Shown: one piece after another, positions 1-64,000 of the stretch
How positions within the stretch are numbered: the stretch's first letter is position 1
Layout: the number at the start of each line of letters is the position of its first letter
From: Owenia fusiformis
Taxonomy: Eukaryota; Annelida; Polychaeta; Sabellida; Oweniidae
DNA length: 64,000 bases
Direction of reading: 5' to 3'
Assembly: GCA_903813345.2 (NCBI GenBank)
Contig: CAIIXF020000007.1
Location: 9,553,730-9,617,729, forward strand
The notes under the pieces: generated by a model
Told to the model about the DNA's origin: nothing
The model's database searches: none
Seen by the model: the letters and a program-made list of their open reading frames with translations, nothing else
Translations under genes and position numbers: made by a program

Positions 1-700
1 AAAGTGTCATTAGACCATGTGCCATGCTTATAGTATTGACATACCAAATATGAACAAAATCGCTCCACTACTTTTCAAGTTATAGTAAAATACGTTAAAA
101 TGGCGGCCATTTTTCAAAATGGCCACCTTTTACCAAAAGTGCCATTAGACAGTGTATATACAGTGCTTATAGTATTCACATACCAAATATAAACAAAATC
201 GCTCCACTACTTTTCGAGTTATAGTAAAATACGTTAAAATGGCGGCCATTTTGAAAAATGACCGCCTTCTACCAAAAGTGTCATTAGACAGTGTGCCATG
301 CTTACAGTATTCACATACCAAATATGAAGAAAATCGCTTCACTACTTTTCGAGTTATAGTAAAATATGTTTAAATGGCGGCCATTTTTCAAATTTTTTTT
401 CAAAATGGCCGCCTTCTACCAAAAGTGTCATAGGACAGTGTGTCATGCTTATAGTATTCACATACCAAATATGAACAAAATCGCTCCACTACTTTTCAGG
501 TTATAGTAAAATACGTTAAAATGGCGGCCATTTTGAAAAATGGAGGCCATTTTTCAAAATGGCCACCTTCTACTAAAAGTGTCTTTAGACAGTGTGCAAT
601 GTTTATAGTATTCACATACCAAATATGAACAAAATCGCTCCACTACTTTTCGAGTTACAGCAAAAATCGTAAAATAACGAGTAAAGACCGCCATTTTTCA
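1..700. repeat. Satellite of about 140-bp units
   Basis: About five tandem copies of a unit of roughly 140 bp. Each contains 'gtgtcattagac', 'cataccaaatatgaa', 'aaaatcgctccactactttt' and 'atggcggccattttt'. Copies begin near 1, 137, 277, 419 and 577 and the last one degrades. The unit reads as a fixed series of short phrases (ACCAAATATGAA, AAAATCG, CGAGTTATAG, AAAATGGCGGCC). Short open frames here are repeat translations. No gene is visible. Confidence 0.9.
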
Positions 701-831
701 AGATGGCTGCCATGTGCTTCTTTCATATCTACATTTCTAGCTTTATTAATGTCCTATTTAATTTTTTTACATCTAAAACATATTGCTGTTACAATTTTAC
801 ATATTGTACCTAAATTACTGTAAATTCGACA

Positions 832-1060
832 CTAAAATGGCCGCCATTTTGAAATGAGCCGCCATTTTGAAAATCGGCTTTCGAGCAGAACTTCTACCCC
901 CATAGGGTATATGTGTACAAAATATGAACAAAATCGGGCCAACGGTATTTGAGTTATTGCCCGGACGGACGGACGGACGGACGGACGGACAGACGTACGT
1001 ACGGACGGACGTACGTACGGACGGACGGACGTACGTACGGACGGACGGAGGCGTTCCCTA
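832..1060. repeat. GGAC/GTAC microsatellite with conserved lead-in
   Basis: The segment 910-960 repeats the satellite phrase (tatgaacaaaatcgggcc, tttgagttattgc) and runs straight into (GGAC)n mixed with (GTAC)n from 961 to about 1050. A lead-in of this kind (target-like phrase, GTTAT, then GGAC repeats) is a recurrent invertebrate repeat layout. Overlapping open frames on both strands give Arg-Thr-Asp-Gly or Arg-Pro-Ser-Val repeats and are artefacts. Confidence 0.9.
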
Positions 1061-2459
1061 TATCCCTCCGAACTTCGTTCGATGGGATAATAATAAAGAC
1101 AATCAAACAAAACGTTTTAGAGTTATTGGTCTTCCTCTAATTGCACACAACGTATGAATTTCTCATTGACGTCATCGTGAAGTGTTTATTAGTTTGAATA
1201 GAGATAATTGCATATTATTACATATGTATGATATATGACAAATATCTTTGTTAAAGTTGTTAATAACAAAGAACAAGACAAGGAGTCAAGGACCATATGT
1301 ATGCACAATGCAATGCAGTGACTCATTGGAGCTGGCCTCAGCTGTAAAACATTTGTTCTTTTCTATGTGCTTCCTGCAAGTCGAAGATTAGAGATAAAAG
1401 TTTTAAAAAGATTCACAGGGATTGTGTTCTGAGATTAGTAGCGCAGTCTACCTTTGGTAGTTCGACTTTTTCAGGAAAGCAACAAACTTGGCACAGTTGT
1501 AGAAACACATGATCTGAATGAAAAATGATTTCGGGGCAATTGATTCGGGGTGGTCTTCATGGATTTTAAGCCTCTGACCCCCACCCCTATCAGGCGGGGA
1601 GGGGGTACATTATAATAAAATAAATAAAAATAGTTGTAAAGTATATTTCTTTAAATGACTTCATTTGGTCATTGCTTTGAGCCTTGAAAATGAGAAAAAC
1701 CTATTTTAGGAGTGGTGTTTAGGAAGGAAAATACATTTTAACCCAATTATCTAGCGTGAATTCATCTTTCAAAGGGTCAAATATAGGACATCAAGTACTG
1801 TATTTCAAGAATGTGATGTCTGATCATCCTGAAAAAATTCATACTAATAGAGATATTGGTGTTAATCACTCATATGATATATGGCTTGTGTAGCTCATGT
1901 AATTTTTGATATTTGGATATTTAAGCCCTTGCGGCCTAGGGGTGACCTTATTTTACCTTAATAATTTTTAAGATATGCGATGTTTGGGCCTCATATGAAT
2001 TCTAAATGTTGCATTAAGTATTGTTTTGTCATATTATTCCTAATTAGATGTAAAAAAATTATAGAAAATCAAAAAAAATCAAATTTTCATTTTCGGTTCT
2101 AAAGGGCCAGGGGTAACCATATTTTACCCTAATAATTTCCCAGATATGTAATATATGCATCTCAAATTAGCTCAAGATGTTGCATATAGTTCTGTTTTAT
2201 CATACTTCTTCCAATAAGATGTAGAAAATGATCGGATACATCTAAAAAATCAAAATTTTCACTTAAGCTCTTGATGGCCCTGGGGTAACCTTATTTTACC
2301 TTAATAATTTTCTAAATATGAGACATAGTCACCTCAAATGAGCTTAAGATGGTATATTTAGTCCTGTTTTATCATATCATTCCCAAGGAGTGAAAAAATG
2401 ATTGGAAATTATAAGAAAATTACATTTTCATATTACACCCCCAATCCGCAACATCTTCT

Positions 2460-2640
2460 TGCAGCGCTGTAAACAGTACTGAACAGTGCAGTCAGAGTAC
2501 TGCACTATATAGCAAGGTACAATGCTATTCTAACACCATCTGTTTTGGACAGCGTAGTACAGTACTGTTTTTACAGCTCAGAACTGTTTTAGAAAACAGC
2601 TGTGTACAGTACTGTTTTTACAGCACTGTTTATGAAACCA
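2460..2640. repeat. ACAGTACTGT-rich low-complexity tract
   Basis: A run of self-complementary words (acagtactg, gtactgttttacagc, cagtactg) inside the left arm of the foldback element. It is not mirrored clearly in the right arm, so it probably expanded after the arms formed. Confidence 0.6.
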
Positions 2641-3619
2641 TGCTGTTTGATGCAGTTTGAGATTGGTAGTGTTGTTTATGATAGGTCAGGAATGACCTAA
2701 TTTTACCTTAAAAATTTAAACAAAGAAATGTCATATTGTCTACTCAAATGAGCTCAAAATAGTGAATATAGTCTAGTTTTGTCATATTATTCCTACTGAG
2801 ATATACAATAATGATTAACAGTTATAAAAAAATGAACCTCAACAGCCATTTATTCCTTTCTAGTACCAATGGCAATATTATCTTTTATAGAACATTTTCT
2901 AAGATGTGAAAATGTTTGAAGTCTAGTTCATACTAGCACGAGTAGTAGCATTGTTAAGATTCTGTATATTATCATTTGAGTATATAATCCAAATCTATAA
3001 AACCTAATCAAAGGAGACACAATTTATGGATTCTGACAGTCTCTCCTACAGCTACATAGCTCAGAGCAAATCAGATCTGCTTTCAAACATTTGCATCTGT
3101 TCTCTTGACACAGGTATCTACCCCATGACCTACATTTTATGTTGTGGCCTCAGTATCAGCAGTGGGAGTAGGCCAGCCACATTCATGTGGTGATAGAAAC
3201 TGTGGCAGAAATGCATCAGAATGAATAAGGACTCTAGTCTTCTAATTTTAGGGTATCAAAAAAGATTTAAAGCTTTAGAACACTTGCGTAACCTCTGGGT
3301 ACACCTTCTATTCCTGCAAATCAGTTGACTAAGAGTAGTAGCAGAATGCATCTAGAGACTGTATGAAAAATGGTAAGGGCTAAACTTCGTTCATGGCCAA
3401 GTGGCCTTGAAATATCTAAGACAGGTCGTACATTCTGGAGGAATTTCCCCTCACCATAGGCCATATGCAATCCAAATTGACATTTTCAGCACAAGTTACT
3501 GCCAGTTTAAACCACACCAAAATCAACTGTATTGACTATGATTCTTATTAGGTCATGACAGAAGCAGTCTTTGGCATGCTTCTTCATACGAGCGAATGGT
3601 GATGGCAGATACTTCACTA

Positions 3620-4500
3620 TCGGGCTAAGATATTGCATTACCTCATTGTGAGGTCACAATCTTCTTGCCATCTTCCTCCAGGGTTTCAGTTTTGATGCCT
3701 GGAAGGAAAACAGCTCCCTCTTGTTCCAACTATCTTAGGAAATCTTGCCAATTCCACAGAAGAAAATTAGTAGGATATACTTTCCTCACTGTTCCAGTTT
3801 TGTGCTGTTTGTATCTATGCTCATTAACATCAAAGTTGAATGACTAAGCTACATAGTAGATGCCAAAATAATAGACAGGGCATGTATAGTTAAACATGCT
3901 AACAGTGATAAAGAAAATTGGGTGATTATGCAAATATGATATTACCCACGTAAAAGTCTGCAAATAGTTCATTGCCTTGATGTCAGCTGGAATGTTTACC
4001 AGGACACTAGCTTAAAGGGGCAACAAGGTCTGTAGAAGATTCAATTTTTTTACTTTTTCTGAGCTATCAGGGTAATATTTGGCTAAACATCTTCTTTGAC
4101 ATACCTATTTTCTTAAAATGTATGGATAAACTATCAATTTTAGCATTAACAAGTGTAAATTCAGTTCAAAGCTTCTATAAAGGGAGGCCCACTTATAGAT
4201 TTTTAAGATCCAAAACATTTCAAGAGGAATCAGCTGAAATAATGTTCATCCAGGGGGTTTCTTTGGAAAAAAATAAACATATATGTTAGTCTTGATGAAA
4301 TATCCAAACTTGAATATATTTTGACACTGGTCCATGATCGTTGAGTGGCCCCTTTGCACTAATTGTTGCACCTTTAAAACAGCACTAGAGAGACTTGTGG
4401 AACTGGAACAAGGATAGTCTAAGGAGGAAACTGAAACCCTTGAATTGGATGGAAAGAAGATAGTGACCACATAAATTAAGGAGGCAATGCAATGTTTTAG
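3620..4500. pseudogene. Decayed coding relic duplicated in inverted orientation
   Basis: On the minus strand 3840-3560 one frame reads through segments such as TETLEEDGKKIVTS and EVSAITIRSYEEACQRLLLS, broken by several stops. On the plus strand near 4380-4500 a matching frame reads ERLVELEQ, then ETETLELDGKKIVTT, then KEAMQCFSP. The shared core GKKIVT in opposite orientations shows that the foldback arms once carried the same coding sequence. I do not recognise the family. It could be a transposon protein or a captured host exon. It is not functional as it stands. Confidence 0.45.
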
Positions 4501-6277
4501 CCCAACAGTGAGGTTCTGCCCTTGCTCTTAAGAAGAAGCAGATTCAAGGATATTTCTCAATATTTTCAGTAAGACTGCTTCAATCATGGCCTTCAAGAGA
4601 AAGAATAATAATCCTTACATTTAATTCTGATGTGGTTATCCTGGCATATATGTGATGTTAAAAACTGAAAAAGTCAATTTGGATAGCATATGGTAAGGGA
4701 GAAATCCTATCAATATCTACCTGACAGAATCCTTGTCACCTTAGCCCCCCCCCCCCATCAGGCTAAGGTGACTGGACTTACTACCCTTTGCATTCATTCG
4801 ACTTTCCTTCTCAAAAGAGAGCTTCGTCTTCACTCTATCAGTTTTCAATAAATCTCTGAACTCACTGCGCTAATCAGAGTTTGTTGTCGAAATAAGGACG
4901 GCTTTCTATATGGTCATTTTCTCTGACGAAATCGCATCATTAATGTACACGCATTTAGCACTTGTTCCTTCAAGCTCGCTGATTGGTTGAGAATAGGTCA
5001 GCATGGTTTATTGCAGCTTGGGTCATAAATACTTTAAGACCCTAGCTGCCAATGGCATTGGTCATGGGGACGGGGCTGCTAAACCCACTCCATTCTTTGC
5101 CTCTATATTATGGTAATATATGATAAAATCATCTCTGACCTGTCAAAAGCTAAAGATGTCATTTTTCAAATTTCAATTATTTTTTACATCTCCTAAGGAA
5201 TAATATGACAAAACAAGAGTATATGACACAATTTTAAGCTCATTTGAGATACATAGGTCTCATAATTAAGACTTGTTCAAGATTAAATAAGCCCCTCCCC
5301 CAGGCCATCATAAGCTAAAATGAAAATTTCAAATTTTAAGAAATGCCCAATCATTTTCTACATCTTATTGGAGGTATTATGATTAAACAGAACTATATGC
5401 ACCATCTTGAGCTAATTTGAGATACATATATTACAAACCTTGAAAGTTATCAAGGTAAAATATGGTTACCCTTGGCCCTTCAGAAGCGATAATGAATTTT
5501 TTTTTTTTTTTGAAAAGTTCCAATCATTTTTCAATCCAATTAGGAATAATATGACAAAACAATGCACCATTTTGAGCTCATATGAGACCCATACATTGCA
5601 TATCTTAAAAATTATTAAGGTAGAATAAGGTTACCCCTAGGCCGCAAGGGCTTAAAAATTCAATTTTCGATAATTTTTATCTCAAAAAATACATGAGCTA
5701 CCCAAGCCATATTCTATATTTGTGATGAACACCTATACCCCTATTAGTGTGATTTTTTCCAAGATGATCAGACATCACATTCTTGAAATACAGTACTTGA
5801 TGTCCCATATTTGACCCTTTAAAATATGAATTCACGCTAGATAATTGGGTCAAAATGTATTTTCCTCACTAAACACCACTTCTACAATTGGTTTGTCTCA
5901 ATTTCAAGGCTCAGAGCAATCACCAAATGAAGCCATTTAAAAAAATTTACTTCAAAACCATTTTTATTTATTTTTTATAATGTACCCCCTCCCCACCTGA
6001 TAGGGGTTGGGGTCAGAGACTAAAAAATCCATGAAGACCACTCCGGATCACTTGCCCCGAAATCATTTTCGACTCAGATCAAGTGTTTCTACAACTGTGC
6101 CAAGTTTATTGCTTTCCTGAAAAAGTTGAACTATAAAGGGCTCATTTCTGGACATCTGACTGCGCTATAGCAGAGGTCTAACTTTATGTAAGTTTTCATG
6201 CACAAAATGGTTTACAAGTTTTTTCTTTCAAATTATAAAAGTATTCATGATTCCTGTGCCTCAGCTATGTCTCTTAC

Positions 6278-6374
6278 CATCGATCTCCATGCTAATGGTG
6301 GTCCATTGGGTGAGGTAGTGTATCATGTCATCCTTTGAAAGACGCGTGGCATTCAATCCTCTAGTAAAGCAGGC
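6278..6374 (-). CDS. LETMD1: LETMD1-like exon, end of LETM1 domain
   Basis: 97 nt. The acceptor is tttgattgcag and the donor GATG|GTAAGA. It enters in phase 0 and leaves with one base. It encodes ACFTRGLNATRLSKDDMIHY, then LTQWTTISMEID. The vertebrate counterpart is [21 protein letters not shown] followed by GEWLQIS. A short C-terminal exon should follow; I could not identify it between 1 and 6277. The preceding intron is about 4.2 kb. Confidence 0.9.
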
Positions 6375-9300
6375 CTGCAATCAAATCGCAACAGTAATTT
6401 AATCTATAAATGGATGGTATTCAATCAAAGCTCAATATATATGGAAATGCATAGAATACAAATTATTCCTTGAAAATATGATTGATAGTTAAGTCAAACT
6501 TCATTATAGACATGCCAGTAATTTAGTATGACACATCCAAGTAATAAGTGAAAGACGATAATGTGTACTCAAGCACATCTGAAGTATAATCTTGTGATAT
6601 CGTAACAAGTAATATAAAATTCAAGATGTCATTATATGTATAAGTAAGAATTACTGTTGAATGAATAAATAACCTAAAAAATGTATGTATCTAATAGATC
6701 ACAAGATTTTGCATAAAGAAGCATCTCTTAACATTGTAGAAATAACTGGTCATATCTGACAAGGAGGATTGGCTCCCAGAGTGCAACATCGATATTCTGT
6801 CCCATATATGGGCATGTCGTGCTACAAAATTTGAATTCCAACGACCGCCATTTTGTTCACTTCAACATTTGAATTGTGAATTTTGGTCTTATTTCCTAAC
6901 GAAAAATTCCAAAACTCACAAGAAATGATCGAGATATTGGTTAGAATATTTTGAACTGTTTATTTTGAATTTATAATCGGTTTTAATTTCAGAAAATAAC
7001 GACATTTCGGCGTTTTCATTGTTGGAAAATATCGACTTCGATTCTGGGAGCCAATCCTCCTTGCATATCTGAGAAACGATTTCAAATGCCAATAAATATT
7101 GTCATCATTCACTTGGAAACCATATGGAGCTATATCACATTATGACATCACAATATCAATCATCAGACATCACACAGACACTACAAGAGTCACACACAAA
7201 CACACAATTGCTATGACATTTCAAAGTCTTTGAAATCCAGTCACATAGTATTCAGTTTCATTATGACATCACAATTAAAACCCTGATTTACAAAATGACA
7301 TCATTGCTCTGATCACCATGGCAATAAAGAATAATGAATGAAACTGCACAAAAAAAGTAATAACAGCAGATTGATGTATTGCTCCCTATTTTTATCAGGA
7401 CAACTCTAGTAAACAAGGTAAGAAGTATAAGGTGGTTAAATAACCTCAAGAATTTTTACATGTTTCCAAACAGTCCACCAAGGCACCAACCTCTGCTAAT
7501 GAGGATGTAGGAGATGGGAAGAATTCTCTATTGGGGATAATTTCAGCAAAGTTGAGTCCTTTGAGTAAGTCCCATGAACAACATTAATAAAGGGAAACTT
7601 AAGCTTAACCCCTGGCAACAGCTTAACCCCTGGCAACAGCTTAACATCATCTACTCTTTATTAGAGATACAGTAATTCATTGATTTAGGACCATGAGGCT
7701 ATTAAAGCTACATTTGAGATTATTAAGATTCAATTAGCATTAAACCTGTTACAACATCTGTTAAAGTGAGAGGGTGATGTGACTAACTTCTGGGATGCAG
7801 GGTATTAACCTTTAAAGGATAGGTTTCGATATGGTGAACTGAATTCAACAAAGTTTTTCTCTAAAACCAATTATTGAAAACATTCTGTAAAAAACAGGGT
7901 CCTTTATGTAATGTTGACTGATGCAAAAATCATTTATATATATTTTATATAACTGTTTTTGTTAATATTTTTTGTTTTTTAGTGCAATTGTTTTTTGTTC
8001 CTTTCTACCAATTCTTGAGAATGAAATAAAACGTCTTTCTGAACCTTGTTGGAACAAAATAGCATATACAACATTTTCTTAGACCTCTCAATATTATATA
8101 GTTATACAAAGGAAATTTTGGTTGATTTAACAAAAAGTATGCAAGAACAAAACAAAACCCCCCACAATATATAAAAATTAAGATAAATCTTTTAATTTAA
8201 TAAGATACTTTTTTAAAATCAACCAAACTTTCCTTTGTACAATTACAATATTAAGTTGTGTTTATGTCATTTTGTTCCAATGAGGTTCGGATATATGTTT
8301 CATTTCATTCCGAACATATGATACCAAGAAAGAAAGAAGTGTCTGATGCGTTTTCTAAAACAATATAAAGAAAGGTATACTGTATGTATATAATTCAAAT
8401 TATAATGTTACCATCCAAAAGATGACCATTGAATTGACGATGTGTAGAATTTTCAAAATGTTTTGATGACTGGTTTAAGAGAAACGCGTGTTCAAAAAGT
8501 TCACCATTTCGATACCACTCCTTTACATTAAATTCAGCATGGCATCGGGCATAGCAGAACACAATGAGGCCAGAAGGAGGGAGAAAGTCTATCTACGTAA
8601 AGCACATTTAGAACGAGCATTCATAAAAGGAGAGAATTTGATACTTGGTGAAAGACATGATGACCCATCAAGTGCTCAGAAAGCTACAATAAGCTGTCCA
8701 CCAAAAGCAAAACCTCAGTCCAACCCATGTTCATGTGAAGGTGCTCCAGATGTTAAGGTAGTCGGAATGCCTCCATTTGGGACATCAGAGAAATGCAGTT
8801 GTTCCCCATCTGAACCAATCAACATAGCAGAATACATCATTGTACCACCATATGCCCAACATGAGGTTCAGGAGAATTTGCCAAAGAGGAAGTCACACGA
8901 TGAATGGATCTGTGATCAGATGTACTCAGCCAAGATGAACAATCGGTACAGCTCAACGGACTATGCCAGTCAATGGTAGCACAGATATGAGAACAATCAC
9001 AACAATTTATGTACTAATATTACGCATTCACTGCAATTACTGCATTACATAGTAAATAGTAATATGTCATGTTATCAAATGAGCAATTTGTTTATCAATC
9101 AAATTCAAAAGCAAATGTTATATGTTTGATCCTCCAGTATCATGTAGCAATATTATTCATACAATAAAATCCTCTATTATCACCACATTCAAAACTGTAC
9201 ATTGAATACTAAATGGGTGGATATGGAGATAGATTTCATACCTCATGATAATTATTTAATGACTCTGTATTCAGAATTTCAGAGGCTTATTTCAGAAGTA

Positions 9301-12300
9301 CAACATTTGTCTCTAAAACTACAATTACTGAATGTACTCACAGGTTAAAATGATAATTTACTTAGTATAGGCCAGTTTTTGGCAAAATGTTAATTAATGT
9401 TCATTCTGTCAATAGAGGCCTTTCCATATAGCTTTGAAATCTCGTTAAAGTCTCGTTTTTAATGAGATTTTAGGAGATCTGCATTTTTAACCACCAAAGA
9501 CTAACATTTTCTTCTATTTGATGGCATATCTGAATTCTGTGTGTAATTTTCTATCAAAACAAATTTGATTTGCACTGTTATTTACCTTAATTCAAATTCT
9601 AGAGATTTTCAAGCTCTCTAAAAATGATCTGGGTAAATCCCCATTGATGCAATGTTGAAAAACCTTATACGGTTCATTTACTTTTATAAGGATCACAATT
9701 TTAATGTGAAATCACAATCCACATGTCAATAATATCATATAGTTCATTCCAATGGTGTTTTAAGTTGATCCAAATGGAATTACTTGTTAAATCAAGAAAT
9801 TAAGTGACTCTTGCTATTAAGTTGCCATGTTATTTAGCCCTAACAATACCCATGATGCCATCTATTTTTCTATTTATATGGAAAAGGATCAATTGAGCTT
9901 TTGCGATCAGAATTCAGGAATTCCGTTTATGGATACAGTTGTCATGTATTTCGTCTTATTGGTGTGACGTCATACAGAAATGATATTAGACATGATGGAG
10001 AGATGAAATGGTGGACACGTGGCAGTTTTGAGGTAAAAATTTTATTATTTCTTTTTTGAAAACCATGGGTCCATTATTTACCAGGTATGCCGATTTGACT
10101 AGATCATGAGTATATCTCTATATGTGTGAAGTTTCGGTGAAATTCATACTAAACGTCGATGCCTTTTTTTCAAAATCGGGGGCGCTTAACCGTTATCTAA
10201 ATCATGTCGAAAGATCTTAGACTTGGCATGTGCTTAGAATGAATGTTGATCTAGTCAAATCGAACACTTTTGTGAAAAATAAATCAATAAAGTACGAAAT
10301 ACAGAAGATAATCTCTCAAAATCAGAAAGCTATAGCAGTGTGGCCTAATTGTGACGTCACTACAAGATAGAATTCATCCAGTGATCGCAAATCATCAATT
10401 AAAGGATATGACGTTAATTGACATATGATATGTCATATAAAAAGATATGACTGACCTAATCATATCAACAGTAATATGTATATAATTTGTATATCTTGAA
10501 GAATATGACATAAACTGAAATATGATACAACATCATGAGACCTAATGATATCAACTGTTATATGTACAGTATATCGACTTACACTACGTAACTCTTCTTC
10601 TGTCAATTTGTCGATCCCTTCTCTCTGCATTGCACGATCAATGTAGTTTATAAGCACCGCATCTTGTAGTAGTTTCTGCCTGAGAAGACTATGAAGAAGC
10701 ATACCTTTGGCTAGATGTCTCTGGAAAACAAGGTTTTATTGCCTTTAATTCATATAAGTTCAGATCACACATGATGGATAGATATGGTTTTAATTATAAA
10801 ATCATGAATTTATAATTAAAACCAATGAGCTCATACACATAATGCAGAACTTCCATCAGTAGCAATTTTCTCCAGTTGCTAAACTGAAATCATTTGTTGC
10901 TTTGAGAAACTTTGCAACTAAACTGTTTCAATGCTAAAATTATAATTTCAAATAACTTTCCTAATTGTTTTCATTTATACATGCCTGTTTGAGAAATTAT
11001 GATGAATTCATTCACTATGGAAGGTCTACATGTATATATGTGTATTACATACCTAGCGAAGCATTTGTATGGAAGTCAATGGAACTGAAGGTCGGCTATA
11101 TATTCCTGCATAGCCGCCAAACTTTTTTACCATGATGACTTTATGACGTCATAACATGTAAACAAAGTAATTTCGACTGGAATCATGTAAAATTTTGGTC
11201 TTTTTTCACGCATTTCTACATATTATCTTGATGAAATGTTATGTAAATGTACTTTAGGTATGTAATACAACAATTATGTCTGTATCATTGAATATATGCC
11301 TTCGGTCCGTCGTCAATATAACCTTCGCAAGCTTGGGCAATATTGCTGACAGACCTCAGGCATATATTCAATGATAGGGACATAACTGCTAGATATGACT
11401 TACCTTTTTTAATACCACATACAGGGTGTCCCAAAAAAAAGGAAACCAGCAATAGATTGCTTATTCCTCAAATATGAATAATGATAGGAAAATTTCACAG
11501 CTACCATCTGATAGATTATGATGTCCTCTTTCTTATGATACCAAAGTTGTCTATTTCCCTTCACGGATGACTGAGTTATAAGGGATTTAAGTGACCATGT
11601 CAGAAATGAGTTTGTACCACTTTCAGCCAAGTCAATTTCACCATCATAACAAAGTGATAAGTAACAACAAACATCAGGATATCACTCTTATACTCATTTA
11701 TTCCAATTAAAATTACACATATCATATTTAACACCCCTTTTAAATCCCAATGTCAATTCAAAGCTGTTTTAACCCCAGTGTCATCATAAGGGATGCAGTA
11801 CGTGCGATGAGATCAAGGGCAGACATTTGCATTGAAAGGAATGGGGGTCATGTTGAAGGACACTGGGGTTAAAACAACTTTGAATGGACATTGGGATTTA
11901 AAAGGGGTGTTAAATATGATATGTGTAATTTTAATTGGAATAAATGAGTAAAAGAGTGATATCCTGATGTTTGTTGTTACTTATCACTTTGTTATGATGG
12001 TGAAATTGACTTGGCTGAAAGTGGTACAAACTCATTTCTGACATGGTCACTTAAATCCCTTATAACTCAGTCATCCGTGAAGGGAAATAGACAACTTTGG
12101 TATCATAAGAAAGAGGACATCATACCCTATCAGATGGTAGCTGTGAAATTTTCCTATTATTATTCATATTTGAGAAATAAGCAATCTATTGCTGGTTTCC
12201 TTTTTTTTGGGACACACTGTATAACAAGATATATGACTTACCATGTTAGGTCTAGATATATATATGACTTACCATGTAAGGTCTACATATAAGAGTTACC

Positions 12301-15300
12301 ATGTAAGGTCTAGATATATGACTTACCATGTAAGGTCTAGATATATGACTTACCATGTAAGGTCGGGATATATGACTAAGTTCTAATGGTTTCTCTTGAA
12401 ATAAATGACTGGCAGCTAGGATTTCATCAACACTTGGATGACTTTTGGCTTTGATCTGTAATCAAATAATGCACATCAAAGATATGATAGATTTAAAATT
12501 CCAATGTAAGACATCTATACATGTAAAAACTTAAAAGATGGCAACCCACTTAAAATACACACTGAATTTTTAAACAAGACATTTACATGCAAAATGTCAC
12601 AACCTGCCATTTGTTACAGACACCTCCAGCAACGCAAAATGCCGACTGCCAAACACCATCCACCGAAAAGTTGGAGACATTAACAATATGTCACCACTTG
12701 ATAAATAAATCTTGACCATATCAAAACATTTTTCCCATGTTTTACTAAATATGAATAGTATGAAAATGGTATTAGCTTCCATATCAAGAGAGAAATGGCC
12801 TAGCAAGGAATATACCTTTAATGACTTATTCATCTACCCAGCCCTTGATAACACAATACTGATAATAAAAACTTTGCCTGGTTCATATTGGATACATTTC
12901 CCGAAAAATATTCATGACTTAAGAAGCAATGGTCTTTTTCCTGGTCTAAATCAACTAAATGAACCTGGTCAAAAGTACAGTAAAACCTGTCTAAGTTGAA
13001 CACCTTTCGGTACCTCTAAAAAGTGTTCCACTTGTGAGGTGTTCAACTTGCAGAGGTTCATTTAACATTAAGTCATTTGGTCTTGTGACTCTGAAGTGTT
13101 CCGTTTACAAAGGTGTTCCACTTCTAGAGGTGTTCCACTCCACATGTTTCACTGTATTCATTACAACGTCAGATACATTATAACACTGAAATTACCCTTT
13201 GTAGTATCTTCTCTAGTTTTTCTCTACTGTCTGTGTCCTTTATCTTCTTGACTTTAGCAGCTAGACCTTTTATAATTGGTTTGTGTTGTGCAACTCTCTG
13301 ACTATGGTAATGTAAGGCGAAGTCTTTCTTTTGCTCTGTAGACCAGAAATGGTACGATAAAAACTGACGAGGGAAGAAATACCTAAAAGCAAAATTTATA
13401 TTTTAGCATAAAGCAAATTGTGTGTATACTTAAGTGATAATTATCTTTAATTCAGTATCGTTTTCTTTCAAAAAATAGCAGGATGTTTAGTATGTATATG
13501 ATAAACTTTGTGCAACTGATTATCAAGGACAACTTATTTGAAATGAAAATTGAAGTTGGTTATGAAGCAGTAAAAGGAAGTGCTAAACCCTAATAAACCT
13601 TAGTGCTACTTTTGTAGACTATTCCATTGGAAACATCGTGAAAATGGAACATTGAAGGTATGTATAAAGCTTGCAGTATAGAAAGAGGAACTTACGCTAC
13701 TGGAAAGACTATATAATTGGCGAATGGGAGAGCAGATATGGCCAGCACTGGACCAACTGTCCATAGACACTCAGGCATCTATCAAAGAAGCAAGAAATAC
13801 CATATAATTTATTGCTTGACATATGAGGCCCACTGCCAGTGCGTTTTGATTTGTGCAGAACCATTAAAGTACATCCCATTTGCATGTGATGTGTTTACAA
13901 TTGATGAAAAAGCATGGATATAGAATAAGGCTTTAATCCATCGATTCATTTTAATCTACATGTATATATACAAATTTATCATAATCAAGGCCAACATATA
14001 GCAGTTCCACAGCGTAAAAATCTAGGATTCTTAAATAAAATATGTAGCCAAGCAATAGCCAGAGCTTGAAATTAGCCAGAGCTTGGGAAAAGCCAGATTT
14101 TAGGAACAGCCAAGGCAGGGGAATAGCCAGAGCAGGGGGACAGCCAGAGCTTGGGAACAGCCAGAGCTTGGGAACAGCCAGAGCTTGGGAATAGCCAAAG
14201 TTGATCTGTGAACCTTATAGGTAATTTAAGTAAGACAGTGCAACCTCATCCTTCCAAGATATATTATATAAATCCCAGTCCCATTTTACCACCAAGCTTG
14301 AAGCTCCATACATGGTGTCCCAAAAAATTGTACCCAAATGAAATTTGAATAACCCTTTTTTCCTTTATCAAGAAAAACTGAACTGATAAAGAGAATTCAT
14401 TTTACAATAGACGTTTCCCATAAAATATGCCACCTATGCAATCTGTCCATGCAAATATAAGATAAACTTATTGCTTTATCACAATTAATGCAGAGCTCAA
14501 TGTAAATCAAAACATGGGAAATAGGTGAGGGTACTAAAACGAGTTTTTCTCTTAAAATTGAGAAGAATTACCTTGTTGAACTTTTAGAAGTATTTTTATA
14601 TGAAAATTAAATTTCCTGTCAGATAACAAATTTCAAGAATATTCCTTTATCACTCACAAAGTTATATTATGTTTGTCTCTGGACAATCTTTTGGTACACC
14701 CTGGATATAAACATCCATTTTTGAACAATTTTTGTGGGAATTTTTAAAGTTGCATTGATATACTCACACCAGTGGAAATACAGCAACATCAAGTATTGGA
14801 ATATTGAGGAACACCAGAATGGGGATGACACCAAACATAGAAGATGGCAACTAAAGTTATAACAAGACAATTGGTTTAAATAAACAGTTTGTGTCAAAAA
14901 TGCAGAGGGGGACTTTTGAATATTATTAGACTGTCTAAACATATGAAATATAAGGAGATAGTGGTGCATTCCAATGTAAATAGCAAAATGCCACTGACTT
15001 GTGGAATCTATCCCAGATGTTTGTTTAAGAATGTGTTTTTAAAAAATTAGTAGGCATGATTTTTCATGTGTTGTTAAGTTCTTTTCTCTTATTTTTGTGA
15101 ATGTGACTCAATCTTAGTTGCATCTTTACACTTTTTACTTGAGTAATATTTTGTAAAGTTGCACCACTAGAACTAAATTATAAAATTCAAGGGCATCAAT
15201 ACCCCAAATATGGAAAGAATCTTGACTTTAATATGGAAAATATAAATGTACAATGTATCCATACTTTTTCACCATATTTAATGGTTTTACTAAGACCAGA

Positions 15301-16448
15301 ATAAGTATTTGTTTTCGATGGTCACTATGGTTTCAAAATTTGACCCCATACAAGGGAATTTTTTGTAAAATTTGGATGATATATATTTTGATCCTACATC
15401 AAAAATTTGTGTTTAATTAAGGTAATGTTTAGTGACCCAATTTGTTTTCATCTTTTCAAAATTTATAAGGCATTTAACTATTATAATATGACCATTTAAT
15501 AATTAGTGTTTCTTGTAAAAAATATGTTAAATTGAATTACAAAGAATGAATTTTTTCTAAATATTAATTTATAATTTCTATGTTTTATGTGTCTTATTGA
15601 CTATTAAATTCTACCTCTCTGTATATCTCTAGCTGTTTTCTTGAGAAAGTAGAGAGTTCCTGGCCACCCCATATTTGTTTTGTGACAGAGAAATATGTCC
15701 TTGTATCAGCTATGAATTCACTCGTTCCTACAAAATAAAAGGGACTATAAGCATTTTTGCATAACATTGGTGATTGACATTTTTAATTTAAGCCAGTTTC
15801 ATCCCTATCATAGTATTACCATTAGTCTTGCTTCAAGACTGTTAAACCCACCCTCTATTTACACCGTCTTCACTAACACAACATAGGTGCAGTAGATAAG
15901 GGGGAGGGGGTCCATGGTCTTAAGCATGATTTCATTACCATATTTACCCTAAATCTATAATTAATTAACATGCATGTTATCAACACTGATTGCAATTTAT
16001 CATAGACCTTAAAGTAACACAAAATATGCTATATTTTAGAATGTGCTAACTATTATAATATTGAACAGATGAATCAATTGACTAAAATAACTTTCATATT
16101 AAACCAAATAAAAAAACTGTCAAGTGAAACACTTCTCTAAATGAAACACTCATAAGTACACTACTCATTGATTTAAGGCAAATAAAATGCATTCCAATAT
16201 AGTACAGGTTTATGTAAAATGTTCTGACTGAATTTTACAAGAATTACAGGTATTTCATCAGGTACTTGAGATTTATACATTGTCACTCACCTGCTTTAAA
16301 TACTTTATAAACTTTAAACACTTTGGGGTATTTAATTTCTAAATGTCTTTCAACCCATTGTAAACTCTTCAAGTAGACGTCATAAATTTTCCTCTTGACT
16401 TTGCCAGGCTGGGGTGGCTGTACATGAGGTCCTTCAGTGCTGTATATT
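6278..16448 (-). CDS. LETMD1: LETMD1-like gene, LETM1-domain mitochondrial protein (partial)
   Basis: Seven constant or alternative-pair coding positions assemble into one frame on the minus strand, with GT/AG junctions and matching phases throughout. The order is 16448-16291, 15727-15615, then one of 14850-14768 or 13778-13696, then 13382-13196, 12455-12354, 10720-10583 and 6374-6278. The product matches vertebrate LETMD1 along its length: PKVFKVYKVFKA, a membrane helix with LPFANYIVF (vertebrate PPFANYLVF), YFFPRQFLSYHFWS (vertebrate YLFPRQLLIRHFW), HPSVDEILA, RHLAKGMLLHSLL, IDRAMQREGIDKLTEEEL and ACFTRGLNATRLS. LETM1-domain proteins sit in the mitochondrial inner membrane with the domain facing the matrix. 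The first exon (mitochondrial presequence) and the last exon (short C-terminus) were not found. The 5' part must lie beyond 16448, across or within the repeat array. Orthology is inferred by eye. Confidence 0.88.
6760..7063. mobile_element. 304-bp MITE with 9-bp target duplication
   Basis: It is bounded by perfect inverted repeats (CAAGGAGGATTGGCTCCCAG at the left; its complement at the right, at least 21 bp) and flanked on both sides by the exact 9-mer CATATCTGA (6751-6759 and 7064-7072). A 9-bp duplication is usual for Mutator-like elements. No coding capacity. It lies in the 3' intron of the LETMD1-like gene. Confidence 0.88.
7073..8538. other. Intron sequence without recognised features
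   Basis: AT-rich intron of the LETMD1-like gene. Two copies of 'gcttaacccctggcaaca' lie in tandem at about 7610-7640. The flanks of 7950-8330 show loose inverted similarity (aggaaattttggttgattt near 8110 and aaatcaaccaaactttcctt near 8216). I see no gene. Confidence 0.6.
8539..8979 (+). CDS. Small antisense ORF nested in the LETMD1-like intron
   Basis: 146 codons from ATG 8539 to TAG 8977-8979. An in-frame ATG at 8488 would add 17 residues. I prefer 8539 because 'ttacattaaattcag' just before it looks like a splice acceptor and the upstream extension is hydrophobic and low quality. The product is soluble-looking, with no membrane segment. It has a charged N-terminus (ARRREKVYLRKAHLERAFIK) and cysteine pairs (ISCPPK, NPCSCEG, EKCSCSPSE). 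Codon composition is mixed and unlike the surrounding AT-rich DNA. A polyadenylation signal AATAAA lies at 9163-9168. I do not recognise the family. It may be the last exon of a small gene nested on the opposite strand. Confidence 0.55.
   Translation: MASGIAEHNEARRREKVYLRKAHLERAFIKGENLILGERHDDPSSAQKATISCPPKAKPQSNPCSCEGAPDVKVVGMPPFGTSEKCSCSPSEPINIAEYIIVPPYAQHEVQENLPKRKSHDEWICDQMYSAKMNNRYSSTDYASQW
8980..10582. other. Intron sequence, no gene seen
   Basis: AT-rich intron of the LETMD1-like gene. Near 10430-10580 'catatgatatgtcatat' and 'taatgatatcaactgttatatgta' recur as loose tandem copies. No exon or element boundary was found. Confidence 0.5.
9163..9168 (+). terminator. Polyadenylation signal AATAAA
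   Basis: A canonical hexamer 184 bases after the stop of the 8539-8979 ORF, in the right orientation to end its transcript. Confidence 0.45.
10583..10720 (-). CDS. LETMD1: LETMD1-like exon, LETM1 ribosome-binding-like domain
   Basis: 138 nt, 46 codons, phase 0 at both ends. The acceptor is ttgttttccag and the donor AGT|GTAAGT. It encodes RHLAKGMLLHSLLRQKLLQD, then AVLINYIDRAMQREGIDKLT and EEELRS. It aligns with the vertebrate block AMLLTSYLPPPLLRHRL through LGIGQLTAQEVKSA. The pattern 'GI..LT..EL' is typical of LETM1 domains. Confidence 0.9.
11040..11390. repeat. Nested short inverted repeats (MITE-like)
   Basis: GTATTACATACCTA near 11043 pairs with TAGGTATGTAATAC at about 11256-11271. Directly after it, TATCATTGAATATATGCCT (about 11283) pairs with its complement near 11357-11376. 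They are probably two hairpin-forming non-autonomous elements. No target duplication is assigned. Confidence 0.6.
11422..12219. mobile_element. 798-bp palindromic element with TA duplication
   Basis: The ends are CAGGGTGTCCCAAAAAAAAG and the complement of CAGTGTGTCCCAAAAAAAAG, each next to TA (11420-11421 and 12220-12221). The arms are about 350 bp and nearly identical, with a centre of roughly 80 bp near 11780-11857. TA duplication suggests Tc1/mariner-type mobility. Both arms contain the same open frame of about 70 codons without an ATG, which I regard as chance. It lies in an intron of the LETMD1-like gene. Confidence 0.85.
12226..12380 (-). repeat. 27-bp tandem repeat made of exon end plus splice donor
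   Basis: Five copies on the minus strand of a unit containing TCATATATC-T-AGACC-TTACATG|GTAAGT. Donor positions (last exon base) are 12354, 12327, 12300, 12273 and 12242. Spacings are 27, 27, 27 and 31 bp. The third copy has a changed donor (GTAACT) and the fourth interval has 4 extra bases. The first copy is the real end of the LETMD1-like exon, so the repeat arose by duplicating coding sequence plus its donor. The far end abuts the foldback element at 11422-12219. Confidence 0.9.
12354..12455 (-). CDS. LETMD1: LETMD1-like exon ending in a repeated donor
   Basis: 102 nt with phase 0 at both ends. The acceptor is tgattacag. It encodes IKAKSHPSVDEILAASHLFQ, then EKPLELSHISRPYM. The donor ATG|GTAAGT at 12354 is the first of five copies of the same exon-end sequence (next entry). 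If later donors are used, VSHISRPYM is added once or twice, then a variant VTLICRPYM. Confidence 0.85.
12976..13156. mobile_element. ACAGTAAAACCTGT-type MITE, copy 1
   Basis: It begins TACAGTAAAACCTGTCTAAG and ends catgtttcactgta. The body is made of repeated words such as 'gtgttccactt' and 'gaacacct'. Related copies lie at about 54862, 56597, 57281, 60714 and 61459. It lies in an intron of the LETMD1-like gene. Confidence 0.75.
13196..13382 (-). CDS. LETMD1: LETMD1-like exon after the membrane helix
   Basis: 187 nt. The acceptor is gcttttag and the donor AGG|GTAATT. It encodes YFFPRQFLSYHFWSTEQKKD, then a basic region including KGLAAKVKKIKDTDSREKLE and ending KILQR. The first 14 residues are the most recognisable LETMD1 signature in the gene. 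Confidence 0.9.
13696..13778 (-). CDS. LETMD1: LETMD1-like alternative helix exon A
   Basis: 83 nt, phase 0 in and phase 2 out, the same as exon B. The acceptor is a pyrimidine tract followed by gatag, and the donor is AGC|GTAAGT. It encodes MPECLWTVGPVLAISALPFA followed by NYIVFPVA. The 'LPFANYIVF' core matches vertebrate LETMD1, so this looks like the canonical exon. The bases GC join the next exon's G to give Ala before YFFPRQ. Confidence 0.85.
14040..14205. repeat. 17-bp minisatellite (AGCCAGAGCTTGGGAAT)
   Basis: About nine imperfect copies of 'agccagagcttgggaac', more uniform toward the right end. It lies in the intron between alternative exons A and B of the LETMD1-like gene, where a variable repeat could affect their spacing. 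Confidence 0.85.
14311..14703. mobile_element. CAKGGTGTMCC-ended short element
   Basis: The left end catggtgtcccaaaaaatt and the right end (complement cagggtgtaccaaaagatt) match the ends of the element at 11422-12219. The left side is preceded by TA and the right side is not clean. It is a non-autonomous relative of that family, located between alternative exons A and B. Confidence 0.65.
14768..14850 (-). CDS. LETMD1: LETMD1-like alternative helix exon B
   Basis: 83 nt, phase 0 in and phase 2 out. The acceptor is ataactttag and the donor GGT|GTGAGT. It encodes LPSSMFGVIPILVFLNIPIL followed by DVAVFPLV, a hydrophobic helix with the spacing of prolines seen in LETM1-family membrane segments. 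It aligns without gaps to exon A (P2, V8, P10, L12, P18 and V-F-P at 24-26 shared). Joining it to the next exon gives FPLV-YFFPRQ. Using both B and A would add 166 nt and break the frame, so the two should be mutually exclusive. Confidence 0.75.
15615..15727 (-). CDS. LETMD1: LETMD1-like exon before the membrane helix
   Basis: 113 nt. The acceptor is ttttgtag and the donor gtagaa (weaker). It enters with two bases completing Gly and leaves in phase 0 after Glu. It encodes TSEFIADTRTYFSVTKQIWG, then a segment ending RKQLEIYRE, matching the vertebrate stretch that ends LPYREMEHLRQF. Phase 0 at the donor fits both alternative downstream exons. Confidence 0.85.
16291..16448 (-). CDS. LETMD1: LETMD1-like exon, N-terminal part
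   Basis: 158 nt. The acceptor is tttcag at the high-coordinate end and the donor is CAG|GTGAGT. The exon enters completing a codon with one base (A) and leaves with one base. It encodes IYSTEGPHVQPPQPGK, then KRKIYDVYLKSLQWVERHLE, then a lysine-rich KVFKVYKVFKA. 'IYST' at the start is typical of the region just after a mitochondrial presequence, so a short upstream exon with the start codon is expected. Confidence 0.85.
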
Positions 16449-16668
16449 CTGAAATAAAACAATCAATATTATAGTATGTTCGAGATCATTACATGTTCTT
16501 GCTGTTAGATATTCCTTAAATTATCATTTATTCAAACCAAATCTAGCCTAAAATCTCCACATATTTACTATAACGGGGTAGGCCCAATAGTACACATCTT
16601 TTATTGTTTTCTTCCTCACAATAAGATATTTTACAATATGGTATTGTCTCAATAAAAAATAATGATAA

Positions 16669-18523
16669 CTAGACTTTGGAAATTGAACGAAGTTCAATTT
16701 CAGACTCCAGATCTAGACTTTTTTTGGCCGAGTCATCCAGAATAAGCCGAGTCATCCAAAATAAGCTGAGTCATCCAGAAAAAGATGGATGGATGGATGG
16801 ATGAAAAAGGAAGGAACGATAGGATAGAATAAGAAAGAATGATAGAATAGAATATGAAGAAGGAATAGAATAGGAAGGATGGGAAGGAGAGGATATGAAG
16901 GAAAGGTAGATAAGAAGGATACGATAGGATCACAAAGGAAGGATGGATGCATTTTTCAATATTTTCTTCTCTACTCTTGACTTTCTATCAGGATACCATC
17001 AGATCGATTTTCTCGAAATTTCAAAACGCCATAACTTTCGAATCGGAAGTCGGATCGAAATTTGGTTTGCAGACTCGGATTCCTGAGAAAATTCTACCCT
17101 TAATTCATAACTCATATGTTAAATTTGGAGAACTTTTTATTTTGACCTACTTTTCGGACACCATATCTCAAAAGTGGGTAGAAACACTTTCTGACGGCAA
17201 AAGGCTAACACTATTAGCACACTTTTTCCTACCTGTATACAAAATTTTGAAGCAAATCATTTAAACATAGTGTCAGAATCGTAAAAATAAGGAAAAACTA
17301 TGAATTTGACCTAGATTTTGACCTGGGGATTTTGGTGTCCAAATTTTGAAGTTAGGTAGCCTTCGAGGTCCCCTTCTTTCATAGGCTTACATTATTTTAA
17401 GCTGTACTTAGTCTATATCTCGAATTTTACACTTCAAAAAAATCTTTTTTCCCATTGACATAACATGGGGCACCAAATTTAGCGATTTTTGAGCTTTCAA
17501 AATGTCATAACCTCCGAATAGGAAGTCGGATCGAAATTTGATTTGCAGATTCGGATTCCTGAGAAAATTCTATACTTAATTCATAACTCAAACGTTAAAT
17601 TTGGAGAATTTTTTATTTTGACCTACTTTTCGGACACCATATCTCAAAAGTGGGGCAAAATACTTTCTGACGGCAAAAGGCTAACACTATTAGCACACTC
17701 TTGGCTACATGTATACAAAATTTTGAAGAATATAATTAATCTGTAGTGTCAGAATCGCAAAAATAAGGAAAAACTTTGAATTTGACCTAGATTTTGACCT
17801 AGGCATTTTGGTGTCCAAATTTTTATGAAAAGAAGGTTTTGAGGTCCCTTTCTTTTATGGGCTTCCATTATGTTTAGCTGTGCTTAGTCTGTATCTCGTA
17901 TTTTACACTTCAAAAAAATATTTTTTCCCATTGAATTAACATGGGGCACCAAATTTAGCGATTTTTGAATTTTCAAAACGCCATAACTTCTGAACCGGAA
18001 GTCAAATCGAAATTTGGTTTTCAGATTCGGAATCCTGAGAAAATCTCCTATAAGACTGATATCCTGGACATTGGATTCGGAGTACTTTTTTTTGGACCTC
18101 GTTTTCGGACACTGATATCTCGAAATCGGTTTGAGATACCAAAAAACTAAATCGACCCTAGATTTTCTACTTTTTTATGAGGAACACAATGAAAAAAAAA
18201 CAGATCAAAAATATTGAAGGACGACCGAGAAAATCGAAAAAAGTGACAAAGTACTGGATTTGACCTAGTTCTTGACCTTTGACCTAGATAAAAATTTGAC
18301 CCAATTTCCCACCAACTAGATACTGAACCTAAATGAACTGTATAATGGTCTTTACTGGATACCTTATAGTTATTGAAAAAACTCTTAAAGAAAAATAATA
18401 AGAAGAAGAAGAAGAAGAAGAATACTGGCAAAAACAATAGACTCCAGATTGACATCTGGAGTCTAATAAGAAAACTGGCAAAAGCAATAGACTCCAGATG
18501 AAATCTGGAGTCTAATAATAGGA
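16669..18523 (-). mobile_element. Array element L1 (type A, inverted)
   Basis: Read on the minus strand, it ends with a hairpin (AAATTGAA-cttcg-TTCAATTT), a short spacer and CTAG at 16672-16669, followed by TTAT. Its 5' side holds two copies of the 'agactccagat...atctggagtct' hairpin unit (about 18437-18520). Inside are two long body units and an (AGGAT)n-type microsatellite (16780-16945). The 5' half (about 17965-18520) closely matches element E1 in inverted orientation. It carries a DR1 motif at 18273-18285. Confidence 0.8.
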
Positions 18524-19229
18524 TTTGGCCATACGCGTATAGAGGGAAATGGCTCTACGGACGCTCTGAGGGCCTATAATGGTCGATTAAAGGACGGAGA
18601 ATCTAGGGAGGTAGTTGGGGAGAATGCCTGGCTCGTGCTTCGCGGATCCGTCGAGGTCAAAAAATAGTCCTTCAAAAAATAGGCCTTCCAGACGTCTATA
18701 TAGAGCTTTCGACGTAGATTCGAGCAGCGTACGCGTCGTTCTACATTCCGCAATCGTTAGTTTGAGGAAGGGAATCGTTGTTTACGAAATGCTCTAGTCA
18801 TCGTTCGGGCCTATTTTCTTTCAAATGTCTGTTGTTCGCAGAGATACGTATACCAAGTGTATTCGTGCCGTCTAGATATACGGCAACGGTGGCCCGTACG
18901 CGAACTTCAAACGCGTATATCTCGATAACTAATGGTCGGATTTCAATTTGGTTCACTGTTTTTTTAATGCTCGGAAAACTGTCTTTCCGACCAGCTAGTT
19001 TTCCTCCGATTCTGACTTCTTAAGGAGGCTCGAGAGGCCGAAATAGCGGAAATGCAGATTTCGACCTAGATTTCGACCTTTGACCCAGATAAGGATTTGA
19101 CCTAATTTCCGAGCAACTACGCCTAGCCCCCTAACAACGTGTACGAGTAGATTTATCCAAATATCTCTCGTTGATGAGAACGTGTGGTTAGAAGGATTTT
19201 TGCTTTTGCACATACAAAAGCAAAAATCA
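18524..19229 (-). mobile_element. Array element type D, CpG-rich
   Basis: About 700 bp wedged between L1 and L2. It has far more CpG than its neighbours (acgcgtat, cgtacgcgtcg). Its right end is a 14-bp hairpin (gatttttgcttttg...caaaagcaaaaatc, 19198-19228). It keeps the same word order as the other elements ('aattaggtcaaat', 'gggtcaaaggtcg', 'aaatccgacc...agttatcgag') but little direct identity. It appears to be a fourth, divergent subfamily. The ORFs in it are not supported. Confidence 0.6.
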
Positions 19230-20843
19230 CTAGACTTTGGAAATTGAACGAAGTTCAATTTCAGACTCCAGATCTAGACTTTTTTAAGCCCAGTCATCTA
19301 AAATAAGCCGAGTCATCGAGAATAAGCTGAGTCATCCAGAATAAGATGGATGGATAAAATTCGAAGGTAGGATAGGATAGAATGGGAAGGAACGATAGGA
19401 TAGAATAAGAAAGAAGGATAGGATAGAACAGAATAGGAAGAAAGGATATGATAGGAGGGGATAGGAAGGATAGGAAAGAAAGGATACGAAGGAAGGATAG
19501 ATAGGAAGGATAGGATAGGATCAGATAGGAAGGATGGGTGAATTTTTCAATATTTTCTTCTCTACTCTTGACTTTCTAACAGGGTACCATCAGATCGATT
19601 TTCCGAAATTTCAAAACGCCATAACTTCCGAACCGGAAGTCGGATCTAAATTTGATTTAAAGATTCGGATTCCTGACAAAATTCTACCCCTAATTCATAA
19701 CTCATACGTTAAATTTGGCGAATTTTTATTTTGACCTACTTTTTGGACACGCCATAACTTCGGAACCGGAAGTCGAATCGAAATTTAGTTTGCAGATTTG
19801 GATTCCTGACAAAATTCTACTCTTAATTCATAACTCATACGTTAAATTTCGAAACTTTTTATTTTGACCTACTTTTCGGACACGCCATAACTTCCGAACC
19901 GGGAGTCGGATCGATATTTGGTTTGCAGTTTCGGATTCCTGACAAAATTCTACCCCTAATTCATAACTCATATGTTAAATTTGGAGAACTTTTTATTTTG
20001 ACCTACTTTTCGGACACCATATCTCAAAAGTGGGTCAAAATACTTTCTGACGGCAAAAGGCTTACACTATTAGCACACTCTTGGCTACATGTATACACAA
20101 TTTCGAAGAATATAATTGAAGTGTAGTGTCAGAATCGCAAAAATAAGGAAAACCTTTGAATTTGACCTAGATTTTGACCTAGGAATTTTGGTGTCCAAAT
20201 TCTGAAGCAAGATGGCTTTTGAGGTCCCCTTCTTTTGAAGGCTTTCATTAAATTAAGCTGAACTCAGTCTATATTTCGTATTTTTCACTTCAAAAAAATC
20301 TTTTTTCCCATTGACTTAACATGGGCACAAAATTTAGCGATTTTTGAGTTTTCAAAACGCCATAACTTCCGAACCAGAAGTCGGATCGAAATTTGGTTTG
20401 TAGATTTGGATTCCTGACAAAATTCTACCCCTTATTCATAACTCATACATTGAATTTGGAGCACGTTTTGGTGTGACCTACTTTCTGGACGCCATATCTC
20501 AAAATCGGTTTGAGATATCTAAAAAATAAATCGACCCTAGCTTTCCTACTTTTTTATGAGGAACACAATGAAAAAAACCTGGATCGAAAATATTGAAGGA
20601 CGACTGAGAAAATTGAAAAAAGTGACAAAGTACTGGATTTGACCTAGTTCTTGACCTTTGACCTAGATAAAAATTTGACCCAATTTCCGAGAAACTAGAT
20701 ACTGGACCTAAATTGACCATATACAGGACTTGACTCAATGTCTTCTAGTTATTGAGAAAACGCGTAGAGAAAAATAATAATAATAATAATAAAGAAGAAT
20801 ACTGACGAAAACAATAGACTCCAGATTACCTCTGGAGTCTAAT
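19230..20843 (-). mobile_element. Array element L2 (type A, inverted)
   Basis: On the minus strand its 3' end is the AAATTGAA hairpin plus CTAG (19233-19230) and its 5' end is the hairpin unit near 20815-20843 next to (ATT)n. It contains one long body unit, three short units, and an AGGAT-type microsatellite (19360-19530). The DR1 motif is at 20652-20664. Confidence 0.8.
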
Positions 20844-23126
20844 TAAACATTGAATAAAACAAAATTTGAAGAAAAAAAACTACTTCAAGACTGAATTATT
20901 TTTCATAAATATGATAGAAATATTGAATGATGTGGAGTTGGATATCTGTATATATTTCTGAGGGTGTATCCAACGATGCCCACAGAGGTTACAATATTCA
21001 TTTTTCGTGTTATCTTTTTTAAGTCTTTCCGATGTGAAATCAAAGAATTGGACTAAATGAAAATGAATTAAAGAAAACATAATTATTTTTCTGAGTTGAG
21101 ACGGAATACCGCCATTATTTTTAGTCACATACTACCTGATTGATCAATGAGAAAGTGAGTGTCGCGGCGTGGAAATAATAATATAATTCATTTCACTGGT
21201 GAAAGAAATTTTAAGCAAAATAATTATTTTCAAATAAATGAAGCTAAAATACAACCCCAAACAAAATATGTTAGCAGCAGCCTATTGTTGGTGGCCAAAG
21301 GCTGTTATATAAGACCAAAAAACGAATCCGTTTGAGATTTGCATACTAAGAATCATCACTGAAAATTTGAAATTGATCGCTCCAATGGTGTGGCTGAAAA
21401 CGCATAGACAAGAATTTACAGACAAGATTTGAAAATGGAAAAATCCGAAGTGGCTGCCTAATCTCCAAGGCCCCTAGAATGAGACCTCTCACCATTTGAC
21501 AGATTGCATGACTCTATAATATACAAAATTTGGTGAGGGTCCTAGCTGAGCCCTCAGATATCAATATGTTCCCATACAAATCTGTCAAATTTCAATGTGT
21601 CACCATACCGACCAATTAAATTGATCATTGCCATACCTCAAGTCATAATTTGGGGGGCATTCTCTTACCACATACTAAAATTTGGGTCCATTGCCATACC
21701 AAATATCATAAAAGATACCCCACCACGCGGTAGAGATTTCAACCACAATCCTTGATATGTCGCCAGTTCTTCTATCACTCTCCGCCATATTCTGCGCAAG
21801 GACTCCCATTACAACCCTCCATCGCTGCATCAACATATTTATCACATTAAACGCAGCAATTTCCAAAAGTCCTACACATCTGTTCGAAATTGATCAAAAC
21901 GCCCGTTCTCTTCCAAAACGCCCTGTTGGATCTATACACCTTATCAGTAGTCATAGACTCTGCGCAGTGGGCGTTTTGGAAGACAACAGGGCATTTTGGT
22001 CAATTTCGAACAGTTGCGTAGGACTTCTCAATTGCTGCGTTTATAAATATGTTGATGCAGCGATGGAGGGTTGTAATAAGAAAAACGGCGTAGTGTGAGA
22101 CTCACAATCATTTATTTTCTAAAGACAGGGTAGATTTGAAATTCAAATTAACGGTTTTGCGGGGCGTTTTGGTTTCAATACGCCCCGGTGAGTTAGTACC
22201 GCATGCCCATGTGAGCCGAGAATCCCCCATTCAAATCCCCATCAAGGACAGTGAAACCACAGGGCATGACGTGATGTTGCGAGACATGGTCTAAGTCACC
22301 ACTACCAAAACTTTGATTTTTTTTCTTTTTCGCATTACAATTTCAGTTTCACAACAAATTGAATAATTCAAAACAATCTGATTCATAATTTAATTTGTTG
22401 AATTTTTTTTTCTGAAAAAAACAAGCAATCTCAACTCAATATCAATGCCTAGCAAATTCCTTGATGGTGAAAGTGATGCACTGCGCTTTAAATCACTCAC
22501 CTGACACAGCTGTAAGTGCAGGAATATGACAGTTTGCTAGTATTTAAGAAAAGTGTTCGATTAATGATACCGGTAGCCATACCGGAAACGAGCGTGTATT
22601 CACTGAAACGTAAACTGACAGCTGATGTGAAACGAATTTGTATATTTTTATTCTTGCTCTAATCTTTTATTACTTGAATAACAATCTTTAATAAGATAAG
22701 ATACAAATGATTAATATTATTGAATATAAAAGTTCTTATCATTTGTACCCCTTTTATAATAATAAGGCATTATTTTCGTTTCAGGTATTCCTCCATACAA
22801 CTCCGAAATAAAGTTTTAAACTCCTCAACTTTTAAACAAAAGTCTATCTTTTCAATCAATAGTATCGCTCCAACATTATAATATGTATTTACGGTACCAT
22901 GATATCAATTTTAACATGTTACCAACAAACAATAGTAATGCATACATCAGGTAGGATACAGTTATTTTGATCTAGACCTAACATGAGTAAGAAAGAGAGT
23001 GGGAGGGGGTACCCCATGTGGGATGGATTTTCTTTTCAGGACAACTCTACTATCTGTTGCAATGCCTATGCTCATGAGTTTATCCATAAACTTTCTTGTG
23101 TATTCTGTGGAACTTGATCGCAATAT
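20844..23126. other. Unassigned AT-rich sequence
   Basis: I found no exon with convincing splice sites or conserved peptide. It contains the foldback hairpin at 21808-22077 listed separately. Open frames near 21757-22098 come from that hairpin. Confidence 0.5.
21808..22077. mobile_element. 270-bp hairpin element
   Basis: The left arm (about 112 bp from attacaaccctccatcgctgc) is repeated in inverted form ending gcagcgatggagggttgtaat. The arms differ at scattered bases and small indels, and the centre is about 45 bp. It is a MITE-like foldback; the target duplication is not clear. Confidence 0.75.
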
Positions 23127-24627
23127 CAGTGGCGTAGGAACAATGTACGCCAAAACGCCAGTGCGTAGTGTTGAAAAGTGAGAATAAAAAGGCTTATTAA
23201 TTTTCCTATGTTCTTTATTCATATTTTCTCATTGTATTGTCCAAAAGTAATCTCGAGCACACTAGCCTAAAGAAATGTTTTGTGGATACCATATGATATG
23301 CTCGTTTTTTCAATAGTACTCTTTTGCATGTTTTTTGTGCCTCTGTTATTTTTCTAATCTGGGCCACAGATAAATGACACTTTTTGAAAAATAAAATATT
23401 GAAAGTAACCTTGTTTCTATAATTCTAATCCTAGAAAATGCAAAAAGTAACATGCTTTATTTCATGATAATCGAGCCACTATTGACTATCTTATGGATTT
23501 TAAAACTAAAATACAATTTCGCCAAATATTCGTGATTCGCGTTCTCTTCACGAATTTGAGAAAAAAACGTTTTTTTCAAAAACTACTTGATGAATACCTT
23601 TGCAATTTTTTTGCGCATGTTCTGTAATGCTTATGCAATCAAACTGTGGTCTCGTTTAATTATAATGATAAGCCTCTTTAAATGAGATGTATATTTTTTT
23701 TATTCTCCCCTACCCCCAATTTTTCAATTTCACAATATCGATTTATATTCCGTTGCTAGGCAAAATCATAGACAGAAATTATAGTTAAGTCAGCAATTAT
23801 CTATTTTCTTACTAAATCACCAATTGTTATTGGTAGTACTTCTTGAAATATGAATGTTAAAGACAAAAACAACTTGAAAATGTTGATTACTCAAATACGC
23901 GTTCCATCGATTTCAGGTCTAGAAAAGCTATTATCTAGATTTTTATTTCATTTGAAAGATAATAGATTATTGTTTTAGGAAATATAACATTTTTGGCACC
24001 CCCTAAGTCACGTTGACCTCGATTTGACCTTTGTGGTGGGAAGTTTATTTGGTCTTGCGAATTAGTGTTATAAAAAAGGTTGCAGACATTAGGGTTAATT
24101 GTTTCATTGATCACGAATGCGTTACTCTAAATCAATTGATCAAGCTAGATTCTTTAATCTGTACGTGTCGTATTGCACGGTACACGATGGAATCAGACAA
24201 TACTATATATCTCAATTTAATTATTCGAAAATGATTAAAAATCTCTCATTGTTATTTGGAAATTGATCGTCTATATCGTTCGAGACATAAGTGAAGTGAG
24301 AATGATTTGTGATTTTCCATGGCGATTTTAAATGATGAAAATCATTCGAACATTTTAACCACATTAAAAGGGGCATCAAGGATTTTAAGCTTGCATATAA
24401 AATCGAAACGCCAACCTATACGTATGACCAATCGCCCATACAAATGCATCGCTTAAACATTTCCGTTCACATTTAGGTTATGAAAACATTGCATTCTGTA
24501 TTGCCATAAAATGACGTTTAACGAGCATAAAATAGGCGTTTTGATATAGAATATTTGACACAATTGTTTCATAGTTTTGGCGGGATTTTTTGGCGTAGTG
24601 TTGAATTTACACCTTCCTACGCCCCTG
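23127..24627 (+). mobile_element. 1501-bp non-autonomous DNA transposon, copy 1
   Basis: The ends are CAGTGGCGTAGGAA and the complement of CAGGGGCGTAGGAA. Ends of the form CAGNGGCG are common in hAT elements. The 8-mers outside (cgcaatat, cgcatgat) are only similar, so a target duplication is doubtful. Both ends also carry 'gcgtagtgttgaa'. It contains a 67-codon open frame (24031-24234) present unchanged in copy 2, with no recognisable domain. Confidence 0.8.
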
Positions 24628-24874
24628 CGCATGATCCTTCTTTAGTAATTAGATCCATGGGAATTGCCAGTAGTCCATTAGTCTATATCCAATAGACTGA
24701 ATTTCCTGAGAATTCAGTCTATTGATCATTATGTCCCTCCTGTGGGAAAAAACAGGAAATTTCAGGCACACAATTATCAATTTTAGGAAACTTACTTCCC
24801 AAAAATAAGCATTATAACAATTCAATTAAGTAGTAAGGTACAATTAAATGCTATGAAAAGTAACACAGCATATT

Positions 24875-26629
24875 CACGCCCGGTGATCGTGAATATGGGA
24901 TGGAGGGGGGTTACTCGAGTCTCTAGCTTACAGCTAGACGAAACTTCATTGATTTCGTATGTACTGTGCTACACGCACCTACACGCACCTAGAACTCATT
25001 TTTAATAAATTTTATAAATATTTTTAAGAATATTAATCATATTTAGGATGAAGCGTTGCTTGTCTGGATTTAGATATTTCAAAATTTCATTTCGGAGTTT
25101 GACACATGGTGAAATTTTCTCGCTGTAGCTAAAAATGGCTTCCGGTTCTGGACGTGAATAACATTTGAAATTATTCTCGCTTAAAGAAATCAAATATAAC
25201 AATAGATTCAGACGGGGATGTGAGCTGATGTTCTTCAAATCTATACATAAAGGTATATTTCATATTATTATGCCATATTTACTGTGCGTGTGACACAATG
25301 ATTTACAATATTTATAATACTAAGGCAGCTCAATCTTCCTCCTCAAAGCCGGAATATAGAGAAGGCTTTGGACCGAAGTCAGAGGGGGGGAGCAGGCAAT
25401 TTCTGCTAGGAAATTCAACAAATCTGGAAGATTTATTTTTTCAAGAAAAAGTTTACTATTGAATTGCTAAATGGATAGGCGCACCGTATGGTAGAATATG
25501 TTAGGTTTTCTGGGATTTTTTCTGAAACGATACGCATCTCACTGGCGGATTAGGGGGGGGGGCAAAAAGGCCCCAAAAAGTCGGCCTTTTTGGTCATTAC
25601 TGGGCCTTTCAAGGCCTTATTTTTTAAATTCAGGCCAAATTTTGAAGAAAATGGGCCTCAAAATTTCAAAATTTGGGCCCACTTTTCCGTTTTAGGGGCC
25701 CAAAAATTTTTGCCGCGCAAGCGCGGACTTTTTTTTTCTCTGACCTGAAATTTGGGCCCCCCCCCCCTTGTTGATTCCCAGATCCGCCCCTGCATCTAAG
25801 GTATGAGATCTATTAAAAAAGGTGCAAGGCCATCAACAGGCACAAATCAACGTTTTTGCTATAAATCAAGCAACAATGGACTACACGACCTGTAATAAAT
25901 ACTTGTAAGTGATGTTATCATAACTAAATTAATGTCATTGCTGAATTTATAAAATAAGTTTCCATATGTGAAATAAAAAATAGTCAAAAATAATGAATTT
26001 GGGACGGAGGGGGGGAGGGGACGGAGGGGGGGAGCAATATGTATATAAGACATGATTAGAGATGTTTCGCGACTTTAAGTCCTTTTACTCCAAATGTCCC
26101 CATTTTTCAGTCTCCAGGGGTATATCATCCAGTTTCTTACTTAGTTAATGAGTTCATTTTTCAAATACAAGAATTCGTGTGAAGTTGTTTCACTTTATAG
26201 AATTATTACTCCCCCCCTCCGTCCCCCCCCCCTCCGTCCCATTTTAATTATTTTCCATTATTTTTTATTTTACGTATGGAAACTTATTTTATAAATTCAG
26301 CAATGACATTAATTTAGTTATGATAACATCACTTACAAGTATTTATTACAGGTCGTGTAGTCCATTGTTGCTTGATTTATAGCAAAAACGTTGATTTGTG
26401 CCTGTTGATGGCCTTACGCCTTTTTTAATAGATCTCATACCTTAGATGCGTATCGTTTCAGAAAAAATCCCAGAAAACCTAACATATTCCACCATACCGT
26501 GCGCCTATCCATTTAGCAATTCAATAGTAAACTTTTTCTTGAAAAAATAAATCTTCCAGATTTGTTGAATTTCCTAGCAGAAATTGCCTGCTCCCCCCCT
26601 CCGTCCCATATTCACGATCACCGGGCGTG
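24875..26629. mobile_element. Foldback element with 5-bp duplication
   Basis: The ends CACGCCCGGTGATCGTGAAT and its complement are flanked by ATATT on both sides (24870-24874 and 26630-26634). The inverted arms carry runs of GGGACGGAGGGGG. They pair at 25385-25539 plus 25793-26030 with 26205-26600. The centre lies near 26030-26205. The left arm has two extra segments absent from the right arm (about 24906-25384 and 25540-25792). Confidence 0.75.
25540..25792. mobile_element. 253-bp element inserted in the foldback arm
   Basis: The ends are CACTGGCGGAT and the complement of CAGGGGCGGATCTG, flanked by CATCT (25535-25539 and 25793-25797). The opposite arm has the uninterrupted sequence (agatg at 26444-26448), which shows the pre-insertion state. 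The body is rich in GGCC and long G and C runs. Similar sequence is at 59140-59255. Confidence 0.8.
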
Positions 26630-26839
26630 ATATTGTCAAATGGAAATAAAGCTAGGGGAAGTAACAAGTATGCAAATTAATTTACCCCGTCAGCCATTTT
26701 GAATGGCACTTCCTATGTAAACAAATATTTTTCAATCCCAAATTTTAACATATGTGGGCTATAGTCTGAATATTTTCATTCCAAATTTCAAAAAAAATTC
26801 AGACGAGAGGATATAGTCTAAGTAGTCCATGGTAAATAC

Positions 26840-26960
26840 TGGTAGAGGGCTATTCCATGGAAATAACCATGGAAAACCATGAAACTTTCCATGGTAATTA
26901 CCGGTATTTCCTGGAAAAAACCAATGTAACTGTCCATGGTATTTACCATGAAAAACTGGG
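26840..26960. repeat. CCATGG-rich self-complementary tract
   Basis: A series of words such as ccatggaaataaccatgg, ttccatggtaattacc and ccatggtatttaccatg, readable on both strands. Short frames here are not genes. Confidence 0.75.
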
Positions 26961-27174
26961 AATGTAATCAAGTCCAATGGTTTGTACTTCTTCAAACCTT
27001 AATGAGAGTATCAGATCTAGTGAGCAGCCTTACAAAAATATTAGGATAAATTTTCAAAAATCTTTATTGGGGTTTTTAGCTTGTTTTGATGGCCGGAATG
27101 AAGTTGAACTTCAAAGTATCAGTGGATTTGCAAGACTCTCAAAGTTTCCTCTTGTCCATTATTCTAAATGATAG

Positions 27175-27545
27175 ATTGTATTTTCCATAAAGATGCAGTT
27201 TGACCCTATTTCAGCCAGCCTACTGGGCAAGGCAAAAAATGTAAGTAATCAAACCCATGAAATACGCAAACTAGAACAATAAATGCCTGCAAATGTCAAG
27301 GGGGTGTGATTTTTTTGTATGCAATCCCACCTATTGCACACAACCCGCTGGCAGATCCAGAAGCTAGCAAATGGAGGGGCTGTATTTCAAGTCTGTAAAG
27401 AAAACTTAAGGCCTATCTTTGAAAATTTGGCCCATATGCCCAAAAAGGCCCATTTTTGGGGCCCTTAAAAAGATTTTGGGCCCATCCAAGGGGAAATCTG
27501 CCAGTTCACCTTGATATGTTGCCCTAATAACTACAATTACATAGC
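27175..27545 (+). repeat. Direct duplicate segment, copy 1
   Basis: It shares 'tattttccataaagatgcag', 'tatttcagccagcctact', 'aatgtcaagggggtgtgat' and 'aggggaaat..gccagttcacc' with 31105-31530, in the same order and orientation. It includes a GGCCC-rich part similar to other GGCGGATC-type elements. Confidence 0.75.
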
Positions 27546-28242
27546 TGTAGGGACCGGGGGTTTGATGGGTTCGGACGAACCCCCGCTCAGGATTTCCCCA
27601 AAAAAATATTTGCGGAAAAATCCATTGCAATAACCAGAAACATATATTCAATTTGTATGACCAGTAGATAAAATAGTAAAGTTACACATCTCTCCAAAAG
27701 TTTGGCAACCTTAGGCACGGGTTGGGATTGTCTAATTTTGGAAATACACCGGAGCATCATGACATTATGCAAAGAAGAAATATTAATAATTTAGCAAAAC
27801 TTATTTTCAAACTTAAAAGCTGCTCCATCTACGGTGAAACAAACCAACTGTCTTAATACTGATGAAAACACATTTTCATTCAAATCTGTTTTGTTTTATT
27901 TCAAACAAAAAATTCTTGCTAAGTCTGGCCCGGGATTGAAAAGTCCTTAAAAGCAAATATTTAATAAATAAATAAAAAATAAAATAAAAAAATATTAAAT
28001 TATATAAACATTTTGAAATGAGTTATAAAGCATTTGATCGAATGAGTATTTATTATCCATCACTTTTTTAAGGAAAAATTAATCCATTGCGCTCTATTTT
28101 CACGAATATCAAACTTTAGTGGATCGTGTTAATGTCATTAATTATATATGTTTAGCAAATAAATGTATTAAGGGAGGCAATTAGGTGAGTATGTCTCTGG
28201 TACTAAATACAAAAAAGGTACACACACTAAAAAGGTACACAC

Positions 28243-29743
28243 CAGGGGCGTAGGAAGGTGTAAATTCAACACTACGCCAAAAAATCCCGCCAAAACTATG
28301 AAACAATTGTGTCAAATATTCTATATCAAAACGCCTATTTTATGCTCGTTAAACGTCATTTTATGGCAATACAGAATGCAATGTTTTCATAACCTAAATG
28401 TGAACGGAAATGTTTAAGCGATGCATTTGTATGGGCGATTGGTCATACGTATAGGTTGGCGTTTCGATTTTATATGCAAGCTTAAAATCCTTGATGCCCC
28501 TTTTAATGTGGTTAAAATGTTCGAATGATTTTCATCATTTAAAATCGCCATGGAAAATCACAAATCATTCTCACTTCACTTATGTCTCGAACGATATAGA
28601 CGATCAATTTCCAAATAACAATGAGAGATTTTTAATCATTTTCGAATAATTAAATTGAGATATATAGTATTGTCTGATTCCATCGTGTACCGTGCAATAC
28701 GACACGTACAGATTAAAGAATCTAGCTTGATCAATTGATTTAGAGTAACGCATTCGTGATCAATGAAACAATTAACCCTAATGTCTGCAACCTTTTTTAT
28801 AACACTAATTCGCAAGACCAAATAAACTTCCCACCACAAAGGTCAAATCGAGGTCAACGTGACTTAGGGGGTGCCAAAAATGTTATATTTCCTAAAACAA
28901 TAATCTATTATCTTTCAAATGAAATAAAAATCTAGATAATAGCTTTTCTAGACCTGAAATCGATGGAACGCGTATTTGAGTAATCAACATTTTCAAGTTG
29001 TTTTTGTCTTTAACATTCATATTTCAAGAAGTACTACCAATAACAATTGGTGATTTAGTAAGAAAATAGATAATTGCTGACTTAACTATAATTTCTGTCT
29101 ATGATTTTGCCTAGCAACGGAATATAAATCGATATTGTGAAATTGAAAAATTGGGGGTAGGGGAGAATAAAAAAAATATACATCTCATTTAAAGAGGCTT
29201 ATCATTATAATTAAACGAGACCACAGTTTGATTGCATAAGCATTACAGAACATGCGCAAAAAAATTGCAAAGGTATTCATCAAGTAGTTTTTGAAAAAAA
29301 CGTTTTTTTCTCAAATTCGTGAAGAGAACGCGAATCACGAATATTTGGCGAAATTGTATTTTAGTTTTAAAATCCATAAGATAGTCAATAGTGGCTCGAT
29401 TATCATGAAATAAAGCATGTTACTTTTTGCATTTTCTAGGATTAGAATTATAGAAACAAGGTTACTTTCAATATTTTATTTTTCAAAAAGTGTCATTTAT
29501 CTGTGGCCCAGATTAGAAAAATAACAGAGGCACAAAAAACATGCAAAAGAGTACTATTGAAAAAACGAGCATATCATATGGTATCCACAAAACATTTCTT
29601 TAGGCTAGTGTGCTCGAGATTACTTTTGGACAATACAATGAGAAAATATGAATAAAGAACATAGGAAAATTAATAAGCCTTTTTATTCTCACTTTTCAAC
29701 ACTACGCACTGGCGTTTTGGCGTACATTGTTCCTACGCCACTG
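28243..29743 (-). mobile_element. 1501-bp non-autonomous DNA transposon, copy 2 (inverted)
   Basis: It has exactly the same length as copy 1 and, in the several hundred bases I compared at both ends and in the open frame, the same sequence in reverse orientation. The outer 8-mers (gtacacac, cacacatt) do not form a clean duplication. Near identity points to very recent movement or to gene conversion between inverted copies. Confidence 0.8.
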
Positions 29744-32264
29744 CACACATTACGTGCAGTGAAAAGTTATGTCCAATAAAAAAGCCAGATGCAGTCATCT
29801 TTTGTTGAGGAAGCAAAGACATAAGGAGGATTATATCAAATAAGTCTAGATTTATTGTTTCGAATGAGTATTTATTTTCACAGTTTAGGGAAAAAGTTCA
29901 TAATAAAAAATATTAAAATAATCACATGATGTACCAATATGCATTCCTTCCTGATAATCACTTTTTATTTTCTAAAAAAACTGATCCACTGATAATCGCC
30001 AACGGATTATCAAGATTTTTAAACTTCAAAGACCTAATTACAGATGGTCTGCCATTGAATCTAATCTACTAATGAAATATAGAGCCCATTGGTTCCCTTT
30101 GGTCTACATGGGGATGACGATTTTCAAAGATTCGTCAAATTTAGAAGAAAAAAAATTGGGAAAATTTGGAGGCAATTGGAAATGAAGTCAAGTTACATTT
30201 CCATCAATATTATACAGATTTTCCTTGCAGGTTATGTAAATAAAAATTCAAACATAAAGAGGAGGGAGCTTATGTTTCCAAACTTTTGGAGGGGAGTGTA
30301 TTTGCCAGAAAGACGAGAGGATTTAAGCCTTGCACAAGTTTCAAATCTTTTGTCTAAAAAGGATTTGACAGCATTCTTTAATAAGATAATAAAATGTTCA
30401 TTTCTCAAAAACTAATTAGAGTTTATAATGATTCACAAGTTCATCTAAAATGTTTTCATTTCTCAAAACGTTCATGATAATCGTCATTAATGATAAATAA
30501 AAAACAGCGGAACGGTGATAGAGGAGGGAATGTTTTCAAAGTTATGAAAGGCCCACTTTGCGTTTTTTGGGCAAAATAAAAACTTGTATTTGAATTCTAT
30601 AGAATGTCCAATGTATTGATAAGAACCTTATCTTTCATTTGACACCAACAACAGCTCAAATGGACCACATCAAAGCTTGCAATAATTGATCAAAAAATAT
30701 TTTCAATCTGTCAAGCTAAATTAAGTATAGTGGGCCTTTAAGTACAGGTTATTTTTTTATTTTCAATTCAAAGAAAGAACAAATAGGTTTTTTCAGCATT
30801 AGTTGTTGCAAGGCATTAAAATTTAAAAGAAATGTTTAATGTTAGAGCCTACAGAGCACCCATATTGTTATTATTTATTCAATTTGGTCTTTTGGGAATT
30901 TCAGCCCATGTTTCATTCCATTAATACAATACTATTTGTCATGTGTCACTTCTATTAAAAGACTTTTATTGTGCGCCATGATTGAATAAGTATTACATTC
31001 TTCAAAATGCTTTTATGTAAGGTACACCGATGAAGGGGGAGTTTTGTGGATAACCTAAAAAATTGAACCCCTGGTCACCAATTGCTGTCGGGCTACGCTG
31101 GATGTATTGTATTTTCCATAAAGATGCAGTATGACCCTATTTCAGCCAGCCTACTTGGCAAGGCAATGAAGATGTAAGTAATCAAACCCATGTAATCAAA
31201 CCCATGAAACCAGCAAACTAGAACAATAAATTGACAGGTTTATTGGAGGGGCCTAGCCAGCAAATGTCAAGGGGGTGTGATTTTTTTGTTTGCAATCCTA
31301 CCCATTGTACACACCCCACTAGCAGATCCAGAAGCTAGCAAGGGGGGCTGCCTTTCAAGTCTGTAAAGGGCCCAAATTTTGAAAACTTAAGGCCTAATTT
31401 TGAAAATTTGGCCTTAAAAGGCCAAGTTATGCCCAAAAAGGCCCATTTTTAGGGCCCTTAACAATTTTCTGGGCCAGTCCTAGGGGAAATGCGCCAGTTC
31501 ACCCTGATATGTTGCCCTAAAAACTACAAAAACCTATTATGGTATTTTTGGACAATTGTTACAGTTTCTGAAATGTTGCACTAAAAAAACAAAAGCCTCC
31601 ACCAAAAAAATAAAAAATCGATGGGAGATTTTTGTAAAAATATAACTTAAAAACCAATCATCAGATCAATGTTAAGATTTTATGCACTGATGTACATGTA
31701 GCTTCTGAATTAGGTTATATAATTTTACAATTTAGCAACCCTCACCCAATGCAGGAGGTCATCATTCCCTAATTTAGTACTTTTAATTTCATGCAATATT
31801 TTACAAGATATATATATAGTTACATATACATGTATACATCTATTAACAGTTACATAGCTTTTTTATGTTGACATAATTTTTTGTAAATCTAAACAGGGCA
31901 AACATTTATTTTACTTGGCCTGTATTGCAGGTTACCTCAACCTACTTTCTTTTCAATAGAGGGATAGCAGTAGTTGTCAATTAGATTTACATTCCATTTC
32001 AACGAGGTTGTGACGTCAATAAAACCTAAGAAATAAACAACGAAAGGGCAATGTTATGTCGAAAAATATATTCATATTTTACATGCGACACAGATAAATT
32101 AGTTTCCTCTCCAATAAGTATGTGGCCTTTTAGAGGCTACACATTTTATTAGCCAAACCATATAATCATGCATATCCATTTTACATGTAAAACATAAATG
32201 TATTTATCCATATACATGTAAGATCACAATGTGGTCTTTTGATCGCTTATTTTTTAGGGTTTTA
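29744..32264. other. AT-rich sequence between transposon and array
   Basis: Apart from the duplicate segment at 31105-31530, I see no gene. A 108-codon open frame at 30089-30415 has no recognisable motif or splice context and is probably chance. Confidence 0.5.
31105..31530 (+). repeat. Direct duplicate segment, copy 2
   Basis: Counterpart of 27175-27545, about 3.9 kb away. It includes a small internal duplication ('gtaatcaaacccatg' twice near 31178-31206). The two copies bracket copy 2 of the 1501-bp transposon. Confidence 0.75.
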
Positions 32265-34422
32265 TTAGACTCCAGATGAAAATCTGGAGTCTATTGCTTT
32301 TGCCAGTTTTCTTCTTATTAGACTCCAGATTGAAAATCTGGAGTCTATTGCTTTTGCCAGTTTTCTTATTATTAGACTCCAGATGAAAATCTGGAGTCTA
32401 TTGCTTTTGCCAGTTTTCTTATTATTAGACTCCAGATTGAAAATCTGGAGTCTATTGCTTTTGCCAGTTTTCTTATTATTATTAGACTCCAGATGTCAAT
32501 CTGGAGTCTATTGTTTTTGCCAGTATTCTTCTTATTCTTATTCTTATTCTTATTATTCTTTAGGAGTTTTTTCAATAACTATGAGGTATCCAGTAAGGAT
32601 CATAATACAGTTTATTTAGGTTCAGTATCTAGTTGGTGGGAAATTGGGTCAATTTTTTATCTAGGTCAAAGGTCAAGAACTAGGTCAAATCCAGTACTTT
32701 GTCACTTTTTTCGATTTTCTCGGTCGTCCTTCAATATTTTGGATCCGGTTTTTTTTCATTGTGTTCCTCATAAAAAAGTAGAAAATCTAGGGTCGATTTA
32801 GTTTTTTGGTATCTCAAACCGATTTCGAGATATCAGTGTCCGAAAACGAGGTCCAAAAAAAAGTTCTCCGAATCCAATGTCCAGGATATCAGTCTTATAG
32901 GAAATTTTCTCAGGATTCCGAATCTGAAAACCAAATTTCGATCTGACTTCCGGTTCAGAAGTTATGGCGTTTTGAAAATTCAAAAATCGCTAAATTTGGT
33001 GCCCCATGTTAATTCAATGGGAAAAAAATTTTTTTGAAGTGTAAAATACGAGATATAGACTAAGCACAGCTAAACATAATGGAAGCCCATAGAAGAAAGG
33101 GACCTAAAAACCTTCTTTTCATAAAAATTTGTACACCAAAATGCCTAGGTCAAAATCTAGGTCAAATTCAAAGTTTTCCCTTATTTTTGCGATTCTGACA
33201 CTACAGATTAATTATATTCTTCAAAATTTTGTATACATGTAGCCAAGAGTGTGCTAATAGTGTTAGCCTTTTGCCGTCAGAAAGTATTTTGACCCACTTT
33301 TGAGATATGGTGTCCGAAAAGTATGTCAAAATAAAAAATTCTCAAAATTTAACATTTGAGTTATGAATTAAGTATAGAATTTTCTCAGGAATCCGAATCT
33401 GCAAACCAAATTTCGATCCGACTTCCGGTTCGGAAGTTATGACATTTTGAAAGCTCAAAAATCGCTAAATTTGGTGCCCCATGTTATGTCAATGGGATAA
33501 AAGATTTTTTTTAAGTGTAAAATACGAGATATAGACTAAGTACAGCTTAAAATAATGAAAGCCTATGAAAGAAGGGGACATCGAAGGCTACCCAACTTCA
33601 AAATTTGGACACCAAAATCCCTAGGTCAAAATCTAGGTCAAATTCATAGTTTTACCTTATTTTTGCGATTCTGACACTATATTTAAATGATTTGCTTCAA
33701 AATTTTGTATACAGGTAAGAAAGAGTGCGCTAATAGTGTTAGCATTTTGCCGTCAAAAAGTATTTCGACCCACTTTTAAGATATGGTGTCCGAAAAGTAG
33801 GTAAAAAAAAAGTTCTCCAAATTTAACATATGAGTTATGAATTAAGGGTAGAATTTTCTCAGGAATTCGAGTCTGCAAACCAAATTTTGATCCGACTTCC
33901 GGTTCCGAAGTAATGGCGTGTCCAAAAAGTAGGTCAAAATAAAAATTCGCCAAATTTAACGTATGAGTTATGAATTAGGGGTAGAATTTTGTCAGGAATC
34001 CGAATCTTTAAATCAAATTTAGATCCGACTTCCGGTCCGGAAGTTATGGCGTTTCGAAATTTCGGAAAATTGATCTGATGGTATCCTGATAGAAAGTCAA
34101 GAGTAGAGAAGAAAATATTGAAAAATTCATCCATCCTTCCTATCTGATCCTATCCTATCCTATCTTTCCTTCGTATCCTTTCCTATCCTATCCTCTCCTA
34201 TCATATCCTTTCTTCCTATTCTGTTCTACCCCATCCTTCTTTCTTATTCTATCCTATCGTTCCTTCCCATTCTATCCTATCCTACCTTCCTGTTTTATCC
34301 ATCCATCTTATTCTGGATGACTCAGCTTATTCTGGATGACTCGGCTTATTTTAGATGACTGGGCTTAAAAAAGTCTGGATCTGGAGTCTGAAATTGAACT
34401 TCGTTCAATTTCCCAAGTCTAG
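32265..34422 (+). mobile_element. Array element E1 (type A)
   Basis: It starts with five tandem copies of a unit of about 54 bp built on the hairpin 'agactccagat..atctggagtct' (32265-32520). Then come the 'tctaggtcaaaggtcaag' block with DR1 at 32663-32675, long and short body units, an (ATCCT)n microsatellite (34130-34300) and a 'ggatgactcggctta' minisatellite. The 3' end is hairpin plus CTAG (34419-34422). The 5' half mirrors L1. Confidence 0.85.
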
Positions 34423-35577
34423 TTATTTATCTTTCTTTCTTTCTTTCCGAACACTTTTTCTCAGCAACTAGAAGAACTTACTTTAACCTACTTACATGGC
34501 TAACATAGCCCATCGACCTAGTTTCTGGGAAATTAGGTCAAATTTGTATCTAGGTCAAAGGTCAAGAACCAGGTCAAATTTAGGTCAAATCAACATTCTG
34601 TCAATTATCTTCGTTGTTTATTGTCGTTACTCCTTCATCTTTTTTTCATCATGTAGCTTAGAAAAAAACAAATCGAGAGTGTGCCATCCGTTTTTTGATT
34701 ACTCTTAGCGATTTTGAGATATGGCGTCCGGAAAGTAGGTCAAACTAAAAAAATTCTCCAAATTTAAAATATGAGCTATGGAATAAGGGTAGGATTTCCT
34801 CAGGAATCCGAATCTGCAAACCAAATTTTGATCCGACTTCCGGTTCAGAAGTTATGACGTTTTGAAATTTAGAGAAAAATCGATCTGATGTTATCCTGAT
34901 AGAAAGTCAAGGAAAAAAGATTTTTTTGAAGTGTAAAATACGAGATATAGATTGAGTACAGCTTAAGATAATGAATTCCTATAAAAGAAGGGGACCTCAA
35001 AAGCTACCTAGTTTCAATATTTGGACACCAAAATGCCTAGGTCAAAATCTGGGTCAAATTCATAGTTTTTCCTTATTTTTGCGATTCTGGCACTACACTT
35101 TTAGGATTTGCTTCAAAATTTTGTATACAGGTAGCAAAGAGTGGGCTAATAGTGAGAGCCTTTTGCCGTTAGAAAGTATTTTGACCCACTTTTGAGATAT
35201 GGTGGCCGTAAAGTAGGTCAAAATAAAAAGTTCTCATAATTTAACTTATGAGTTATGAATTAAGGGTAGAATTTTCTCAGGAATCCGAATCTGCAAACCA
35301 AATTTCAATCCGACTTCCGGTCAAAAATTCCTACTTACCTACCTACTTACCTACTCGGCTACCTAATTAGCTACCTACTCAGCTACTTACTCAGCTACCT
35401 ACTCAGCTACTTACTCAGCTACCTGCTCAGCTGCTTACTCAGCTACCTACTCAGCTACTTACTCAATTACTTAATCATCTACTTACTCAGCTTCCTACTC
35501 AGTTACTTACTCAGCTCTTTACTCAAGTAAATCAATCTGGAGTCTTAAATTGAACTTTGTTCAATTTACCAATCTAG
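34423..35577 (+). mobile_element. Array element E2 (type B, short)
   Basis: A type B 5' end (ctttctttctttccgaacac, cagcaactagaagaactta) and a type B 3' end (ctacttactcagctac minisatellite at 35330-35525; hairpin AAATTGAA-ctttg-TTCAATTT; CTAG 35574-35577). At 1155 bp it lacks one body block present in E3, E5 and E13. DR1 is at 34552-34564. Confidence 0.85.
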
Positions 35578-37343
35578 TTATTATTTATCTTTCTTTCTTT
35601 CTTTCCGAACACTTTTTCTCAGCAACTAGAAGAACTTACTTTAACCTACTTACATGGCTAACATAGCCCATCGACCTAGTTTCTGGGAAATTAGGTCAAG
35701 TTTGTATCTAGGTCAAAGGTCAAGAACCAGGTCAAATTTAGGTCAAATCAACATTCTGTCAATTATCTTCGTTGTTTATTGTCGTTACTCCTTCATCTTT
35801 TTTTCATCATGTAGCTTAGAAAAAAACAAATCGAGAGTGTGCCATCCGTTTTTTGATTACTCTTAGCGATTTTGAGATATGGCGTCTGGAAAGTAGGTCA
35901 AACTAAAAAAGTTCTCCAAATTTAACATATGAGCTATGGAATAAGGGTAGGATTTCCTCAGGAATCCGAATCTGCAAACCAAATTTCGATCCGACTTCCC
36001 GTTTGAAAGTTATGGCGTTTTGAAATTTCGAGAAAAATCGATCTGATGTTATCCTGATAGAAAGTCAAGGAAAAAAGATTTTTTTGAAGTGTAAAATATG
36101 AGATATAGATTGAGTACAGCTTAAGATAATGAATTCCTATAAAAGAAGGGGACCTCAAAAGCTACCTAGTTTCAATATTTGGACACCAAAATGCCTAGGT
36201 CAAAATCTAGGTCAAATTCATAGTTTTTCCTTATTTTTGCGATTCTGGCACTACACTTTTACGATTTGCTTCAAAATTTTGTATACAGGTAGCAAAGAGT
36301 GTGCTTATAGTGTTAGCCTTTTGCCGTCAGAGAGTATTTTGACCCACTTTTGAGATATGGTGTCCGAAAAGTAGGTCAAAATAAAACATTCTCCAAATTT
36401 AACATATGAGTTATGAATTAAGAGTAGAATTTTCTCAGGAATCCGAATCTGCAAATCAAATTTCGATCTGACTTCCGGTTCAAAAGTTATGGCGTGTCCG
36501 AAAAGTAGGTCAAAATAAAAATTCTCCAAATTTAACGTATGAGTTATGAATTAGGGGTAGAATTTTGTCAGGAATCCGAATCTTTAAATCAAATTCCGAT
36601 TTGACTGCCGGTTCGGAAGTTATGGCGTTTTGAAATTTCGAAAAATCGATCTGATGGTATCCTGATAGAAAGTCAAGGAAAAAAGATTTTTTTGAAGTGT
36701 AAAATACGAGATATGGATTGAGTACAGCTTAAGATAATGAATTCCTATAAAAGAAGGGGACCTCAAAAGCTACCTAGTTTCAATATTTGGACACCAAAAT
36801 GCCTAGGTCAAAATCTAGGTCAAATTCATAGTTTTTCCTTATTTTTGCTATTCTGGCACTACACTTTTAGGATTTGCTTCAAAATTTTGTATACAGGTAG
36901 CAAAGAGTGTGCTAATAGTGAGAGCCTTTTGCCGTCAGAAAGTATTTTGACCCACTTTTGAGATATCGTGTCCGTAAAGTAGGTCAAAATAAAAAGTTGT
37001 CACAATTTAACTTACGAGTTATGAATTAAGGGTAGAATTTTCTCAGGAATCCGAATCTGCAAACCAAATTTCAATCCGACTTCCGGTCAAAAATTCCTAC
37101 TTACCTACCTACTTACCTACTCGGCTACCTACTTAGCTACCTACTCAGCTACTTACTCAGCTACCTACTCAGCTACTTACTCAGCTACCTGCCCAGCTGC
37201 TTACTCAGCTACCTACTCAGCTACTTACTCAATTACTTAATTATCTACTTACTCAGCTTCCTACTCAGTTACTTACTCAGCTCTTTACTCAAGTAAATCA
37301 ATCTGGAGTCTTAAATTGAACTTTGTTCAATTTACCAATCTAG
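35578..37343 (+). mobile_element. Array element E3 (type B)
   Basis: 1766 bp, with the same 5' and 3' end types as E2. It contains two long body units each starting 'gaaagtcaaggaaaaaagat', so the centre was duplicated. DR1 is at 35710-35722; CTAG at 37340-37343. Confidence 0.85.
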
Positions 37344-38931
37344 TTATTCTTCTTTTTTCTTTCTTCTTCCTCCTAACATATTTTCTCTCCAACTATAACA
37401 TCTTACTTAATCCAACCTACATGGTTGACTAGGGAATGTATCTGGCTTTCTGGGAAATTAGGTCAAATTTTTATCTAGGTCAAAGGTCAAGAACTAGGTC
37501 AAATCTTACATTTTCAACATTCTTCATCATATCTTCGTCAATATTCTTCGTCACTCCTTCATCTTTTTTTCATCGTGTAGCTTAGAAAAAGGCGAATCAA
37601 AGATATGACATCAGAATTTGGATTACTCTTACCGATTTTGAGATATGGCGTCCGAAAAGTAGGTCAGAACAAAAAGTTCTCCAAATTCAACATGTGAGTT
37701 ATGAAATAAGTGTAGAATGATCTCAGGAATCCGAATCTGCAAACCAAATTTGGATCGGACTTCCGGTTCGGAAGTTATAGCGTTTTGAAAGCTCAAAAAT
37801 CGCTAAATTTGGTGCCTATGTTAAGTCAATGGGAAAAAAGACTTTTTCGAAGTGTAAAATACAAGATATAGACTGAGTACAGCTTAACATAATGAATGCT
37901 TATAAAAGAAGGGGACCTCAAAAGCTACATAGCTTCAAAATTTGGACACCAAAATGCCTAGGTCAAAATCTAGGTCAAATTCATAGTTTTTCCTTATTTT
38001 TACGATTCTGACACTACACTTTAATAATTTACTTCAAAATTTTGTATACAGGTAGCAAAGAGTGTGCTTATAGTGTTAGCCTTTTGCCGTCAGAAAGTAT
38101 TTTGACCCACTTTTGAGATATGGTGTCCGAAAAGTAGGTCAAAATAAAAAGTTCTCCAAATTTAACATATGAGCTATGAATTAAAAGTAGAATTTTCCCA
38201 GGAATCCGAATCTGTAAACCAAATTTCAATCCGATTTTCAGTTCGGAAGTTATGGCGTTTTGAAAGCTCAAAAATCGCTAAATTTGGTGCCCCATGATTT
38301 GTCAATGAGAAAAAAGATTTTTTTGAAGTGTAAAATACCAGATATAAACTGAGTACAGCTTAACATTCTGAAAGCCTATAAAAGAATGGGACCTCGAAGG
38401 CTATCTAGCTTTAAAATTTGGACACCAAAATGCCTAGGTCAAAATCTAGGTCAAATTCATAGTTTTTCCTTATTTTTGCGATTCTGGCATTACACTTTAA
38501 TGATTTGCTTTGAAATTTTGTATACAGGTAGCAAAGAGTGTGTTTATAGTGTTAGCCTTCTGCCGTCAGAAAGTATTTTGACCCACTTTTGAGATATGGT
38601 GTCTGAAAAGTAGGTCAAAATAAAAAGTTCTCCAAATTTAACGTATGAGTTATGAATTAAGGGTAGAATTTTCTCAGGAATCAGAATCTTTAAACCAAAT
38701 TTCGATTAGATAGTTATAGCGGTTTGAAGTCTCGAAAAGTCGATATGATGATATACCCATGTTAAGCCAATGTAGTCGAAGATAACATTCTTAAGAGTTG
38801 TCTAAATGTCTATATTCTAGCTGACTCAGCTTATTCTGAATTACTCAGCTTACAAGTATTTGGATGACTCAGCTTAAAAAAAGTCTGAAATCTGGAGTCT
38901 TAAATTGAACTTGTTCAATTTACATGTCTAG
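37344..38931 (+). mobile_element. Array element E4 (type C)
   Basis: The type C 5' end (ttcttcctcctaacatattt, ctccaactataacatctta) occurs only here and in E9. The 3' end has 'ctgactcagcttattctgaa' and hairpin AAATTGAA-cttg-TTCAATTT, then tacatgtCTAG (38928-38931). DR1 is at 37477-37489. Confidence 0.85.
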
Positions 38932-40682
38932 TTCTTTCTTTCTTTCTTTCCGAACACTTTTTCTCAGCAACTAGAAGAATTTACTTTAACCTACTTACAT
39001 GACCAATATAGCCCATCAACCTAGTTTCTGGGAAATTAGGTCAATTTTTTATCTAGGTCAAAGGTCAAGAACTAGGTCAAATTAAGGTCAAATCAACAAT
39101 CTGTCAATTATCTTCGTTGGTGTTTGTCCTAACTCCTTCATCTTTTTTTCAACATGTAGCTTAGAAAAAAACAAATCGAGAGTGTGCCATCCGTTTTTTG
39201 ATTCCTCTTACCGATTTTGAGATATGGCGTCCAGAAAGTAGGTCAAACTAAAAAAGTTCTCCAAATTTAACAAATGAGCTATGAAATAAGGGTAGAATTT
39301 TCTCAGGAATCCGAATCTGCAAACCAAATTTCGATCCGACTTTTGGTTCGGAAGTTATGGTGGTTTGAAAGCTCAAAAATCGCTAAATTTGGTGCCCCAT
39401 GTTAAGTCAATGGGAAAAAAGACTTTTTTGAAGTGTAAAATCCGAGATATAGACTAAGTACAGCTTAAGATAATGAATTCCTATAAAAGAAGGCGACCTC
39501 AAAAGCTACCTAGTTTCAATATTTGGACACCAAAATGCCTAGGTCAAAATCTAGGTCAAATTCATAGTTTTTCCTTATTTTTGCGATTCTGGCACTACAC
39601 TTAAAGGATTTGCTTCAAAATTTTGTATACAGGTAGCAAAGAGTGTGCTAATAGTGTTAGCCTTTTGCCGTCAGAAAGTATTTTGACCCACTTTTGAGAT
39701 ATGATGTCCGAAAAGTAGGTCAAAATAAAAATTTCTCCAAACTCAACGTATGAGTTATGAATTAAGGAGAGAATTTTCTCAGGAATCCGAATCTGCAAAC
39801 CAAATTTCGATCCGACTGCCGGTTCCAAAGTTATGGCGTGTCCGAAAAGTAGGTCAAAATAAAAATTCGCCAAATTAAACGTTTGAGTTATGAACTAGGG
39901 GTAGAATTTTGTCAGGAATCCGAATCTTTAAATCAAATTTCGATCCGACTTTCGGTTCGGAAGTTATGGCGTTTTGAAATTTCGGAAAATCGATCTGATG
40001 GTATCCTGATAGAAAGTCAAGGAAAAAAGATTTTTTTGAAGTGTAAAATACGAGATATAGATTGAGTACAGCTTAAGATAATGAATTCCTATAAAAGAAG
40101 GGGACCTCAAAAGCTACCTAGTTTCAATATTTGGACACCAAAATGCCTAGGTCAAAATCTAGGTCAAATTCATAGTTTTTCCTTATTTTTACGATTCTGG
40201 CACTACACTTTTAGGATTTCCTTCAAAATTTTGTATACATGTAGAAAAGAGTGTGCTAATAAAAATAGCCTTTTGCCGTCACAAAGTATTTTGACCCATT
40301 TTTGAGATATGGTGTCCTAAAAGTGGGTCAAAATAAAAAAATCTCCAAATTTAATGTATGAGTTATGAAATAAGGGTAGAATTTTCCCAGGAATCTGAAT
40401 CTGCAAACCAAATTTCAATCCGACTTTCGGTCAAAAATTTCTACCTACCTACCTACCTACATACCTACTCAGCTACCTACTTAGCTACCTACTTCTCGTC
40501 TACCTACTCAGCTACTTACTCAGCTACCTACTCAGCTACCTTCTCAGCTACCTACTCAGCTATTCACTCACTTACTTAATTATCTACTTACTCAGCTTGC
40601 TACTCAGTTACTTACTCAGCTACCTACTCAAGTAAATCAATCTGGAGTCTTAAATTGAACTTTGTTCAATTTACCAATCTAG
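38932..40682 (+). mobile_element. Array element E5 (type B)
   Basis: 1751 bp. The 5' end is ctttctttctttccgaacac and the 3' end has the ctacctactcagc minisatellite (40438-40630) with CTAG at 40679-40682. DR1 is at 39055-39067. Confidence 0.85.
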
Positions 40683-42133
40683 TTATTAGACTCCAGATTG
40701 AAAATCTGGAGTCTATTGTTTTCGTCAGTTTTCTTATTCTTCTTATTATTATTATTCTAAACCAGTTTTCTCAATAACCATAAAATGTTCAGTAAAGTCA
40801 GTCATTTGGTCAATTTAGGTTCAGAATCTAGTTCCTCGGAAATTGGGTCAAATTTTTATCTAGGTCAAAGGTCAAGAACTAGGTCAAATCCAGTACTTTG
40901 TCACTTTTTTCGATTTTCTCGGTCGTCCCTCAATATTTTCGATCCGGGTTTTTTTCATTGTGTTCCTTATAAAAAAGTAGGAAACCTAGGGTCGATTTAG
41001 TTTTTTGATATCTCAAACCGATTTCGAGATATCAGTGTCCGAAAACGAGGTCCAAAAAAAAGTTCTCCGAATCAAATGTCCAGGATATTAGCCTTATAGG
41101 GAATTTTCTCAGGATTCCGAATCTGAAAACGAAATGTCGATCCGACTTCCGGTTCGGAAGTTATGGCGTTTTGAAAACTCAAAAATCGCTAAATTTGGTG
41201 CCCATGTTAAGTCAATGGGAAAAAACATTTTTTTGAAGTGAAAAATACGGAATATAGACTGACTTCAGCTTCATATAATCAAAGCCTTCAAAAGAAGGGT
41301 ACCTCAAAAGCCATCTAGCTTTAAAATTTGGACACCGAAATGCCTAGGTCAAAATCTAGGTCAAATTCATAGTTTTTCCTTATTTTTTCGATTCTGACAC
41401 TACACTTTAATTATATTCTTCGAAATTGTGTATACATGTAGCCAAGAGTGTGGTAATAGTGTTAGCCTTTTGCCGTCAAAAAGTATTTTGACCCACTTTT
41501 GAGATATGGTGTCCGAAAAGTAGGTCAAAATATAAAGTTCTCCAAATTTAACGTTTGAGTTATGAATTAAGGATAGAATTTTCTCAGAAATCCGAATCTG
41601 CAAACCAAATTTCGATCCGACTTCCGGTTCCGAAGTTATGGCGTGTCCAAAAAGTAGTTCAAAATAAAAATTCGCCAAATTTAACGTATGAGTTATGAAT
41701 TAGGGGTAGAATTTTGTCAGGAATCCGAATCTGCAAATCAAATTTCGATCCGACTTCCGGTTCGGAAGTTATGGTGTTTTGAAATTTCAAGAAAAATCGA
41801 TCTGATGGTATCCTGATAGAAAGTCAAGAGTAGAGAAGAAAATATTGAAAAATGCATCCATTCTTCCTTTCTGATCCTATCCTATCCTTCCTATCTACCC
41901 TTGCTTCGTATCCTCTCCTTCCTATCCTTCCTATTCTATCCCTTCTTCCTATTCTATTCTATCCTTCTTTCTTATTCTATCCTATCGTTCCTTCCTTTTT
42001 CATCCATCCATCCATCTTTTTCTGGATGAGGACTTAGCTTATTTTGGATGACTTGGCTTATTCTGAATGACTCGGCTAAAAAAAGTCTAGATCTGGAGTC
42101 TGAAATTGAACTCGTTCAATTTCCAAAATCTAG
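40683..42133 (+). mobile_element. Array element E6 (type A)
   Basis: It opens with one agactccagat hairpin unit, then (TTATTA)n and the 'aaccagttttctcaataacc' start. (ATCCT)n lies at 41850-41990. The 3' hairpin loop is cttg-type and CTAG is at 42130-42133. DR1 is at 40862-40874. Confidence 0.85.
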
Positions 42134-43892
42134 TTATTCTTTTTATTATTATTAGACTCCAGATTGAAAATCTGGAGTCTATTGTTTTCGTCAGTTTTCT
42201 TATTATTAGACTCCAGATTGAAAATCTGGAGTCTATTGTTTTCGTCAGTTTTCTTCTTATTATTAGACTCCAGATGAAATCTGGAGTCTATTGTTTTCGT
42301 CAGTTTTCTTATTATTATTATTATTCTTCTTATTATTCTATCCCAGTTTTCTCAATAACCATAAGGTCTTCAGTAAAGTCAATCATTTGGTCAATTTAGG
42401 TTCAGTATCTAGTTCTCTGGAAATTGGGTCAAATTTTTATCTAGGTCAAAGGTCAAGAACTAGGTCAAATCCAGTACTTTGTCACTTTTTTCGATTTTCT
42501 CGGTCATCCTTCAATATTTTTGATCCGGGTTTTTTTCATTGTGTTCCTTATAAAAAAGTAGGAAACCTAGGGTCGATTTAGTTTTTTGATATCTCAAACC
42601 GATTTCGAGATATCAGTGTCCGAAAACGAGGTCCAAAAAAAAGTTCTCCGAATCAAATGTCCAGGATATTAGTCTTATAGGAAATTTTCTCAGAATTCCG
42701 AATCTGAAAACGAAATTTCGATCCGACTTCCAGTTCGGAAGTTATGGCGTTTTGAAAACTCAAAAATCGCTAAATTTGGTGCCCATGTTAAGTCAATGGG
42801 AAAAAATATTTTTTTGAAGTGAAAAATACGGAATAAAGACTGAGTTCAGCTTCATATAATCAAAGCCTTTAAAAGAAGGAGACCTCAAAAGCCATCTAGC
42901 TTCAAAATTTGGACACCGAAATGCCTAGGCCAAAATCTAGGTCAAATTCATAGGTTTTCCTTATTTTTTCGATTCTGACACTACACTTTAATTATATTCT
43001 TCGAAATTGTGTATACATGTAGCCAAGAATATGCTAATAGTGTTAGCCTTTTGCCGTCAGAAAGTATTTTGACCCACTTTTGAGATATGGTGTCCGAAAA
43101 GTAGGTCAAAATAAAAACATCTCCAAATTGAATATATGAGTTATGAATTAAGGGTAGAATTCTGTCAGGAATCCGAATCTGCAAACCAAATGTCGATCCG
43201 ACTTCCGGTTCGGAAGTTATGGCGTGTCCGAAAACTAGGTCAAAATCAAAAATCTCCAAATTTAACGTATAAGTTATGAATTAGGGGTAGAATTTTGTCA
43301 GGAATCCGAATCTGCAAATCAAATTTCGATCCGACTACCGGATCGGAAGTTATGGCGTTTTGAAATTTCGGAGTTATGGCGTGTCCGAAAAGTAGGTCAA
43401 AATAAAAAATCTCCAAATTTAACGTATGAGTTATGAATTAGGGGCAGAATTTTGTCAGGAATCCGAATCTGCAAACCAAATTTCCGGTTTGGAAGTTATA
43501 GCGTTTTGAAATTTCGAGAAAAATCGATCTGATGGTATCCTGATAGAAAGTCAAGAGTAGAAAAGAAAATATTGAAAAATTCATCCATCCTTCCTATCTC
43601 ATCCTATCCTATCCTTCCTATCTATCCTTCCTTCATATTTTTCCTTCCTATCCTTCCTATCCTATCCTATCCTATCCTTTCTTCCTATTCTATTCTATCC
43701 TATCCTTCTTTCTTATTCTATCCCATCGTTCTTTCCTATTCTATCCTATCCTACCTTCCTATTTTATTTATCCATCTCTTTCTAGATGACTCAGCTTATT
43801 CTGGATGACTCGGCTTATTCTGGATGACTCGGCTAAAAAAAAGTCTAGATCTGGAGTCTGAAATTGAACTTCGTTCAATTTCCAAAATCTAG
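42134..43892 (+). mobile_element. Array element E7 (type A)
   Basis: It opens with three tandem hairpin units (42154-42310). The body has one long and two short units. (ATCCT)n lies at 43580-43765; CTAG at 43889-43892; DR1 at 42443-42455. Confidence 0.85.
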
Positions 43893-45320
43893 TTATTATT
43901 CTTATTATTCTAACCCAGTTTTCTCAATAACCATAAGGTTTTCAGTAAAGTCAGTCATTTGGTCAATTTAGGTTCAGAATCTAGTTCCTCGGAAATTGGG
44001 TCAAATTTTTATCTAGGTCAAAGGTCAAGAACTAGGTCAAATCCAGTACTTTGTCACTTTTTTCGATTTTCTCGGTCGTCCTTCAATTTTTTTGATCCGG
44101 GTTTTTTTCATTGTGTTCCTTATAAAAAAGTAGGAAACCTAGGGTCGATTTAGTTTTTTGATATCTCAAACCAATTTCGAGATATCAGTGTCCGAAAACG
44201 AGGTCCAAAACAAAGTTCTCCGAATCAAATGTCCAGGATATCAGTCTTATAGGAAATTTTCTCAGAATTCCGAATCTGAAAACGAAATTTCGATCTGACT
44301 TCCAGTTCGGAAGTTATGGCGTTTTGAAAACTCAAAAATCGCTAAATTTGGTGCCCATGTTAAGTCAATGGGAAAAAATATTTTTTTGAAGTGAAAAATA
44401 CGGAATATAGACTGAGTTCAGCTTCATATTATCAAAGCCTTTAAAAGAAGGGGACCTCAAAAGCCATCTAGCTTCACAATTTGGACACCGAAATGCCTAG
44501 GTCAAAATCTAGGTCAAATATATAGGTTTTCCTTATTTTTTCGATTCTGACACTACACTTTAATTATATTCTTCGAAATTCTGTATACATGTAGCCAAGA
44601 ATATGCTTATAGTGTTAGCCTTTTGCCGTCAGAAAGTATTTTGACCCACTTTTGAGATATGGTGTCCGAAAAGTAGGTCAAAATAAAAAGTTCTCCAAAT
44701 TGAATATATGAGTTATGAATTAAGGGAAGAATTCTGTCAGGAATCCGAATCTGCAAACCAAATTTCAATCCGACTTCCGGTTCGGAAGTTATGGCGTGTC
44801 CGAAAAGTAGGTCAAAATAAAAAATCTCCAAATTTAACGTATGAGTTATGAATTAGGGGTAGAATTTTGTCAGGAATCCGAATCTGAAAACCAAATTTCG
44901 ATCCGACTTCCGGTTCGGAAGGGATAGCGTTTTGAAATTTCGAGAAAAATCGATCTGATGGTATCCTGATAGAAAGTCAAGAGTAGAGAAGAAAATATTG
45001 AAAAATTCATCCATCCTTCCTATCTCATCCTACCCTATCCTTCCTATCTATCCTTCCTTCATATCTTTTCCTTCCTATCCTATCCTATCCTACGCTATCC
45101 TATCCTTTCTTCCTATTCTATTCTATCCTATCCTTCTTTCTTATTCTATCCTATCGTTCTTTCCTATTCTATCCTATCCTACCTTCCTATTTTATTTATC
45201 CATCTCTTTCTAGATGACTCAGCTTATTCTGGATGACTCGGCTTATTCTGGATGACTCGGCTAAAAAAAAGTCTAGATCTGGAGTCTGAAATTGAACTTC
45301 GTTCAATTTCCAAAATCTAG
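43893..45320 (+). mobile_element. Array element E8 (type A)
   Basis: 1428 bp, without the 5' hairpin unit. It is very similar to E10, E11 and E12, which suggests recent tandem amplification. DR1 is at 44015-44027; CTAG at 45317-45320. Confidence 0.85.
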
Positions 45321-46976
45321 TTATTAGACTCCAGATTGAAAATCTGGAGTCTATTGTTTTTGCCTGTTTTCTTTATTATTTTTCTTTCTTTTTTCTTCCT
45401 CCTCACCAAATTTCTCGTCAACTATAACAGCTTACTTAATCCAACTTACATGGTTACCTAAAGACTGTATCCGGCTTTCTGGGAAATTAGGTCAAATTTT
45501 TATCTAGGTCAAATGTCAAGAACTAGGTCAAATCTTACATTTTCAACATTCTTCATCATATCTTCGTCAATATTCTTCGTAACTCCTTCAAATTTTTTTC
45601 ATCGTGTAGCTTAGAAAAAGCCGAATCAAAGATATGCCATCAGAATTTTGATTACTCTTACCAATTTTGAGATATGGCGTCCGAAATGTAGGTCACGACT
45701 AAACATCCCCCAAATCGAATGTGTGAGCAATGAAAAAGATGTAGAATTTTCTCAGGAATCCAAATCTGCAAACCAAATTTGAATCAGACTTCCGGTTCGG
45801 AAGAAATGGCGTTTTGAAAGCTCAAAAATCGCTAAATTTGGTGTCTATGTTAAGTCAATGGGAAAAAAGACTTTTTCGAAGTGTAAAATACAAGATATAG
45901 ACTGAGTACAGCTTAACATAATGAATGCTTATAAAAGAAGGGGACCTCAAAAGCTACATAGCTTCAAAATTTGGACACCAAAATGCCTAGGTCAAAATCT
46001 AGGTCAAATTCATAGTTTTTCCTTATTTTCACGATTCTGACACTACACTTTAATAATTTACTTCAAAATTTTGTATACAGGTAGCAAAGAGTGTGCTAAT
46101 AGTGTTAGCCCTTTGCCGTCAGAAAGTATTTTGACCCACTTTTGAGATATGGTGTCCGAAAAGTAGGTCAAAATAAAAAGTTCTCCAAATTTAACATATG
46201 AGCTATGACTTAAGCGTAGAATTTTCCAAGGAATCCGAATCTGCAATCTAAATTTCAATCCGACTTTCAGTTCGGAAGGTATGGCGTTTTGAAAGCTCAA
46301 AAATCGCTAAATTTGGTCCCCCATGTTATGTCAATGAGAAAAAAGATTTTTTTGAAGTGTAAAATACTAGATATAAACTAAGTACAGCTTAACATTCTGA
46401 AAGCCTATAAAAGAAGGGGACCTCGAAGGCTATCTAGCTTTAAAATTTGGACACCAAAATGCCTAGGTCAAAATCTAGGTCAAATTCATAGTTTTTCCTT
46501 GTTTTTGCGATTCTGACATTACACTTTAATGATTTGCTTCGAAATTTTGTATACAGGTAGCGAAGAGTGTGCTTATAGTGTCAGCCTTTTGCCGTCAAAA
46601 GTATTTTGACCCACTTTTGAGATATAGTGTCCGAAATGTAGGTCAAAATAAAAAATTATCCAAATTTAACGTATGAGTTATGAATTAAGGGTAGAATTTT
46701 CTCAGGAATCAGAATCTTTAAACCAAATTTCGATCTAACTTCTGGTTAGATAGTTATAACGGTTTGAAGTCTCGAAAAGTCGATATGATGATATCCCCAT
46801 GTTAAGCCAATAGAGTCGAAGATAGCCTTCTTAAAAATTGTCTAAATGTCTATATTCTAGCTGACTCAGCTTATTCTGAATGACTCAGCTTACAAGTTCT
46901 GGATGACTGATTTTGCTTTTAAAAAAAGTTTGAAATCTGGAGTCTTAAATTGAACTTGTTCAATTTACATGTCTAG
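45321..46976 (+). mobile_element. Array element E9 (type C)
   Basis: A type C element like E4 but preceded by one type A hairpin unit (45322-45380). It is the only element of the plus-strand array in which the DR1 motif is broken (aggtcaaatgtca near 45505). CTAG is at 46973-46976. Confidence 0.85.
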
Positions 46977-48396
46977 TTATTATTCTTATTATTCTAAACC
47001 AGTTTTCTCAATAACCATAAGGTTTTCAGTAAAGTCAGTCATTTGGTCAATTTAGGTTCAGAATCTAGTTCCTCGGAAATTGGGTCAAATTTTTATCTAG
47101 GTCAAAGGTCAAGAACTAGGTCAAATCCAGTACTTTGTCACTTTTTTCGATTTTCTCGGTCGTCCTTCAATATTTTCGATCCGGTTTTTTTTCATTGTGT
47201 TCCTTATAAAAAAGTAGAAAACCTAGGGTCGATTTAGTTTTTTGATATCTCAAACCGATTTCGAGATATTAGTGTCCGAAAACGAGGTCCAAAAAAAAGT
47301 TCTCCGAATCAAATGTCCAGGATATTAGTCTTATAGGAAATTTTCTCAGGATTCCGAATCTGAAAACGAAATTTGGATCTGACTACCAGTTTGGAAGTTA
47401 TGGCGTTTTGAAAACTCAAAAATCGCTAAATTTGGTGCCCATGTTAAGTCAATGGGAAAAAATATTTTTTTGAAGTGAAAAATACGGAATATAGACTGAG
47501 TTCAGCTTCATATAATCAAAGCCTTTAAAAGAAGGGGACCTCAAAAGCCATCTAGCTTCACAATTTGGACACCGAAATGCCTAGGTCAAAATCTAGGTCA
47601 AATTCATAGGTTTTCCTTATTTTTTCGATTCTGACACTACACTTTAATTTTATTCTTCGAAATTGTGTATACATGTAGCCAAGAATATTCTTATAGTGTA
47701 AGCCTTTTGCCGTCAGAAAGTATTTTGACCCACTTTTGAGATATGGTGTCCGAAAAGTAGGTCAAAATAAAAAATTCTCCAAATTGAATATATGAGTTAT
47801 GAATTAAGGGTAGAATTTTGTCAGGAATCCGAATATGCAAACCAAATTTCGATCCGATTTCCGGTTCGGAAGTTATGGCGTGTCCGAAAAGTAGGTCAAA
47901 ATAAAAAATCTCCAAATTTAACGTATGAGTTATGAATTAGGGGTAGAATTTTGTCAGGAATCCGAATCTGCAAATCAAATTTCGATCCGACTTCCGGTTC
48001 GGAAGTGATAGCGTTTTGAAATTTCGAGAAAAATCGATCTGATGGTATCCTGATAGAAAGTCAAGAGTAGAGAAGAAAATATTGAAAAATTCATCCATCC
48101 TCCTATCTCATCCTACCCTATCCTTCCTATCTATCCTTCCTTCATATCTTTTCCTTCCTATCCTTCCTATCCTATCCTATCCTATCCTTTCTTCCTATTC
48201 TATTCTATCCTATCCTTCTTTCTTATTCTATCCTATCGTTCTTTCCTATTCTATCCTACCTTCCTATTTTATTTATCCATCTCTTTCTAGATGACTCAGC
48301 TTATTCTGGATGACTCGGCTTATTCTGGATGACTCGGCTAAAAAAAGTCTAGATCTGGAGTCTGAAATTGAACTTCGTTCAATTTCCAAAATCTAG
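46977..48396 (+). mobile_element. Array element E10 (type A)
   Basis: 1420 bp. Same start and end as E8. (ATCCT)n lies at 48090-48275; DR1 at 47099-47111; CTAG at 48393-48396. Confidence 0.85.
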
Positions 48397-49812
48397 TTAT
48401 TATTCTTATTATTCTAACCCAGTTTTCTCAATAACCATAAGGTCTTCAGTAAAGTCAATCATTTGGTCAATTTAGGTTCAGAATCTAGTTCTCTGGAAAT
48501 TGGGTCAAAATTTTATCTAGGTCAAAGGTCAAGAACTAGGTCAAATCCAGTACTTCGTCACTTTTTTCGATTTTCTCGGTCGTCCTTCAATATTTTCGAT
48601 CCGGTTTTTTTTCATTGTGTTCCTTATAAAAAAGTAGGAAAGCTAGGGTCGATTTAGTTTTTTGATATCTCAAACCGATTTCGAGATATCAGTGTCCGAA
48701 AGCGAGGTCCAAAAAAAAGTTCTCCGAATCAAATGTCCAGGATATTAGTCTTATAGGAAATTTTCTCAGGATTCTGAATCTGCAAACCAAATTTCGATCA
48801 GACTACCGGTTCGGAAGTTATGGCGTTTTGAAAACTCAAAAATCGCTAAATTTGGTGCCCATGTTAAGTCAATGGGAAAAAATATTTTTTTGAAGTGAAA
48901 AATACGGAATATAGACTGAGTTCAGCTTCATATAATCAAAGCCTTTAAAAGAAGGGGACCTCAAAAGCCATCTAGCTTCAAAATTTGGACACCGAAATGC
49001 CTAGGTCAAAATCTAGGTCAAATTCATAGGTTTTCCTTATTTTTTCGATTCTGACACTACACTTTAATTATATTCTTCGAAATTTTGTATACATGTAGCC
49101 AAGAATATGCTAATAGTGTTAGCCTTTTGCCGTCAGAAAGTATTTTGACCCACTTTTGAGATATGGTGTCCGAAAAGTAGGTCAAAATAAAAAAGTTCTC
49201 CAAATTTAATATATGAGTTATGAATTAAGAAAGGAATTTTGTCAGGAATCCGAATCTGCAAACCAAATTTCGATCCGACTTCCGGTTCGGAAGTTATGGC
49301 GTGTCCGAAAAGTAGGTCAAAATAAAAAATCTCCAAATTTAACGTATGAGTTATGAATTAGGGGTAGAATTTTGTCAGAAATCTGAATATGCAAACCAAA
49401 TTTCGATCCGACTTCCGGTTCGGAAATTATGGCGTTTTGAAATTTCGAGAAAAAACGATCTGATGGTATCTTGATAAAAAGTCAAGAGTAGAGAAGAAAA
49501 TATTGAAAAATTCATCCATCCTTCCTATCTCATCCTATCCTTCCTATCTATCCTTCCTTTGTATCTTTTCCTTCCTATCCTTCCTATCCTATCCTATCCT
49601 TTCTTCCTATTCTATTCTATCCTATCCTTCTTTCTTATTCTATCCTATCGTTCTTTCCTATTCTATCCTATCCTACCTTCCTATTTTATTTATCCATCTT
49701 TTTCTGGATGACTCAGCTTATTCTGGATGACTCGGCTTATTCTAGATGACTCGGCTAAAAAAAGTCTAGATCTGGAGTCTGAAATTGAACTCGTTCAATT
49801 TCCAAAATCTAG
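48397..49812 (+). mobile_element. Array element E11 (type A)
   Basis: 1416 bp. Same layout as E10. DR1 is at 48519-48531; CTAG at 49809-49812. Confidence 0.85.
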
Positions 49813-51216
49813 TTATTATTCTAAACCAGTTTTCTCAATAACCATAAGGTCTTCAGTAAAGTCAATCATTTGGTCAATTTAGGTTCAGAATCTAGTTCCT
49901 CGGAAATTAGGTCAAATTTTTATCTAGGTCAAAGGTCAAGAACTAGGTCAAATCCAGTACTTTGTCACTTTTTTCGATTTTCTCGGTCGTCCTTCAATAT
50001 TTTCGATCCGGTTTTTTTTCATTGTGTTCCTTATAAAAAAGTAGGAAACATAGAGTCGATTTAGTTTTTTGATATCTCAAACCGATTTCGAGATATCAGT
50101 GTCCGAAAACGAGGTCCGAAACAAAGTTCTCCGAATCAAATGTCAAGGATATTAGTCTTATAGGAAATTTTCTCAGGATTCCGAATCTGAAAACGAAATT
50201 TAGATCTGACTTCCAGTTCGGAAGTTATGGCGTTTTGAAAACTCAAAAATCGCTAAATTTGGTGCCCATGTTAAGTCAATGGGAAAAAATATTTTTTTGA
50301 AGTGAAAAATACGGAATATAGACTGAGTTCAGCTTCATATAATCAAAGCCTTTAAAAGAAGGGGACCTCAAAAGCCATCTAGCTTCACAATTTGGACACC
50401 GAAATGCCTAGGTCAAAATCTAGGTCAAATTCATAGGTTTTCCTTATTTTTTCGATTCTGACACTACACTTTAATTATATTCTTCGAAATTCTGTATACA
50501 TGTAGCCAAGAATATGCTAATAGTGTTAGCCTTTTGCCGTCAGAAAGTATTTTGACCCACTTTTGAGATATGGTGTCCGAAAAGTAGGTCAAAATAAAAA
50601 GTTCTCCAAATTGAATATATGAGTTATGAATTAAGGGTAAAATTCTGTCAGGAATCCGAATCTGCAAACCAAATTTCAATCCGACTACCGGTTCGGAAGT
50701 TATGGCGTGTCCGAAAAGTAGGTCAAAATAAAAAATCTCCAAATTTAACGTATGAGTTATGAATTTGGGGTAGAATTTTGTCAGGAATCCGAATCTGAAA
50801 ACCAAATTTCGATCCGACTTCCGGTTCGGAAGTGATAGCGTTTTGAAATTTCGAGAAAAATCGATCTGATGGTATCCTGATAGAAAGTCAAGAGTAGAGA
50901 AAAAATATTGAAAAATTCATCCATCCTTCCTATCTCATCCTACCCTATCCTTCCTATCTATCCTTCCTTCATATCTTTTCCTTCCTATCCTATCCTATCC
51001 TATCCTTTCTTCCTATTCTATTCTATCCTATCCTTCTTATTCTATCCTATCGTTCTTTCCTATTCTATCCTATCCTACCTTACTATTTTATTTATCCATC
51101 TCTTTCTAGATGACTCAGCTTATTCTGGATGACTCGGCTTATTCTGGATGACTCGGCTAAAAAAAAGTCTAGATCTGGAGTCTGAAATTGAACTTCGTTC
51201 AATTTCCAAAATCTAG
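49813..51216 (+). mobile_element. Array element E12 (type A)
   Basis: 1404 bp. Same layout as E10 and E11. DR1 is at 49926-49938; CTAG at 51213-51216. Confidence 0.85.
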
Positions 51217-52985
51217 TTATTATTATTTTTCTTTCTTTCTTTCTTTCCGTACACGTTTTCTCAGTAACTAGGAGAACTTACTTTAACCTACTAACATGGC
51301 TAACATAGCCCATCAACCTAGTTTCTGGGAAATTAGGTCAAATTTGTATCTAGGTCAAAGGTCAAGAACTAGGTCAAATTAAGATCAAATCAACATTCTG
51401 TCAATTATCTTCGTTGCTTATTGTCGTTACTCCTTCATCTTTTTTTCATCATGTAGCTTAGAAAAAAACAAATCGAGAGTGTGCCATCCGTTTTTTGATT
51501 ACTCTTAGCGATTTTGAGATATGGCGTCCGGAAAGTAGGTCAAACTAAAAAAGTTCTCCAAATTTAACATATGAGCTATGGAATAAGGGTAGAATTTCCT
51601 CGGGAATCCGAATCTGCAAACCAAATTTCGATCCAACTTCCCGTTTGAAAGTTATAGCGTTTTGAAATTTCGAGAAAAATCGATCTGATGTTATCCTGAT
51701 AGAAAGTCAAGGAAAAAAGATTTTTTGAAGTGTAAAATACGAGATATAGATTGAGTACAGCTTAAGATAATGAATTCCTATAAAAGAAGGGGACCTCAAA
51801 AGCTACCTAGTTTCAATATTTGGACACCAAAATGCCTAGGTCAAAATCTAGGTCAAATTCATAGTTTTTCCTTATTTTTGCTATTCTGGCACTACACTTT
51901 TAGGATTTGCTTCAAAATTTTGTATACAGGTAGCAAAGAGTGTGCTAATAGTGTTAGCCTTTTGCCGTCAGAGAGTATTTTGACCCACTTTTGAGATATG
52001 GTGTCCGAAAAGTAGGTCAAAATAAAAAATTCTCCAAATTTAACATATGAGTTATGAATTTAGAGTGGAATTTTCTCAGGAATCCGAATCTGCAAACCAA
52101 ATTTCGATCCGACTTCCGGTTCCAAAGTAATGGTGTGTCCGAAAAGTAGGTCAAAATAAAAATTCGCCAAATTTAACGTATGAGTTATGAATTAGGGGTA
52201 GAATTTTGTCAGGAATCCGAATCTGAAAACCAAATTTCGATCCGACTTCCGGTTCGGAAGTTATGGCGTTTTGAAATTTTGGAAAATCGATCTGATGGTA
52301 TCCTGATAGAAAGTCAAGGAAAAAAGATTTTTTTTGAAGTGTAAAATACGAGATATAGATTGAGTACAGCTTAAGATAATGAATTCCTATAAAAGAAGGG
52401 GACCTCAAAAGCTACCTAGTTTCAATATTTGGACACCAAAATGCCTAGGTCAAAATCTAGGTCAAATTCATAGTTTTTCCTTATTTTTGCGATTCTGGCA
52501 CTACACTTTTAGGATTTGCTTCAACATTTTGTATACAGGTAGCAAAGAGTGTGCTAATAATGAGAGCCTTTTGCCGTCAGAAAGTATTTTGACCCACTTT
52601 TGAGATATGGTGTCTGTAAAGTAGGTCAAAATAAAAAGTTCTCATAATTTAACTTATGAGTTATGAATTAAGGGTAGAATTTTCTCAGGAATCCAAATCT
52701 GCAAACCAAATTTCAATCCGACTTCCAGTCAAAAATTCCTACTTACCTACCTACTTACCTATTTGGCTACCTACTTAGCTACCTACTCAGCTACTTACTC
52801 AGCTACCTACTCAGCTACTTACTCAGCTACCTGCTCAGCTGCTTACTCAGCTACCTACTCAGCTACTTACTCAATTACTTAATCATCTACTTACTCAGCT
52901 TCCTACTCAGTTACTTACTCAGCTCTTTACTCAAGTAAATCAATCTGGAGTCTTAAATTGAACTTTGTTCAATTTACCAATCTAG
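51217..52985 (+). mobile_element. Array element E13 (type B), end of array
   Basis: 1769 bp, closest in layout to E3. Its CTAG (52982-52985) is followed by TTAACTTTAC, after which non-repeat sequence resumes, so this is the outer boundary of the array. DR1 is at 51352-51364. Confidence 0.85.
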
Positions 52986-54861
52986 TTAACTTTACAATTG
53001 AATAACTGTAGACTTATTGACTGGTTTACATGCAATTTGTTTACAAAACTCACAAAGTATTTCATGTACAAATGCTAAAGCCTGATATTTAGCACTTGAT
53101 TGTCTATGAAAATTTAGTATTTAATCCTATGGAGTTAAGTAGATTAATTGGTGAAGCTCAAGATAATCCCCATGAAGAGTGCGAACACCAATGAAAATAG
53201 ATACAGATTAGCACATACATTTACATTTTTCAAGATCTGAAAATACTTAACATCAATCATATTCACAGTCCTCTTGTTTAAGCAAGGGCGTTACAATACC
53301 CGGGAATTTATCGGTTCGTGCAGTACTTGTTTGTGATAGCGCCCTCTGAAGGTCACTGTGCTTATAGCCTACAGTAATACGGGGTAGGATATCGGGAATT
53401 CGGTCAGTTTCTATCCGTCGATTTCGCTATGAATTGAAGCAAGTGTGACCACTTTATCCACTTAAACAATTTGATAATTGATTAAATCTTTAAACAAAAT
53501 CGATAAACACGTCATACACTTCCTATCTCCTTAGAAATTAGCATGTATTTATGGATTGTGTTTTCGAACAAGGCTCGACCCATACCAATAGGGAAATCCT
53601 TATGCTAATTAGTATGACGTCATATTTCCCTGGGGAATCCTAGATTTCAAAGCCTCAGTCTGTTATTGTGTCAAATGTGAACCCTCTTTTGCAGACAGAA
53701 AATTGACAGATTAGCTTTTAACTTTCAGCTTTGATGTTTAAATATTCTGTATTTCTACCGGACTTCTTGCTGAATATCATATAATGTTATAACTTGATTT
53801 GGACCATTGCCTGATTGATCATTCTGAAATTTTGATTGTGATTCATGATTGATTGGCAAGAAAAATAATTCCTATTGTTTTCCAGCGAAGTCAAAATGTT
53901 ACAGCATGAGTTATAATGTCGAGTTTGCATCATGTTAAATTCTGCTAGTGATTAGAAGTCCATGCACAAGCATACACATAAGAGACAAACACACCCAGGC
54001 TCCAGGCCGTGGATGGAAATATAAAACTATTTAAGGCACACACTGGTATTAATAGACCGATATGTAGTGTCTGCCATGTATTGAAGGTAAACCAATCTGC
54101 ATTATTAATGTTTCTTCGATCAATACATGGATTGTGCAATGGAAAAGCAATGGCACAATCAAAAATGTGCATATCAATCGTGAATATCTCTCGGTTCAAA
54201 GCTTATTTCCAACAGAATCGTGTCAAAATATGTGTCTGAGTTACAGTTATACATTATAAGATCGCAAACTCTTACCAATTATCAGCCGAATGGCTCATTT
54301 TCAACGAAATGTCCTTAAGACAACAGCCCTGGGTCGCGCCTGAGACCAAAAACTATTTCAAATAGCCCTCCCCTAATTATATTGGATAATCACATTTATG
54401 CGTGCGCGCGCAGCTCATCCACTGAACGAAACGCCACTTCCCGCTGAAATCACCGGGTATTGATCTTTCCCTTGGTTTAAGTTGAGGTTAATCAACCATT
54501 GTTCTTCTGGAGGATTTCAGCAAGTGTGTATTGAGTTAACACAGGGATAAGCACTATTGACTTAACATGGGGATATCATCATATCCCATGGGATATCATC
54601 AGGTATAGGTACAGGTATATGTATTCCCATCTCTCATTGGTTGGAATTAGTAACACAGTGAAATGAAAGTATAGCGCTTGTGCCAGAAACTTGTTTATTC
54701 AGGTCAATTGCTAAATTTCATTGCCAATTGTGACATTTCAACTCAGAGCACATACATCCACACAAATACTTCCATTCAAATTGTCAAAATGAGCTTTAAT
54801 TCAAGGTTCAATATGGTGGGAATTCTTACCTAATAAAAAGATATAATTATTAATTGCTGTA

Positions 54862-55037
54862 TATCCGAACACCTCTCTAATCCAAACACCTCTCAATATG
54901 AACACTTTTTCTCGATTCCAAATTTGTTATCTCTCATTGACCTTCATATTGGAAAAACATTGAAATGTGAACACCTGCTAATCCGAACACTTTTGGCTGA
55001 TCCCAGAGTCATTTGGATTAGACAGGTTTTACTGTAT
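54862..55037. mobile_element. ACAGTAAAACCTGT-type MITE, copy 2
   Basis: The body is made of 'ccgaacacctctctaatcc' and 'ctaatccgaacactttt' and ends gacaggttttactgta. The left end is truncated (gctgtatatccgaac). Confidence 0.7.
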
Positions 55038-55899
55038 TTTATATATTAGGTCAGTATTTTACAAGAATAAAGGTTCCAAGGTTCATACAAGCACATGTGT
55101 TAAACAGTTAGTTTTTATTGTTTTATTGACTCATGATATTAAAAGCTTATAGTTAGCTAACTGAGCCTGCAACACCTGAGATACCTGAACATATTAAGGC
55201 CAGATTAAATAAAATACATAAATAAAAAAGATTTCTACATTTACGGAAATTAAACAATGAGTCTACGTCTCTAAGAATTCATTTATTCTACTAGAAATGT
55301 GCTTTCTAAATATTTCAAAAGGAAAGCAAAATACATGATAAAGCATACATTGTGACTCGACAAAATAATGTTAAACTTAAGATTTACCTAATCTAGCCTA
55401 ACTTGATGTATTATCTAGGGCAACAGCAGCGTGTTGAATTAATAGGAATTGCATTGTACACCTTTAGTTTTTTTAAAGCTACCTTTTATAGTTCAGTAAG
55501 TAAACCATTTACTAAAATAAGGTAGGTGTTTCAATATGGATGCCTTTTCAATTCTATTCAGCATTTCTGCAACTTAAATCTACAATAACTTCTATGTGTG
55601 GTCAGATCTCATTTTTTCAGAAAAAAATGTAGGGTTGTAAGGAAAACATAATGGTATGATTTCTTAAAAATAAGTAAAACATTTGGGGTAAAAAATTGGG
55701 GTAACTTAATTAAATTATGATAGATAATCAAAATCTTACACGCTGCATCATGTAAATTAACACACGTCACCTCTCTACTAAAGTAACGATAACTATTTAC
55801 AGAATTAAATCATAATCAAAACAATTCACGTACCAACATACGAACTATTGAAAATAGAGTAAGATTGATTTGTCATGTTTTTCAAATCATCTTTCAATG

Positions 55900-55970
55900 T
55901 CATAGGCGTAGCGGCGTAGCCAGGAGGGGTTTCGATGGTGCGATCGCACCCCCCCCCCCTCCCATAACCA
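55900..55970. mobile_element. hAT-like element end fragment
   Basis: ggcgtagcggcgtagccagg followed by a C run. It resembles GGCGTAG-type hAT ends. No partner end was located, so it is a fragment. Confidence 0.4.
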
Positions 55971-56596
55971 ATGAAACTATGACCATGATGATAGAGGAAG
56001 AAAAGAGCCTTAATATGGTTTTTATTTGAAGCTTCTAGCTCATTTTTGAAGGAAGTACATTTTTGTAAATTCAAAGCAAATCTTACACGTTTTCTAATGA
56101 TCTTATTATGTTAAATATTCGTATTTTTCATTTTTTGGGTACCAGGTTTTTTCGACCGGGTACTGGGTACCAAGTTTGAACCCAGTATGGAGGATTTACT
56201 ACCCGGTACACGGTTTTATCTACCCATATAATTTAGCCAGTGAGCAGACTGAGATAGAGAAGCGTGATACAATAACAAAGTAACCTGGATAAATTCACAA
56301 TGATTTTGTTATTGAATAAACAACGATAACAACAACTTGAATTGAATCGTTAATTGATTTCAACGAATTAACGTCAGGTCAATCAATATCGTGAACATAT
56401 TTGTTGCATATTAATAATCCATCTAAAAACAAATGCAGGTATTTTTCCAACTGAAATATTCAAACATGACAGTTTTTATCTTGTCATTTCTTTTCAATTA
56501 AGGTTAATCTACAATATGAGAATTTTTATGTTACTTGCATGGCTGTAATTAATACCAATCATAATGAAGGAGTAATTTTCCCCATTACTATGTTCA

Positions 56597-56762
56597 TACA
56601 GTAAAACCTGTCTTAGTAAACACCTCTCTCTTGTGGACACCTTTCTTCGCACATACTCTACTGACTTCTGTATAAAACACCCTATCTGTAATGAACACCT
56701 CCCTCCCTACAGTAAACACATTTTTGTGGCTCCATAGGTGTTTCTTGTGCACAGGTTTTACT
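56597..56762. mobile_element. ACAGTAAAACCTGT-type MITE, copy 3
   Basis: It begins tacagtaaaacctgtcttag and ends gcacaggttttact. Inside are alternating 'aacacctctc' and 'ggacacctttc' words typical of the family. Confidence 0.75.
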
Positions 56763-57280
56763 TTTTTCTCTTTACATGCTCAGGTTAGGTTGTAACTGAT
56801 ACATTGCTCAAAATCAAATATTTTGATTCATTGTTGAAAAATGGTATTTCCTCATTTTTCATTTGTTGAAAATGATTAATTCATTCAAGGATACATAAGA
56901 ATTATGTTTTTTGAGCCAGAGTAATAGCTAAATCTACCTACAATGTTTAGTTGATCAACAGTTCTCAAATATAAATTATAGTTTTGCTAACATGAATCAG
57001 GTGCATTCTTAAAATTGTAAATAAAACTATGAAATATCAGTTCCTTTGTTTTTAATATAATGAGGAAATGAATGAAGGAAACCTACTAAAAAAAATGTTT
57101 TATTTAGTAGTTATAACAAGTTTTGAAATATTTGAGAGGTACTTTCAGACCTCTAGTTACACAAGGATATTAGGTGTTAAAAAGGTTAGCTTAAATGCTT
57201 TGAATTAGAAAATAATTAGGCTCTTCATCATGTTCCTCCAAAATAAAGATTAATTTGTTAGTACCATGGGGCTGTTATAA

Positions 57281-57685
57281 GAGAGATCAACTTTTAGAGG
57301 TGTTCCATATATATGGGTCTTTCACCCATTGGGATGTTCTACTTATAGGAGTGTTCTACTTATAGGAGTGGTCCACTCAGGAGTGTTCCACTTATAGGAG
57401 TGTTTCACTCATAGGAGTGTTCCACTTTTAAGGAGTGTTCCACTCATAGGAGTGTTCCACTTATAGGAGTGTTTCACTCATAGGAGTGTTCCACTTTTAA
57501 GGAGTGGTCCACTCAGGAGTGCTCCACTTATAGGAGTGTTTCACTCACAGGAGTGTTCCACTTATAGGAGTGTTTCACTCACAGGAGTGTTCCACTTATA
57601 GGAGTGTTTCACTCATAGGAGTGTTCCACTTTTAAGGAGTGTTCCACTCATAGGAGTGTTTAACTTGACAGGTTTTACTCTCTCT
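57281..57685. repeat. MITE copy 4 expanded into a 20-bp minisatellite
   Basis: About 18 alternating copies of 'ggagtgttccacttata' and 'ggagtgtttcactcata' (57340-57660), flanked by 'agaggtgttcc' on the left and 'gacaggttttact' on the right. The minisatellite grew from the repeated word inside the MITE body. Confidence 0.85.
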
Positions 57686-58647
57686 AAAAATGGGCTTACC
57701 ATCTTCCGTCTCTCAATTACCCCCATATGGAAATTCTCCCACACTTTATTATCAGTATGCTATTATAAAGTGATAAGCATGAGTGTAGTAACAATAGTAG
57801 CACAAAATGTCATTTGTTGACTCAGAAGTGGAAACCATTCAAACTTAGATTTCATATTGAATATGTATGTAATGTAATGAATTGCTGTAGCTAAAGTATT
57901 CAGACTTGGTATGTATTCTTGAATGTATTTTTATAATCGAAATAAAAAAGTTGAATGAAAGAATGCATAATGATCATGGTACTACATCTATCATGGAAGT
58001 ATGCAATAAACATGATTTTTTTTTACCACGTATATTGCATTTGTATCTTTCAGATTAATAACCTATGTGTTTCAGTCGACTACCCAGCAGTTGAAGGGCA
58101 TTCAGAGCGCAGAAAAATATCGGACAGTAAAACTGATTTAAGTGAAGACAAGTTCACCGTTACAACTATAACTATATATAACTGTATAATAATATTTAAT
58201 CATATACCCTATGGACAAGAACCAAATATTCGTATAATTTCACCTCTGATGTAGTCAAGAGTCAAAAGTAGAGGTGGATTTTGATAAATGGTAAGTCTAG
58301 TTCATTCATTCATGTTTTAATAGGAAAAACATTGTAAATAACAGTATTAGGTTAGGAAAAGTAGGGAGATATATAGGCTCATATTGGCAATGTTATATTT
58401 ACTGTATTACCATTTTGGCAACATTTGACATCATTTTTCATTTCTGCCAAATTCTTTATTGTACTTTATATTTATGCTTGGCACATATTTGTATATTTAT
58501 TTTACTTCATTTTTTAGCATATTGCTTACAGGTATGCATTTACATATGCATATACTCCTCTCATCACAACTTCATCAATAAGAATACAGTGAAGGAGACA
58601 TTATGATCATACCGGTATGTAGTAGTGGAAATTAACAGAATATCTTC

Positions 58648-58759
58648 ATGTCTAAAGAAATGGAAGAAAATGGCAATATGCCATTGAGTGACAATTCCAA
58701 GGATTTAGTTCCAATGAAACAATACAACACAATAAGCTCCAAGGAAGGATCGGATACAG
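58648..58759 (+). CDS. TMEM163: TMEM163-like exon 1
   Basis: ATG at 58648, with an in-frame TAA 15 nt upstream (58633-58635), so no longer N-terminus is possible within this exon unless splicing intervenes. It encodes MSKEMEENGNMPLSDNSKDL, then VPMKQYNTISSKEGSDT, a polar cytosolic tail. The donor is ACAG|GTAAGT and it leaves with one base. Confidence 0.75.
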
Positions 58760-61700
58760 GTAAGTCAGTTAATTACAAACATTACAGCTTTTATTTGACT
58801 AAACAATTGGTAGAATGACACTTTTGTAATTGACTTTACCATGTTTACATTGTTCTATTTTATTAGATAAAATTCAAACGTCAAATAAGGACTTTTCTAA
58901 CATGACTTAGGAAAACAATTTCCTATACATTATGTCATACAAATCAAATATGGAGAAAGTCCTGCATTTCATTGAAATGTGCTTTAAGAAAAAAAATCTA
59001 TAACATCGCAACCATTACAACACAATATCTTTGTAGATTAATGTGACTGTATATATGTAACTGTATAAATGTAGTTTGTATAATTGTAGTCTGGCCATGC
59101 CCTGATAACACAGTGGCCGTGCCTTAATAAATTCTAAATATACCTAGATCAGGGGAGGATCTGGGAATCAACAAGGGAGGGGCATACAATTAAAAAATAA
59201 GGCCTTAATGCCCATTTCCTGGGCCTACCCTAGAGTGCCCCCCCCCCCCCCTAGATATTCTAGAAAAATCATGCGTGATCTTTATTTTTGTACTTTTAAA
59301 AAGTAGGTCACAAAATTACCTTAAATGTAAATCAGTGGTCTCCTCAGCATTAAAGCAACCAGGTGCTGGTGCACATCCTGCTGAAAATTCAAAAATGACA
59401 CCCTGTTTAAATGCTGCTCATTGCCATCAATGAGCAAAACTGGTAAAATCAGGATGAAGCACCAGTTGAGAAAATCATTCTGGGAGATCACTGTTCTAGC
59501 CTGACATTCATAAAAAAACATTATTTCCAGACAACCTAGTCGAGACGAAGCACAGAGTGTCATTGAATGTCGCTGTTAAGCTGAGGATTGCAGCCATTGC
59601 CACATCATTCTTGTCCATCTTTGTTACACTTGCCCTTGGTGTGGCTACCTTAGGTAAGAGACAATTGAAGGATGATAACTGGGAGTTTCAGATTTGTGTC
59701 TCCCTTCAACAGCCCTATTATTTTTGACCTTGTTATTATTGGGAAATTTAGTTCCTTCCTTAAGTCGTAAATTAGAAGTGAGAAAGTTTTTTAACTACTT
59801 CATACCAGGGTGAAATTGTTTGAATCTATGAGACTTATATATCAACTCTTTTACAAGCCATAGACATTTACAATCACATTATTTCAATGCACAATTTGCT
59901 CACTTATTCTGTTTCAGACAATTACTATACAAATGATGTTCCAATATTGGTGTAATATACGTACAATACTGTAATTGTAGTGGTTAATATGTTTTACATT
60001 TCTGTTATAACCACTGTTATATTTTCCTGCATGAGTTTATGAGTTATTAACAATAAAATATATTACTTTGGTATTTTTGAACGGATATTGGTTTGTATAA
60101 AATTATTTTTCCTGGTGAACTTACATTAGTTGCAAACCTCAGTCCATTATCTTATCTGGCATCTGCATCAAATCAATACAATGTGTAAGATTTATATAAA
60201 TGTTTTGAATATCTTTTGTTATAATTGACATTTTATATTTCTTTGTTTTTTGTTGTAGTTATTGGTTTCCAAGAAAACAGTTCTGCTTCATTTGGCTTTG
60301 CAGTAAGTAGACACAGACAGACATATTATCATGAATAAACCTTTTTCATGTGGTCCCTAGCCACATGTGGTGTCCATTGTTGAATAACGCCTATTAAATT
60401 GGACCTGAGTAACTTTTGATTGTAATGTTTAGGTATATGTTCTTGAAATCCCCTTATCAAATTCTCCTACCCTCCTCCTAGGTGTTAATCATGGACTAAC
60501 CTTCTTGGCCGGCCATACTTGTGGCCTTGTCTTGGCCATTTTTATGGATATTTGAGATGAACAATTATACCAATCATAAATTATTAGAACTATCTCCAGC
60601 CATTTTGTGGAAAACATGTTAATCTCATCATCAATCATTTATGCACAGTATGTAAGCAGTATTTAATCATTAATACATGGACAGTTTGTAAGCTTATTCA
60701 GGCTCAGTAATAATTCAGTAAAACCTGTGTGAGTGGAACACTTGTGGTACTTAAAATTAATAGTGGATCTTTTGAGATCCACTCTTACAAGTTCATTAAA
60801 ATAAGTCAATTGGTCATGGGACTGAAAAGTGGTTTACTTAATATGGAATAGATCTTTACGATAAATCCTGCCACCTTTTTATATATCAGAGAAACGTTGA
60901 TATATTGGCTAGCTTGATTATGTCATAGGTTGAATTTTTTTGAATTAGTAATAAGTTCATCTTGTTTTTGCGTGGTCAGATTTCAACCTACAACCAATGA
61001 CATCAATTTAGCCAATATATCAGTTTTTCTAGTGTATCAAAAGGCATGGCCTAAAGTCTTCAGGAATTTCAGGTAATTTCTGGAAAAAATTGACCAAAAT
61101 CTGACCCCATTGAGTTCAATACAAATCTGGATTGGTTTCTAGGGGGGAGAATGGGGTCAAGCAAGGGTTTCAAAATTAGTGTTGTAATTTTCCTATGAAA
61201 ACACTTTTTCCTCCAAATTTGAAAGTGTATTTGGGGTCTACATTACTCGAAAAAGCACTCAATCAAATCTCATTTTTCCAAAATTTCTTGGAGGGAGGAC
61301 CCGCCAAAACCCACCGCTTGCTTGGCCTCGTCTTTCGTCATTAAATTTTCAGGAAATTTGAAATTTGCTGCTTTACGCCATGAAAAGGTGGCAAGAACGA
61401 TCTTTTGTTCTACTTACAGAGGTGTTGCACTTAACATGTTTTACTCTACATTAGAGTACAGTAGAACCTGTATATCTGAACACCTGTCTAATCCAAACAC
61501 CTCCTTTTTTCGGGGGTTTACGAAAAAGACCGACCCCACCGACCACCGACCGGAAAATTTCGAACGGAATGCGTGACATATCCGTAATTCGCGTGAAAAG
61601 TCCGAACGAAATGCGTACGTTTTTTCCCGTCCGTATTTTTGCTGTGTAGACGATCTTTTTTAGAAAATTTTCTACAGAAATATTTTTGCTTGACAATTAC

Positions 61701-63626
61701 CAGGTAAAATGCGTATTTGCGTGACATTTTCTGTCACGCAAAAATAACTGGCGTGACTTCAAATTCTTCAGCAAATGCGTGACAAATACGTAAATTGCGG
61801 GACAGTTGACAGGCCTGCAACCATATCATGTAAAAGACCAACATATGAACATATTTGTAGCCTTAAAATATTAATAATTTGATTTTAAATGTCAATCGTT
61901 GGACTAGGCAACGTTTTACCGATTTTGTACCAATTGCAACGAATGGCAAGCAAACAAATTGGGCATGACCGTCTCCTCTCGATTAATTGTCTTGCCTAAG
62001 GTCCTAAGCTATCATTAACCAACCTATCGTGTCTTTTTATGAAATTTAACAATTTCGAAACAAAAATGATTTGTTATCGTCATAGCCTACTGAATACTGA
62101 ACACGATATAATGTTACATGCGTTCTCTTATCGGGATTAAAAGTGACTTACCATTTCAGTACAACATTAGAAAGCTTTTTTGTCATATCAAATGTAGTTT
62201 TTACCAGTTGACATTTAACAACTGAGAAATCAAACATAACGTTACGACGTCAACATCGACGATGTTTGTGTGTTTTTGTTATTGCGTTTCATATGAATGA
62301 ACTTAATGCAATGTTACGTGCGTTTTTTCCAAAGTGACTAACCAGGATGAAATTGGTCTTCTAACAACTGAAACATCACTTAAAAATATGACATTACACA
62401 CCACGACGATGTAACGTTTTCATCGTGATTTGAAATGATTAATTATACGTTTTTAAATTACGACCTAGTAAAGGTACTATAGTCATTGGATTCCCAGTTT
62501 TAGTTTTACTTCTAATTTTGCATTTTTTCATCTTTATGTAAAACACCGTCAGCCGACCACCGACCACATGCACCCAACTGTGGAGAGTGACTGGTCGGTG
62601 GTCGGTGTTTTTCGTAAACCCTTTTTTCGGTCCCATTTTTCTTCCCATTGACTCCCATGTTAAAAAAAACTTGAAATGTGAGCACCTCCCAATTTGAACA
62701 GTCATATTTGAAAAAAAGATTCACCCGTCTAATCTGAACACTTTTCGTAAAATTTCAATCAAAATTGCTCAAATATTGTCATCATATTGATGACTGACTT
62801 CACAAGGATGGATTAATGTATTTATTATGCAACGATAAAAATTACCCTTTACAATTTTATTAAACAGTTCTGAAAAAATGATATGAGAGTATATTGAAAC
62901 AACAAGGGTCGAACAAGTTAATTCAATTCACTTATATGTGTTCAAAATTGTGTAATACATCTGCCATTATTATGTCACCACCTCTATTATGTCACCACCA
63001 GGAAGTGGTGACATATTCTTATTGTTTCTAACTTTTTTGTGGACGATGTTTAGTTGTTGGTGTTCAGCAGTTGGTGTTTGGCGGTTGGCATCTGTAACAA
63101 ATGGCAGGTGCTGACATTTTGCATGTTAATGCCTTGTATATGTTTGCTGTAAGCATGAACCTTACAGTTAGTTTCTTTGTTCATTCATGCATATCATTTA
63201 TATCAAAGTAGCTATCATCTCATCAAATGTTATTGCTATCATATAATTTATTGATGATTGTATTATATATATGTAGTCGTTTATAGTTCATAATTCTACA
63301 GTATAAAGATATTGCATTAGCGATTTTTTATTTTGATCTTGTGATCTTTCAATATGAAATTATTGATGATTGTATTATATATGTATATACTATGTAGTCA
63401 ATCATAGTTTGTGATTCTACTGTATAATGATATTGTATTAGCGATTTTTGATTGTGATCTTGTGATCGTGCAACATACATTGTGATTGGTGTTTTTATTT
63501 ATTTGCTATGTTGTCATTATTGTTTTAGTTGACAGCATTATTAGATGTGATGTCATCAGCAGTCGTGTTGTGGAGATATTATGGTGGAGCCGAAAAGGCC
63601 CTTTACTCTCCAAAGAGAGAATTTAT
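58648..63626 (+). CDS. TMEM163: TMEM163-like zinc transporter gene (5' part)
   Basis: Four exons with consensus junctions and matching phases: 58648-58759, 59531-59653, 60259-60302 and 63529-63626. The gene continues past the window. The product has a short polar N-terminus, a first membrane helix (AAIATSFLSIFVTLALGVAT) and a second block (ASFGFALTALLDVMSSAVVL, then WRYY and KREF). It matches vertebrate TMEM163 (VTLAL, SASAFGFAFDAILDVLSS, IVLWRY, HREYI). TMEM163 is a cation-diffusion-facilitator-type zinc transporter of vesicles and plasma membrane. The N-terminus is about 40 residues shorter than the mammalian one. The first of the two known zinc-coordinating aspartates is Thr here. Confidence 0.9.
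59140..59260. mobile_element. GGCGGATC-type element fragment
   Basis: aggggaggatctgggaatca, then 'ggccttaatgcccatttcctgg' and a C run. It shares wording with the 25540-25792 insert in reverse. It lies in intron 1 of the TMEM163-like gene. Confidence 0.55.
59531..59653 (+). CDS. TMEM163: TMEM163-like exon 2, first membrane helix
   Basis: 123 nt. The acceptor is ttatttccag and the donor TTAG|GTAAGA. It encodes NLVETKHRVSLNVAVKLRIA followed by a hydrophobic helix containing SIFVTLALGVATL. It enters and leaves with one base. Confidence 0.9.
60259..60302 (+). CDS. TMEM163: TMEM163-like exon 3
   Basis: 44 nt. The acceptor is tttgttgtag and the donor GCA|GTAAGT. It encodes VIGFQENSSASFGFA; the vertebrate counterpart is VSVMRYSASAFGFA. 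It leaves in phase 0. Confidence 0.9.
60714..61447. mobile_element. ACAGTAAAACCTGT-type MITE, copy 5, interrupted
   Basis: The left half (attcagtaaaacctgtgtga, gtggaacacttgtggtac) and the right half (acagaggtgttgcactt, aacatgttttactcta) are separated by about 550 bp. The interrupting sequence begins near 60875 (cctgccaccttttta) and ends near 61390 (aaaaggtggcaag), giving short inverted ends. It contains an internal inverted pair (atatattggcta and tagccaatatat). It lies in intron 3 of the TMEM163-like gene. Confidence 0.6.
61459..62760. mobile_element. ACAGTAAAACCTGT-type MITE, copy 6, with nested insertion
   Basis: The left part is tacagtagaacctgtatatc, tgaacacctgtctaatcc. The right part from 62622 reads ttttttcggtcccatt, cccattgactcccatg and 'gtctaatctgaacactttt'. 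Copy 2 has the corresponding uninterrupted order. The far right end is truncated. Confidence 0.75.
61514..62621. mobile_element. 1108-bp element with 9-bp target duplication
   Basis: The ends are GGGTTTACGAAAAAGACCGA and the complement of GGGTTTACGAAAAACACCGA. The flanks are TTTTTTCGG on both sides (61505-61513 and 62622-62630). The terminal regions are rich in 'ccgaccaccgacc'. A 9-bp duplication fits a Mutator-like element. No transposase is visible, so it is non-autonomous. Confidence 0.88.
63240..63480 (+). repeat. Two-copy tandem repeat of about 118 bp
   Basis: Two adjacent copies of a unit containing 'ttattgatgattgtattata', 'gtagtc', 'gattctac' (or aattctac) and 'gcgattttt..ttgtgatct', ending about 50 bp before exon 4 of the TMEM163-like gene. 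Confidence 0.8.
63529..63626 (+). CDS. TMEM163: TMEM163-like exon 4
   Basis: 98 nt. The acceptor is tattgttttag and the donor TTAT|GTAAGT. It encodes LTALLDVMSSAVVLWRYYGG, then AEKALYSPKREF plus two bases. It contains the second conserved aspartate of the zinc site (LLD). At the position of the first aspartate the codon is ACA (Thr). Confidence 0.9.
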
Positions 63627-64000
63627 GTAAGTGAATTGTCGAACTTGGTGTATGCAAATATGAGGCCTAGGCCCTAGGCCATGCAAAATATGACTTAATT
63701 TGGTCTTACCCTCAATACAACCATACCAGTATATTGTTGTTGAATATTGTGAGACTTGTTGAAGTTATGGAATATGTTCTTATGATAGCAATGTACGTAA
63801 TTAACCTGGAAGATAGACCCAGAAACCCCTCCTTGAAGGAGTCCTGTGTTCTTTTATGTGCACTTATACATAGACATACAAGTACACACCACAGCCTTTT
63901 GTACGAGTTGCAGACCACTCAGTCAAACACCTTGAAGTACTTCACGCAAACATCTTTTCTTTCTAGTATATTGAGTATTCAGTTAACATGTATAACAAAA

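Follow-up and report, generated by a model that had tools for sequence, protein, structure and literature searches.

A LETMD1-like gene of Owenia fusiformis, read from the minus strand of the 64,000-nt stretch of DNA analysed here (the window), contains two neighbouring 83-nt exons, A and B, that encode homologous versions of the main hydrophobic helix of the protein. Judged from the sequence, the pair very probably arose long ago when one exon was duplicated in tandem, and its members are now spliced in a mutually exclusive manner. This reading had been put forward in a first-pass annotation, and it proved to be the best fit to the frame logic, the homology, the Pfam fit and the codon-position signature.

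All exons of the gene that follow are on the minus strand. Exon e2 (16291..16448, 158 nt) is preceded by AG and followed by GT, and the shared upstream exon e3 (15615..15727, 113 nt) ends in the weak donor GAG/GTAGAA. Exon A (14768..14850) encodes LPSSMFGVIPILVFLNIPILDVAVFPL plus a split codon and is the LETM1-like version, and exon B (13696..13778) encodes MPECLWTVGPVLAISALPFANYIVFPV plus a split codon and is the PFANY version. The shared downstream exon e5 (13196..13382, 187 nt) begins with YFFPRQFLSYHF and is followed by e6 (12354..12455, 102 nt) and e7 (10583..10720, 138 nt), both within the LETM1_RBD match, and by e8 (6278..6374, 97 nt). The introns between e3 and A, A and B, and B and e5 measure 764, 989, and 313 nt, respectively. 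Exons e2 to e8 with either A or B form a single open frame, and every exon is flanked by AG and GT. A probable last exon, encoding ...ETNISLLLHKPVLLAYNHPDNKSIRKALQTS, falls beyond the window at about C7:9551915; it was chosen by its likeness to the ends of LETMD1 proteins. The first exon is weak and tentative (22501..22580, with the presequence-like start MATGIINRTLF...), its basis being an ATG, the phase and a donor only.

Checked against the sequence, A and B are each exactly 83 nt long at the coordinates first annotated, with phase 0 in and 2 out, GT-AG ends and an open frame. A and B are neighbouring internal exons of similar sequence and length, in the same frame, with GT-AG ends and no in-frame stop, as mutually exclusive exons are characterized in PMC5740500. 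Joining A to B leads to a stop inside B, and skipping both leads to a stop inside the next exon, e5. In the mechanism that we propose, the exon for the main hydrophobic helix would have been duplicated in tandem long ago, the copies would then have diverged under selection, and each transcript would take either A or B. Transcripts with both or neither would shift the frame and meet an early stop, full protein would come from one-exon messages only, and nonsense-mediated decay would presumably remove the rest. The splice choice would swap the LETM1-like helix of A for the PFANY helix of B and leave the rest of the protein identical. We infer from this arrangement that both isoforms would be expressed, exclusively of one another, and that regulation of the choice, decay of the faulty messages and a functional difference between the two proteins would go with it.

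The protein had been annotated as a member of the LETM1-domain family, and this was borne out by Pfam. PF07766 (LETM1_RBD) matched at 161.6 bits with B and at 159.0 bits with A, far over the curated cut-off of 25.3, so that the swap from B to A costs the match 2.6 bits. Six shuffled versions of A gave 130.2 to 144.1 bits; all six lost 15 to 29 bits, and the matched stretch began 15 to 35 residues later, with the front of the match lost. This indicates that A carries family-specific sequence, beyond mere hydrophobicity. LETM1 itself is a separate gene on contig C5 of the same genome, and the name LETMD1 is provisional, given on this ground together with LETMD1-type features. The gene is a LETMD1-like, nuclear-coded and probably mitochondrial member of the LETM1-domain family. 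A PF07766 family search of the genome (498 Mb, 525 contigs) gave LETM1 but missed the LETMD1-like gene, indicating that short exons can escape such searches. No relatives were found in the viral or prokaryote contigs scanned, as expected for an animal gene. The search of PDB sequences returned one match, yeast Mdm38 (3skq), and the exon A/B region lies outside it.

We compared the two copies by codon position. A and B were identical at 11, 16, and 9 of 27 first, second, and third positions, respectively, and when each was compared with the helix of the animal's own LETM1, the corresponding values were 8, 20, and 6 of 27 for A and 10, 13, and 7 of 27 for B. With third positions near chance and second positions conserved, both copies look selected as protein. 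Neutral decay of B was simulated in a crude manner until the A-B level of DNA identity was reached, with substitutions taken as uniform and the indel rate assumed; of 20000 runs, 7036 retained the open frame, 528 the splice dinucleotides, and 1 the protein score. These results bear on the possibility that A is a decaying or unused copy and that only B is used, which we consider improbable. Decay of one copy is common after exon duplication, and it is B that has the PFANY core of vertebrate LETMD1. However, A has kept its frame, its length, both splice sites and its family-specific sequence. Protein similarity that persists at saturated third positions is unlike decay, which gave it in just the one simulated run, and A matches the animal's own LETM1 at 20 of 27 second codon positions.

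The splice sites of the pair had been called strong, which was overstated; scored with a hand-typed donor matrix, the donors of A (2.54) and B (1.66) are moderate. Both nevertheless exceed the 95th percentile (1.14) of the 105 GT dinucleotides in 15614-13383. Scores of the other donors were 0.06 for e3, 9.11 for e2, 5.68 for e6, 4.12 for e8, 1.8 for e5, and 2.25 for e7, and the weak donor of e3 may leave room for regulation. The statement that including both exons or neither shifts the frame holds for the main junctions, which give the early stops described above, but not for an alternative donor of A. This donor, CTG/GTGTGA (14764..14772, minus strand), lies 2 nt upstream of A's own, scores 2.47 against 2.54, and shortens A to 81 nt, and 81 + 83 nt would permit A and B together in frame. 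A and B might then not be strictly exclusive, and a third isoform would contain both helices. We regard such an isoform as quite unlikely in spite of the near-equal scores, because the contiguous GTGAGT is found at A's own donor, use of the alternative would ruin A-only messages, the donor of B has no such twin, and two serial helices would alter the topology if they are membrane-spanning.

A and B share 37 of 83 bases and, in a gap-free alignment, 8 of 27 residues (BLOSUM62 score, 44). The 8 shared residues and the V-F-P motif noted by the first-pass annotation were recovered, whereas the prolines among them number four in our reading rather than three. On both strands of the window, 350 AG-83-GT spans were counted. 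In the required phase, 64 of them are open, and apart from B itself none of these comes as close to B as exon A does (44; next best, 8). The two exons are homologous beyond chance, as copies left by tandem exon duplication would be. Although the segment is short (27 residues) and one hydrophobic sequence readily reaches a good score with another (up to 22 in an A-like scan without splice sites), it is most improbable that A or B is a random open hydrophobic stretch rather than an exon, given that none of 2112 open AG-83-GT spans in 8 Mb of Markov intron-like sequence (maximum, 13) and none of 100000 residue shuffles of A reached 44 and that the front of the Pfam match disappears when A is shuffled with its hydrophobic composition unchanged. 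A third copy of the helix exon was not found in 22500-6300 by that A-like scan, for which 22 was the upper limit of the background. A spliced retrocopy attesting either junction was likewise not found when e2-e3-B-e5 DNA was searched against the genome, the four matches among the best candidates scored all being the gene's own exons. With the exon A peptide, the gene's own locus alone rose above noise in the genome, and four more matches had E values of 0.71 to 2.18.

One copy had been described as more LETM1-like, and this holds for A. Aligned without gaps to the helix of the animal's own LETM1, A scored 36 (reached by 19 of 100000 shuffles of A) and B scored 10 (1245 of 100000 shuffles). The hydropathy maxima were 2.26 for A, 1.68 for B, and 2.36 for LETM1. 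The closer match of A to LETM1, together with the PFANY core that B has in common with vertebrate LETMD1, points to B as the standard LETMD1 version and to A as one that has kept or regained a LETM1-like helix. Ion transport by LETM1 itself is debated. Two conserved acids of mouse LETM1, D204 and E221, are located beside or within the helix, and the Ca2+ effect in cells is abolished by the E221Q mutation, although this mutant was not producible for the liposome test, according to PMC5037442. In LETM1 of the present genome, an Asp and a Glu are likewise 17 residues apart by hand count, indicating that its PFME holds the Glu221 equivalent. At that place in the gap-free alignment, and by position alone, A has Asp (IPILD) and B has Asn (LPFAN). 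A single aligned acid in a segment with one acid is weak evidence by itself. A speculative and in our view unlikely reading is that the splice choice acts as a charge switch, in which the acid of A would serve ion or proton exchange or its regulation and the uncharged B would have no such role. One gene would then yield exchanger-like and non-exchanging isoforms, perhaps switched by respiratory state as for coq-2.

We know of no agreed biochemical role for LETMD1, and its topology is contested. Natural isoforms that differ in this helix alone, one of them with a LETM1-type acid, would constitute a ready-made experiment on the role of the helix. The designation of the helix as an inner-membrane segment in the first-pass annotation is disputed by work on mouse LETMD1, in which the APEX fusions tested, placed at either end of the protein or at F79, L115, or P148, all reported the matrix (PMC10290150). 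The segment encoded by A or B is therefore better termed a hydrophobic helix.

Mechanisms of mutually exclusive splicing are listed in PMC5740500. Splice-site incompatibility between A and B is not apparent, as both have ordinary GT-AG ends. The A-B intron, at 989 nt, is too long for steric exclusion of joining. Pairing was considered between the introns before A (i1), between A and B (i2), and after B (i3). Complementary intronic motifs, suggested earlier as a feature to look for, were found in the form of a 19-bp stem with two G-U pairs, which joins an arm upstream of A (15256..15274, minus strand) to a partner about 125 nt upstream of B (13902..13920, minus strand); with three intron pairs tried, it is not clearly beyond background. 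Of 400 shuffles, 6 contained a stem as long, and so did 14 of 389 segment pairs taken from the window. It would loop out A, but this is suggestive only. The longest i2-i3 and i1-i3 stems were ordinary (236 and 327 of 400 shuffles, respectively), and whole-intron duplexes of the three pairs were unexceptional, being equalled or exceeded in stability by 43, 22, and 13 of 60 shuffles. A local duplex search gave -26.3 for i1-i2 (0 of 12 shuffles), -20.9 for i1-i3 (6 of 12), and -26.8 for i2-i3 (0 of 12, and 1 of 48 in a larger run). The A-B intron additionally contains a 17-nt minisatellite of 8.3 copies at 14057-14197.

Several other features were observed in the gene. At 12226-12391 (minus strand), a 27-nt unit comprising the end of e6 and its donor occurs in five tandem copies. 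Three extra copies are in frame (ELSHISRPYM VSHISRPYM VSHISRPYM VTLICRPYM), so that use of other donors could lengthen the protein by 9, 18, or 27 residues. The intron after e6 also holds a near-perfect inverted repeat at 11419-12222, with arms of 364 nt that are 98% complementary and a 76-nt loop, which is likely a foldback-type mobile element. In the e7-e8 intron, on the opposite strand, there is an open frame of 146 codons (8539-8979, plus strand; its ATG lies inside a 163-codon GTG frame), which had no Pfam match at E values up to 1.

COQ2 of the same genome served as a positive control. In a similar scan, 71 candidate exons in 6 kb yielded a top same-length pair scoring 24 (next, -4), located at positions 1190-1323 and 4820-4953 of C2:21737400-21743400, with the e-like copy first. 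The two encode TLNWG...YSHQ and TFNWG...YAHQ. Because they carry the Phe/Leu and Ala/Ser differences described in PMC7434440, we assigned them as 6a/6e-like. For the e-like copy, the true donor may lie 3 nt before the one chosen in the scan. The pair suggests that this animal has the capacity for rhodoquinone synthesis, and the groups from which such pairs are reported make it probable that the animal is a lophotrochozoan. Models of COX1, mollusc haemocyanin and haemerythrin had no match in the genome, although the genes may still be present.

Mutually exclusive exon pairs are of a known kind, and as far as our searches go, the LETMD1 case and its possible charge switch are new. No description of mutually exclusive or duplicated exons in LETMD1 or LETM1 was found in the literature searched, which mostly excluded subscription papers, and annotation databases may show both isoforms; a human LETMD1 exon skip is described in PMC9485890. 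The LETM1 helix (Shao et al. 2016, PMC5037442) resembles A in its gap-free alignment, its prolines at equal places and the acid at Glu221, but LETM1 is a separate gene and just 6 of 28 residues are identical to A. SLC25A3, the mitochondrial phosphate carrier, is similar in that exclusive exons swap part of a mitochondrial carrier, but it is human, transcript-supported and of an unrelated family (PMC5740500). The closer parallels are from invertebrates. Tan et al. 2020 (PMC7434440) report mutually exclusive coq-2 exons 6a and 6e from helminths, annelids, and molluscs. These too are homologous exons arranged in tandem inside their gene, which codes for a mitochondrial enzyme, and they comprise one pan-eukaryotic and one variant version that differ at key residues. 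That pair, however, belongs to another protein and is backed by RNA-seq, cross-phyla conservation and exon deletions, whereas the LETMD1 pair is known from sequence alone. The duplicated exon 10 of oyster alternative oxidase also concerns a mitochondrial inner-membrane protein, in a mollusc, and one copy is more diverged and stress-responsive; in contrast to A and B, which would be an internal exclusive pair, its copies are terminal, have their own stops and are chosen through an alternative 3' splice site (PMC5589949). In invertebrates whose oxygen supply is changeable, the exchange of single exons in mitochondrial proteins may form a pattern; coq-2 and oyster alternative oxidase are published members of it, and the LETMD1 pair would be a further case.
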